NCBI GenBank assembly: GCA_018303445.1
Contig: JAGVYE010000004.1
Location: 1 to 45,759 of the forward strand
DNA: 45,759 nt
Reading direction: 5' to 3'
From: Candidatus Woesearchaeota archaeon
GTDB lineage: Archaea; Nanobdellota; Nanobdellia; Woesearchaeales; GW2011-AR9
Shown: positions 1-45,759 of the stretch, piece by piece
Numbering within the stretch: position 1 is the first letter of the stretch
How the letters are laid out: the number at the start of each line of letters is the position of its first letter
Notes under the pieces: model-generated
Seen by the model: only the letters and a program-made list of their open reading frames with translations
The model's database searches: none
What the model was told of the DNA's origin: nothing
Made by a program: the position numbers and the translations under genes

Positions 1-19
1 CACGCCAGAGCTTTTCTTC

Positions 20-153
20 CTAGATAGGGAATCCTCGCTCCGTAGCGAAGCGGAGGAGTTGCCCCGCAGGGCAACCCTTTAGGGTGAGGAGGATGTCAAG
101 TAAATCGTAAAAACTTTCAATAATCCTTCTAGATAGTCCCATCTAAAGATGGG
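20..153. repeat. Hairpin cluster in intergenic DNA
   Basis: Four perfect short hairpins are packed here: CTCCG/CGGAG (38-55), GTTGCCC/GGGCAAC (58-75), ACCCT/AGGGT (74-85) and CCCATC/GATGGG (138-153). ATCCTC at 31-36 can also pair with GAGGAT at 89-94 and close the first three into a multibranched fold. The stretch 28-128 is framed by direct 8-mers CTAGATAG (20-27 and 129-136). It is more GC-rich than the surroundings and encodes nothing visible. It may be a small palindromic repeat element or a structured RNA; I cannot name it. Confidence 0.5.
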
Positions 154-221
154 TAAGAACCTTATTCTTAAGCTTTATTAATTTTCAAAGTAGCAAATAA
201 AAATGAAGAAGAAAAAAGAGT

Positions 222-1025
222 CTATAGTTCTTCTTTTAAGCCCCAGAAGTGGTTAAACATTTGATCGATGGCGGCAGTAAAGTAAGGTGTTTTTACCCAT
301 ACCCCCAAGTCATACGAAGGGTGGACATCTTTGTCATTAAGGGTCATAAATACCATATGCTGCCCATCTACGGTTACAAAGCGAGAATTCACTTTATCAC
401 TATGTTTAATTTCTGCAATTCCTTTCATATTTTCGGCAACGAGCTTACTCTCTTTAGTTAAAGGAGCAGCAATACGAATTTTAACTCCCCTCTTCTTTGC
501 TTTTTCTAAGCTGGCGCGAAGTCCTTCTGCTTTTCGGATGAATCCTTTCTCTGAAGTCATAATATTAATATTCTTTTTAGCGTCTTTGATTAAAAATTCG
601 AGATGGTTATATAAATTATTTCTCCCTCTCAGGCATCCATTCATCTCGGACGGATCAACTAAATTAATGCCATTCGTATGGAGGCTTTCTAATTCACCAA
701 GAAGAGGCGACGCTTTTACGCTTTCAAGGCGCCTGATTTTTTCTTGAGCATCAGTGTGCATGTTTTTCCTTACTCTATCTACAACTTCACTGGGGGGAAT
801 GGCAATATATTTAATGGGCTTTCCTAATTTCATGACCACAAAGCCTTTCTTTTCTAAACTTTCCAGAACGTCATAACTTCGAGAACGAGGAACATCAGCA
901 ATATCCGATAATTCTCCTGCCGTAGATACCCCTCTACTAAGGAGTGCAGTCCATAACTTTACTTCATATAAATTTAAGTCGAAGTAACGGCGTAGTTTGC
1001 TTAACAATTCGTCTTTTACAATCAT
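222..1025 (-). CDS. TrmB-family HTH transcriptional regulator
   Basis: A 267-residue protein with an N-terminal winged helix-turn-helix of TrmB type at about residues 10-85 (LYEVKLWTALLSRG, then DVPRSRSYDVLESLEKKGFV), followed by a C-terminal sensor-like region with the PLD-like fold often seen in this family. TrmB proteins are archaeal regulators, frequently of sugar or surface functions; the target here is unknown. The ATG follows a G-rich stretch that could act as a ribosome binding site. A 10-bp palindrome TTAACGTTAA (1042-1051) lies 17 nt upstream of the start and is a plausible autoregulatory site. It is a single-gene unit, and pelota lies upstream of it on the same strand. Confidence 0.8.
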   Translation of the reverse strand: MIVKDELLSKLRRYFDLNLYEVKLWTALLSRGVSTAGELSDIADVPRSRSYDVLESLEKKGFVVMKLGKPIKYIAIPPSEVVDRVRKNMHTDAQEKIRRLESVKASPLLGELESLHTNGINLVDPSEMNGCLRGRNNLYNHLEFLIKDAKKNINIMTSEKGFIRKAEGLRASLEKAKKRGVKIRIAAPLTKESKLVAENMKGIAEIKHSDKVNSRFVTVDGQHMVFMTLNDKDVHPSYDLGVWVKTPYFTAAIDQMFNHFWGLKEEL

Positions 1026-1041
1026 TTTTCAACCCCCCTTT

Positions 1042-1051
1042 TTAACGTTAA
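1042..1051. promoter_or_regulatory. Palindrome TTAACGTTAA upstream of trmB-like gene
   Basis: A perfect 10-bp palindrome sits 17 nt upstream of the regulator's ATG. This is a position where an autoregulator could bind; no experimental or comparative support is available from the window. Confidence 0.25.
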
Positions 1052-1160
1052 CTCTGTAAAGAGCTTTTTGTTACTGGGTTATCAGTAAACTTAACTACTA
1101 TTAAAAGGTTGTGGTTTTCCAAAATATAGGCTTAGTCTCCTCTTTTACAAAAGGAATTTT

Positions 1161-2210
1161 TTACCATTGAAGTTTATAGCGCAGCACCGCGGCAATGCCG
1201 CCAAGACCTTGCAATTTTCTTCCACTCTCTAATTCGGAAGTGAAAATATGGACTTCTCCTCGCAGATTGTCAACTCGGGTCATTATTTCGTCTAATAAAA
1301 TGTATTTTCCTTCTTCTTTTAGTTTGTGTATGAAATTATCAGTGACAAGAAGATGTTGGACGGCGCCAGCAGCAACGGCTCGCTGCACTTCATCCCATCC
1401 GTAACAAGCCAAGGTATTTTTCTGAAGGTGTTCTAATAACAAATCTAAAAGTATTTGTTCTTCCCGCGCTCTGCTTTCCTTCAAAATAATTGCAAGTTCA
1501 GGTCTTTTGATAACTTCGTCAATTCCGCGTTCGCTCACGTCCGAGCAAGGGACAAGAACTATTTTTTCTTTAATGGTGGGGCTATTAATTATTTTGAAAA
1601 GATCATCTTTGTAGAATGCTGGCGAAGCAATAATTATTTTTTCAGGAGTGAACCGTTCGTTGTATTCAACGATTTTTTTTATAAGCTCTTCCTGAAAATT
1701 ACCTTTCACTTCCGTTTTCTGAGCTTTTTTGGGCACATCTCCCTGCAAGTTAAGGAGAAGGGCATAGCCACGTTTTTTAGTGAGGGCGAAAAGGGCCTCT
1801 TCCCGATCAAGGAGACACAATAAATAAGAATATTTTTTAAGGCAGGCTTCTTGTAACTTTTGTCGTTGGTATGCTAACCATTGTGGCTTTTCCAAAGTGA
1901 ATTCTGTTCCAACTTCAAGGGAAAGAGCATGGTAACTTTCTTTGGGAACTTCTTCTAATCCTTCTTGCACTTTTCCATTTATGCGCAGAACCTGTTCTTG
2001 GAAGTCGATGGTTTCCGCTTCGATTTTAAGGATAAGAGTTTTTTTTACAGTCTTGGCATTTTCACTTTCTCCGATCTTAATTTTTCGGGTGGTCTTCCCT
2101 TTGACAATATCGCCAGGATCAATGAGGTGGCTTAAATACCAAAGATCATCAGAGTCAGTTACGCGGAGGGTTACATTTCCTTTTTTGAAATCAGAATGAA
2201 GAAGATCCAT
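1161..2210 (-). CDS. pelA: mRNA surveillance protein Pelota
   Basis: A 349-residue archaeal Pelota (Dom34), the eRF1-like factor that recognises stalled ribosomes and, with aABCE1 and aEF1A, splits them. The three-domain layout is visible: an Sm-like N-terminal domain (MDLLHSDFKKGNVTLRVTDS, LSHLIDPGDIVKG), a central RNase H-like domain with ALLL plus the EKIIIASPAFYKDDL region, and a C-terminal L7Ae-like domain (ACYGWDEVQRAVAAGAVQHLLVTD). As expected for Pelota it lacks the GGQ motif of eRF1. Length fits the family. A TATA-like box lies at 2235-2246, giving a short leader. Confidence 0.95.
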   Translation of the reverse strand: MDLLHSDFKKGNVTLRVTDSDDLWYLSHLIDPGDIVKGKTTRKIKIGESENAKTVKKTLILKIEAETIDFQEQVLRINGKVQEGLEEVPKESYHALSLEVGTEFTLEKPQWLAYQRQKLQEACLKKYSYLLCLLDREEALFALTKKRGYALLLNLQGDVPKKAQKTEVKGNFQEELIKKIVEYNERFTPEKIIIASPAFYKDDLFKIINSPTIKEKIVLVPCSDVSERGIDEVIKRPELAIILKESRAREEQILLDLLLEHLQKNTLACYGWDEVQRAVAAGAVQHLLVTDNFIHKLKEEGKYILLDEIMTRVDNLRGEVHIFTSELESGRKLQGLGGIAAVLRYKLQW

Positions 2211-2234
2211 TTTTGTCTGAGGCTCACATTTGAA

Positions 2235-2298
2235 GTTATAAATATTTTCTTTGTTTTGAGTTCCATTACTTACCGTTAGCCGAATATTTTATAAATAT
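2235..2298. promoter_or_regulatory. Divergent promoter pair pelA / 2320 gene
   Basis: TATA-like AATATTTATAAC is read on the minus strand at 2235-2246, about 25-36 nt before the pelA ATG, and TTTTATAAATAT on the plus strand at 2287-2298, 22-33 nt before the ATG at 2320. The spacing predicts leaderless or near-leaderless transcripts in both directions. Confidence 0.6.
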
Positions 2299-2319
2299 CA
2301 CTCTTATTCTTATAAAGAA

Positions 2320-3513
2320 ATGGATTTGAAAAAAAGAGGTCAGACTCAGTCTCCGGCATCAGGAACAGCAGTTCTTTTAGCGATTATTGCCGGGGTTATT
2401 ATCCTTTTTATTATGTTTATCCCTCCTGGAGAAAGGGAAGAGCTTTTGGGAGATGATGATAAAGATATCGATGATCCTACTCCTGAGACCGTTCGTAAAG
2501 TTCTTCTGAAGGAAAAGCCAGGGCGCATTGATTATTTAGCTACGGAAGTAATGGAACATCCTCTGCCGGTTATAAACATCTATACACGTACTGAAGGTCG
2601 CCTTTTGGTAGAGAAACCAAGCGCCTTTGCTAAGAAAGGAGTTTTTTCAGAACAAAGGGGGGAATTTACTTTTGTGATTCCTGATCTCGAGCATACGACG
2701 AATGTCTTGCTGAGTTTTAAAGTGACGGAAATTGCTGGTAATTTTATCATGATCTTAAATGGAGAAGAGATTTATAATCTCAAGACACAGTTAGGAGAGG
2801 CGCAAACGATAACCTTACCACAACATTTACTGAGTGGGGAAAATAAAATCATCTTCGCGGTTTCTTCGCCAGGATTAGCTTTCTGGAGAACAAATCGCAT
2901 CGCTTTACAGGGGCTTAAAGTAGCGGCTGATGTAACAAGCGTTGAAGCGCAATCCTCTACTAACATTTTTTTAATCTCGGAAACAGAGAAAAGAAATCTG
3001 GAAAAGGTCACCTTGCGGTTTGAGCCCGCGTGTAATTTTGCAGAAGTTGGCAAGCTTTTAATTATGGTGAATGGACGGCAAGTATACAATTCTATCCCGG
3101 ATTGTGATGTGGCTTTTGTGCCGATTGAGTTTTCACCAGAGTTAGTCAAGCAAGGCGAAAATGAGATCATATTTAGAACGACAAAGGGAGCATATCAATT
3201 ATCTCATGTTAACATTCTTTCTAAGCTTAAGGAGATAGAGTTTCCTACTTTCTACTTTGATGTTTCTCTGGAGCAATTCCAGGCGATTCTGGAAGGAGAC
3301 CTCCGGCTTAGGTTGACAATTCATTTTGTCGATGTTGTAACCCAGAAAGTAGGGGATATTGTCTTTAATGGAAATATTGCCCGTTTTGATACCAAAGAAG
3401 TGTCTTATGTGGTTGATATCAGTGAAGATGTGGTGCGGGGGAATAACGCTTTGAAGATTAAACCTCGAAAGACCTTGGAAATTAGGGAGTTAAAGGTGGA
3501 TTTACTCGATTAG
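2320..3513 (+). CDS. Membrane-anchored triple beta-repeat protein, unknown function
   Basis: Not recognised as a named family. A 397-residue protein with one N-terminal membrane segment (about residues 17-36, AVLLAIIAGVIILFIMFI) and a large extracytoplasmic part. That part contains three diverged copies of one module: a hydrophobic strand, (V/I/F)NG..(I/V)..., then a strand ending in GEN.I.F or GNNALKI. The copies run at roughly residues 110-205, 215-305 and 315-397 (ILNGEEIYN, MVNGRQVYN, VFNGNIARF). This suggests tandem galactose-binding-like or CBM-like beta-sandwiches. It starts a run of three same-strand envelope genes just downstream of divergent pelA. Confidence 0.6.
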   Translation: MDLKKRGQTQSPASGTAVLLAIIAGVIILFIMFIPPGEREELLGDDDKDIDDPTPETVRKVLLKEKPGRIDYLATEVMEHPLPVINIYTRTEGRLLVEKPSAFAKKGVFSEQRGEFTFVIPDLEHTTNVLLSFKVTEIAGNFIMILNGEEIYNLKTQLGEAQTITLPQHLLSGENKIIFAVSSPGLAFWRTNRIALQGLKVAADVTSVEAQSSTNIFLISETEKRNLEKVTLRFEPACNFAEVGKLLIMVNGRQVYNSIPDCDVAFVPIEFSPELVKQGENEIIFRTTKGAYQLSHVNILSKLKEIEFPTFYFDVSLEQFQAILEGDLRLRLTIHFVDVVTQKVGDIVFNGNIARFDTKEVSYVVDISEDVVRGNNALKIKPRKTLEIRELKVDLLD

Positions 3514-3590
3514 ATTCTTCTTCGCAAGATTTTTATAGGCAGAAGGTTTTGTTTTCTGAATAGACGTTAGTATAAAAAGAGGTTGATGAA

Positions 3591-5798
3591 GTGGTCTCGA
3601 GAGAAGAAAAGTTACGGAGAAGGTTATTAGAGAAGCAGGAGCTGGAGAGAAGAAGCGAGGCTGGAACAGCTAGTAATAGTGAGGCTGAACAATTAGGGAA
3701 GTTAGAAGCGAAGGAGGAGCGAAAAAAAGTTATTGTTGAAGAAAGGGACGTTAGAGGAAAGGAAGAAGAACGCGCTTTCTTAAAAAAATTAGGGGAAAGA
3801 GCTATTTCTGCTCTTGAAAAGTTAGATCAAAAAGAAAGTCAGGTAAAAGTGCCAGTGGAGATTCCTTCAAAAGAAAAAGAACAAGAAGAAGAGCACGAAG
3901 CGGGAGAAGAGGCTGAAGAAAGGGAGAGAAAGAAAAGACGTAGTGAATCTGATAACGATGAAGATGCTGAAGAAGAGGCTGATGAAGAAGAAAGACGAGA
4001 AAGAAGAAAGAAGATATCTCCGGAAGAAGACTTCTTTACAGCACTATTAAACAAAGATTCCGATAAAAAATCTCAACCAAAATGGCTCGCTCCTCTCATT
4101 ATCTTTCTCGGTGGTTTAATTTATTGGCTACGAGTGTCAACAGGGGGAGAAGTGCCTGGAACAATCGTTCCTGCCGCATTTATTCTCTCTCATTTTATAA
4201 TTTTCCCTTTAGCGGGATACGCTTTAGTTTATAAGTTAGGCAGAACGGAATCAAGGTATCCGATCCTTCTGCCGATGCTTTTTTTTATAGTTTGGTTTCA
4301 TCTTTTTGGCAGAAGCACAGAATTACCTTTTATTGTCATTTATCTCAGCATCTGTGCTCTTATTTTAGCCTTTCCAGCCTTGGTTTCAAAAGGGCAAGCG
4401 CTTAAACCAGAGTTATATGGACTTCTTCCAACGCTTTTTCTCTTTCTTGATAGCGGCCTTCTCCCTTATTTAACAGGAAATCTCCATCTTCCCATAACGC
4501 CGTTGACACAAGGTCTTCTTCTGTACATGCCTTGGTGGGTAGTGTATGGGGTGTTAATGCTGCCAGAACAGTTTAGCGAAAAGCATGAAGGGCTTAATTT
4601 TTTCTTTGGTTTGTTAAAAGTTCTGACGGTTCTTTACATTATCATTACGTTAGTGGTGCCTACACTTCCCAATATTGGTTACGAATCAATCGTTCCCAGT
4701 GCAGAAGAGTTAGAAGAAGCTCAGGCAAAAGTGCGTGAGCAATATGGGAAAAAAGAAAACCCTTTCATTTCCACTTTACGTTGCATCTGGAACCAGGAGT
4801 ATGGCACTTTACAGGCATGTGTCGATAAAAAGCAGCAACAATCAGAGTGGAAGTATGTCTGTGAAGAAATCGAAAAGCATAAACCAAGCGAAGATGAAGA
4901 TTCGCCTTTTCAAAAGTGTCTTCAAGAGCAAGAAAAGAAAGCAAAAAATAAAGTACTGCAAGTAGGGGGAACGATTGATCCTACAATACGAATTCCCACC
5001 ACTGCAAAGGTTCTCTTTGAGCAGCGAAAATTTGGAGAAGAGTATGATCCTCAGTTTGGCTATCCCTTTGGATTACAAGTTGAAAATCCACGAAAGCTGC
5101 AAATAAAAGCTGAAGCGTCTTGTCACTTCGATGGCAAGCGTGAAACTCCGGATATAGCAGGTGAAATCAAAGGGCAGAAGGCATTAGAAAGCGTGCAGAT
5201 TGTGGACTTCTCCGAGGAGCAATTTAGTACTCCTTTTATTTGCAATCCTTTAGAAGAATTAAATGGGGAATATGAACTGGTAGCTGAAGTTCGTTTGTTT
5301 AACTTAAAAACTATTTCAAGATTGCAACGCGCTTTTATCGGGGTAAAGCCTCCTGAAGATAAAGAGCGACTGCGAAAAGAAGAAATTTCTAAATCACTTC
5401 GAACTCCAGAGTCACTCGCTCCTGCAGATTTGTCTTACATTCAGTTTGATATTGGCCATTCACCTAAGGAGATTATAATTGAAGATAAGTCTAATCGAAA
5501 TATCCTCCTCAAAGCAAATGTACATAACGCCGGAGGAGGGAAGCTTCTTAATATCAAAAGTTATTTTATTGATGCGCAGAATATGGTTCCAGATAATTCA
5601 AATTGTCTGCAAGGTTCTCTTTTTAATACAGAAAAGTATACGACGGATATTCCTCTCCCTCCTTGTGTTTTAGAATACCCTTCAGACTTACAATTTATTA
5701 CGGATTGGGTGCCGCGGGAATTTCGCGCGGAATTGGTTTATGATTATTTAATCTCACAAAAAGCGGAAATTTCCCATAAAACAGAGGCATTAAAATAA
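3591..5798 (+). CDS. Charged coiled-coil, multi-TM protein with C-terminal surface domain
   Basis: Not recognised. 735 residues starting at GTG; GAGGTTGAT directly upstream is a good ribosome binding site. Residues 1-165 are extremely rich in Glu, Lys and Arg and probably form a cytoplasmic coiled coil. Residues about 165-365 contain six or seven hydrophobic segments (WLAPLIIFLGGLIYWLRV, IVPAAFILSHFIIFPLAGYAL, PILLPMLFFIVWFHLF, FIVIYLSICALILAF and others). The rest is soluble with several Cys. Its last 120 residues (LLKANVHNAGGGKLLNIKSY to ELVYDYLISQ) resemble the C-terminus of the next gene. The stop overlaps the next ATG by one base (TAATG), implying translational coupling. Confidence 0.6.
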   Translation: MVSREEKLRRRLLEKQELERRSEAGTASNSEAEQLGKLEAKEERKKVIVEERDVRGKEEERAFLKKLGERAISALEKLDQKESQVKVPVEIPSKEKEQEEEHEAGEEAEERERKKRRSESDNDEDAEEEADEEERRERRKKISPEEDFFTALLNKDSDKKSQPKWLAPLIIFLGGLIYWLRVSTGGEVPGTIVPAAFILSHFIIFPLAGYALVYKLGRTESRYPILLPMLFFIVWFHLFGRSTELPFIVIYLSICALILAFPALVSKGQALKPELYGLLPTLFLFLDSGLLPYLTGNLHLPITPLTQGLLLYMPWWVVYGVLMLPEQFSEKHEGLNFFFGLLKVLTVLYIIITLVVPTLPNIGYESIVPSAEELEEAQAKVREQYGKKENPFISTLRCIWNQEYGTLQACVDKKQQQSEWKYVCEEIEKHKPSEDEDSPFQKCLQEQEKKAKNKVLQVGGTIDPTIRIPTTAKVLFEQRKFGEEYDPQFGYPFGLQVENPRKLQIKAEASCHFDGKRETPDIAGEIKGQKALESVQIVDFSEEQFSTPFICNPLEELNGEYELVAEVRLFNLKTISRLQRAFIGVKPPEDKERLRKEEISKSLRTPESLAPADLSYIQFDIGHSPKEIIIEDKSNRNILLKANVHNAGGGKLLNIKSYFIDAQNMVPDNSNCLQGSLFNTEKYTTDIPLPPCVLEYPSDLQFITDWVPREFRAELVYDYLISQKAEISHKTEALK

Positions 5799-6679
5799 TG
5801 AGAAAGCTCACTTTCGTTGCGGCTTTATTAGTTATTTCTTTTCTTCTTACAAGTTGCGGGAGTTCTTCTGGTTCTGAAGGAGATATTATCCAACAAAATT
5901 TTAAACAAGGAGTTCAAGAAGTTCAGATTCGTCTTTTGGAAAATGCTCCTCCGGTAAAAATCTATCCAGGATCGAATTTTAAGATGGTTATCGATGTTGA
6001 TAATCAACTTGCCTATGACCTCCAGGATGTTACTTTAACGTTAACGGGGCTTAATGAACGATACGTGCAAATTGCGCCTAATCCACTTGAAGGCCATTAC
6101 CTTGACCAAATGTTAGGCCGTTCGCTTACAAATCCTTCTGGCGAGCGCAAGATTGTGGAATTTGATGGGAAAGCCGAAAGTCTCTTTCTTAACGCGGAAC
6201 AACATATGGAAACTTTTTTCATTAAACTGGCTTACCGATCAACCCTAGATTTTACGGACACGGTGTGTCTTAACACGAATGTTTATTCCATCTACGATGC
6301 TGGGTGTAAAGTAGAACCACAAAAAACATATTCTGGACAAGGGGCTCCTCTGGCGATAACTAAAATCGAGGAAATTATCTTTCCTGGTTCTGCAGCAGAC
6401 ATTGAATTTCGCATTAACTTGCAGAATAAAGGAAGAGGAAATGTTGGTGAAGTGCAACTCCTTTCTGCGAATTTGGGAAATGATCCTTTACAATGTGATT
6501 TCCGCGGCAGTGGATTAGAGACTAATAAAATTAAATTTGTTGAAAATAAGAAAGAACACACCCTCATTTGCCGGAAAGAAAGAATAACGGCGGGCAGATC
6601 GTATAAAACCCCCTTATCTCTTAGATTGGTGTATGATTATAAACTAGCGCAACAAAATAAACTTACGTTAGTGAGATAG
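5798..6679 (+). CDS. Lipoprotein with NEW3/CARDB-like beta domain
   Basis: A 293-residue exported protein with a lipoprotein signal ending in LLTSCGSS (Cys20 predicted to be lipidated). The mature part has an Ig-like beta domain (VKIYPGSNFKMVIDVDNQLAYDLQDVTLTLTG) and a second domain (ADIEFRINLQNKGRGNVGEVQLLSAN to LVYDYKLAQ). The second domain matches the C-terminus of the preceding gene in order and motifs (N.G.G...., ND..C.F.GS, VYDY). One-base overlap with the upstream gene supports a shared complex at the cell envelope. Function unknown. Confidence 0.65.
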   Translation: MRKLTFVAALLVISFLLTSCGSSSGSEGDIIQQNFKQGVQEVQIRLLENAPPVKIYPGSNFKMVIDVDNQLAYDLQDVTLTLTGLNERYVQIAPNPLEGHYLDQMLGRSLTNPSGERKIVEFDGKAESLFLNAEQHMETFFIKLAYRSTLDFTDTVCLNTNVYSIYDAGCKVEPQKTYSGQGAPLAITKIEEIIFPGSAADIEFRINLQNKGRGNVGEVQLLSANLGNDPLQCDFRGSGLETNKIKFVENKKEHTLICRKERITAGRSYKTPLSLRLVYDYKLAQQNKLTLVR

Positions 6680-6777
6680 GTTTTTTATCACCGTGCATCT
6701 TAGTTGTGTTTTTGTTTTATCACATTTTAGATCTAATCTATGACTTTTATATTTAGAAAAATTCTAGGATATTTATT

Positions 6778-6790
6778 CCCGGGGGGGGGG
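6778..6790 (+). repeat. CCC-G10 homopolymer tract
   Basis: Ten consecutive G follow three C in a strongly AT-rich intergenic stretch, upstream of the TATA-like element (AGTTTATAAATTC, about 6799-6811) of the lipoprotein gene. Such tracts are prone to slippage in vivo and to sequencing error. Confidence 0.8.
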
Positions 6791-6854
6791 TAACGCAAGT
6801 TTATAAATTCTTAATCATTATCTCTAAATTAACAAAATTTAGAGGTGTTAATTG

Positions 6855-7556
6855 ATGAAAAAATTAATTTTATTAGGACTATTAATAACTGCAGCTTTAA
6901 TGTTGATCGGTTGTACTAGCCAGCAGCCGGAAGGATTGCCTGCTCCGGCGGGGTCAGATGCGGCTATAGCTGGGCAGGGATTTGCAACCGGAACTTATGA
7001 CCGTGGGTATCAGTTATACAGTCATATCTATTCTAACGGATTTCTAGACAGTTATTTAGTGGAAAATGGAATCTGGAATTATTTGGGTAACTCAGGTGTA
7101 GGAGCAAAAGTTTCAAGTGGCGCATTTACATTAACAGTATTGCCGCGAAGGGAAGGAAACCTGCGAGATCCAGGAAGCAGGGTAAGATTGAATTCAGCTT
7201 GTTCTGGATATACCATAGAGTTTCAAAGGGGTAACAGGATGGGTACGTTTTGGATAACTACTCCTGCCGGCGTTATGGATAACTTTAGAGTTCGGGTAAA
7301 TACGCCGCAGCCAGTCCATCAAATTTTAGGAACCAACGATGCTATTACTATTCATAATATCGGTCAAAGTGTGGCTCCAACTAGAGACGATGTGGTTTGG
7401 TTTACCTTGCATTGTGATATACCTAGAAGCCAACCTCCAGCAACTACCAACACAATAGAACAACCTAATCAAGTTGTACCTACTAGCCAACCTCCAGCAA
7501 CTACCAACACAATAGAACAACCTAATCAAGTTGTACCTACTAGCGGCGCTACTTAG
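6855..7556 (+). CDS. Lipoprotein with tandem Pro/Thr/Gln repeats
   Basis: A 233-residue secreted lipoprotein, starting at ATG 6855 preceded by GAGGTG at 7 nt; the TTG at 6852 in the ORF track is less likely. The signal is MKKLILLGLLITAALMLIGC, with the Cys predicted lipidated. The middle is an unrecognised globular domain. The C-terminus is two exact 19-residue repeats SQPPATTNTIEQPNQVVPT (57 nt each, 7428-7484 and 7485-7541), a likely extended stalk, ending SGAT. Immediately downstream, frame +1 encodes a Cys-rich domain, so the original protein was probably longer and this end may reflect a frameshift. Confidence 0.65.
   Translation: MKKLILLGLLITAALMLIGCTSQQPEGLPAPAGSDAAIAGQGFATGTYDRGYQLYSHIYSNGFLDSYLVENGIWNYLGNSGVGAKVSSGAFTLTVLPRREGNLRDPGSRVRLNSACSGYTIEFQRGNRMGTFWITTPAGVMDNFRVRVNTPQPVHQILGTNDAITIHNIGQSVAPTRDDVVWFTLHCDIPRSQPPATTNTIEQPNQVVPTSQPPATTNTIEQPNQVVPTSGAT
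7428..7541 (+). repeat. Two tandem 57-bp direct repeats
   Basis: Two identical 57-bp units (AGCCAACCTCCAGCAACTAC and so on) sit in frame in the lipoprotein gene, each coding for 19 residues. Absence of any synonymous difference suggests recent duplication or ongoing unequal exchange. Confidence 0.9.
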
Positions 7557-7725
7557 CTGTTTTAGTTCTACTGAATGTCCGAATGGTGGGAATAGGTATT
7601 GTGATCCTTCAGCACCCAATGCTTTATCATATTGGACATGCGGCGATAATAGGCAATGTCTTAATTGGATAGGTGAGATCCATTGTCGAGCCGGTCAGAC
7701 TTGTCGTAATGGACAATGTGCGTAA
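7531..7725 (+). pseudogene. Cys-rich tail, probably frameshifted from lipoprotein
   Basis: The frame overlapping the lipoprotein stop is open and encodes SSTECPNGGNRYCDPS through HCRAGQTCRNGQCA, with seven Cys in about 50 residues. The C..G..C.NG.C ending resembles the Cys-rich surface protein at 37781. There is no convincing start or ribosome binding site of its own; the first codons overlap the repeat region and only by chance resemble a signal (LLAALLSC). The simplest reading is one gene, stalk plus Cys-rich head, broken by a frame change near 7530-7560. A recoding event or sequence error could also explain it. Confidence 0.55.
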
Positions 7726-7828
7726 TAGGTAAGGTGTTTGCAACAAATCAGTTGTCAATAATTTTTTTTTATAATCTTCTTTTTTTAATTCATAACTAAT
7801 TTAAACTTACTATCTTCCCAGTTAATTC

Positions 7829-8770
7829 ATGTTCATCACCATTCTCGGCGGAGGCAGCTGGGGTACGGCTTTAGCAGTTCATTTAGCCAAAAAGAATCAT
7901 CAAGTTAAGGTGTGGGAATTTGTAGAACAGCAGGCTAAAGAAATGCAGGAGCAAAGAGTTTGCAAATTGCTGCCGGAAGTTAAGTTGCCGGAAAATATTT
8001 TTATTTCTTCGCAAATGAAAGAAGTATTCCCCAGCGATCTGGTATTATTAGTCGTGCCTTCAGAACATGCTGAAAAAACGGTCCAGCAAGCTAAATCTTA
8101 TCTTAATCATCAGCCAGTAATTATCTGCTCCAAAGGCTTTGCCCCAAGGACAAGATTGCTTACTGAAGCCATTAGTGAAATCATTCTTAACCAATTATTT
8201 TGTTTATATGGGCCAACTCATGCTGAAGAAGTTGGCAAAAGCTTGTTTAGCGGAATAGTTTTAGCCGGCGGAGAAGGAAAAGAGAAATTGAAAAAAGTGT
8301 TTGAAAATGAACGTCTGAGAGTTGATCTATGCGATGACCTAATTGGCGTGCAAGTGGCGGCAGCATTAAAGAATATTATTGCTATCTTTGTTGGCGTTAT
8401 TGATGGTGCGGGATTGGGTGATAATGCGAAAGCGTATGTGATGACAAAAGGGTTAGAAGAAATAAAGAAAGCAGGCTTGCAGATGGGGGCTAAGGAAGAA
8501 ACCTTTCAAGGGTTGGCAGGAATAGGTGATATTATTGTGACGTGTATGAGCAAACATTCACGAAATCGTTTTGTAGGACTAGAGGTGGGGAAAGGACGCA
8601 AGCTTGATATTGTTCTTAAGGAAATGAAAATGGTGGCAGAAGGCGTAACAACCGTTAAAGAAGTGGTACAGTTAGAACAGAAATTGAAGCTGAAGCTGCC
8701 TCTTATTTCAGGACTTTATAAAATTCTTTTTGAAGGGAAAAAAGTAGAAGAAATCTTACGCAGTTTATGA
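7829..8770 (+). CDS. gpsA: NAD(P)+-dependent glycerol-3-phosphate dehydrogenase
   Basis: A 313-residue GpsA-type enzyme reducing dihydroxyacetone phosphate to sn-glycerol 3-phosphate. Visible features: N-terminal nucleotide fold ITILGGGSWGTALAVHLA, the family segment LYGPTHAEEV, AAALKNIIAIFVGVIDG with the catalytic Lys, then GDIIVTCMSKHSRN with the substrate-binding Arg, and AEGVTT. It is the bacterial-type enzyme; archaeal ether lipids are normally built on sn-glycerol 1-phosphate made by the unrelated EgsA. It follows an AT-rich promoter region and is a single-gene unit; the 3' end overlaps a doubtful minus-strand ORF by 6 nt. Identification is firm, the physiological role less so. Confidence 0.95.
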   Translation: MFITILGGGSWGTALAVHLAKKNHQVKVWEFVEQQAKEMQEQRVCKLLPEVKLPENIFISSQMKEVFPSDLVLLVVPSEHAEKTVQQAKSYLNHQPVIICSKGFAPRTRLLTEAISEIILNQLFCLYGPTHAEEVGKSLFSGIVLAGGEGKEKLKKVFENERLRVDLCDDLIGVQVAAALKNIIAIFVGVIDGAGLGDNAKAYVMTKGLEEIKKAGLQMGAKEETFQGLAGIGDIIVTCMSKHSRNRFVGLEVGKGRKLDIVLKEMKMVAEGVTTVKEVVQLEQKLKLKLPLISGLYKILFEGKKVEEILRSL

Positions 8771-9007
8771 TTTCTCAACGGCGGATGGTCTTTTTATTTC
8801 TCTTATTTTACCAATAATTCTCCCGAAAAGAGCTCCAATAAAGGAAGAGAATATAAGCATGAGAATGGCAAAAGATTTTTTCATAACATGGAAAGCGTTA
8901 TTTCCGTCTGCCCATGGGAGAAAGTAAGTTATGGATTTAAGCAATATCGCTGATTTTGCTTCCCAAGAAAAAAAAGTGGCTCGGAGTCCTTCGTCAATAA
9001 AAGACAT
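8765..9007 (-). pseudogene. Small membrane ORF, doubtful or decayed
   Basis: 80 residues with one hydrophobic segment (MKKSFAILMLIFSSFIGALFGRIIGKI). No ribosome binding site precedes the ATG. Just upstream on the same strand, in a different frame, lies another membrane-like reading (MIYPFIISISMLLLGIYSPITTFLSCPPSDV) that stops 12 nt inside this ORF. The arrangement looks like one small membrane protein gene broken by a frameshift. No family recognised. Confidence 0.35.
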
Positions 9008-9150
9008 CAGAAGGAGGGCAGGATAGGAAAGTGGTTATAGGCGAATAGATCCCCAGAAGAAGCATACTTATGCTGATGATGAAAGGATAAATCATGCCGA
9101 GAGAACGCCACGCTGCCAAGAAGGTTGTTTCTTAAACCAGACAAAGAAAG

Positions 9151-9387
9151 TCATTTTTTTCTGGGGAAAAGTTCTGTCAATTTCTTTTCATCGAAGCCGA
9201 TGATGATTTTTCCGTCGACATCAATAACGGGGACAGCCAGTTGGTTCGATTTTTCAAGCAATTCATCACGCCACTCACTTTCTTCCGTCGTATCGCGTTC
9301 CTCAAACTTAATTCTGTTTTTATGGAGCCATTCTTTTAGTTTTTTGCACCACGTACAGGTAGGAGTCATATACACAATGACAGTCAT
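9151..9387 (-). CDS. Glutaredoxin-like protein (CxxC)
   Basis: A 78-residue thioredoxin-fold protein of the glutaredoxin/NrdH class. The active site CTWC is at residues 11-14 (MTVIVYMTPTCTWCKKLKEWL), the cis-Pro segment is AVPVIDVDGK, and the family's GFDEKKL motif ends the fold. It is expected to act as a cytosolic disulfide reductase for small substrates or ribonucleotide reductase. It is transcribed divergently from the gene at 9440 with only 52 nt between starts and a shared TATA-like sequence. Confidence 0.9.
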   Translation of the reverse strand: MTVIVYMTPTCTWCKKLKEWLHKNRIKFEERDTTEESEWRDELLEKSNQLAVPVIDVDGKIIIGFDEKKLTELFPRKK

Positions 9388-9404
9388 AATTCAGGTAAGA
9401 AAGA

Positions 9405-9419
9405 TAGGTTTATATATAT
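9405..9419. promoter_or_regulatory. Shared bidirectional TATA-like element
   Basis: The sequence ATAGGTTTATATATATT lies between divergent starts at 9387 (minus) and 9440 (plus). It can be read as a TATA box on either strand with correct spacing (about 20-30 nt) for both genes. Confidence 0.45.
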
Positions 9420-9439
9420 TTTTTGATTCATTTTTGCGC

Positions 9440-9790
9440 ATGTATGAAAAAAGAGTATTAATGGTTTTGAATGTTTCCCTTGCTTTCATGGCTTTTTTAT
9501 TATTGTTAGCCTTTTTTGATGTTACCGTGCCTAATTTTGGGGAAGTTGTCTATCGTCTCGATCAGCATACTCCTTTATGTGTTCTAGTATTGCCGGAAGA
9601 GCATCATAAGATGTCGGATCTCCCCCGCTGCTGTTTAGAAGCACGGCGGCAAGTTCTTTGTCAATGGAAAGTCGAAGAAACAGTTTTTGGTGAAACACAG
9701 TGGGAATGTCGCGCTTCAGGCAGCGAGATCGGTTATTTATTAAATAGTAAAGGGTATCACTACTGCACACAGCAACCCTACTGGCCATGA
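9440..9790 (+). CDS. Small anchored Cys-rich protein
   Basis: 116 residues from ATG 9440; the longer ORF-track start at 9125 runs through the antisense of the glutaredoxin gene and is rejected. One N-terminal membrane segment (VLNVSLAFMAFLLLLAFF) is followed by a short exported domain with six Cys (PLC, RCC, VLC, WEC, HYC) and an aromatic C-terminus. No family recognised. The stop overlaps the GH3 ATG (ATGA), so the two are translationally coupled and probably act together outside the membrane. The even number of Cys and the adjacent glutaredoxin gene hint at disulfide bonding, which is inference. Confidence 0.6.
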   Translation: MYEKRVLMVLNVSLAFMAFLLLLAFFDVTVPNFGEVVYRLDQHTPLCVLVLPEEHHKMSDLPRCCLEARRQVLCQWKVEETVFGETQWECRASGSEIGYLLNSKGYHYCTQQPYWP

Positions 9791-10875
9791 TGACAAAAAG
9801 AAAAAAACAAAGAGATTTACAGCAAACACTTTTTATTATCTTAATAACCATGGTTCTCTTTTTAGGAACCCTGAATATTGTGAAAGGGTTAGGATTCTTC
9901 ATTCCTTCTCAACCATCCCTTCTGGTGGTGAATAATACTATTAATCTCGAAGAGATGACGCTAGAACAAAAAATAGCGCAAATGGTAATTGTTCATGGCG
10001 GGCTTTATAATCTCCAAACTTGGAAGAAATTACAGTTGGGTGGGGTCCATCTTTTTGCGATGCAAAGAGAGGAACTTTTTCGCAAAACCATCAATGAGTT
10101 TCAAAAAGAAATGATGATCCCTTTTTTTGTGTCGGCAGATTTTGAAGGTTGCCTTAATCCTTTTTCTGCTTTTCGGCCCTCTATCCCTGTTCGTGAAATT
10201 ACTTCTGTGGGAGATGCATTCGAAAAGGGCAAAAGCGAAGGCAGTTATCTTCATACTTTGGGATTTAGTGTTAATTTTGCCCCCGTCGTAGATCTCAATG
10301 ACCAAATTTGGAAATGCCGTTCTTTTCCTGGCAATGCTACCACCATCGGAAAGCTGGCAGAGGCTTATACCTTAGGCTTGCAAAGAGAGGGAATAATCGC
10401 CACGGCAAAACATTACCCAGGGAAAACGCTGGTGATTCGGGATCCACATAAAGAAGTGGTTGCGGCGGTGATTGAGAAATCTGATCTTCTTCCTTATGAA
10501 AAATTGAATAAAGTCGTGAAAGGAGTGATGGTGAGCCATCTTATTGTCGAAGGGGCCATTGATTCTGAAGGAAAGCCTTCTGTTGCAGCGAGAGAAATTG
10601 TCGGCGAACTCAAAGAGAAGTATCCTGGACTTATTTTTACCGATGAAATTCAAATGTTAGGATTACGAAATTTTTATCCTTCTTTAGATGAAGTTTACAT
10701 TAATGTCTTCAAAGCAGGAAATGATATGATCCTTAATTTTGGGGAAGATCCGGAAGAAATGCATCGCATGATTCAGGTGGTAGCAGAAGCCGTACGACGG
10801 GGAGAAATTTCCAAAAAACAGATTGATGCTTCCGTCAGAAAAATTCTTATGGCGAAAGGGTTTAGAGTGAAGTAA
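9787..10875 (+). CDS. GH3-family (NagZ-like) glycoside hydrolase, membrane-anchored
   Basis: 362 residues: an N-terminal membrane anchor (about 14-34) and a single (beta/alpha)8 GH3 domain. Visible motifs: LEQKIAQMVIVHGG, FVSADFEG, LGFSVNFAPVVDLN, CRSFPGNATTIGKLAEAYTLGLQREGI, AKHYPG with Lys208-His209, D219-P-H221 (matching the NagZ DSH acid/base dyad) and FTDEIQM with Asp286 as expected nucleophile. No C-terminal GH3 beta domain is present, as in NagZ-type N-acetylglucosaminidases. The conserved HG after KHFP is changed (GKTLVIRD). Its 3' end overlaps the decayed gene on the other strand by 14 nt. The substrate is presumably a glycan with N-acetylated sugars. Confidence 0.85.
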   Translation: MMTKRKKQRDLQQTLFIILITMVLFLGTLNIVKGLGFFIPSQPSLLVVNNTINLEEMTLEQKIAQMVIVHGGLYNLQTWKKLQLGGVHLFAMQREELFRKTINEFQKEMMIPFFVSADFEGCLNPFSAFRPSIPVREITSVGDAFEKGKSEGSYLHTLGFSVNFAPVVDLNDQIWKCRSFPGNATTIGKLAEAYTLGLQREGIIATAKHYPGKTLVIRDPHKEVVAAVIEKSDLLPYEKLNKVVKGVMVSHLIVEGAIDSEGKPSVAAREIVGELKEKYPGLIFTDEIQMLGLRNFYPSLDEVYINVFKAGNDMILNFGEDPEEMHRMIQVVAEAVRRGEISKKQIDASVRKILMAKGFRVK

Positions 10876-11789
10876 GAGATAGATTTTGATGATTGATGAT
10901 GAGGAGCGTCCCTTGAGGAAGAATTTTCCACGAGGCATCTTTCTGTAATGGTTCTGAACAAATGATAATTCTTTCTTTTTTTGCAGTGCCATGGAAAAGT
11001 AACGTGGATATTTTTTGTGGCTCTGTAGAAAATCTCGAAAAAGTCGCCTTGGCCGTAACCTTCGTGCCGCTTTCATATCTTATTTTGAGTGGCGGCGCCT
11101 ACCAACTGGTCTTACGAATAGCAGTTCTCAGGTTACTTATTGGCCTAGGCGGCGACTTTTTCTACAGAGCCATTTTTTGTAATAGATATAAATAATAGTT
11201 TGCAAAGGCGAAGAGATAATAAAGTTAGAGCCGTTCTCTATCTTTAATTTTTCAATCAGATGGGGGGATACGTTGAGGATATTTTATGATCGTCTGGCCT
11301 AGTAAATAATACATTAGTTTTTTTGAATCTGTCGTGTCAAGAGGATGGAAATATTGTTTATAGGGGATTTCTCAGGAAATAGTTCCATTATGCGCAAGGA
11401 CGATATCTTCTTTTTTTTCTTTGAACTGGAAGGGGTGAGTATTGTGATATTCTAGGTCACTTTTTGATTTCTTTCTGGCGTGGAGAAGCAGAGCTGAACT
11501 TTGAATAAGGAGAATATTATTGGTTTGGGAATCATCTAGAAAAGAAGGGGGTAATTTTTTGAGGATCCAAGACTTATCTTGCAGGTAGGCAATACCAAAC
11601 CATCTTCATGACGATAACTTCCAAGTCCTTTTTCTTGGTTTAAATAACTTTTAAGCAAGAAATCCCCTGCTTTAGCATTGGGGAGGAGGTCAATTCATGG
11701 CTTTGATTTTGGTCAGCGGTAAGACGTTTAAATTCTTGATAAAGGCAAGAGGAATTTACTTTCCCTACGGCGAAAAGCATACGGCACAT
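10862..11789 (-). pseudogene. Decayed class II glutamine amidotransferase
   Basis: This 1.1-kb gene-less stretch is a broken gene. It begins MCRMLFAVGKVNSS, with Cys2 the expected N-terminal nucleophile, and continues in shifting frames: LNQEKGLGSYRHEDG then FGIAYLQDKSW (one T missing), ALLLHARKKS and NTHPFQF, IVLAHNGTIS then TGA, KKLMYYLLGQ, a shift at a C6 run, NGSNFIISSPLQ, the inserted element, YPRYFSMALQKKKE, a shift in an A run, and IIICSEPLQKDASWKILPQGTLLII to the stop at 10862. The motifs and order are those of EgtC/YafJ-like Ntn amidotransferases. At least four frameshifts, one stop and an insertion make it inactive. Confidence 0.85.
11010..11180. mobile_element. MITE-like element with 14-bp inverted ends and 9-bp target duplication
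   Basis: Element 11019-11171 (153 bp) starts GGCTCTGTAGAAAA and ends with its exact complement TTTTCTACAGAGCC; after an offset of a few nucleotides GTCGCC/GGCGAC and GTAACC/GGTTAC also pair. It is flanked by identical ATTTTTTGT at 11010-11018 and 11172-11180. The interior has two further hairpins (GCCGC/GCGGC and AACTG/CAGTT) and no credible transposase. Deleting the element plus one 9-mer restores an open frame in the amidotransferase pseudogene. It is a non-autonomous DNA transposon; the parent IS family cannot be assigned by eye. Confidence 0.88.
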
Positions 11790-11884
11790 ATTAACGGAAG
11801 CAGGAGAGGTAGGAGAGAGGTTTTAAGTGTTTTGGCGTGAAACTTTCTGGATGATTATAGAGTCCCTCTTACTACTTTCTAAGC

Positions 11885-11968
11885 GACATCTTTTTAAATA
11901 AACACTTACTCGAAGCAACTTAGGGTATCTACATACACCTCATCCGGGCTTAGAATTTAACTTAAAAA
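11885..11968 (+). promoter_or_regulatory. Promoter and leader of eS1 gene
   Basis: A TATA-like TTTTTAAATAAA lies near 11890-11901, about 70 nt before the ATG, so the transcript should carry a leader of roughly 45 nt. No clear ribosome binding site precedes the start (TTTAACTTAAAAAATG). Confidence 0.45.
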
Positions 11969-12685
11969 ATGTCTAAATCAGAAAGAACGGGAAAAGTAAG
12001 CAGTCGAATTAAAACAAAGAAGAAAGCATGGTATCCTATTATTTCATCTAAGATTTTTGCTCAAAGGGAAATTGGGGAAAGTTACTTAGAAGCACCAGAA
12101 AAAGCGATCGGCAGAATTGTGCATAGCAACTTGAAAGACCTTACAGGGAATATTAAAGAGCAAAATGTTTATGTAAAATTTCGCATCACGAATGTGGAAA
12201 GAAATGTTCTGCATGCGACGGCTCTCGGCTATGAACTTACGGTGTCCTCAGTAAAACGCATGGTGCGAAAGAATGCAGACCGCTTAGATATTTATTGCCG
12301 TTTCAGCACTAAAGATAATCATGATGTGGTGCTTAAAGGCCTTATTTTGACGAAGAATAAAACCTATCGCTCTGTTCGCGCGATGCTGCGCCGTGATTTT
12401 TCTTCGTTTATGAAAAAAGAAGCTGCGGTATCTACGTTTGATGTTTTTTTAAGCAATATTGCGAGTAATAGACTGCAGACAACCATTAAAAAGATGTTAA
12501 CAAAAATTGTTCCCTTGAAAGAAGTTGCCGTGAGGGTTGTGGAGACGCGGGGAATTCTTCCTGCCATGAAAGGCGAGGGTTCGCCTGTTGAGAGTTCCAC
12601 CATTCAGGCCGAAAACCGTGAAGAAGGGGCAGCCACGCTAACTGACACTCCAAAGACAGAGAATGTAGAAGAAATAGCGCTGTAA
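11969..12685 (+). CDS. rps3ae: Small ribosomal subunit protein eS1 (S3Ae)
   Basis: A 238-residue archaeal S3Ae/eS1 protein of the small-subunit platform near the mRNA exit. Hallmarks: KKKAWYPIISSKIFAQREIGESY at the N-terminus, PEKAIGRIVHSNLKDLTG, VKFRITNVERNVLHATALGYELT and MLRRDFSSFMKKEA. The final 35 residues are an acidic, low-complexity extension. It is followed 20 nt later by a phosphoesterase gene on the same strand. Confidence 0.95.
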   Translation: MSKSERTGKVSSRIKTKKKAWYPIISSKIFAQREIGESYLEAPEKAIGRIVHSNLKDLTGNIKEQNVYVKFRITNVERNVLHATALGYELTVSSVKRMVRKNADRLDIYCRFSTKDNHDVVLKGLILTKNKTYRSVRAMLRRDFSSFMKKEAAVSTFDVFLSNIASNRLQTTIKKMLTKIVPLKEVAVRVVETRGILPAMKGEGSPVESSTIQAENREEGAATLTDTPKTENVEEIAL

Positions 12686-12705
12686 CCTCTTAATCTTTTT
12701 CCTAG

Positions 12706-13311
12706 ATGATCGTCATGAAATTTCTTACTTTTACTGATGTCCATGAAAACCAAGAGGCAATAGAGAAACTGGTGCAGCGTGCCAGCAAAAAGGACATTCA
12801 GTTTACGGTTTGTGCTGGTGATATTTCGACTTTTGGCCGAGGACTGAAGAAAATTTTAGGTAAGTTTAATGCTCTGAAAAAAACATTTTATTTCATTCCA
12901 GGGAATCATGAAGAAGGGATAGATCTTGATGATGCGGCAAAGGAATTCTCTCATTGCATCCCTTTACATCGAAAGGCAGTTCGTCTTGAAAATTATTGGT
13001 TTTTAGGCTATGGCGGGGGAGGGTTTTCTCAGGAAGATACTGAGTTTCGCAAACTTGCCAGGCAATGGTATGGTTCTTATAAAGGGGAAAAAATGGTCTT
13101 TGTTACCCATGGGCCACCTGCTGACACTAAGGTTGATCTTCTCCAGGAGCATCATGTAGGTAGCATTGATTATCGTAAATTTGTTGAAAGAATTAAACCT
13201 AAGCTTCATATTTGCGGGCATCTTCATGAAACTGTCGGCGTCACTGATAAAATTGGTGAGACAAAAGTCGTAAACCCTGGTTTGGATGGAATGGTTATTG
13301 AGTTGAAATAG
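12706..13311 (+). CDS. Calcineurin-like metallophosphoesterase
   Basis: 201 residues with all metal-binding motifs of the family: FTDVHENQ (D.H), CAGDIS (GD), FIPGNHEEG (GNHE), FVTHGPP (H) and ICGHLHETVG (GH.H). It resembles small archaeal phosphoesterases of the YfcE/Icc group acting on phosphodiesters; the substrate is unknown. The annotated ATG has an in-frame alternative three codons later (MKFLTF), which is the more usual start of this family. Confidence 0.88.
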   Translation: MIVMKFLTFTDVHENQEAIEKLVQRASKKDIQFTVCAGDISTFGRGLKKILGKFNALKKTFYFIPGNHEEGIDLDDAAKEFSHCIPLHRKAVRLENYWFLGYGGGGFSQEDTEFRKLARQWYGSYKGEKMVFVTHGPPADTKVDLLQEHHVGSIDYRKFVERIKPKLHICGHLHETVGVTDKIGETKVVNPGLDGMVIELK

Positions 13312-13321
13312 TGATGAGGAA

Positions 13322-13558
13322 TTACTTCTTCAGAGAAAGAAGATGTTCTAGTCCGACTTCTTTTGTGGCCAGTTCAAGCCCTCTTCGACCGCAATATGAT
13401 GTTCTGTGCTCGGAAATGAAGTGTTGTAATTTGCTTTCTCCGCCTTCGGCGATAATTCTTCTAACTCTCCGGTATTTCTCCATTGTTTCAATGCCAAATA
13501 ATGTTGTCAAGCTGAGCAAAAAAACCGTATGTATTAAGTCTTCTTTTGGCTTTAGCAT
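13322..13558 (-). CDS. Hypothetical protein, 78 aa
   Basis: Not recognised. The minus-strand reading MLKPKEDLIHTVFLLSLTTLFGIETMEKYRRVRRIIAEGG to KEVGLEHLLSLKK has coding-like composition. I prefer this internal ATG to the longer ORF start (13708), because the extra 50 residues look random and cross a perfect inverted repeat. AAAGGCG lies about 5 nt upstream. The 112-residue plus-strand ORF over the same bases appears to be its antisense shadow. It is convergent with the phosphoesterase, 10 nt apart. Confidence 0.45.
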   Translation of the reverse strand: MLKPKEDLIHTVFLLSLTTLFGIETMEKYRRVRRIIAEGGESKLQHFISEHRTSYCGRRGLELATKEVGLEHLLSLKK

Positions 13559-13640
13559 CGGTTCGCCTTTGGATGAGTATAAGCAAAGGCAAAAATTCCT
13601 TTTGGAACATGAAAATAAACAGAGATTTATTTTCAGTACT

Positions 13641-13664
13641 GAAATGTGATATTTTTCACATTTC
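13641..13664. promoter_or_regulatory. Perfect inverted repeat GAAATGTGA/TCACATTTC
   Basis: Two 9-bp arms separated by TATTTT lie upstream of the 78-aa gene and between it and the GDPD gene. It could be a regulator binding site or a hairpin; there is no T-run on either side strong enough to call a terminator. Confidence 0.45.
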
Positions 13665-13849
13665 ATGAATCTCCTTTTTGCTTGATGTGGTTTGACGAAG
13701 AGGCTCACGGATTGATGCTAAAGCCCCAGACTTAATACGTACCTTTTTGTTTCAAAGAAGGTTTGTCGGTAGAAAGTGATTTAAAAATTCAAATTTCTAA
13801 TTTTAGCTTCTCGAAAGTAATATAAACAAAGCAAGGGTATTAAATAAAC

Positions 13850-14788
13850 GTGAAAAAAAGATATAAAGTATTCCTGATTTTTTTAGGATTACTTTTCTTG
13901 CTTCTGTTCTTTGCTACTTATGAATTATTAGTGTATCCTACAATTGAGATCATCGACGATAAATCTGTATTAGGAGCACATCGAGGAAATTCTGTAGATT
14001 ATATCGAAAACACCTTGCCGGCATTCAAAAGTGCTGCTAATGAAGAGATTTACTCTTTTATCGAGTTTGATGCTCAATATACAAAGGACAAAGTTCTCGT
14101 TATTCACCACGATTTAAGTTTAAAGCGATTACAACAGAAATTAGATAAAATTTCTGATTTAACATATAGTGAATTAATACAACTTAGTGATTATCATATT
14201 CCTATATACGAGGAAGTCATGGAAGTTGTTGCAGGAAAGAAACCACTAAATGTAGAAATAAAATCTCAAGGAAATTTTGAAGATGATAAGCAGTTAGTTG
14301 ATTTTATCATTTTAGATTTAACAAAAAGAGGACTCATTAATTCCACTCTTATCAGTTCAATATCGGCTGAATTAATACAATATGTTAATGATAAATATAA
14401 TCAAAGATCGAATTATCCGTGGTATCATCTTTTCTGGTCAAAAAAACGAATGATTGACACCGGAATAATCTATTATGTAACAGAACAAAGTTTTACCAAA
14501 CGAATTCCTCTCATTAATGAGATTACCGAATTAGCAAGAGATTCGGGATTTTTTACTACCATGATAAGCGAAATGTACGTTATCGGGGCAAACCATTTAA
14601 TGATCCATGGAATGAACATAAATCAATATAAGCAATTACAGACGGATCTTCCATTTAATTCTAGAGTGGTCTTATGGACTTTTGATGATAAAATGTATCT
14701 AATTTTGCCAAATAAACACATTTGGGACTGGGTAAAAGAGACAAATGGTTTTGAGCTTCCCGACGTTGTACCCTGGTGGGAAGATTAG
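13850..14788 (+). CDS. Membrane-anchored glycerophosphodiester phosphodiesterase
   Basis: 312 residues from GTG, with an N-terminal membrane segment (VFLIFLGLLFLLLFFATYELL) and a GDPD TIM barrel. Catalytic and metal motifs are present: GAHRGN (HRG), ENTLPAF, FIEFDAQ (E.D), VIHHDLSL (second His), PLNVEIKSQG (EIK). It should hydrolyse glycerophosphodiesters outside the membrane, releasing glycerol phosphate. Base composition is clearly more AT-rich than the ribosomal operon, fitting the accessory patch that follows. A TATA-like GTAATATAAAC lies about 30 nt upstream. Confidence 0.88.
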   Translation: MKKRYKVFLIFLGLLFLLLFFATYELLVYPTIEIIDDKSVLGAHRGNSVDYIENTLPAFKSAANEEIYSFIEFDAQYTKDKVLVIHHDLSLKRLQQKLDKISDLTYSELIQLSDYHIPIYEEVMEVVAGKKPLNVEIKSQGNFEDDKQLVDFIILDLTKRGLINSTLISSISAELIQYVNDKYNQRSNYPWYHLFWSKKRMIDTGIIYYVTEQSFTKRIPLINEITELARDSGFFTTMISEMYVIGANHLMIHGMNINQYKQLQTDLPFNSRVVLWTFDDKMYLILPNKHIWDWVKETNGFELPDVVPWWED

Positions 14789-14956
14789 TTTTAATGATTC
14801 AAAATTAAGATTTTGTGATGATCTTTAATTAAATTTTTTAAGAAAGAATTGGGATTAAAAGTTAGGATTGTTTCGGGAATGAAAAATCGAGATAAGATAA
14901 TTGATATAGAATAATTAATTACAGTTTTCAAGTTTTGTGTTAAAAAACATAGAAAC

Positions 14957-14977
14957 GTTTATATATCAATTGATATA
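14957..14977 (+). promoter_or_regulatory. TATA box overlapping 16-bp palindromic operator
   Basis: GTTTATATATC is a strong TATA box about 25 nt before the ATG at 14988. The perfect palindrome TATATCAATTGATATA (14962-14977) overlaps it. Binding there would block TBP/TFB, as expected for autorepression by a toxin-antitoxin complex. Confidence 0.7.
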
Positions 14978-14987
14978 ACAGGCTGTT

Positions 14988-15266
14988 ATGCAAACACAAA
15001 CCGTAGAAAATCCCTTTGTACGTTCACCTACTTTGGATACGGTATTAATGGTAGAAAAAACTATAGAAGAAAATAGTGGAGAATACAACAGAACTGAATT
15101 GTGGAAAAAGCTTCCTCGGCAGGTAATGTGGCAAACTTTCTTAGTTATTTTAGATTATTTAGAAAGTATTAACAAGATTGCTTTTGATAGAGACAGTAAA
15201 ATCGCTTATATTTGGAATCCAAAACTTGCTCAACTGCTTAGAAAGAGAAAAGAGATTGTTGTTTGA
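14988..15266 (+). CDS. Putative antitoxin of RelE-like system
   Basis: 92 residues (MQTQTVENPFVRSPTLDTVLMVEKTIEE) with a winged-helix look: helix ELWKKLPRQVMWQTFLVILDYLESINKI and a beta-wing DRDSKIAYIWN. Small winged-helix proteins of this sort precede archaeal RelE-type toxins. It overlaps the toxin by four bases (TTGA), so the two are co-translated. A palindrome sits on its TATA box. The role is inferred from context and predicted fold; no exact family is claimed. Confidence 0.7.
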   Translation: MQTQTVENPFVRSPTLDTVLMVEKTIEENSGEYNRTELWKKLPRQVMWQTFLVILDYLESINKIAFDRDSKIAYIWNPKLAQLLRKRKEIVV

Positions 15267-15589
15267 TCAAACCATCCAAGGTTGTATTTATTTCTGACGA
15301 TCTAGAAAAAAACTTTAATTCTCTGAAAGAGGATGATCCTATTAAAAAAGCGATGGTTAGAGCTATTCAAGATTTGAAAGAAAATGCTTTTTCCGGTATT
15401 CAGATTCCAAAAAGGCTCTTTCCTAAAGAGTATGTTCAAAAGTATTCCATTAACAACTTATGGAAATATGATTTGCCACGCGGTTGGAGACTTTTGTATA
15501 CTGTTGCCCCAAATAATGAAGTAGAATTAATATCAGCTATTTTGGAATGGTTTGATCATAAAAATTACGAAAGAAGATTCAGGTATTAA
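15263..15589 (+). CDS. RelE/ParE-superfamily toxin
   Basis: 108 residues starting at TTG, overlapping the upstream antitoxin stop. The RelE-like fold shows in the order of elements: KKAMVRAIQDLKENAFSGIQIPKRLFPKEYVQKYSINNLWKYDLPRGWRLLYTV, then EVELISAILEWFDHKNYERRF. The basic YDLPRGWRLLY strand and final DHKNYERRF helix are typical of archaeal mRNA-interferase-like RelE proteins. It would cleave mRNA on the ribosome or inhibit growth when released from the antitoxin. Confidence 0.8.
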   Translation: MIKPSKVVFISDDLEKNFNSLKEDDPIKKAMVRAIQDLKENAFSGIQIPKRLFPKEYVQKYSINNLWKYDLPRGWRLLYTVAPNNEVELISAILEWFDHKNYERRFRY

Positions 15590-15821
15590 TTAAAATTGGA
15601 AAGTTATTTTTCTTGTTTAAGACTTCTTCAATTCTATCAACGCATTTAGTCACATCTTTATTTATATCACTTTCCCAGAATCTCATTAATATCCAACTAC
15701 CATTGTCATATTTATTAATGTATGAATTTTTTGGTTTATCTCTAGAAACAGTTCTTTTTTGTTGTGGTTTTAAATTATTGGGATCAAAAATTACAGAGAA
15801 AAATTTATTCAATTTTATCAT
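15579..15821 (-). pseudogene. C-terminal remnant of Vsr/DUF559-like endonuclease
   Basis: The minus-strand reading contains NSYINKYDNGSWILMRFWESDINKDVTKCVDRIEEVL. This closely fits the C-terminal part of very-short-patch-repair/DUF559-type nucleases (the ..vlRfWe.di......c...I motif). The N-terminal half with the metal-binding Asp is missing, and the first 15 or so residues of the ORF are probably antisense of the neighbouring remnant. It is read convergently with the toxin, overlapping it by 11 nt. Confidence 0.55.
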
Positions 15822-16190
15822 GACCTTAAGAAAAATGGTTTTTGGTGTCTTAATGCTGAAAGTGATGATGAATTAGGCGATTATCTGGAAGAAGGAATTG
15901 CTTTACGATTTGCTATAAAAAATCAAACTATACCTAACTTTGAAGTCAAGGTTGCTAAAAAAAAATTAGATTCTGAAGTTTTCGATGATTTTATCACGGT
16001 GAGGACAGTTGCCGGCACATTAAACATTTCTTCTTTAGAGCGACAAATTGCTTTTAAGAGATATTTCTTAAAATCAGATAAAGATCTAGAAGATGCTCGA
16101 CATATTGAAAATGTATTTAGGGAGCACTTAAAAAAAGAAAAAATTAAAAAGTATAAAGCCCTCATAGAACAAGAACATGGAATCTCTTAA
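15774..16190 (+). pseudogene. 5'-truncated nucleotidyltransferase (AbiEii-like) remnant
   Basis: An open frame without any ATG from 15774: YREKFIQFYHDLKKNGFWCLNAE, LEEGIALRFAIKNQTIPNFEVKVAKKKLD, then LNISSLERQIAFKRYFLKSDKDLEDARHIENVF. The last motif is typical of the C-terminal half of AbiEii/MNT-type nucleotidyltransferases that scan for a substrate by a LE.QIAFKR..LKS.KDLEDA helix. The N-terminal catalytic GS..D part is absent. The ORF track shows only the last 63 residues from a GTG. It overlaps its partner gene by 14 nt. Probably a dead toxin. Confidence 0.55.
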
Positions 16191-16398
16191 ATCTTCGTCA
16201 GATAATAAGCAAGCCAGATTACTTTTTGTCGATTTCTGGGCTAATTTTATTAGAACACATCCTGATGAAGAATGGGGCAGGGAACATACTAATTTTATCA
16301 ATTCTTTAATGCATAGCGCTAAACATTATCCCCTTACTGCTAAACAGTATTTGGAAATTAAAGAAGAAGTCAAGAGAGATACTGCTAAACCGAAATAG
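16177..16398 (+). CDS. Small partner protein of nucleotidyltransferase remnant
   Basis: 73 residues (MESLKSSSDNKQARLLFVDFWANFIRTHPDEEWGREHTNFINSLMHSA). The FVDFWA...RTHPD.EW block is a recurrent small protein found beside nucleotidyltransferase genes in archaea, as I recall it. The start overlaps the remnant upstream by 14 nt, indicating an original two-gene toxin-antitoxin-like unit. This member appears intact, so it may be an orphan antitoxin. Confidence is limited to the gene being real and paired. Confidence 0.6.
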   Translation: MESLKSSSDNKQARLLFVDFWANFIRTHPDEEWGREHTNFINSLMHSAKHYPLTAKQYLEIKEEVKRDTAKPK

Positions 16399-16424
16399 TT
16401 TAAGAAGATTTTTGCATCCCGATT

Positions 16425-17513
16425 TCATAAAGATTTTGTGATGATCTTTAATTCCGTCTCAAAGAAGATTTTGCGGCAAGTACAGTAATTCCCGAGATAA
16501 CAAAGTGCTAGTCTTGATGCCTTAAATCTGATCGGAAAAGGGATGTTTGGGGTCATGGGGCCAAGTCCGAGCGTGATATGTGGATAGAAATTTCTAAAAC
16601 TAAATTTTTCTCTGTAATTATTGATCCAAAATAATGTTCTCTCTTCTGGAGTTGGGGGTGTAAAGAGCATCTCCAGTGTGGCTTCGTTTGAAGTAAAAAA
16701 CTCAAGTTTCTTCATAATTTTTTCGTGGAGTTGTTGTAGTTCTTCCGTTTTTTTGATAGCGAAATTGGAATTATCTTCTTTATTTCTTATTTCATAAATT
16801 TCTAGGTTCAGAATGGCACCTGGTCGTGAAATAGCTCCGATGATTTTTCTAACTTTAGGGATATCTTTTTCATCTAAAGTTCCCATGCATAAAGATATAT
16901 GTGGTAAACATTTTTCTTTGTCTAACTCGATCTTTCTAAAGCCAGTTATAGTTTTATTCAGTTTAATACATAAATCCATAATCTCTTTGGGAGGAAGAAG
17001 TACAACATCAATAGCAATTTTTGACATCTTGTAGATACCTCTTAAAGGTGTTGATAAATCCGGAACTAAAATGGTTTGGATTCTCTTTTTTATTTCGTCA
17101 GGAAAAAACCATTTTCCTCCGCTTACTTCTTCATTAAAAACTAGTTTTCCATCATGCTTAGCAATAAATAAAGTGTCGTAACTTCGCAACACTCTTTCTT
17201 CCCATGGTTCTTCATCGTAGTAGCTTATTTCTTGGTTGAATTCAATATTTTTAATGCCAATTTATTCTTCTAATTCTCTTTTTGCCGCCTTTGTATAATC
17301 TTCACCAGGGTCAACATGACCGGTGGCGGAAGAGTCCCAGCGTCCAGGATAAATACGAACTTTTTGGCTTCGTTTTTGGAGAAAAAGTTGCCCTTTTTTG
17401 TTAAAAACAAAAACGCGAATAATTCTTCGTATCATTCCTTGTTCTAAAGCAATCTTAAACTCTTCTTCTCTCACAAAGTTCCCTTTCTTGCCGACAATAA
17501 CGACGCGGCTCAT
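16425..17513 (-). pseudogene. Nudix hydrolase fused to 2H phosphoesterase, with in-frame stop
   Basis: The ORF-track entries 17262-17513 and 16425-17192 are one reading frame of 363 codons separated by one TAA. Residues 1-170 are an IPP-isomerase-like Nudix domain (LFLQKRSQKVRIYPGRWDSSATGHVDPGEDYTKAAKRELEE-stop-IGIKN); the stop replaces the second Glu of the REUXEE box and is one base from GAA. Residues about 180-363 form a LigT-like 2H domain with LPHISLCMG and YPHITLGLG. The start overlaps flpA by 4 nt. It could be a recent pseudogene, a readthrough gene or a sequence error; the downstream half is intact, with a possible internal ATG/TTG start. Confidence 0.75.
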
Positions 17514-18184
17514 TTTTTCTTAATGATAATCATACAATGGTCTTTTTCGTAGGGATCGAGAGTTTTATAATCAATAACAGTGAAGATCTTTTCCAGTTTC
17601 TGGCGAATTTCTAAAAAAATGTCCTTTGATCTTCTCTTGATGTCAATGCTTCTGGCCTTAACAGCGAGTAAACCATACCCTCCTGGCTTTAAAAAAAGAT
17701 GGCAGTTTCGCGTGAAAATTTCTTCCTGATTTCTCTGAGCAACATCTTGGTAGACAACATCGACCTGACAAATTCTTTGCAGATACTCTTCGGGGTGATT
17801 TGCATCAGCCAAAAGAGGAACAATGTTTTTTCTTTCTTCTGCGAGAAAAACCAAATCTCTCATGACTCTGGGGGCGGGATCAATGCCAAAGATTAGTCCT
17901 TCTTTCCCAACCATATCGGAAATAAAAGAAATTGTATAGCCATGAGAAGCTCCGAGATACAGAATAACATCTTTAGCACGAATACCGGCATTAGTGCAGC
18001 CTTTCATGACCATGGCAGCTAATTTGCTGCGTCGTGGGTTAAATTCACGGAATTCAACTCCTTTCTCATTTACAATTTCTTCTTGGAAAGGCGCTTTTCC
18101 AGGAAGGACGCTTTTCGTGAAAATTTTTCTTCCACGGTCGTCTTGGTAAATTTCAAAAATTTTGTGCGGTAGTATTTTACTCAT
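17510..18184 (-). CDS. flpA: Fibrillarin-like rRNA/tRNA 2'-O-methyltransferase
   Basis: A 224-residue archaeal fibrillarin, the catalytic subunit of C/D box sRNPs. The N-terminal beta domain is FEIYQDDRGRKIFTKS; the Rossmann methyltransferase shows VILYLGASHGYTISFISDMVG (SAM motif I), GLIFGIDPAPRVMRDL, PLLADANHPEEY, VDVVYQDVAQRNQ (catalytic Asp) and LLAVKARSID (catalytic Lys). It overlaps CYTH by 8 nt and the Nudix gene by 4 nt. Nop5, its scaffold partner, starts the same operon. Confidence 0.95.
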   Translation of the reverse strand: MSKILPHKIFEIYQDDRGRKIFTKSVLPGKAPFQEEIVNEKGVEFREFNPRRSKLAAMVMKGCTNAGIRAKDVILYLGASHGYTISFISDMVGKEGLIFGIDPAPRVMRDLVFLAEERKNIVPLLADANHPEEYLQRICQVDVVYQDVAQRNQEEIFTRNCHLFLKPGGYGLLAVKARSIDIKRRSKDIFLEIRQKLEKIFTVIDYKTLDPYEKDHCMIIIKKK

Positions 18185-18683
18185 GTTTCTTTTTATACAA
18201 CTCCTCCACTTCTGCGCTAGTCTTATTTGTCGTTTGTTCTAGAGTATAACCTAATTTCTCGATGTAATATAAAACTTCTTTCTCGGTCGGAGCTTCTATT
18301 TCTAAGAAAGGAGGTACATTATCCAAAGAATCAATTTCAAAAGAAATTCTTTTTAATTTATATGTTTCTCGATGTTTCTTTCCTTCATAAACAATATTAA
18401 AGCCAAGTTTTTCAAAAATTTTTTGTGTGGTAGCAAAATCGTTGCTAATAATCTGCACTTCTTCTTGAACTTTAAACAGGGCCTTTTCTTTTTTTCCTTT
18501 GAAACATAGTTCACAGTTATCTCCTACTTGACGAATTCGTAACAGTTCTCCTCTTTTCTTTAAAGTAAATTCTGGGAAATCTAACTTGATAATCTTCATT
18601 TCACCAGAGAATACTTTCTTAGCTCCAAACTCTAGCAATTTCTGTCTTATTTTTTCTGGAATCTTAGTTTCAATTTCTTTCAT
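18177..18683 (-). CDS. CYTH-domain triphosphate hydrolase/cyclase family protein
   Basis: 168 residues of the CYTH (CyaB/thiamine triphosphatase) superfamily. The N-terminal EIETKI matches ExExK. LLRIRQVGDNCELCFKGKK and KVQEEVQI supply the paired basic and acidic tunnel residues; HRETYKLKRISFEIDSLDNVPPFLEIEAPTEKEV is the typical CyaB C-terminus. Members act on triphosphates (thiamine triphosphate, inorganic triphosphate, ATP to cAMP); the activity here cannot be chosen. It overlaps MazG (14 nt) and FlpA (8 nt). Confidence 0.88.
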   Translation of the reverse strand: MKEIETKIPEKIRQKLLEFGAKKVFSGEMKIIKLDFPEFTLKKRGELLRIRQVGDNCELCFKGKKEKALFKVQEEVQIISNDFATTQKIFEKLGFNIVYEGKKHRETYKLKRISFEIDSLDNVPPFLEIEAPTEKEVLYYIEKLGYTLEQTTNKTSAEVEELYKKKHE

Positions 18684-19056
18684 TTTTCTCTCGCACTTTC
18701 ACTTCCTGCCAGATTCTAATTTCTTCTTCTTTAGTTACCTTTCTCCGTTCTTGCAGGAATAGTTTTCTTCGTTTAAATTTTTCATGAATCTCAGGCAATA
18801 ATTTATCCAGAGAGAGTAACTTTTGGTGTTCCGCTTTGGCAATTAGGCACAGCAAATCCCAGAGAACATCACCTACTTCTTTGCGGAATTCTTCATAATC
18901 GCTTTTTTCTAATTCCACTTTCATTTCCTGAATTTCTTTTTGCAGTTCTTCAATTCTTTCTGTAAAAGTTGTTTCTCTTGCCCAAGGCGATAGTTCATCA
19001 TCAAGTCTGATAAAGTTATATAATTCTTCAAATTCGTCTTTCATGGATCTCTTCAT
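18670..19056 (-). CDS. MazG-like nucleotide pyrophosphohydrolase
   Basis: A 128-residue all-alpha NTP-PPase of MazG/dUTPase-like type. The metal motif EXXE-12-28-EXXD is seen as RIEELQKEIQEMKVELE followed by RKEVGDVLWDLLCLIAKAE. Such enzymes hydrolyse aberrant NTPs to NMP and pyrophosphate. It is embedded between nop5 (4-nt overlap) and the CYTH gene (14-nt overlap), so it belongs to one polycistron. The C-terminus is Lys/Arg-rich. Confidence 0.85.
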   Translation of the reverse strand: MKRSMKDEFEELYNFIRLDDELSPWARETTFTERIEELQKEIQEMKVELEKSDYEEFRKEVGDVLWDLLCLIAKAEHQKLLSLDKLLPEIHEKFKRRKLFLQERRKVTKEEEIRIWQEVKVREKNERN

Positions 19057-19982
19057 CGAAATCTCTCCTCGAGTTCTTTTTTATAATTTGGAGCTTTAAA
19101 TTCTCCTTTAAAATAATCTAAGCGTACACATAAAGATAGTTTGTCTGCTAAGGAGCGAGCAGCTTTTCCTCTCTCTTGTTTTTTTGCTTTTTGCACGAGA
19201 GAATGTTGGAATAAGATTCCATATTTAGGGCTCCTAGAACCTGTTTTAATGTGGCGGAAAAGAGCTTTCTCAGCCCCTAAAAGCTGGATCGTAGAAGCGG
19301 GCAGGACAGCAAGATGTTTTAACCCTTTTCCGAGTTCCAAAAGCTTGGCTCCAATGGTTACTCCGGCAAGCTCTAAAAGATTTGGACAGTATCGTTTCAT
19401 TACGGTGGTAAGATATTCTTCATGTCGTGTGCGAAGAAGATAGAGCTGCTGAAGTTGGATGGCCAAAAGCTTAATCTCTTCTAGATCTTCTTTTCCTAAG
19501 TCGCTCCCCATGGTTTCCTTAATTGAGAATTGTTGCATTAACTCTTTCTTATTTTTTTTTAAAATAAACTCAATCAGTTTTTCATGAGAAGCGATTTTTT
19601 CTCCTATTTCTGGAAAGTAGAGACCATACCATTCACGGAATCGTTTTGATAGAAGATTAGTTATTTTATCCAGTTCACCCATATTAGCGATGGCTTGGGT
19701 GATGAGATTATCGTCAGATACAGAGGCCTTCAAAGCTTTTTTTGTTATCCTTAGATTACGCTGATGGAATAATTCATAGTATTTTTTTTCTTTTACAAGA
19801 GAAAGGAAGAGATGATATTTTTCTTGAGGAAGAGGGATACTTTGTTTGTATTTTTTTTGGAGAAGATCTTCACTTTTTTTTTCTGTGAACTCTTTGAGGT
19901 CTGTAAACAAAATGGAATCCATCATTTTTCCTTGTTCATCGAGGACAAAACTGCCAAGAATGTTTGTAAAAAGGAATTTCAT
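19053..19982 (-). CDS. nop5: C/D box sRNP scaffold protein Nop5
   Basis: About 309 residues of archaeal Nop5/Nop56/58: an N-terminal domain that docks fibrillarin, a coiled coil, and a Nop domain with YCPNLLELAGVTIGAKLLELGKGLKHLAVLPASTIQLLGAEKALFRHIKTGSRSPKYGILFQHSLVQ, binding L7Ae and the guide RNA. I place the start at ATG 19982, because a TATA-like TTTAAATAG (20005-20014) predicts transcription starting there; the ORF track uses a GTG two codons earlier. It heads the operon nop5-mazG-CYTH-flpA-Nudix/2H. Confidence 0.95.
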   Translation of the reverse strand: MKFLFTNILGSFVLDEQGKMMDSILFTDLKEFTEKKSEDLLQKKYKQSIPLPQEKYHLFLSLVKEKKYYELFHQRNLRITKKALKASVSDDNLITQAIANMGELDKITNLLSKRFREWYGLYFPEIGEKIASHEKLIEFILKKNKKELMQQFSIKETMGSDLGKEDLEEIKLLAIQLQQLYLLRTRHEEYLTTVMKRYCPNLLELAGVTIGAKLLELGKGLKHLAVLPASTIQLLGAEKALFRHIKTGSRSPKYGILFQHSLVQKAKKQERGKAARSLADKLSLCVRLDYFKGEFKAPNYKKELEERFR

Positions 19983-20004
19983 GCTCACGTTCCAGAAGGG
20001 CGGT

Positions 20005-20086
20005 CTATTTAAACCTTGTTGCCGTCAGAGATAAGAAAAATAGGAAGTTAGACAAATACTAGACTTCACCATAATCTTTATAAATA
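20005..20086. promoter_or_regulatory. Divergent promoters of nop5 and ribosomal operon
   Basis: A minus-strand TATA-like GTTTAAATAG is at 20005-20014, giving a leaderless nop5 transcript, and a plus-strand TTTATAAATA at 20077-20086. The latter is nearly 200 nt before the L3 ATG, so the ribosomal operon should have a leader of about 170 nt. Confidence 0.55.
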
Positions 20087-20104
20087 ACCCATTGTCTTGC
20101 AGTG

Positions 20105-20279
20105 AAAGAAAGATGATGGCAAAGTTAAACTGCTCAAAATTGAGTAAATGACTCTGTCATGAATGGCCTGCAAAGGTGATCATCAAGGAAATTCTTCTCT
20201 GATGGGATCCAGATAAAGGCTGTTGTTAAGTAACTTAGGTGTTGTAGATTGATATGCACACTTTAGGTGAAATTAAATA
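20105..20279 (+). ncRNA. Long leader of the L3 operon with C/D-like boxes
   Basis: The predicted leader holds AUGAUGG (20113-20119, six of seven matches to the C box RUGAUGA), GUGAUCA (20176-20182, C'-like) and CUGA (20199-20202, D box), plus a CTCAA/TTGAG hairpin (20133-20144). The C to D distance (about 90 nt) is longer than usual and no clear terminal stem is seen, so a C/D guide RNA is only possible. Autoregulatory structure for a ribosomal protein is an alternative. Confidence 0.2.
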
Positions 20280-21236
20280 ATGTCAAATATACGTCACCCC
20301 AGAAGGGGAAGCCTACAGTACTGGCCTCGAAAGAGATCCAGACATTCTTTAGTGAGAGTTAGATCTTGGGCTCGAGAAGGGAAAGCTAAACCTTTGGGGT
20401 ATATTTGTTATAAAGTGGGGATGGCTCGCGCCATGGCGACAGATAATAGGACTAAATCAATGACGAAAGGAGAAAGCATTGTTCTTCCCATAACTCTTGT
20501 TGACTGTCCTCCTATGACGGTCATGGGTGTTTCGTTCTATAAATTTAGGCAAAAGGTTTCGAGTATTCTTGCTGAAAAGTTGGATAGTCATGTGGCAAAG
20601 CATATGCCACTTCCTAAGAGGCCTAGCAAAAAGAAATTTGAAGATATAACTGATTTTGAAGATCTGCGGTTATTAGTTCACTCTAATCCTTCGAAGGCGG
20701 GGATAGGTGTCAAGAAGCCAAAATTATTAGAAATTGCCCTTGGTGGTTCAAAGGAAGGGAAGATTGCCTATGCCAAGGAAATGATGGGTAAAGAAATTAC
20801 AGTTAAAGATGTTTTTGCGCAAGGCGGGTTGGTTGATATTCATGGCGTGACGAAAGGGAAAGGATTTCAAGGTACGGTAAAGAGGTTTGGTGTTCCTATT
20901 CGCCAGCATAAGGCAGAGAAAACAAAACGTGGTATTGGAACTTTAGGGTCTTGGACGCCAAAAAGAGTTGAATACACCGTTCCACAAAGCGGTAAAATGG
21001 GTTATCATCAGCGTACGGAATATAACAAACAAATTTTGAAGATCGGTGAACAAGGGAAGGAAGTAACTCCTCAAGGAGGGTTCGTTCATTACGGCGAAAT
21101 TTATAATCCTTATTTACTCATTAAAGGCTCACTGGTTGGCCCGACAAAACGGGCTCTGGTTTTGACACAGGCCATACGCCCTTCTAAAAAACTCGCTTCG
21201 GCTTCGTATGAATTAACGGAGGTTATTGTCCGATGA
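20280..21236 (+). CDS. rpl3: Large ribosomal subunit protein uL3
   Basis: 318 residues of archaeal L3. Recognised from RHPRRGSLQYWPRKRSRHSLVRVRSW, GYICYKVGMARAMATDN and the GVTKGKGFQGTVKRFGVPIRQHKAEKTKRGIGTLGSWTPKRVEYTVPQSGKMGYHQRTEYNKQI core that reaches the peptidyl transferase centre. First gene of the long ribosomal operon; its stop overlaps the L4 ATG (ATGA). Confidence 0.97.
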   Translation: MSNIRHPRRGSLQYWPRKRSRHSLVRVRSWAREGKAKPLGYICYKVGMARAMATDNRTKSMTKGESIVLPITLVDCPPMTVMGVSFYKFRQKVSSILAEKLDSHVAKHMPLPKRPSKKKFEDITDFEDLRLLVHSNPSKAGIGVKKPKLLEIALGGSKEGKIAYAKEMMGKEITVKDVFAQGGLVDIHGVTKGKGFQGTVKRFGVPIRQHKAEKTKRGIGTLGSWTPKRVEYTVPQSGKMGYHQRTEYNKQILKIGEQGKEVTPQGGFVHYGEIYNPYLLIKGSLVGPTKRALVLTQAIRPSKKLASASYELTEVIVR

Positions 21237-22039
21237 AACTTCCAGTTTATACTCTCGCCAAGGAGAAGACAAAAGAGAGAAACTTACCTGTTCATTTTAA
21301 TGAGGAATATCGTCCTGACTTAATTAAACGAGCCGTACTTGCTCTTCAGAGTGCGGCGCAGCATGTTTACGGCGCATATCCTAATGCCGGACAGCGGCAT
21401 TCTTCTAAAACTCGAAAGAGACGGCGGGATTATCGGGGAACATACGGTTTTGGTATTAGCAGGGCGCAACGAAAAATCCTTTCTAGAAGAGGAATGCGGA
21501 TGTTCTGGGTCGGAGCAACTTCTCCTCAAACTGTAGGTGGTAGACGATCACATCCCCCTAAAGTGGAAAAGATTCTTCAGGAAAGAATTAATAAAAAAGA
21601 AAACAGGAAGGCAATTCGCTCGGCAATCGGGGCAACAATCAATAAAGGCTTAGTGGCTAAACGTGGGCATAAAGTTCCTGCAGAATATCCTTTTATTGTT
21701 GACAGTGATGTAGAAAAAATTACAAAGACTAAAGAGTTGCAAACCATTTTAGAAAAATTTGGTCTAGTAGAAGAACTAGCGCGTTCCTCGATAAAAAAAA
21801 TTCGCTCTGGCAGAGGAAAATTGCGGGGCCGGAGATATCACCGTAAAAAAGGTCCTTTAATTGTCGTGAGTGGAGAATGTCCTTTATCAAGGGCGGGGAA
21901 AAATATTGCCGGGGTTGATGTTGTGGCAGTAAAATCGCTTAATGCTGTGCATCTTGCTCCTGGTTCTCTTCCAGGACGACTGACATTATGGACAGAAGGA
22001 GCGATCGAGGTCTTAGAGAATGAAAAACTATTCCTTTAA
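21233..22039 (+). CDS. rpl4: Large ribosomal subunit protein uL4
   Basis: 268-residue archaeal L4, with the extended Arg/Gly-rich loop (AYPNAGQRHSSKTRKRRRDYRGTYGFGISRAQRKILSRRG) lining the exit tunnel and the GRGKLRGRRYHRKKGPLIVVSG block. Start overlaps L3 by four bases. Confidence 0.97.
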   Translation: MKLPVYTLAKEKTKERNLPVHFNEEYRPDLIKRAVLALQSAAQHVYGAYPNAGQRHSSKTRKRRRDYRGTYGFGISRAQRKILSRRGMRMFWVGATSPQTVGGRRSHPPKVEKILQERINKKENRKAIRSAIGATINKGLVAKRGHKVPAEYPFIVDSDVEKITKTKELQTILEKFGLVEELARSSIKKIRSGRGKLRGRRYHRKKGPLIVVSGECPLSRAGKNIAGVDVVAVKSLNAVHLAPGSLPGRLTLWTEGAIEVLENEKLFL

Positions 22040-22040
22040 A

Positions 22041-22403
22041 ATGGCTGTCAACAAGAAAGTGAAAATGAAGAATGTAGATCAGAAGAAAGCGGCAATAGCA
22101 TCAAAGAAAGAAAAAGAAGTTCCTACGGCAACGGCTTCAGACTTTGATCCTTATCATATACTTAAAGCTCCCCTCTCGACGGAAAAAGCCATTCGCTCTA
22201 TTGAATTTGAAAATAAGTTAACTTTTGTTGTTAATCCTGAGGCGACGAAACAAGAAGTTAAAAAAGCAGTGGAAGTGTTATTTAATGTTAAAGTACTTAA
22301 AGTAAATGTGCAAAATTCATTTAAAGGTCAGAAGCGGGCTTATGTGAAGCTCTCTTCAGAGCATTCGGCATCAGACATCAGTGCCGATTTGGGGCTTATT
22401 TAG
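22041..22403 (+). CDS. rpl23: Large ribosomal subunit protein uL23
   Basis: 120 residues from ATG 22041 (MAVNKKVKMKN), one base after the L4 stop; the ORF-track ATG at 22020 lies inside L4 and is less likely. Core motifs: LKAPLSTEKAIRSIEFENKLTFVVNPEATKQEVKKAVEVLFNVKVLKVN and KRAYVKLS. The 35-residue Lys-rich N-terminal extension is longer than in most archaea. L23 sits at the tunnel exit and docks SRP and SecY. Confidence 0.95.
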   Translation: MAVNKKVKMKNVDQKKAAIASKKEKEVPTATASDFDPYHILKAPLSTEKAIRSIEFENKLTFVVNPEATKQEVKKAVEVLFNVKVLKVNVQNSFKGQKRAYVKLSSEHSASDISADLGLI

Positions 22404-22410
22404 GTGAACA

Positions 22411-23112
22411 ATGGGTAAACAACTTATACAACAACGACGGGGACGGGGAACAAAAACGTTTACATCGCCTAGCTTCCGTTTTAAAGGGGAAGTAAAACAC
22501 CCTTCGTTTGCGGCTGAAGGTATGATTCTTGATTTTGTCCACTGTGCCGGCCATACGGCGCCTTTAATGGAAGTGAAATATGAAAATGGTGCGAAGGCAC
22601 TTACCTTTGCGCCTGAGGGAGTAAAGACAGGAGATCATATCATGATTGGAGGTTCCGTAGCAGGAATGGGAAATGTACTTCTTCTCAAAGATATACCTGA
22701 AGGAACACTTATTCATAACGTTGAATTAAGTCCAGGAGATGGAGGAAAGTTGGTCCGCTCTTCTGGTGTATTCGCAAAAATTATTTCTAAGACTGAAGAT
22801 ACCGTACGTGTCTTATTACCTTCTCATAAAGAAAAGGAGCTTCAGGCTGACTGCCGCGCGGCCATTGGCATTTTAGCAGGGTCAGGAAGATTAGAAAAAC
22901 CGTTCCTTAAAGCAGGGACACGATATTGGAAAATGCATGCACGTAATAAAAATTATCCTAAAGTATGTGGTGTCTCTATGAACGCAGTTGCTCATCCATT
23001 TGGGGGAAAATGCTCCCACGTTAAAGGACGCCCTACACAAGCTCCACGCAACGCTCCGCCAGGAAGGAAAGTAGGGAAAATTGCACCTCGAAGAACGGGG
23101 AGAAGAAGGTAA
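22411..23112 (+). CDS. rpl2: Large ribosomal subunit protein uL2
   Basis: 233-residue archaeal L2: QRRGRGTKTFTSPSFRFKGEVKHP at the N-terminus, the SH3-like KTGDHIMIGG...GNVLLLKDIPEGTLIHNVELSPGDGGKLVRSSG and the peptidyl-transferase loop MNAVAHPFGGK..HVKGRPTQAPRNAPPGRKVGKIAPRRTGRRR with the conserved histidine. Confidence 0.97.
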   Translation: MGKQLIQQRRGRGTKTFTSPSFRFKGEVKHPSFAAEGMILDFVHCAGHTAPLMEVKYENGAKALTFAPEGVKTGDHIMIGGSVAGMGNVLLLKDIPEGTLIHNVELSPGDGGKLVRSSGVFAKIISKTEDTVRVLLPSHKEKELQADCRAAIGILAGSGRLEKPFLKAGTRYWKMHARNKNYPKVCGVSMNAVAHPFGGKCSHVKGRPTQAPRNAPPGRKVGKIAPRRTGRRR

Positions 23113-23122
23113 TAAAGAGAAA

Positions 23123-23503
23123 ATGGCAAAAATCTTTACTTGGAAAGGAAAAACAGAAGATGAACTTAAGCTTATGGATATTCAAGCTTTTACAGCCATA
23201 GCACCAGCACGAATGCGACGTTCCTTAAAACGTGGTTTCACGGAAGCACAGCAGTCGCTGTTGCAGCGCATTGATGCGGGAGATAAGAATATTAAAACTC
23301 ATTGTCGTGATTTAGTTGTTATCCCTAAAATGATCGGCTTGACCTTGCGTGTCTATAATGGGAAAGAATTTGTTCCCGTCATAATTACCGCGGAAATGCT
23401 GGGGCATTATCTGGGAGAATTCTCACATACCAGAAAAGCAGTAACGCATAGCGCTGCGGGTATTGGGGCAACAAGATCAAGTAAGGCTGTGTCAGCGAGG
23501 TAA
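23123..23503 (+). CDS. rps19: Small ribosomal subunit protein uS19
   Basis: 126 residues from ATG 23123 (MAKIFTWKGKT); the ORF-track start at 23081 lies inside L2. Archaeal S15/S19 motifs: IAPARMRRSLKRGFTEAQQSLLQRI, THCRDLVVIPKMIGLTLRVYNGKEFVPVIITAEMLGHYLGEFSHTRK. The stop is directly abutted by the ATG of the orphan gene. Confidence 0.95.
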   Translation: MAKIFTWKGKTEDELKLMDIQAFTAIAPARMRRSLKRGFTEAQQSLLQRIDAGDKNIKTHCRDLVVIPKMIGLTLRVYNGKEFVPVIITAEMLGHYLGEFSHTRKAVTHSAAGIGATRSSKAVSAR

Positions 23504-23905
23504 ATGAAAATGGCAAGAATACTACAAAGTATAGGACTAGGATTGGGAATTGGTCTAGCGGGTATAGCGACAGCCTTTGGGATTGAGAAACTGGCGCGTG
23601 AACTGATAGAATATTCTGTTACCAGAACTTTCGTTGAAAGAAGGAACTGTAATTTGGAACTAGAAGATAACGGCCTTGGAGATCATACTCACGTGGTGTA
23701 TGCGTCTAATGTTCCAGTATTTCTTAAAAGAGAACACTTTCGACAGGGGAATAATCTTCAACCTTTTTATGATGTGCTTATATCGACGAATTGTGATGTA
23801 CCTTGCCCAGCACCGGCATCGGAGACTGATGGGAGAATCTCTCCTTCATCAATACCTTTAGTAACATGTAGCCAAAGAGGAAATTATATCGGGAGATTTG
23901 AATAA
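23504..23905 (+). CDS. Orphan membrane/exported protein within ribosomal operon
   Basis: Not recognised. 133 residues beginning directly after the S19 stop (TAAATG) and ending 3 nt before L22, so it is fully embedded in the ribosomal operon. The N-terminus MKMARILQSIGLGLGIGLAGIATAFGIEKLA is a hydrophobic, glycine-rich membrane segment. The remainder, with four Cys (RRNCNL, TNCDVPCPAP, VTCSQ) and no charged tail, looks extracytoplasmic. Nothing about it suggests an RNA-binding ribosomal protein. In other archaea L22 normally follows S19 directly. Confidence 0.7.
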   Translation: MKMARILQSIGLGLGIGLAGIATAFGIEKLARELIEYSVTRTFVERRNCNLELEDNGLGDHTHVVYASNVPVFLKREHFRQGNNLQPFYDVLISTNCDVPCPAPASETDGRISPSSIPLVTCSQRGNYIGRFE

Positions 23906-23908
23906 ACT

Positions 23909-24436
23909 ATGTCAGTAAAATCATCATTGGAAACAGAACACACGGCGATGGCCAAAGGATTAAACTTACCAATCTCTCCAAAGCAAAGTGTTGAATTAAG
24001 TAAGTGCTTGCGCTATAAAAATACTTCTTATGCGACCAAATTTCTGCAGGAAGTTATAGATATGCAGCGAGCGGTTCCTTTCCCTACCTTTAATAAGGAT
24101 ATGGGTCACAAGCCAGGAATGGCCGCGGGAAGATATCCTCAAAAAGCGGCAAGGGAATTTTTGCGTCTCATAAAAGCAGTAGAAGCAAACGCGCAGGTGA
24201 AGGGTTTCGATACAACTGTTCTCAAAATTACCAAAATCGTTGCTAATAAGGCTTCAACCCCTCAAACGGGTGGGAGAAAACGTCATGCTAAGAAAAGAAC
24301 CCATGTAGAGATCATGGTCATGGAAGACGCGAAAAAAGCTTCAAAAAAAAATCTTTCCAGCAAAAAAACAGAATCAGAGAGTAAGAAAATATCAAGAACA
24401 AATTTAAAAAACGTGCGTCAAGGGGAAGCAATATGA
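23909..24436 (+). CDS. rpl22: Large ribosomal subunit protein uL22
   Basis: 175 residues. Archaeal L22 motifs: LRYKNTSYATKFLQEVIDMQRAVPFPTFNKDMGHKPGMAAGRYPQKAAREFLRLIKAVEANA and the tunnel hairpin TPQTGGRKRHAKKRTHVEIMVME. A 35-residue Lys/Ser-rich tail is extra. The stop overlaps S3 (ATGA). Confidence 0.96.
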   Translation: MSVKSSLETEHTAMAKGLNLPISPKQSVELSKCLRYKNTSYATKFLQEVIDMQRAVPFPTFNKDMGHKPGMAAGRYPQKAAREFLRLIKAVEANAQVKGFDTTVLKITKIVANKASTPQTGGRKRHAKKRTHVEIMVMEDAKKASKKNLSSKKTESESKKISRTNLKNVRQGEAI

Positions 24437-25263
24437 TTGAGCGCGAATTTATCAACCAAAAAACAAAAGAGTTTTACATTAAGAAGTATATAGAAGATTC
24501 TCTAAAAGGCGTTGGCATTTCACAAATTAAATTACAGAAAATTCCTCTAGGAGAAAAAATCATTATTTTTACGAATAGACCTAGCCTTATTGTTGGCTCG
24601 AAAGGCGCTAATATTAGAGACCTTACGAAAGTGTTAAAAACAAAATTTAAATTGGAAAACCCACAAATAGAAATTAATGAAGTTAAAGATATTTTCCTTG
24701 ATGCAAAAATCGTTGCCCAGCGTATTGCCGGTTCTTTAGAGCGTTTTGGATCGGCACGTTTTAAAGGGATCGGGCATAAAGTAATGGAAAATGTTCTGAA
24801 CTCAGGCGCCTTGGGAGTGGAAATCATCATTTCCGGGAAACTTCCCAGTGCGCGGGCACGCAGCTGGCGTTTTTATCAGGGATATCTTAAGAAATGCGGG
24901 GAAATAGCTGAAACGGGGGTTCGTAAAGCCCAAGCAAGCGCCTTGCTTAAAAGTGGTGTCGTAGGCGTTAAAGTAGCGATAATGCCTCCTGATATTATCT
25001 TGCCCGATCATATCGAGATTTTGTCAGAGCCAGTGCAAATAATAGAAGTCGTACAAGACGAGAAGAAGCCTTCGTCTAAGAAGTCAACTTCTTCTAAAGG
25101 AAAATCAAGAAAGAAGAGCGCTCCAAAGAAGAAAGCGAAGGAAAAAGAGGAAGAAAAAGTGAACATAACAACGGAAGCAGTCGTTTCAGAAACAATATCT
25201 GCTCCCGAAACAACGTCTACTCCACAACAAGAACAAAAGGAAGAATCCGATGAAAATAACTAA
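24433..25263 (+). CDS. rps3: Small ribosomal subunit protein uS3
   Basis: 276 residues: type II KH domain with IIIFTNRPSLIVGSKGANIRDLTKVLK, then the C-terminal S3 domain RFKGIGHKVMENVLNSGALGVEIIISGKLPSARARSWRFYQGYLKKCGE. The last 65 residues are a low-complexity Lys then Glu/Thr tail. It overlaps L29 by 14 nt. Confidence 0.96.
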   Translation: MIEREFINQKTKEFYIKKYIEDSLKGVGISQIKLQKIPLGEKIIIFTNRPSLIVGSKGANIRDLTKVLKTKFKLENPQIEINEVKDIFLDAKIVAQRIAGSLERFGSARFKGIGHKVMENVLNSGALGVEIIISGKLPSARARSWRFYQGYLKKCGEIAETGVRKAQASALLKSGVVGVKVAIMPPDIILPDHIEILSEPVQIIEVVQDEKKPSSKKSTSSKGKSRKKSAPKKKAKEKEEEKVNITTEAVVSETISAPETTSTPQQEQKEESDENN

Positions 25264-25453
25264 AGAACTACGATCCCTTGGACGCGCAGAATTACCAGAG
25301 CGATTGAAAGAGTTTAAAAAGGAACTCTTGAAGTTGAACACTCAACTTGCTGGCGGGGCGGGAAGCAAGAGCCCGGGGAAGTTGCGTCAAACAAAAAAAA
25401 ATATCGCGAGGATTAAAACTATCCTTAACGAAGAAGAGGTCTTACCTAAATAA
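25250..25453 (+). CDS. rpl29: Large ribosomal subunit protein uL29
   Basis: 67-residue helical hairpin protein: MKITKELRSLGRAELPERLKEFKKELLKLNTQLAGGAGSKSPGKLRQTKKNIARIKTIL. Normal length; the stop immediately precedes the aIF1 ATG. Confidence 0.95.
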   Translation: MKITKELRSLGRAELPERLKEFKKELLKLNTQLAGGAGSKSPGKLRQTKKNIARIKTILNEEEVLPK

Positions 25454-25759
25454 ATGATCGGCGTTTGCAATCAATGCGGTTTACCACAAGACTTATGTGT
25501 TTGTGAAACCATCGCTCGTGAACAGCAAAAAATCGTGGTGAAAGTTGAGAAGCGTAAATTCGGCAAAAAATACACCGTCGTGGAAGGAATAACAAAAGAA
25601 GCCAATCTCGAAGAGATATTCAAAAAGTTAAAATCAAAATTTGCCTGTGGCGGAACAATAAAAAATGGTCAAGTTGAATTGCAGGGGGATCACCTGTTGC
25701 GGATTAAGAAAGTCTTAGTGGATCTGGGCTTTCCAGGCGAAGCGATAGAAGTGGTATAA
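25454..25759 (+). CDS. Translation initiation factor aIF1 (SUI1)
   Basis: 101 residues of the SUI1/eIF1 family that checks start codons on the small subunit. Core: IVVKVEKRKFGKKYTVVEGI, LKSKFACGGTIKNGQVELQGDHLLRIKKVLVDLGF. The first 17 residues carry CNQCGLPQDLCVC, a four-Cys zinc-knuckle-like element found in archaeal aIF1. It sits between L29 and RNase P p29, a placement shared with euryarchaeal operons. Confidence 0.95.
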   Translation: MIGVCNQCGLPQDLCVCETIAREQQKIVVKVEKRKFGKKYTVVEGITKEANLEEIFKKLKSKFACGGTIKNGQVELQGDHLLRIKKVLVDLGFPGEAIEVV

Positions 25760-25812
25760 ATAAAGCAAGAAAACATCAGAATGGTTTTCCTATTCTGCTG
25801 GGGTAGAAAAGC

Positions 25813-26061
25813 ATGAAAATTAGGATGTTCCCTTTTGAATTGATCGGGCAAGAAGTAGAAATTGTGGCTTCAACAAATCCGAGCCATATCGGAGTGAAAG
25901 GGAAAGTCATTGATGAGACAAAAGCAACATTAATTATTGAGGAAGGAGTAAAGCCTAAAACTTTCCTGAAGAATAATGTTACGTTTAAGATCTGTAAAAA
26001 TGGAAAAATTATCGTCGGATCCACAATTTCCAAGCGTCCTGAAGATCGAATAAAAGGATAA
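25813..26061 (+). CDS. rnp1: RNase P protein component 1 (p29/Pop4)
   Basis: 82-residue Sm-like barrel: MFPFELIGQEVEIVASTNPSHIGVKGKVIDETKATLIIEEG and VTFKICKNGKIIVGSTISKRPEDRIKG. Shorter than many archaeal p29 proteins but complete across the barrel. A small hairpin CAGAAT/ATTCTG lies in the 53-nt gap upstream, the largest gap in this part of the operon. Confidence 0.92.
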   Translation: MKIRMFPFELIGQEVEIVASTNPSHIGVKGKVIDETKATLIIEEGVKPKTFLKNNVTFKICKNGKIIVGSTISKRPEDRIKG

Positions 26062-26073
26062 AAAAAATAAAAA

Positions 26074-26541
26074 ATGGCAAAAATAAAAAAAACAGTACTG
26101 GGAGTAGAAGCTCCACAAAAAGCGTATGATCCTGTTAATTATGATAAAAAATGCCCTTTCACAGGAGAAATAACGGTTAAAAAGGAGTTATTACGCGGGA
26201 AGGTTATTAAGAAAGACACTAATAAATCAGCAACCATTGAATGGCTTAGCCATTTTTATGTTCCAAAGTATGAGCGTTTTGAAATGCGTCGTTCTCGTCT
26301 TCGCGTTCATAATCCTCCTTCTGTCAATGCGGATGTTGGGCAGGAAGTGTTAGTAGCAAGAACGAGGCCTTTAAGTAAAACTAAACATCATGTTATTCTT
26401 AAAATTATTGATGAAAAGAAGCGCTTGGCGCTAGTGGATCCTATTAAAATGGAAATAGTGGAGGAGACTGCTGGTGAAGAAGCTTTCCCTACTCCTAAAA
26501 AAGAAAAGAAAGCGACATCACCTCCTGCGGTGGGAAAATGA
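26074..26541 (+). CDS. rps17: Small ribosomal subunit protein uS17
   Basis: 155 residues: CPFTGEITVKKELLRGKVIKKDTNKSATIEWLSHFYVPKYERFEMRRSRLRVHNPPSVNADVGQEVLVARTRPLSKTKHHVILKI. The OB-fold core matches archaeal S17; the last 40 residues are an unusual extension. Stop overlaps L14. Confidence 0.95.
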   Translation: MAKIKKTVLGVEAPQKAYDPVNYDKKCPFTGEITVKKELLRGKVIKKDTNKSATIEWLSHFYVPKYERFEMRRSRLRVHNPPSVNADVGQEVLVARTRPLSKTKHHVILKIIDEKKRLALVDPIKMEIVEETAGEEAFPTPKKEKKATSPPAVGK

Positions 26542-26939
26542 AAGCTGTTAAAGCTAGAATAACGAGAGGGCTCCCTCTGGGAGCTGAGGTACAAACCTGT
26601 GACAACTCTGGCGCAAAAGTGTTACGTATTTTTTCCGTCGTGGGACAAAAAACCGTGCGGGGAAGAATTGCCTCCGCGGGGATAGGTGATTTAGTTATGG
26701 CTTCAGTGAAAAAGGGGAAGCTGGAGATGAGAAAAACAGTAGTGTATGCAGTAGTTGTCCGTCAACGGCGTTCTTATAGAAGGCCAGACGGCACACACGT
26801 TTGTTTTGAAGATAACGCCGCGGTAGTTTTGAAGGACGATAAGGGAAATCCTAAAGGAACAATCTTTAAAGGACCAATACCTAAAGAAATATCAGAACGC
26901 TGGCCGCTTATTGCTAAGTTAGCAAGCAGTATTGTATAA
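26538..26939 (+). CDS. rpl14: Large ribosomal subunit protein uL14
   Basis: 133 residues: ITRGLPLGAEVQTCDNSGAKVLRIFSVVGQKTVRGRIASAGIGDLVMASVKKGKLEMRKTVVYAVVVRQRRSYRRPDGTHVCFEDNAAVVL. Complete five-stranded barrel; normal archaeal length. Confidence 0.97.
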   Translation: MKAVKARITRGLPLGAEVQTCDNSGAKVLRIFSVVGQKTVRGRIASAGIGDLVMASVKKGKLEMRKTVVYAVVVRQRRSYRRPDGTHVCFEDNAAVVLKDDKGNPKGTIFKGPIPKEISERWPLIAKLASSIV

Positions 26940-26941
26940 AA

Positions 26942-27379
26942 ATGGTAAACAAAACTTTTTCCCGATCTTGGAAAAAAAGTGTACAACCACGTAAACAGCG
27001 TAAGTATAAGTATAACCTGCCTTTGCATTTACAACAGAAGTTTATCCATGTCCATCTTTCGCCAAGTCTCCGCGAAAAATATGGGCGGCGCAATTTTCAA
27101 GCGAGGAAGGGAGACAAGGTGAAAGTATTGCGAGGTCAGTATAAAAAAAAAGAAGGGAAGGTGGAGCGTGTTGATCTAAAACGCCAAAGAATCTTTGTAA
27201 GTGGCCTTGAATACTTTAAAAAAGATGGAACAAAAATCCCCGTTCCTTTTCATCCCACAAACTTAATGATCTTAGAATTAGATTTAAATGATAAGAAGCG
27301 GAAGGAAAAAATTGAAACAAAACAGACAAGTTCTTCCTCGACATCAAAAAAGAAAGAAACAAAGAGAGACATTAAATAA
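26942..27379 (+). CDS. rpl24: Large ribosomal subunit protein uL24
   Basis: 145 residues: KYNLPLHLQQKFIHVHLSPSLREKYGRRNFQARKGDKVKVLRGQYKKKEGKVERVDLKRQRIFVSGLEYFKKDGTKIPVPFHPTNLMILELDLNDKKRKEK. The KOW motif is at KGDKVKVLRGQYKKKEGKV. C-terminal Lys/Ser-rich tail. Confidence 0.96.
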   Translation: MVNKTFSRSWKKSVQPRKQRKYKYNLPLHLQQKFIHVHLSPSLREKYGRRNFQARKGDKVKVLRGQYKKKEGKVERVDLKRQRIFVSGLEYFKKDGTKIPVPFHPTNLMILELDLNDKKRKEKIETKQTSSSSTSKKKETKRDIK

Positions 27380-27381
27380 AA

Positions 27382-28068
27382 ATGAAAAATCATCTTAAGA
27401 GACTCGCAGCACCACGAATGTGGTTTATTAAAAGGAAAGGAACTAAGTATATAGTAAAACCTAACCCCGGGGGGCATCCTTTTCAAATGGGTTTACCTCT
27501 AGCCTTGATCCTACGGGATATTTTGCATCTCGCTCACACTGGTGTAGAGGTAAAAAAAATCCTTCATAATAATGAAGTTCTTGTTGATGGAATACGCCGC
27601 CGGGATAATCGCTTTATAGTCGGATTATTTGATACGGTTAGTCTTCCGAATCTTAAATTATATTACCGTGTTGTATTAGATGTTAAAGGCCGTCTTTTCT
27701 TATGTAAAATACCACCTTCAGAACAAAATCTTAAAATCGGCAAGGTCATAGGGAAGACGGTTCTTTCAAAGGGAAAAATCCAACTTCATCTCCATGATGG
27801 AAGAAATATAATATCTACAACTAAAGTAGATATTGGCGAGAGCCTGCTCTTAACTGTACCATCACAAGAAATTAAAGAAGTTGTCTCACTACGGCCTGGG
27901 AATCTTGTTTTTTTAACACAGGGCAAGCATAGTGGTGAAATCGGCACCCTTAAAGAAATAAAAGAAGGGCTTGCAATCTGTGAAATGGAAGGTCAAACCG
28001 TGGAAACGTCACCTTCTCATCTTTTTGTTATCGGAGAAAAGAAAGAGAAAATAACACTTTCGGGCTGA
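27382..28068 (+). CDS. rps4e: Small ribosomal subunit protein eS4
   Basis: 228 residues: HLKRLAAPRMWFIKRKGTKYIVKPNPGGHPFQMGLPLALILRDILHLAHTGVEVKKILHNNEVLVDGIRRRDNRFIVGLFDTVSL (S4 domain) followed by a KOW segment GNLVFLTQGKHSGEIGTL. Archaeal/eukaryotic-specific protein in its usual operon place. Confidence 0.97.
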   Translation: MKNHLKRLAAPRMWFIKRKGTKYIVKPNPGGHPFQMGLPLALILRDILHLAHTGVEVKKILHNNEVLVDGIRRRDNRFIVGLFDTVSLPNLKLYYRVVLDVKGRLFLCKIPPSEQNLKIGKVIGKTVLSKGKIQLHLHDGRNIISTTKVDIGESLLLTVPSQEIKEVVSLRPGNLVFLTQGKHSGEIGTLKEIKEGLAICEMEGQTVETSPSHLFVIGEKKEKITLSG

Positions 28069-28070
28069 CT

Positions 28071-28580
28071 ATGAATAAAGACAATATCATGAGAAAAATA
28101 AGAATTGCCAAGATTACATTAAACATAGGAGCTGGTAAAAATGAGGAAGCACTAAAAAAAGGCTTAAAACTTCTGGAGAAGATTTCTTCTATCAAGCCGG
28201 TTAAAACAGTTACAAAAAGGCGTATCCCCGGGTGGGGATTGCGCCCGGGATTAGAGATCGGCGGTAAAGTAACAGTACGTAAGAACGGCGAGTTATTGCT
28301 GAAGCGCCTTTTAGTAGCTAAAGAAAATAAATTATCCCTTACTAATTTTGATGAAAGGGGCAATTTTGCCTTTGGAGTTCCAGAATACATTGATATAGAG
28401 GGTCTTGAATATGACCCGGAGCTTAAAATTTTGGGCTTAGAAGTGGCAGTTACTTTGCAACGTCCGGGATATCGCGTAAAAGTGCGGAAAGTCAAATCTG
28501 CTCCCGTCGGTAAGCATCATCAGATCACGAAAGAAGAAGCCATTGATTTTGTCACGAAGCTAGGGGTTGATGTACAATGA
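28071..28580 (+). CDS. rpl5: Large ribosomal subunit protein uL5
   Basis: 169 residues: [62 protein letters not shown] and [40 protein letters not shown]. Contacts 5S rRNA. The start may be ATG 28071 or the ATG six codons later (MRKIRIAK); the stop overlaps S14. Confidence 0.96.
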
Positions 28581-28807
28581 CGACTAGTGATCATCGGAAA
28601 ATGTTTACGCAGTTAAATGCGAAACCCATCAAAAAAGCAAAGTTCATTAAATTTAATCAGCCTAAGAAACGATCTTGTGGGTTTGCTTTGCGCAAATGTC
28701 GCAATTGCGGCCGTACAGGAGCGCATGTCAACAAGTATGGGTTACACCTTTGTCGACTCTGTTTCAGAGAGATGGCTCCAGGGTTAGGGTTTAAAAAATA
28801 TAATTAG
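28577..28807 (+). CDS. rps14: Small ribosomal subunit protein uS14 (zinc-binding)
   Basis: 76 residues with a complete zinc finger [37 protein letters not shown]-terminal region is longer than the 50-60 residues usual for archaeal S14. Confidence 0.95.
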
Positions 28808-28822
28808 CTTGAGGAACAAAAA

Positions 28823-29212
28823 ATGTTAAATGATCCATTAGCAGCGGCGTTGACAAAAGTCTTTAATGCAGAACGGATAGGAAAACAAGAAGTACTTTTA
28901 AAACCGGCTTCTAAAATACTTAAAAGAATATTAACCATTATGAATGAGCATCGCTATATTGGTAGTTTTGAAGAAGTTGAGGATGGAAAAGGAAATGTGC
29001 TTAAAGTTCATTTGTTGGGTAATATTAACAGATGCGGTGTTATTAAGCCGCGCTTTTCAACGAAAAAAAATGAGTTTGAGAAATGGGAGAAACGCTATCT
29101 CCCCGCGAAAGATTTTGGGATTATTGTCGTTTCTACGCCGCAAGGAATCATAACTCATATTCATGCCAAAGAAAAAAGCACGGGAGGGCGTCTTTTAGCG
29201 TACTGCTATTAA
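28823..29212 (+). CDS. rps8: Small ribosomal subunit protein uS8
   Basis: 129 residues: NDPLAAALTKVFNAERIGKQEVLLKPASKILKRILTIMNEHRYIGSFEEVEDGKGNVLKVHLLGNINRCGVIKPRFS and the C-terminal STPQGIITHIHAKEKSTGGRLLAYCY that binds 16S helix 21. Preceded by GAGG about 10 nt upstream. Confidence 0.96.
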   Translation: MLNDPLAAALTKVFNAERIGKQEVLLKPASKILKRILTIMNEHRYIGSFEEVEDGKGNVLKVHLLGNINRCGVIKPRFSTKKNEFEKWEKRYLPAKDFGIIVVSTPQGIITHIHAKEKSTGGRLLAYCY

Positions 29213-29218
29213 CTTAAA

Positions 29219-29767
29219 ATGAAAGAAGAACTCTTGAAAGAAGAAGTTGCACTCATGGACAAAGTAACAGCGGAGTTGCATGGAAGTGTCCTTACAGTAA
29301 ATGGGCCTAAAGGCCAAGTTTCCAAGGAATTCCTCCATCGCATGGTGCGAATTAGTGTTGAGAAAAATAAAATTGTGATTACGGCACCGCAGGCAACAAA
29401 ACGTGAAAAAACGATGGTTGGATCATTTTATTCCCATATAAAAAATATGGTCCAAGGCGTCGTGGAGCCGTATGTCTATAAATTACAGATTTGCTCTGGG
29501 CATTTTCCTATGAGCGTCAGCGTCTCTGGCGATGAACTGATAATAAAGAACTTCCTGGGCGAAGTTGTTCCACGAAAAGTGGCATTACCGAAAGGAGCTG
29601 AAGTGAAAGTAACAGGGACGGAAATTACAGTTACAAGTCCTGATAAAGAAATAGCTGGTCAGACCGCGGCAAAAATTGAAAGTCTTTGCCGTATCACAAA
29701 TCGGGACCGAAGGGTGTTCCAAGATGGGTGTTATATTACCCAAAAAGCGGGGAATAATTTAGTTTAG
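29219..29767 (+). CDS. rpl6: Large ribosomal subunit protein uL6
   Basis: 182 residues: duplicated L6 fold with VTAELHGSVLTVNGPKGQVSKEF, GSFYSHIKNMVQGVVEPYVYKLQICSGHFPMSVSVSGDELIIKNFLGEVVPRKVALP, and VTGTEITVTSPDKEIAGQTAAKIESLCRITNRDRRVFQDGCYI. Confidence 0.96.
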   Translation: MKEELLKEEVALMDKVTAELHGSVLTVNGPKGQVSKEFLHRMVRISVEKNKIVITAPQATKREKTMVGSFYSHIKNMVQGVVEPYVYKLQICSGHFPMSVSVSGDELIIKNFLGEVVPRKVALPKGAEVKVTGTEITVTSPDKEIAGQTAAKIESLCRITNRDRRVFQDGCYITQKAGNNLV

Positions 29768-29787
29768 AGAATATTTACTAATATACC

Positions 29788-30411
29788 ATGATCAATAAAA
29801 GATTACTTGAACAGCGGAACAAAATGAAGAAAATTAAACCTCCTTTTGTCGTGAGGGAGTCTAATTTCGAAGCTCGCATTAAAGTGCGCTGGCGTTACCC
29901 TCAGGGGCGACATTCCGCGATAAGGCAAGAGCATAAGGGCAGGCCAGTGATGCCTACTCCCGGATATGGGTCGCCAAAGGTTGTTTATGGCCTTCATCCC
30001 AGCGGTTTGCAGATGGTGGTCGTAAGCAATGAAAAAGATTTAGAGAAAATTGATGCGGCGCAGCAAGGTGTTATTATCGCGAAAACAGTGGGAATGAGAA
30101 AGAGAACAGCTTTATTAGAAGCAGTGCAGAGAAGAAAAATAAAAGTATTGAATTGTAAAGATATCGTTCAAGAATTAGAGGCTATCAGGACTAAGTTAAA
30201 AGTTCGTCAGGAGGCGAAGAAACAGCTGGAAGAGCAGAAAAATAAGAAGGAAACGGAAAAGAAGAAAAAAGCAGAAGAGAAGAAAAAGAAAGAAGGGCAA
30301 GAGAAAGAAAATGTTGCTAAAGAAAAGGAAGAGGAATCTGTCGAGGAAAAAATAAAGAAGGAAGAAGAGGAGAAAAAAGAACTTGAGAAAACAATAACCA
30401 AAAGACAATAA
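29788..30411 (+). CDS. rpl32e: Large ribosomal subunit protein eL32 with charged tail
   Basis: 207 residues. The eL32 core is PFVVRESNFEARIKVRWRYPQGRHSAIRQEHKGRPVMPTPGYGSPKVVYGLHPSGLQMVVVSNEKDLEKIDAAQQGVIIAKTVGMRKRTALLEAVQRRKIKVLN. The last 65-70 residues are an almost pure Lys/Glu helix (KKETEKKKKAEEKKKKEG and on), not part of the usual family, which typically ends after the core. Confidence 0.94.
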   Translation: MINKRLLEQRNKMKKIKPPFVVRESNFEARIKVRWRYPQGRHSAIRQEHKGRPVMPTPGYGSPKVVYGLHPSGLQMVVVSNEKDLEKIDAAQQGVIIAKTVGMRKRTALLEAVQRRKIKVLNCKDIVQELEAIRTKLKVRQEAKKQLEEQKNKKETEKKKKAEEKKKKEGQEKENVAKEKEEESVEEKIKKEEEEKKELEKTITKRQ

Positions 30412-30422
30412 AAAGGTCAATT

Positions 30423-30875
30423 ATGAAACAAAAAAAATTGCTGGCAGCAAAATTATTGGGGATTTCAAGGACTAAAGTACGGTTTGCTCCTGACGCGCTG
30501 GAAGAAATAAAAAAGGCTATTACTCGCTCTGACATGAGGGGGCTTATTGCGGTGCATAAAATAATGAAGGAAAATGTTAATCAACACTCTAGAGCACGAG
30601 CACGCAAGAGGGCTCAACAGAAAAGGAAAGGACGGCAGAAAGGTAAAGGAACAAAAAAAGGTTCAAAATATTCTGTCGTTACCAGGAAGAGAAACTGGAT
30701 TTTCCGTATGCGGGTACAACGCCGTTTTTTAAAAGAACTTCGTGAAAAAGGGTTGCTATCTCCGCAAAATTTTCGCCTCCTCTATGAAAAATCTAAAGGT
30801 GGTTTTTTCAGAAATCGACGGCACATTAAGCTTTACTTGCAAGAACACAATCTTGTTCAAAAGGGCCAAAAATGA
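30423..30875 (+). CDS. rpl19e: Large ribosomal subunit protein eL19
   Basis: 150 residues: KKLLAAKLLGISRTKVRFAPDALEEIKKAITRSDMRGLI, Arg-rich RARARKRAQQKRKGRQKGKGTKKG, and IFRMRVQRRFLKELREKGLLSPQNFRLLYEKSKGGFFRNRRHIKLYLQEHNL. Normal archaeal length; the stop overlaps L18. Confidence 0.96.
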   Translation: MKQKKLLAAKLLGISRTKVRFAPDALEEIKKAITRSDMRGLIAVHKIMKENVNQHSRARARKRAQQKRKGRQKGKGTKKGSKYSVVTRKRNWIFRMRVQRRFLKELREKGLLSPQNFRLLYEKSKGGFFRNRRHIKLYLQEHNLVQKGQK

Positions 30876-31450
30876 AACGAAATAAACCACAAACCGTTTT
30901 TTACAGAAGGAAAAGGGAAGGAAGAACTAATTATGTGAAGCGCTTACATTTTTTACTGGCAAGAAAACCACGTCTTGTAGTGCGCTTTACAAATACAAAA
31001 ATTATCGCGCAAGTAGTTAGTTTCGAAACGAGCGGGGATCGAATTCTGGTGGGAATTGATTCAACGCAATTACAAAAATATGATTGGTCTTATTCTTCTA
31101 AAAATCTACCTGCGGCTTATCTTACAGGCGTTTTAATAGGAAAAAAAGGAGTTGAGAAAGGCATTAAAGAAGTTATTTTAGATGCTGGGCTTATCACTCC
31201 ATTACATAAAGGTAAAATTTATGCTTTCCTTAGGGGAGTATTAGATGGTGGGTTGAATGTTGCTCATGGAGAGGAAAAAATTTTTCCTTCTCCCTCCAGA
31301 TTTAAAGGAGAACACATTGCTTCGTATCTCGCTTCTTCGCCAGAAAAAGAGAGAACATCACCGCAATTTGCACAATATTTAAAAAAGAGTAACAAAAGGG
31401 AAGAAATCGGTGTGCTTGTTGATAAAGTAAAAGGGAAAATTTTACACTGA
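30872..31450 (+). CDS. rpl18: Large ribosomal subunit protein uL18
   Basis: 192 residues of the archaeal/eukaryotic L18 (5S rRNA binding): YRRKREGRTNYVKRLHFLLARKPRLVVRFTNTKIIAQVVSFETSGDRILVGIDSTQLQKYDWSYSSKNLPAAYLTGVLIGKKGVEKGIKEVILDAGL and AFLRGVLDGGLNVAHGEEKIFPSPSRFKGEHI. Confidence 0.96.
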   Translation: MKRNKPQTVFYRRKREGRTNYVKRLHFLLARKPRLVVRFTNTKIIAQVVSFETSGDRILVGIDSTQLQKYDWSYSSKNLPAAYLTGVLIGKKGVEKGIKEVILDAGLITPLHKGKIYAFLRGVLDGGLNVAHGEEKIFPSPSRFKGEHIASYLASSPEKERTSPQFAQYLKKSNKREEIGVLVDKVKGKILH

Positions 31451-31452
31451 AA

Positions 31453-32226
31453 ATGGTTAACAAAGAAGGAAAGGAAAGTACAGCCGATATAGAAGAAGCA
31501 GTACCGGAGAAAAGAGCGGAATGGAAACCAGTGACGGTTCTGGGAAAAAAAGTTAAAGAAGGTATTATAACTGATATTGATGAGATTTTTGATGCCGGGC
31601 AGACTATTTTAGAAGCAGTGATTGTTGATGTGCTCCTTCCCGGAGTCGAGGAAGATCTTTTACTTATTGGCCAAGCAAAGGGAAAATTTGGCGGCGGACA
31701 GCGGCGCATTTTCCGGCAAACACAGAAAAAAACAAATGAAGGAAACAAAATTCAGTTCACAACATGTGCCGTAGTGGGAAATAGAAATGGGTACGTCGGC
31801 GTAGGAACAGGAAAAAGTAAAGAAACAGTTCCCGCAAGGGATAAAGCTAAAAGACAAGCGAGGTTAAATTTAATGCGTATCCGGCGAGGATGCGGCAGTT
31901 GGGAAACAGATGCGCGACAACCTACTTCTATCCCCTTTGCGGTAACAGGCAGATGTGGTTCTGTTCGCATCACGCTTATGCCTGCACCTAGAGGAAAAGG
32001 ACTGGTAATTGAAAAAGAGTGTGCAAAAATTTTGAGGTTAGCGGGAATTAAAGACATTTTAAGTAAAACAAAGGGGCAAACAAAAACAAAACTTAATTTA
32101 ATTAATGCTCTTCTTGATGCTCTTAAGAAATTATCTGAATTAAAAATAAAGCCTGAAGACATTCAAAAACTTGGAATTGTTGAAGGCAGGATCAAGGAAA
32201 CAGAGAAAACAGTCGGTGAAGCATGA
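31453..32226 (+). CDS. rps5: Small ribosomal subunit protein uS5
   Basis: 257 residues: N-terminal dsRBD-like part with EDLLLIGQAKGKFGGGQRRIFRQTQKKTNEGNKIQFTTCAVVGNRNGYVGVGTGKSKETVPARDKAKRQARLNLMRIRRGCGSWE, then APRGKGLVIEKECAKILRLAGIKDILSKTKGQTKTKLNLINALLDALKKLS. Somewhat long because of both termini. The stop overlaps L30. Confidence 0.96.
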   Translation: MVNKEGKESTADIEEAVPEKRAEWKPVTVLGKKVKEGIITDIDEIFDAGQTILEAVIVDVLLPGVEEDLLLIGQAKGKFGGGQRRIFRQTQKKTNEGNKIQFTTCAVVGNRNGYVGVGTGKSKETVPARDKAKRQARLNLMRIRRGCGSWETDARQPTSIPFAVTGRCGSVRITLMPAPRGKGLVIEKECAKILRLAGIKDILSKTKGQTKTKLNLINALLDALKKLSELKIKPEDIQKLGIVEGRIKETEKTVGEA

Positions 32227-32678
32227 AGATGGTTGATACTAAAAGCAAAGAAAGAAAGAAATTGGCAGTGGTCCTCGTGAGGGGAAAGGCAGAGTTAGAA
32301 CATCATATGATTAGAACTCTACAACTCCTTCTGTTGACAAAAAAGAATCATTGCGTTGTGGTTGAAAACACCCCGGTCTATCAGGGAATGTTACAGAAAG
32401 TTAAAGATTATGTAACCTGGGGTGAAATTAGCGAAGAAACATTTGCGGAGCTTATCGCAAAGCGGGGAAAAGAATATAAAAACCCTATCTATGATGCAAA
32501 GAAGAAGTACACCTATACGGTGCTAGAGGTTAAAGGAAAAAAATATCTTCCTTATTTTACTCTTAATCCACCACGTAAAGGCTTTGCGAGGAAAGGAATT
32601 AAAGTTTCCTTTACGCAAGGAGGAGCGCTTGGTTATCGTGGAAGTAAAATAAATGACTTATTGGCAAGGATGATTTAA
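32223..32678 (+). CDS. rpl30: Large ribosomal subunit protein uL30
   Basis: 151-residue archaeal L30 (long L7-like form): LAVVLVRGKAELEHHMIRTLQLLLLTKKNHCVVVENTPVYQGMLQKVKDYVTWGEISEETFAELIAKRG and FTLNPPRKGFARKGIKVSFTQGGALGYRGSKINDLLARMI. Confidence 0.95.
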   Translation: MKMVDTKSKERKKLAVVLVRGKAELEHHMIRTLQLLLLTKKNHCVVVENTPVYQGMLQKVKDYVTWGEISEETFAELIAKRGKEYKNPIYDAKKKYTYTVLEVKGKKYLPYFTLNPPRKGFARKGIKVSFTQGGALGYRGSKINDLLARMI

Positions 32679-33167
32679 ATGGTAGTGCGAAGGCATAAAA
32701 AAGTGACAAAGTATAGGGGATATAGCACTCACGGGGGCGGTGCCCGCAAGAAGCGGCGTGGTGCAGGAAGTCATGGAGGACGAGGTCGAGCGGGCACGGG
32801 AAAACGTGCTGGCCATCATAAGCAAGGGGTAGTGTTGGGAAAGAGGGGTTTCTTTCATCATAATCACCAAAAAATTAAAGCGATAAATGTTGGCGATTTT
32901 ACGATCCTATTTTTGAAGAAATTGCTTACGAAAGGACACGTAACTAAGGAAGGGGAAGTGTATGTGATAAATTTGCCAAAGATGGGGTTCCAGAAGCTCC
33001 TGGGAACGGGTACGGCACATACCAAGATGAAAATTATTACTTACTCTTTTACTGCTCAAGCTGAAGAAAAAGTAACTGCGGCCGGAGGTAGAATTGAATC
33101 TCTCCAAAAGGAACAAAAGGGTGTAATTCCTAGAGCAGAAAAAGGAGAAAAAAAAGAGATGACGTAA
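32679..33167 (+). CDS. rpl15: Large ribosomal subunit protein uL15
   Basis: 162 residues: Gly/Arg-rich N-terminus KKVTKYRGYSTHGGGARKKRRGAGSHGGRGRAGTGKRAGHHKQG, then INVGDFTILFLKKLLTKGHVTKEGEVYVINLPKMGFQKLLGTGTAHTKMKIITYSFTAQAEEKVTAAGGRIE. Follows L30 with no gap. Confidence 0.96.
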   Translation: MVVRRHKKVTKYRGYSTHGGGARKKRRGAGSHGGRGRAGTGKRAGHHKQGVVLGKRGFFHHNHQKIKAINVGDFTILFLKKLLTKGHVTKEGEVYVINLPKMGFQKLLGTGTAHTKMKIITYSFTAQAEEKVTAAGGRIESLQKEQKGVIPRAEKGEKKEMT

Positions 33168-33174
33168 GAGAAAA

Positions 33175-34584
33175 ATGTCTTTCATTGATAATCTTATTAA
33201 TAATCTGCCGGAAGTAAAGAGGCCCAGCCAAAAGCGTCTTCCGTTTAAAGAAAAATTAAAGTGGACTATTGTTACTCTGGTTCTGTTTTACGTTTTGGGG
33301 TTAATTCCTCTCTTTGGTTTAGGACAAAATTCACTACAACAATTTGAATTTCTCTCGATAATCTTAGGAGCTTCTTTTGGTTCGATTATTAGTTTGGGGA
33401 TAGGGCCTCTGGTGACGGGGTCGATTGTTCTGCAACTGTTAGCAGGAACAGGAATTTTAAAATTGGATTTGACAAATACAGAAGATAGGCGACGTTTCCA
33501 AGGAATGCAAAAAATTTTTGGAATAGGTTTTATTATCTTGGAATCTTTTATTTACGTTTTTATGAGCGGTTTGGCTCCTCCTCAACTTGGTGAAGCCTGG
33601 AATGGCATCACTGTCACAAGCGGGTTGTTTTTCCAATTGGAACTGATGCTTATTTTCCAACTTATTTTAGGAGGATTACTGATTATGTTTATGGACGAAG
33701 TTGTTTCTAAATGGGGGTTCGGTTCTGGAATAAGTTTGTTTATCGTGGCGGGAGTGGCACAACAAATTTTTGTCCGCGCCTTTAATTTTCTTCCTTCCCC
33801 CACTAATCCGGATGTCGCAGCAGGAGCAATTCCTTCTCTCTTTCAATTTCTTTCTACGGGAGATGTTACAAATGCAGGATTACAGGTTGCAGCGCTCATT
33901 TCAACCATTATTGTTTTCTTAATTTGCGTTTACGGGCAAGCGATGAAAGTAGAAATCCCTCTCAGTTTTGGAAAAGTACGAGGATACGGCATGCGCTGGC
34001 CTCTCAACTTTTTTTACACTTCAAACATTCCTGTGATTTTAGTAGGAGCACTGATGGCTAATATCCAACTTTTTGCTTCATTGCTGGAGCGATGGGGGCG
34101 CCCTATTTTAGGGACGTTTTCTGGAAGTTCGCCAATCAGCGGTCTCGTGTACTGGCTTACTCCGCCAAACATTCCTCAGAGTATCATTACGGGCAGCTTT
34201 CAAGTTAGCCAACTGCTGCAAGCCTTGTTCTACGTAGTTGTGTTTATGATCGGAGCAGTTATTTTTAGCGTTTTCTGGGTACAAACGGCAAACATGGATG
34301 CGGCAAGCCAAGCCAAGCAAATCATGGCTTCAGGATTACAAATACCTGGATTTCGAAGAGATGAAAGAGTGTTAGAAGCCGTCTTGAAACGATACATCTG
34401 GCCTCTCACCATTGTCGGAGGAGCTTCTATAGGTTTATTGGCGGCGGTAGCGGATTTAACGGGGGCGCTCTCCAATGGAACGAGCATCTTGTTGTCAGTG
34501 ATGATTGTCTATAAAATGTATGAAGAAATCGCCAAGCAGCACATGATGGACATGCATCCGGCGTTAAGGAAAGTTATGGAGTGA
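33175..34584 (+). CDS. secY: Protein translocase subunit SecY
   Basis: 469 residues with about ten membrane helices. Archaeal SecY motifs: RPSQKRLPFKEKLKWTIVTLVLFYVLGLIPLFGLG, SLGIGPLVTGSIVLQLLAGTGILKLDLTNTEDRRRFQGMQKIFGI, GFGSGISLFIVAGVAQQIF, VRGYGMRWPLNFFYTSNIPVILVGALMANIQL and SGLQIPGFRRDERVLEAVLKRYIWPLTIVGG. It closes the ribosomal operon; adk, which follows secY in many archaea, is absent. Convergent with cdd. Confidence 0.97.
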   Translation: MSFIDNLINNLPEVKRPSQKRLPFKEKLKWTIVTLVLFYVLGLIPLFGLGQNSLQQFEFLSIILGASFGSIISLGIGPLVTGSIVLQLLAGTGILKLDLTNTEDRRRFQGMQKIFGIGFIILESFIYVFMSGLAPPQLGEAWNGITVTSGLFFQLELMLIFQLILGGLLIMFMDEVVSKWGFGSGISLFIVAGVAQQIFVRAFNFLPSPTNPDVAAGAIPSLFQFLSTGDVTNAGLQVAALISTIIVFLICVYGQAMKVEIPLSFGKVRGYGMRWPLNFFYTSNIPVILVGALMANIQLFASLLERWGRPILGTFSGSSPISGLVYWLTPPNIPQSIITGSFQVSQLLQALFYVVVFMIGAVIFSVFWVQTANMDAASQAKQIMASGLQIPGFRRDERVLEAVLKRYIWPLTIVGGASIGLLAAVADLTGALSNGTSILLSVMIVYKMYEEIAKQHMMDMHPALRKVME

Positions 34585-34645
34585 GCTTAGTTTAAATATC
34601 TCTTCTTAGTTCTTAATTTGCAATAGATTCCATTCAGAAGGTTAG

Positions 34646-35122
34646 TTATCTCTGATATTTGGTGATATCAATCCCTAAGTCTTTTGGGCCAAAAGCACTA
34701 AGCAATAATTCTGATATTGTTGCTCTCAGAATTTTACTTCTGTTAGTGCTGGCGGAAATTATTTCCAGATCTTTCTCAGAAAGTTGAGCAAATTCATAGA
34801 TCCATTGTCGGCACGCTCCACAGGGCATCGTTGGTTCTTTAACATCAAATGTTTCTCCTCTGGTGCTTATTGCTACTTTCTCTAATTTTCGAATTCTCAT
34901 GGCATTTGCTCTTAGTAATGCCGCACGTTCAGCGCATATAGATAAACCATACGATGCATTTTCTACATTTGCACCAGTAATGATTTCCTTTGTTTGGGCA
35001 AGCAATGCGGCACCAACATAGAATCTGGAATAAGGGTTATAAGCATGCTCTCTTACTTTTTCTGCTTCTTCAACAAGACATCTTTCTGACCCGGTTAATC
35101 TTTCAAAAGTCGTTATTTCCAT
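34646..35122 (-). CDS. cdd: Cytidine deaminase
   Basis: 158 residues. Zinc and active-site motifs NVENASYGLSICAERAALL (C.AE) and MPCGACRQWIYEF (PCxxC) are complete; N-terminal AYNPYSRFYVGAALLAQTKEIITGANVE matches the substrate loop. It converts cytidine and deoxycytidine to uridine forms for pyrimidine salvage. A TATA-like TTTAAATATC lies roughly 15-30 nt upstream, so the mRNA should be nearly leaderless. Confidence 0.95.
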   Translation of the reverse strand: MEITTFERLTGSERCLVEEAEKVREHAYNPYSRFYVGAALLAQTKEIITGANVENASYGLSICAERAALLRANAMRIRKLEKVAISTRGETFDVKEPTMPCGACRQWIYEFAQLSEKDLEIISASTNRSKILRATISELLLSAFGPKDLGIDITKYQR

Positions 35123-35217
35123 GTTCTTTTGGTCAGTTGTGCTGATATTTAAAGTTTATTTTATTGCGTTTATTGAAATCATTCTAGGACTTAACAACTC
35201 GAACTATCTACCAACAA

Positions 35218-35229
35218 GTTTATAAATTA
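35218..35229 (+). promoter_or_regulatory. TATA box of DUF106 gene
   Basis: GTTTATAAATTA ends 21 nt before the ATG at 35251, predicting a leaderless or near-leaderless transcript; GAGAAAG near the start is only a weak ribosome binding site. Confidence 0.6.
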
Positions 35230-35250
35230 TCCTTTAGAGAAAGAAGGGAA

Positions 35251-36012
35251 ATGGCTTCATTTTTAGATCCTGTTCTGAATCCAGTTTTCCAGCCTTTGTT
35301 AAATAGAAGTCCGCTTTTTGTCATTCTTTTCTTGGCGTTTATCATTTCCTTTGTTATTGTTCTTGTCTATAAATACGCGACAAATCAGGAAGAAATGGGG
35401 CGGCTGAAAGGGCAGCAGAAAGAGTTTCAGAAGAAACTGAAGGAGCTTCGTGATAAACCAGAGGAAATGATGAAAGTACAGAAGGAAGCCATGAAAGTAA
35501 ACATGGATTACATGAAGCATTCTTTCAAAGCGACGTTAATTACGTTGCTGCCGATTCTGCTGATTTTTAGCTGGATGACTTCCCATTTAGCTTTTGAGCC
35601 GATTTACCCAGGAGAAAGGTATAGCATTACCTCAACGTTTGCTGAAGGGGTAACTGGTGAAACTGAACTGGTCGTTAATGAAGGAACGGAATTGTTCAGC
35701 GAGGCAAAACAGAACATTGGCAAAGAAGTTACGTGGAATTTACAGAGCACGGAGGGCGAGCATACTTTGTATGTAAAAGTGGGGAAAGATGAACAAGCAA
35801 AAAAAGTGTTGATGACGAAAGAATTAAAGTATGCTGAGCAAATTACCATTCCCAAACATTCCGATATTAAACAGATTAAAATAGATTATAAAAAACTACG
35901 GCCTTTAGGATCGTTTTCTCTCTTTGGCTGGCAGCCAGGATGGTTGGGATTGTATATTATTTTTTCTATAGTCTTTAGTATTGGGTTGCGGAAGATTTTC
36001 AAAGTGCATTAA
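35251..36012 (+). CDS. DUF106/EMC3-TMCO1-like membrane insertase homologue
   Basis: 253 residues. The family is archaeal DUF106, related to YidC/Oxa1 and eukaryotic EMC3/TMCO1. TM1 at about 22-42 (PLFVILFLAFIISFVIVLVY) is followed by the cytosolic coiled coil YATNQEEMGRLKGQQKEFQKKLKELRDKPEEMMKVQKEAMKVNMDYMKHSF, TM2 at 92-112, an extracytoplasmic beta-rich insert of about 100 residues (GERYSITSTFAEGVTGETELVVNEG), and TM3 at 228-248 after GWQPGWLGLY. It probably aids membrane protein insertion with SecY, near which it lies. Confidence 0.85.
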   Translation: MASFLDPVLNPVFQPLLNRSPLFVILFLAFIISFVIVLVYKYATNQEEMGRLKGQQKEFQKKLKELRDKPEEMMKVQKEAMKVNMDYMKHSFKATLITLLPILLIFSWMTSHLAFEPIYPGERYSITSTFAEGVTGETELVVNEGTELFSEAKQNIGKEVTWNLQSTEGEHTLYVKVGKDEQAKKVLMTKELKYAEQITIPKHSDIKQIKIDYKKLRPLGSFSLFGWQPGWLGLYIIFSIVFSIGLRKIFKVH

Positions 36013-36041
36013 GTTAAGAATATTATAAAAAACGGAGTTAC

Positions 36042-36053
36042 ATTTATATAAAA
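36042..36053 (+). promoter_or_regulatory. TATA box of GT2-HAD gene
   Basis: ATTTATATAAAA ends 20 nt before the ATG at 36073, consistent with a leaderless transcript and an independent transcription unit. Confidence 0.6.
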
Positions 36054-36072
36054 TTGTGTTCTGATCTATTGT

Positions 36073-37365
36073 ATGAAGATAAGTTGTGTTATTCCCGCAT
36101 TTAATGAAGAGTCAACGATTATCAACGTAATCAGAAATGTAAAGAAGGTTAAGGTAATAAATGAAATTATAGTTGTTGATGACGGTTCTACCGACAATAC
36201 TTATAAAAATGCGAAATCAGAAAAAGTTAAAGTAATTAAACACCTCAGAAATGAGGGAAAAGGAGCGGCTATTAAAACAGGCGTATCACACTCATCAGGG
36301 GATATTATTTTGTTTCTTGATGCGGATTTATATTCAATAACACCAAAGAAAATTGCATCAATTCTTCAACCGCTTGAAAATGATGAAGCTGATTTTGTTA
36401 AAACTTCCTTTACAAGAGCAAGAGGTAGAGTTACAGAACTTGTAGTAAAACCATTGTTTAAAGTAATTTTTCCATTTATAACTTTTAATCAACCACTAAG
36501 CGGACAATTTGCGATTAAAAGAGAATTGCTAAAAGAATTAAAAATTAATGATGGCTGGGCGGTTGATATACAAATACTGCTTCAATTAGTAAAAAAAAGC
36601 GTGCGCATATCAGAAGTAGATCTAGGACTATTGAAACATAAAAAGCAACCTATAGAAAATTTAGCTATCATGTCTGAAGAAGTTATTAAATCCATATTAT
36701 CTGAATTGGGGATTATATCTAATAAACACAAACTGGTGATATTTGACTTTGATAAAACACTTATAAGAGAAAGCAGCATTGAAATAGTTGCAAAAGAATT
36801 TTTGTTTAAGAGAGAACTTCAAGAGTTGAGAGCAAATTATGAAAGCGGAAAAATCAAAAATTACAATATAACATTAGAACTTGCTAACCTCATTAAAGGC
36901 AGAACAGAAAAGGATTTCGAGAAAGTTTTTGAGAATATAAATTTAAGGAGGACGGCAAAAAGAGTGGTGGAGAGACTTAAAAAGAGGCAATATACAGTTA
37001 GTATTATTTCTGTTGCTTTTTCTCCAATAGTATGTTATTTTGCTGATAAACTAGGAATAGATAGAAGAAATATTACCTGTCCTGTTCTCGTAACTGATAA
37101 GAATGGAATATACACCGGAGAAGTTATTGCCAAAACAAAATATCATTCAAAATGCTGTGATACGATTATATGTAAAGCAGATGCAGCTAAAGAACTTATG
37201 AAGAAATTAAATGTTAAGCCGGAAGAATGCATAGCTGTTGGAGATGGAAAGTCGGATGAATGTTTATTTCGTGCGTGTGGTTTTTCTTTAGCCTATAAAC
37301 CACTTATTTCTATAGGAGATATTAAGATTTTAAATTTGGCAGAAGTGCTGATATATGCAGAATAA
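36073..37365 (+). CDS. GT2 glycosyltransferase fused to HAD-IB phosphatase
   Basis: 430 residues in two domains. Residues 1-215 are a family 2 glycosyltransferase (CVIPAFNEESTIINVIRNV, EIIVVDDGSTDNT, RNEGKGAAIKTGV, FLDADL with DAD at 83-85, QPLSGQFAIKRELL). Residues 218-430 are a SerB-like HAD-IB phosphatase (LVIFDFDKTLI with Asp225, SVAFSPIV, GDGKSDECLF). The GT part resembles glucosyl-3-phosphoglycerate synthase more than dolichol-phosphate sugar synthases, because no C-terminal TM is present. A synthase-phosphatase pair in one chain would make a glycosyl-glycerate in two steps; this is inference. Codon use is AT-rich. Confidence 0.8.
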   Translation: MKISCVIPAFNEESTIINVIRNVKKVKVINEIIVVDDGSTDNTYKNAKSEKVKVIKHLRNEGKGAAIKTGVSHSSGDIILFLDADLYSITPKKIASILQPLENDEADFVKTSFTRARGRVTELVVKPLFKVIFPFITFNQPLSGQFAIKRELLKELKINDGWAVDIQILLQLVKKSVRISEVDLGLLKHKKQPIENLAIMSEEVIKSILSELGIISNKHKLVIFDFDKTLIRESSIEIVAKEFLFKRELQELRANYESGKIKNYNITLELANLIKGRTEKDFEKVFENINLRRTAKRVVERLKKRQYTVSIISVAFSPIVCYFADKLGIDRRNITCPVLVTDKNGIYTGEVIAKTKYHSKCCDTIICKADAAKELMKKLNVKPEECIAVGDGKSDECLFRACGFSLAYKPLISIGDIKILNLAEVLIYAE

Positions 37366-37505
37366 TTATAAAGAATACCCTTTTAGGTACGAAAAATGAA
37401 AGAAAAAATCTTTTAAGAAAACGTTAGTAGAAATGGGAAGCTGGTTTAAAGAGTGGCAGGAAGGTCGTAAAAATTCAACCGGCTGTGGGACAGTAAAACC
37501 ATATT

Positions 37506-37670
37506 CTAACTCTTAAGAATAATAACATAAGCCCTTCTTCCTAAAAATCTTCTTGGTACATCGGCTTTAGCTGATGTACCAATTGGTGTAACTATTCTTT
37601 CTAAAAAACCTTCCACTTTTTCATCTGTTAATGTCAATCGTTCATTCTTCAATTCAATTTTTCTTGCCAT
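37506..37670 (-). CDS. DUF2080-like transposase-associated small protein
   Basis: 54 residues missing from the ORF track: MARKIELKNERLTLTDEKVEGFLERIVTPIGTSAKADVPRRFLGRRAYVIILKS. The VTPIGTSAKADVPRRFLGRRAYVIIL part fits DUF2080, small beta proteins of MazE/AbrB-like appearance encoded next to archaeal transposases. No transposase is adjacent here. Its start lies 6 nt from an 18-bp perfect palindrome that abuts a TATA box, so autorepression is likely. It is the only gene in the 415-nt space between 37365 and 37781; the rest of that space shows nothing recognisable. Confidence 0.75.
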   Translation of the reverse strand: MARKIELKNERLTLTDEKVEGFLERIVTPIGTSAKADVPRRFLGRRAYVIILKS

Positions 37671-37676
37671 ATTTGG

Positions 37677-37703
37677 AGTTATCTATAGATAACTATATAA
37701 ACC
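37677..37703 (-). promoter_or_regulatory. 18-bp palindromic operator plus TATA box
   Basis: AGTTATCTATAGATAACT (37677-37694) is a perfect palindrome immediately downstream of the minus-strand TATA box GGTTTATATAG (37693-37703) and 6 nt before the DUF2080-like ATG. This is the expected layout for a repressor that blocks its own promoter. Confidence 0.75.
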
Positions 37704-37733
37704 TTGCGGTATTCTTTTTGACTTATGACAAAA

Positions 37734-37744
37734 TATTTATAAAC
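37734..37744 (+). promoter_or_regulatory. TATA box of Cys-rich surface protein gene
   Basis: TATTTATAAAC lies about 37-47 nt before the ATG at 37781, and GAGGTG about 10 nt before it serves as a ribosome binding site, unlike the leaderless neighbours. Confidence 0.6.
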
Positions 37745-37780
37745 AATAAAGATTTACTTAAATTATAGAGGTGTATTACT

Positions 37781-38206
37781 ATGTCTTCAAAACAAAATTC
37801 GAATTATATCATTTTAGCGATAGTCTTAGCTGTGGTTCTCGTCGCGGCGATCCTTTTTTTTAATAAGAATACGAACCTTGCTGATGAGAATGTTGCTGGA
37901 GAAGCTATGAGAGGTGCGCGTAGTGGCAGAGTATCAGTTGGTCTGGGTGGCAGTTGTAGACGAGATGACAACTGTAACAATCAAGTAAGAATAAATGGAG
38001 TGCTTACTCCATTGAATTGTTACTCTCGTCAATGTCTGCCTGGACCACGAGTGGTTCCAGAGGGAGGAGTATGTGTAGATAGTTTACAATGTGTCGTTGG
38101 AACAGCCTGTAGTAATGGGAATGTTTGTGTAGGATCACCTCCCAGTAGTGGGTCTGTACCTTCCAGTACTGGTGGTCCCAGCAGAGGTAGGACCTATCAA
38201 AATTAA
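37781..38206 (+). CDS. Membrane-anchored Cys-rich surface protein
   Basis: 141 residues: one membrane segment (YIILAIVLAVVLVAAILFF), then eight Cys in two clusters (CRRDDNCNN, NCYSRQC, VCVDSLQCVVGTACSNGNVC) and a Ser/Pro/Gly tail. The C..D..C...... C.NG.C pattern resembles disulfide-rich modules common in secreted proteins of small archaea. No specific family. Preceded by AGAGGTG, as is the lipoprotein at 6855; the two share the style of exported Cys-rich proteins. Confidence 0.65.
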   Translation: MSSKQNSNYIILAIVLAVVLVAAILFFNKNTNLADENVAGEAMRGARSGRVSVGLGGSCRRDDNCNNQVRINGVLTPLNCYSRQCLPGPRVVPEGGVCVDSLQCVVGTACSNGNVCVGSPPSSGSVPSSTGGPSRGRTYQN

Positions 38207-38313
38207 TTGTAGAAAGAGAATTTTTTACAATTATTTAATTTTTTAGTGATATTTTATCTGTAATATCTTTAGTTGCAAGAGCAGTAAGGTAGTTGTAAAA
38301 ATTCAACCTAAAT

Positions 38314-38426
38314 CTTTATAAAATAGAGCCTTTCTTGTCAACTAACATCCCTTTGGGATTGATCTTGGAGGCGACTCGGATCGAGGATAACTCTTTCTGA
38401 TCGTGCTCTTTCATCGTAGGTGTAAC
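38314..38426 (+). promoter_or_regulatory. Promoter and structured leader of L34e-L14e
   Basis: TATA box CTTTATAAAATA is at 38314-38325. The roughly 75-nt leader includes a small hairpin ATCCC-TTT-GGGAT (38347-38359), and AGGTG sits 8 nt before the L34e ATG. Nothing else is seen in the 38207-38313 spacer. Confidence 0.5.
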
Positions 38427-38702
38427 ATGCCAGCAGGAAAGCATAAGTCAGGACATTATCGAAAAATCTTTGTACGAACACCAGGAGGTCGAGTTACAGT
38501 TCATTATCGGGAGCGAAAGCCGCAGCGAGCTATTTGTAGTACGTGTTTAAAACCTCTCTTAGGCGTGCCAAGAGAGCGTCCAGCTCAAATGCGAAATATG
38601 CCAAAAACGGCAAAACGGCCGGAACGCCCTTATGGCGGGGTTCTTTGTTCGGCTTGTATGAGATCATTTCTCCGAGAAAAAGCACGGAGGGAAGGGCAAT
38701 GA
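38427..38702 (+). CDS. rpl34e: Large ribosomal subunit protein eL34
   Basis: 91 residues from ATG 38427 (MPAGKHKSGHYRKIFVRTPGGRVTVHYRERKP), chosen over the ORF-track start at 38403 because AGGTG precedes it and because the family starts here. Zinc-binding pairs CSTCLKPL and VLCSACMRSF are present, as is RPERPYGG. The stop overlaps L14e (ATGA). Confidence 0.95.
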   Translation: MPAGKHKSGHYRKIFVRTPGGRVTVHYRERKPQRAICSTCLKPLLGVPRERPAQMRNMPKTAKRPERPYGGVLCSACMRSFLREKARREGQ

Positions 38703-39100
38703 GTCTCTTTACCGTGGGAAGAATGTGCGTAAAAATTGCCGGGAGAGACGCAGGGCGTAAAGCCGTCGTAGTAGAGGAATATGAAAATGGTTTTGTTCTT
38801 ATTGATGGCGCTACCAGAAGGAAAAAGGTTAATATGAAGCATTTAGAACCTTTGGATCAGATTTTGGAAATCAAGACCAAGGCTTCTCATGATGAGGTGA
38901 GGAAAGTATTTGAGAAACTTGGTTTGAAAGTCTGGGATTCTAAAGCAAAAAAAGTTTCTCTGCGGCCTAAGAAACAGAAAGTGAAGAAAGAACGGCCAGC
39001 TAAAGAGGAAAAGAAAAAGCAGGGAAAGAAAGAAGAAAAAGCTGAGGAAGCACAAGAAAGAGAGTCTGTTGAAATAGTGGAAGAAAAGAAAGAGAATTAA
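38699..39100 (+). CDS. rpl14e: Large ribosomal subunit protein eL14 with charged tail
   Basis: 133 residues from ATG 38699: SLFTVGRMCVKIAGRDAGRKAVVVEEYENGFVLIDGATRRKKVNMKHLEPLDQILEIK (KOW fold), then a helical segment KASHDEVRKVFEKLGLKVW and a Lys/Glu tail. The ORF-track start at 38543 lies in L34e and is rejected. In many archaea cmk precedes and cbf5 follows this pair; neither is here. Convergent with pheT, 20 nt apart. Confidence 0.93.
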   Translation: MSLFTVGRMCVKIAGRDAGRKAVVVEEYENGFVLIDGATRRKKVNMKHLEPLDQILEIKTKASHDEVRKVFEKLGLKVWDSKAKKVSLRPKKQKVKKERPAKEEKKKQGKKEEKAEEAQERESVEIVEEKKEN

Positions 39101-39120
39101 GAAAGAGGAGTGATAATTTT

Positions 39121-40764
39121 TTATCTTCTTACAGCTTTCCACAGTTTCTCGGCATCTAATTCTAGGGCAACAAGAGGGGTGAGGATTTCCCATCTCGCGA
39201 GAACTTCCGGAGAAATCTCGCCAATGACGCCGATTTTTTCTTGCTCAATAGTAATTTCTCCAACTCTTCCGGTGATATAACTTGGGTGTTCCGCTTCCTT
39301 TACACTAAAGGCAATCGCAAGTTCTCTCATTAAACCATCTAAAATCTGGCGGATTTCCGTAAAATCTGTTTTTTCATGGCAAAGAACAATAGAAAGCGAT
39401 TCGTGTTCTGTAATCCCCGTCTCACTTTTTCCATAAGAAAAAATTCGGCCAATTTCAAAAAGGTTTTGGGGATATTCCTGGTGCTGATTTTCAGCCAGAT
39501 TCTTTATTAAACAGGGTAGAAGGGCATTTCGCAGGCGGTTATGTTCTCCTAAAGCATTTTGTAAGGGAATTATTTTTTCATTTAGATTCATAAGGTCATT
39601 GAGAATTTCTTTCGTGCTTAAATGGAGATTTTTGCATTCTAATAAGCCAAAACCAATAAGGATTTCTCTTACTTTTCGCAGGAAAGTTTCTAACGGATCT
39701 TCTTCTCCGATGGTGGCGACATTAGGAATAATTTCCTTAAAGTTTTCATATCCATAAGCAATAGCAATATCTTCAACAAGATCAATGGGATGGAGAATAT
39801 CGGCGCGATAGGCAGGAATGAGAACTTTATTCTTTTCACAGCCGTAACCCATTCTTTCTAATAGTTCAATAGCTCTTTTTTCATTTAAATTTAGCCCTAG
39901 AATTTTGTTCGCATAAGAGACGTCAAGCGTCATACTTTTTGAATTAAGATTAGGTATATCAAAAGTCTTTCTATCATGGTGAACTTCTATTGATAACACT
40001 TCTGCCCCCATATCAAGCAAGGTCGCGGCAAAAATGTTTAGGGCAATGTTAATGGTGTTAAAATCTGTTCCAGTGCATTCCACAAAGAGATTCTCTGTCT
40101 CTTCATCAATTTTTCCTACAACATGAGAGTTAATAATGGGAGGCATGGACATGATCGTTCCATTATGGTCGACAAAAATAGTGTATTTGCTCCATTTTTC
40201 CATTAAGTGACCATACTCTTTCCCTTTCTTATGTTTTTGAAGTATTTCTCTGGCGGGGAGAACGTCAGGATATTCTAAAGGACGAAAGGCGATTTGATCC
40301 GGATTACGCCCTTCGAAGGTAATAGGAAATTGTAATTTTTCTAAGGGATAAAGACCAATCCCGCCTTTTTTTCTATTTCTTAGCATGGTTACGCCGATTT
40401 TCTCTTGCAACTGTATCAATTCCCGCACTTTTTCTTCATTTAACTGAATATTCTTGGCGATGAAGGCGATGGCGTAAGGATAATAATCCGGTGTATTTTT
40501 AACAAAGAGTTTTTCACCACTTTTCTTTACGTGATATTTTCGCAGTCCAGTTTTTATGCCCATAAATGAGCTAAAGGCACGGGCAAAGCCTTGTTCTGAA
40601 AGCATATCTGGACGGTTGGGAAACACTTCCACTGTAATTTCGTTTCCTTCAATACTTTCGAGATCGGTGCCAAGCATGCTAATTCTGTCTTTGAGAAGTT
40701 CCAAGGGCAGTTTTTTTCCTATGAGTTCTTCAAAAACATCTTTGTTTAGTTTTATGGTTGGCAT
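39121..40764 (-). CDS. pheT: Phenylalanine-tRNA ligase beta subunit
   Basis: 547-residue archaeal PheT: MPTIKLNKDVFEELIGKKLPLELLKDRISMLGTDLESIEGNEITVEVFPNRPDMLSEQGFARAFSSFMG, B3/B4 editing region, B5 domain (VSYANKILGLNLNEKRAIELLERMGYG.. ADILHPIDLVEDIAIAYGYENF) and a degenerate synthetase core. It forms the (alpha-beta)2 enzyme with PheS, encoded upstream in the same operon but separated from it by a cyclase gene (2 nt away). Confidence 0.96.
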   Translation of the reverse strand: MPTIKLNKDVFEELIGKKLPLELLKDRISMLGTDLESIEGNEITVEVFPNRPDMLSEQGFARAFSSFMGIKTGLRKYHVKKSGEKLFVKNTPDYYPYAIAFIAKNIQLNEEKVRELIQLQEKIGVTMLRNRKKGGIGLYPLEKLQFPITFEGRNPDQIAFRPLEYPDVLPAREILQKHKKGKEYGHLMEKWSKYTIFVDHNGTIMSMPPIINSHVVGKIDEETENLFVECTGTDFNTINIALNIFAATLLDMGAEVLSIEVHHDRKTFDIPNLNSKSMTLDVSYANKILGLNLNEKRAIELLERMGYGCEKNKVLIPAYRADILHPIDLVEDIAIAYGYENFKEIIPNVATIGEEDPLETFLRKVREILIGFGLLECKNLHLSTKEILNDLMNLNEKIIPLQNALGEHNRLRNALLPCLIKNLAENQHQEYPQNLFEIGRIFSYGKSETGITEHESLSIVLCHEKTDFTEIRQILDGLMRELAIAFSVKEAEHPSYITGRVGEITIEQEKIGVIGEISPEVLARWEILTPLVALELDAEKLWKAVRR

Positions 40765-40766
40765 TT

Positions 40767-41387
40767 TTATTGTGCAAAGGCAATGGCTCTACAGGGAGCG
40801 CCATCGCCTTCTTTAATGGGAAGCGGGAAAAATAGAATAGTGAAAGTTCTGTTTACAAGTTTGTCTAAGTTAATGAGGTTTTCAATAATGAGAATATTTT
40901 TAGAAAGGAGAATTTTATGAATGGGAAAAGGCTCTTCATCCGGGCTAAAGGAGTCAATGCCGACGGCCTTTACATTTTGTTCTACAAGTTTTTTCGCCAC
41001 CTCTTTCGATAGAAATTTTGCGTTCTCGTAATACTTTTGGTATCTTTGATCCGCTTGACCAGTCAGAAAAAGAACAACACTTTTAGGAGGGAAAGTTATA
41101 TCTTTAAGGCAATGAAGTGTGATTTCTTTTTTTCGCACATCAATCACAATTCCTTTCCCTGAAAAAGCTTCTAAAGGAAAATCATCTAAAGTTCTTCCTT
41201 CAGAAATCATATGAGATGGCGCATCCAGATGCGTACCACAATGTGTGTTTATATGAATGCGCTTTTCATTCCAGCTATCCTTTTCAATCTCCGCAACCTG
41301 TTTAATCTCTAATGATGGATCTCCTGGATACGTTGGTGTTTTCTTGTCCAAAGGCATGGATAAGTCAATAATTTTCATTTTAGCCAA
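40767..41387 (-). CDS. Cyclase/arylformamidase-family metal hydrolase
   Basis: 206 residues of the KynB-like cyclase family. The metal site HCGTHLDAPSHM is complete (HxGTHxDxPxH); LSMPLDKKTPTYPGDP at the N-terminus, VGIDSFSPDEEPFPIHKILLSKNILIIENLINLDKL and GDGAPCRAIAF at the C-terminus are typical. Family members hydrolyse N-formylkynurenine or related amides and esters; the substrate here is unknown. It overlaps pheS by 13 nt and ends 2 nt before pheT, so it is co-translated with both. Confidence 0.9.
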   Translation of the reverse strand: MAKMKIIDLSMPLDKKTPTYPGDPSLEIKQVAEIEKDSWNEKRIHINTHCGTHLDAPSHMISEGRTLDDFPLEAFSGKGIVIDVRKKEITLHCLKDITFPPKSVVLFLTGQADQRYQKYYENAKFLSKEVAKKLVEQNVKAVGIDSFSPDEEPFPIHKILLSKNILIIENLINLDKLVNRTFTILFFPLPIKEGDGAPCRAIAFAQ

Positions 41388-42901
41388 ATCTTCTGTTCCC
41401 TTAATTGTTTGACATTGTTTTGGTTTAGTTCTCGGATGTCATTAATTTTCCAGTACTCGGCGATGATTCTTTCCATTCCCTGCCCCCAGGCGAGAACAGG
41501 ACATTCAAATCCCAACAAAGGTTTCGTTACTTCGGGACGAAAGATGCCAGCTCCTCCTAACTCTACCCATTCTTTTCGCAGGGGATGAAAGACGTCAACT
41601 TCTAACCCTGGCTCCACATAGGGGAAGAAACCAGGCCGCATCCTTACTTTAAGATAGCCCATTTTCTTGTAAAATTGTGTCAAGTAGCCTTTGAGATGCT
41701 GTAAGTTAGCATCGGGGTCGATAACAATACCGTCTACTTGATAAAATTCGAAAAGATGTTTCCAATCTAAAGTTTCATTTCGGAAGACTTTCCCTACCAC
41801 GAAAAACTTTGCCGGGAGATCTTCTCTTTTTAGTGCGGCTAAAGTTATGGCGGAAAGAACCGTGGTATGGGTGCGAAGAAGAATTTTAGCGGCTTCGGCG
41901 TGAGAATACTGGTATCCCCATCCTGAACTGGCAGTGCCTTCTCCCGTCTCATGAACTTTTTTTACTTCAGAGAGTACTTTCTCTGGCAGTTCGGCTGATC
42001 CTTCTAGGTAGTAGGTGTCTTGCATTTCTCGGGCAGGATGATCTTGGGGAACAAATAAAGCATCTAAATCCCAGAAAGCAGAATGGACATAATTCCCGGT
42101 CATTTCCTTAAACCCCATTTCTAACCAGATTTTTTTGATATCTTCAATGGCTTGATTGACAAAATGTTTCTTTCCGGGAAATTTGGCGGGAACGTTTACT
42201 TCAACATCATAGGCCCGGAAGATTTTATTTTTCCACTCTCCTGTTTTTAACATTCCTGTCGTTAACCGATTAATTACTTCTCCCCTTAAATCATGGGAAG
42301 CAAGCTTCTTCCCCAGATCTGTTAAGTCAATAGTGATTTTTTTCTTCTCTTCTAAAGCAATTATTTCCTTCCTCTTTTGTAATTCTTCAAGCACTTTTTT
42401 CTCTTTTTCTTCTATTTCTGTAAGGGAAAAAGGAAATGATTTTGCGAGAAAGTTCTCTTCAGGAAATCCTTTTTTAAGTAAGTCTTTACCTTGTTCTGTA
42501 ATTTTTATATGAAGAAAGTCGTCTGCTTTTTGAATTTCAATGGCTTTCTTTTGCTTTAACAAACCAATACAGGCGGTAGCCTCTTCCCGATTTAGTTTAG
42601 CTTTTTTGACAATAATATTTAATCCTTTAAATTCGTTAGAAATAACTTGGAGGAAACGCTTCTCAGGAAGACCTTCTTCTTTGTACTTTTTTCCATTTTC
42701 TCTCAAATCAATGACTTTATTTTTTTCAATTTTAATGGTTAATATTCCTTTATTTGCCAGCCATTGAATAGCGCGCATGGCTTCGACATCCTTAACTTTC
42801 GCCGCTTGGGCAATCTCAGAAATTTCCTGGTAGTTTCTCAGCACGGGAAGAACTTGGCGTTCAAAAGGATGCAACTTGGCAATAAGATCTCGGTGATCCA
42901 T
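41375..42901 (-). CDS. pheS: Phenylalanine-tRNA ligase alpha subunit
   Basis: 508-residue archaeal PheS: N-terminal winged-helix repeats (HPFERQVLPVLRNYQEISEIAQAAKV, EATACIGLLKQKKAIEI), then the class II core HFVNQAIEDIKKIWLEMGFKEMTGNYVHSAFWDLDALFVPQDHPAREMQDTYYL, HTTVLSAITL, FRNETLDWKHLFEFYQVDGIVI and MRPGFFPYVEPGLEVDVFH, GAGIFRPEV. TATA box GTATTTATAAAATT (42923-42936, read on minus) lies about 22-35 nt upstream. Confidence 0.96.
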   Translation of the reverse strand: MDHRDLIAKLHPFERQVLPVLRNYQEISEIAQAAKVKDVEAMRAIQWLANKGILTIKIEKNKVIDLRENGKKYKEEGLPEKRFLQVISNEFKGLNIIVKKAKLNREEATACIGLLKQKKAIEIQKADDFLHIKITEQGKDLLKKGFPEENFLAKSFPFSLTEIEEKEKKVLEELQKRKEIIALEEKKKITIDLTDLGKKLASHDLRGEVINRLTTGMLKTGEWKNKIFRAYDVEVNVPAKFPGKKHFVNQAIEDIKKIWLEMGFKEMTGNYVHSAFWDLDALFVPQDHPAREMQDTYYLEGSAELPEKVLSEVKKVHETGEGTASSGWGYQYSHAEAAKILLRTHTTVLSAITLAALKREDLPAKFFVVGKVFRNETLDWKHLFEFYQVDGIVIDPDANLQHLKGYLTQFYKKMGYLKVRMRPGFFPYVEPGLEVDVFHPLRKEWVELGGAGIFRPEVTKPLLGFECPVLAWGQGMERIIAEYWKINDIRELNQNNVKQLREQKIWLK

Positions 42902-42922
42902 GTCCTAGACTAAGGAGGGAGA

Positions 42923-42936
42923 GTATTTATAAAATT
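42923..42936 (-). promoter_or_regulatory. TATA box of pheS operon
   Basis: Minus-strand AATTTTATAAATAC lies 22-35 nt before the pheS ATG, predicting a leaderless mRNA; GGAGG is not placed to help initiation. Confidence 0.55.
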
Positions 42937-43030
42937 AATGATGATGTTTTGTGTGTACAGGAAAAGTTGGAGTTTAGTCTGGTTTGTTCACATCGTAATC
43001 CTGTATTTAAAAAGCTATAATTATATCCCA

Positions 43031-43465
43031 TAGCCAGCCGACCTTTAGGAATTACTCTCTGAAATATTCATCGCAACCAGCTGGCCTCATGCCTGTTGTT
43101 TCTTCACAACCAAAGAAATTATACACTGTATCAATTTTTTCATCAATATTACCATGATTAAATCTACCTTCTGGTGATGTATTTGAAAGTATAAATTTTC
43201 CCTCTTTACCTTGATATCTGAAATCAACAGTAGTTTCTTCTTTGGTATACTCAAATCTTGTAATCTCTGTTTCATCAAGGGGAGAATCGTGACTACCCAT
43301 ATGAAGTCGATATGATCTTGGCGTTCCAATTTTTTTCCCTTCGATTACAAGCCACATCAAATTAGCTTCTCTATGACTATAACTCACATACAATGGTTCT
43401 CTGTCTTCGGGAAGTCCTATTACATCGGGTCCTTCTGTTAGATAAATATGTCGGTCGGCTGGCTA
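43031..43465. repeat. 13-bp inverted repeats framing a startless ORF
   Basis: TAGCCAGCCGACC (43031-43043) and its exact complement GGTCGGCTGGCTA (43453-43465) enclose 409 bp. The minus-strand ORF between them opens exactly at the right copy (stop TAG is within it) and ends 8 nt before the left copy. No target duplication is visible outside the arms. Confidence 0.6.
43052..43393 (-). CDS. Hypothetical protein, possibly 5'-truncated
   Basis: Not recognised. The ORF-track protein (113 residues) begins at a TTG, but coding-like sequence continues upstream in frame (DRHIYLTEGPDVIGLPEDREPLYVSYSHREANLMWLVIEG) as far as the inverted repeat at 43453 without an ATG or ribosome binding site. The protein is hydrophilic and beta-rich with two Cys near the C-terminus (FFGCEETTGMRPAGCDEYFRE). 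It may be a fragment of a larger secreted protein, or start at a non-canonical codon. Confidence 0.45.
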   Translation of the reverse strand: MYVSYSHREANLMWLVIEGKKIGTPRSYRLHMGSHDSPLDETEITRFEYTKEETTVDFRYQGKEGKFILSNTSPEGRFNHGNIDEKIDTVYNFFGCEETTGMRPAGCDEYFRE

Positions 43466-43576
43466 CTCTTCACCAATTTTTGCTTTGCAAAAACCATTGC
43501 ACTTTAGCTTGATCTCCGCTACGATCCGAAGAATATAACAGAAGTCTTTAAGAATAAACTTTAGTTTTGTGAAAAG

Positions 43577-44644
43577 ATGGGCTGGGTTGATGGACATTGG
43601 CATGCACGTGATCTGCCAACACAACAACATAAAGAAACGGTGCGACATTCTTTAGAGTTAGCAAATATTTCTGGAGGGCAGGCTATTTTTGCCATGCCAA
43701 ATACAGATCCCCCATTAATTGACTTAGAAACATGTTGTGCTTATCTTAAATTAGCTGATAATGTTGGCGTTCCTGTACAGTTTTATGTTCATATCGGCCT
43801 TACACCGGATGTCGAACAAGTGAAGAGAGCCGTCGAAGCAACGCGTAAAGAGCCACGAATCGTGGGCATGAAAGCATTTTGGGGACGATCGACCGGGAAT
43901 TTGAGTATTATAAATTCAGATGAACAGAATAACGTGTTAGAAACGCTTGTTAAAGAAGGATATAACGGTGTTCTGGTAGGGCATTTTGAAGATGAGCTGG
44001 AAATGGATGATCAGGCTTATGATCCAGCAAATCCCATAACTTGGAGTACAAAAGCTAGACCAGAGAGTGCGGAATTCTTCTCGTTCGTTATTATTAAGAA
44101 GATGGCAAAAAATCTCGGTTTTAAAGGAAAACTTCATGTTGCTCATGTGAGTACGAGAGAAGTTGTTGAATCAGTTCATGTTTATACCAGCGGAACAAGG
44201 CCTTACAATGTCAAACTTAGTTGTGGAGTTACACCACATCATTTGTTTTTAGATAATAGTTATCTCACTCATCCTGATGGAGTTTGGTATAAGTGCAATC
44301 CACCATTACGTTCTCCGGAAACACAACAGCGGTTATTGCAAAAATTATTAGCAGGTCAGATTCCAATAATTGAAAGTGATCATGCTCCTCATACGGAAAA
44401 AGATAAAATGGAATCAGTTCCCGCTTCGGGAATTATTTCTGGTCTAGCCTGGCCTGATATGAGGGGATATTTACAAAAGATAGGAATGACTGAAGACAGA
44501 ATTAGAGCCGTGACTTTTGATAATGTCGTAAAGTTATATGGTTTAGAGGATCGTTTACAATTTGAAGATCGTCCTGTGCAATGGGAAGTTCTAAAAAGAA
44601 TGCGGACACAGTATCCTCATGATCCGTTTAGAGGCGTTTTCTAA
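43577..44644 (+). CDS. pyrC: Dihydroorotase
   Basis: 355 residues of PyrC type, closing carbamoyl-aspartate to dihydroorotate. Metal and active-site motifs: VDGHWHARD (H.H), VGMKAFWG (the Lys that is carbamylated), LVGHFEDE (His), LHVAHVSTRE (His), IIESDHAPHTEKDK (Asp). The compact length without a large N-terminal beta domain matches class II (E. coli PyrC-like) enzymes. It is convergent with pyrD, only 5 nt apart. Confidence 0.93.
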   Translation: MGWVDGHWHARDLPTQQHKETVRHSLELANISGGQAIFAMPNTDPPLIDLETCCAYLKLADNVGVPVQFYVHIGLTPDVEQVKRAVEATRKEPRIVGMKAFWGRSTGNLSIINSDEQNNVLETLVKEGYNGVLVGHFEDELEMDDQAYDPANPITWSTKARPESAEFFSFVIIKKMAKNLGFKGKLHVAHVSTREVVESVHVYTSGTRPYNVKLSCGVTPHHLFLDNSYLTHPDGVWYKCNPPLRSPETQQRLLQKLLAGQIPIIESDHAPHTEKDKMESVPASGIISGLAWPDMRGYLQKIGMTEDRIRAVTFDNVVKLYGLEDRLQFEDRPVQWEVLKRMRTQYPHDPFRGVF

Positions 44645-44649
44645 TTTTC

Positions 44650-45726
44650 TTAAGCTTGATACTGTCGTAGCATTCTTACCATTTTTGGTCCGGAAAAGAT
44701 AAGAGGCGTATAAATTTGAATTCCTTTTGCTCCTGCGGTCGCCCTTTCTTTTACTCTCTCCAGAGAATTAATTCCGCCACAAGCGATAAATTCCCACTGA
44801 ACATCTGCTTCAGCGGCCATTCTGGCAAATTTTTTTTGCGTCTCTAAAGAACGTGAATAAACCGCATTCCCACTGGCTCCGCCAATTTGTTTTCCCTCTT
44901 TCATGGGAGAAAAGGGGATATAGTGTCGATCGTGCACGGTACTAGTATTCGTAGCCGTAATTCCATGAACACGATGTTTTTTGGCAATAGCAACGGTTTC
45001 CTTTATTTCTGATAAAGTTAAATTGGGAGAAACTTTTAGATACAATTTCTGATGCGGATTCATATTTTCTTCAACAACAACTAGCATCTCTTCTAGTTGT
45101 TGTTGGTATTGTTCTCGTGCATCAAGTTCACCAGTGGTACTATGGGTATTAGGACAACTGATATTTAATTCAAAGCGGTCTACAGAGTGCACGTTGCGCA
45201 TCGTGAGAACTGTCTTTTCCAAATCTCGAAGAACATCATCACTTTTTTTCTGTGGTGTTGACATGATATTAATGGTTAGAGGAACAGGATGTTCACCATA
45301 GGCGGCAAGGTTTTCGGCAACTATTTCTACTCCTTCTCCTGGCAAGCCCATCCAATTTATCATTGATTCGCTAGGGGAATATCTTCTGATCGTTGGCCGA
45401 GGATTTCCAAGCCATGGATCCATTGTTACAGTGCCAATAATAACGCGGTCAAAACCTAGGTAAAAAAGAACCGTGGGAGGAATATCCCCATTTTTATTAA
45501 AACCTGCGGCATTTGATAATTCGAAAGGAACATATTTGGTATTCGTAGGGTTATTCAAAAGAAAATCTTCTAGTCCTAGATGATATACGCCTCGAGATAA
45601 GTGTACAAACAGCTCATGAGCGATCTGAGGATCATGTTCCGTCACTTTAAAGAGAAGTGGTTTAAGAGTTTCTAGCCAGAAATCCTGTTCACTCAACCGA
45701 TGTAATGGTTGAGTGGACGAACGCAC
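44650..45726 (-). CDS. pyrD: Dihydroorotate dehydrogenase, open to window edge
   Basis: 358 residues by the ORF track, starting at GTG. The layout is class 2: helical N-terminus (LLFKVTEHDPQIAHELFVHLSRG), LGFDRVIIGTVTMDPWLGNPRPTIRRYSPSESMINWMGLPGEG, and C-terminal GGINSLERVKERATAGAKGIQIYTPLIFSGP. The catalytic position reads NISCPNT, with Cys as in class 1 instead of the Ser of class 2. The frame stays open upstream to 45759 (EIDYAIHPRTKV), so the true start may be an internal TTG (MSEQDFW) or lie outside the window. Confidence 0.9.
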   Translation of the reverse strand: MRSSTQPLHRLSEQDFWLETLKPLLFKVTEHDPQIAHELFVHLSRGVYHLGLEDFLLNNPTNTKYVPFELSNAAGFNKNGDIPPTVLFYLGFDRVIIGTVTMDPWLGNPRPTIRRYSPSESMINWMGLPGEGVEIVAENLAAYGEHPVPLTINIMSTPQKKSDDVLRDLEKTVLTMRNVHSVDRFELNISCPNTHSTTGELDAREQYQQQLEEMLVVVEENMNPHQKLYLKVSPNLTLSEIKETVAIAKKHRVHGITATNTSTVHDRHYIPFSPMKEGKQIGGASGNAVYSRSLETQKKFARMAAEADVQWEFIACGGINSLERVKERATAGAKGIQIYTPLIFSGPKMVRMLRQYQA

Positions 45727-45735
45727 TTTAGTGCG
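45692..45735. repeat. Two hairpins at 5' end of pyrD
   Basis: CACTCAACC/GGTTGAGTG (arms around GATGTAAT, about 45691-45716) and CGCACT-TT-AGTGCG (about 45722-45735) are perfect inverted repeats next to each other, spanning the ORF-track GTG. They recall the hairpin cluster at 20-153, though the sequences differ. Confidence 0.5.
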
Positions 45736-45759
45736 AGGATGAATGGCGTAATCTATTTC

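Follow-up and report, generated by a model that had tools for sequence, protein, structure and literature searches.

Nonsense and frameshift pseudogenes in prokaryotic operons typically combine a disabled conserved gene with intact neighbours and with intact homologues elsewhere. The locus described here is of the same kind, and is unusual only in that its stop codon falls on a catalytic glutamate and its frame shift mimics a gene fusion. The affected gene is like the Nudix proteins of the YfcD, DR0079 and type 1 IPP isomerase type in the residues covered by the model PF00293 (29–143) and in a C-terminal tail of the stand-alone type, but differs from them in a Nudix box that is interrupted by TAA and in a tail that lies out of frame. 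Its neighbour shares with the 2H phosphoesterases, e.g., LigT/2'-5' RNA ligase, YjcG and CPDase, two H-x-S/T motifs, the fold and the profile matches, whereas the archaeal subfamily to which it belongs (loci L036–L060) ends in a conserved GNYCTCRK-type motif. A further point of comparison is the programmed -1 frameshift of an archaeal alpha-L-fucosidase (PMC8211752), with which the locus has in common an A-rich slippery heptamer and a continuation in the -1 frame; here, however, a UAA stands about 59 codons upstream and a stimulatory structure was not found.

In our view, the locus is very probably a young Nudix pseudogene with two lesions beside an intact 2H gene, and the apparent fusion of the two genes a by-product of the frame shift.

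Two lesions in the Nudix gene of a nop5-fibrillarin operon

The window, i.e., the whole stretch of 45,759 nucleotides that was analysed, is the entire contig 48 of a metagenome-type assembly (1.22 Mb, 54 contigs, 95% complete), and the rRNA of this genome matches archaeal models; taken together with a relative in a Diapherotrites MAG (see below), this points to an archaeon, probably of the DPANN group. It contains an operon of the order nop5-mazG-CYTH-fibrillarin-Nudix-2H, all on the minus strand, in which the gene ends overlap or abut. The start ATG of the Nudix gene overlaps the fibrillarin stop (ATGA), and the five genes around the broken Nudix gene, for Nop5, MazG, CYTH, fibrillarin and 2H, are all intact. 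The features are as follows, given in order of transcription:

19053–19988, minus strand: Nop5/Nop56 C/D-box RNP protein, first gene of the operon (PF01798, E = 4.6e-51)
18670–19056, minus strand: MazG-like nucleotide pyrophosphohydrolase (PF03819, E = 4.6e-10)
18177–18683, minus strand: CYTH-domain protein (PF01928, E = 3.4e-15)
17510–18184, minus strand: fibrillarin-like rRNA/tRNA 2'-O-methyltransferase (PF01269, E = 8.6e-72)
17008–17513, minus strand: decayed Nudix hydrolase gene, YfcD/DR0079/IPP-isomerase-like, in its original extent (PF00293, E = 1.7e-18; analysis of the tail frame)
17262–17264, minus strand: lesion 1, in-frame TAA, codon 84, at a catalytic Glu of the Nudix box
17085–17091, minus strand: lesion 2, the run A_AAA_AAG, where the Nudix frame is lost by a net one-base shift
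17008–17085, minus strand: C-terminal tail of the Nudix protein as encoded by the shifted frame, ENPNHFSSGFINTFKRYLQDVKNCY, ending at a TGA of its own (17010–17008)
17037–17041, minus strand: Shine-Dalgarno-like GAGGT, 9 nt ahead of the 2H ATG
16425–17027, minus strand: intact gene for a predicted 2H phosphoesterase of 200 aa, in which the two histidine motifs (PHIS and PHIT) are present

The frame 17513–16425 on the minus strand comprises 363 codons including the terminal stop and has one internal stop, the TAA at codon 84, where GHVDPGEDYTKAAKRELEE is followed by the stop and then by IGI. Within the Nudix box, the TAA takes the place of the second of the two EE glutamates, and every other position of the consensus Gx5Ex7REUxEExGU fits. 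In the alignment of 51 distinct relatives, the respective column is occupied by Glu in 50 and by Gln in the remaining one. A stop at the second glutamate of RELEE[E]IGI, as reported in the preliminary description, is hence confirmed, with its position corrected by two bases from 17260–17262 to 17264–17262. That description was also right in regarding the TAA as the sole internal stop of the frame, but not as its sole break, as a frame shift at 17091–17085 constitutes a second lesion.

The Nudix domain PF00293 bridges the stop (residues 29–143, E = 1.7e-18), and none of the other approximately 150 close Nudix matches listed from 353 genomes of the order contains an internal stop. Judged by this match across the codon and by the lack of stops in the other listed Nudix matches, the TAA is beyond chance. 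In the same genome, the other listed Nudix matches, 13 glycosyltransferase-2 matches and 7 GTP_EFTU matches are likewise without internal stops. To judge by its domain match and box, the broken gene is a Nudix gene by descent and not an intact member of the family. The nearest PDB chains to the Nudix part are DR0079 (1q27) and YfcD (2fkb); the YfcD and IPP isomerase models match it below threshold, and all curated equivalog cut-offs are missed.

At the A-run, Nudix similarity stops in frame 0 and picks up again in frame +2. The in-frame residues past codon 143 (RIQTILVPDLSTPLRGIYK) are unlike a Nudix tail in the alignment of the relatives' C-termini, and a profile built from the tails of the 51 relatives scores 13.7 bits in frame +2, compared to -1.2 in frame 0 and -0.5 in frame 1. 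Not one of 40,000 translated pieces drawn at random from the window reached 13.7 bits, and 5,000 shuffles of the tail residues likewise all stayed below the score of the real tail; true tails have a leave-one-out median of 13.5 bits (51 relatives). An earlier profile based on 21 relatives had shown a weak frame preference (6.3 vs. 3.2 bits), which was resolved by including 51 relatives and cutting after codon 143; the size of the indel is defined modulo three bases only. Consequently, no single frame holds a complete Nudix domain, given the stop at codon 84 and the frame shift past codon 143. As the shifted frame carries its C-terminus, the Nudix gene would originally have stood on its own, with about 167 codons and a 20-base overlap with the 2H gene, the TGA at 17010–17008 lying 20 nt inside the latter.

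Up to the frame shift, the 143 codons contain no stop other than the TAA, and the Nudix box is well preserved. The absence of any further stop means that the two lesions must have arisen recently. The part past the stop scores lower than the corresponding part in 43 of the 51 relatives, and the part before it higher than in 43 of 51. The lower conservation past the stop loosely fits what relaxed constraint would be expected to produce. Set against its intact homologues, the gene bears two disabling lesions, a nonsense codon and a frame shift.

Probable gene decay and the possibility of consensus errors

According to the proposed course of events, two neighbouring, slightly overlapping genes would close a nop5-mazG-CYTH-fibrillarin operon. 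In the first of them, a stand-alone Nudix gene of about 167 codons, the nonsense codon at the catalytic Glu would truncate the protein midway through the Nudix helix, and the C-terminus would be destroyed by a net one-base shift in the A-run near the end of the gene. The same shift would set the remaining Nudix frame in register with the 2H gene, so that the two look fused, while 2H would use an ATG and a Shine-Dalgarno site of its own for translation. The truncated Nudix product is presumably inactive and the 2H gene probably expressed. The suggestion that the gene died by one change is supported as far as the decay of the Nudix gene is concerned, but two lesions are present and not a single one.

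The main rival explanation, which we regard as unlikely, is a sequencing or assembly error, i.e., an intact Nudix gene in the organism and one or both lesions as errors of the consensus. The metagenome-type assembly in 54 contigs was available as consensus alone, and an A-run is a usual place for indel errors; on the same contig, however, 51 ORFs of together about 38 kb stay uninterrupted despite 147 homopolymer runs of at least 6, and the other family matches in the genome are free of stops. Conservation is good in the remainder of the Nudix gene, as would be expected of an intact gene, but two lesions of different type fall within one gene of 0.5 kb. Two such unlike lesions amid intact neighbours argue for decay in the organism rather than for a generally poor consensus, and we infer that the lesions are real and not present in the assembly only.

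Recoding and the genetic code

Recoding is a very improbable alternative, by which a functional Nudix protein would result from readthrough of the UAA followed by backward slippage of the ribosome by one base at A_AAA_AAG. In frame 0, A_AAA_AAG is a heptamer of the type allowing -1 slippage, and slippage at this site would lead exactly into the frame of the Nudix C-terminus, but the same heptamer occurs in frame at five places in other ORFs of the window. A precedent is provided by the -1 frameshift known for an archaeal alpha-fucosidase gene (PMC8211752, PMC8037382), yet a single gene would need two events here, and archaeal readthrough is established solely for selenocysteine and pyrrolysine at UGA or UAG (PMC8211752, PMC8037382), whereas the codon in question is UAA. 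Moreover, the RNA downstream of either site was predicted to fold no better than shuffled sequences (z = -1.06 after the stop and z = -0.34 after the A-run).

A change of the genetic code was rejected, as TAA terminates 26 of the 51 ORFs of the window and the listed family matches in the genome are without stops. A suppressor tRNA was not found among the 11 tRNAs recovered from the genome: the apparent UAA-reading tRNA, called as “tRNA-Stop (tta)” by ARAGORN (L066:1501-1589 (-), G000:C50:14914-15002), turned out to be a tRNA-Lys(UUU) whose intron lies behind position 37. In its sequence and in the Rfam alignment, CUUUUA, a 15-nt intron and A stand, in this order, between the anticodon stem CUUGA and UCAAG. 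Introns that confuse anticodon calls seem to be present in several further tRNAs of the genome.

Translation past the stop, the other option raised in the preliminary description, consequently finds no support, with TAA being a normal stop, no suppressor among the recovered tRNAs and a frame shift downstream. Readthrough alone would also be insufficient, because the ribosome would still meet the frame shift. That a DPANN-like archaeon makes a Nudix enzyme by UAA readthrough and -1 slippage, with a minor product continuing into 2H, is more far-fetched still and hardly credible.

The 2H gene and its apparent fusion to Nudix

Coming back to the reading as a Nudix pseudogene beside an intact neighbour, the gene downstream carries the two H-x-[ST] motifs of the 2H superfamily, PHIS at residues 42–45 and PHIT at 149–152. 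H43 and H150 are invariant in all 24 aligned 2H sequences, and PF13563 is matched by each of these 24 members at relaxed E-values, while the 2H sequence of the window on its own, in a single-sequence search, misses the Pfam cut-off. In the PDB, a 2H profile retrieves PH0099 together with its relatives. The AlphaFold model (pLDDT 94) has the LigT/CPDase fold, with Foldseek returning YjcG (E = 4.0e-08) as well as CPDase, LigT and PH0099 at a probability of 1.00. Based on motifs and model, the gene is an intact one and encodes a predicted LigT-like 2H phosphoesterase. The GAGGT ahead of its ATG is complementary to the 16S 3' end of its own genome (ATCACCTCC).

The relatives available for comparison come from outside the genus, among them one from the same family (genome G007). 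In the 353 genomes of the order, the 2H part found a match in 25 genomes, that of the window included. In the loci read, the 2H relatives are all stand-alone genes starting at a Met that matches position 17027, and several of them are preceded by a stop within a few codons. In G007, the order is nop-CYTH-fibrillarin-2H without a Nudix gene in between, and the 2H ATG lies four bases past the fibrillarin stop. The Nudix relatives are separate genes as well, mostly of about 160–230 aa, and a search of the named genome collection with the whole frame returned one Nudix relative only, from a Diapherotrites MAG.

A true Nudix-2H fusion enzyme that acquired its nonsense codon later, as initially proposed, deserves almost no weight: the frame is indeed open between codon 85 and the end of 2H, but no fused relative of 2H was seen among the 353 genomes of the order and no fused Nudix among the Nudix ORFs examined from order and phylum, the would-be linker residues are without the Nudix similarity that the shifted frame has, and the 2H gene is equipped with a start and a Shine-Dalgarno site of its own. 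The relatives thus do not back a join of both domains in one frame. Nudix and 2H look joined because the one-base shift at the A-run puts their frames in register, and the 363 codons, previously taken for one gene, span the Nudix gene and a separate 2H gene. Two genes with their own starts in relatives, named beforehand as the finding that would speak against a fusion, are exactly what is observed.

The case illustrates that a frame shift can fake a domain fusion, which might then be recorded as a new enzyme, and that a stop can seem significant by falling on a catalytic residue though it is one of two random lesions. Beyond annotation, its importance is small; it very probably represents ordinary gene decay. 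Two related archaea have a LigT-like 2H gene next to fibrillarin in their nop5-fibrillarin operon, namely the genome studied here, with the broken Nudix gene in between, and G007.

Further observations concern the surroundings of these genes. In the genomes G048 (L014) and G012 (L026/L086), nop and fibrillarin are separated by a stand-alone Nudix gene, and Nudix genes hence occupy more than one position in the nop-fibrillarin operon. Genome G137 has two tandem 2H genes (L037:1501-2713). In the window, a 27-nt direct repeat (14804–14830 and 16427–16453, plus strand; 96% identical) with a palindromic AAAGAT..ATCTTT core has one copy just past a GDPD gene and the other at the extreme 3' end of 2H. 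The arms of a 30-nt inverted repeat (15778–15807 and 16601–16630; 93% complementary) lie in a DUF559-like ORF and in the 2H gene. This 80-aa ORF (15579–15821, minus strand) matches DUF559 weakly (E = 0.064) and is perhaps the C-terminal remnant of an endonuclease. Downstream of the GDPD gene, a stretch of 30% GC (14988–15589, plus strand) contains two adjacent small ORFs, the second of which shows a weak, below-cut-off similarity to ParE/YoeB toxins (PF05016, E = 0.002), and the pair could possibly represent a type II toxin-antitoxin system. Finally, a single ORF at 36073–37365 (plus strand) combines a family 2 glycosyltransferase domain (residues 4–128) with a HAD-type phosphatase domain (residues 222–397).
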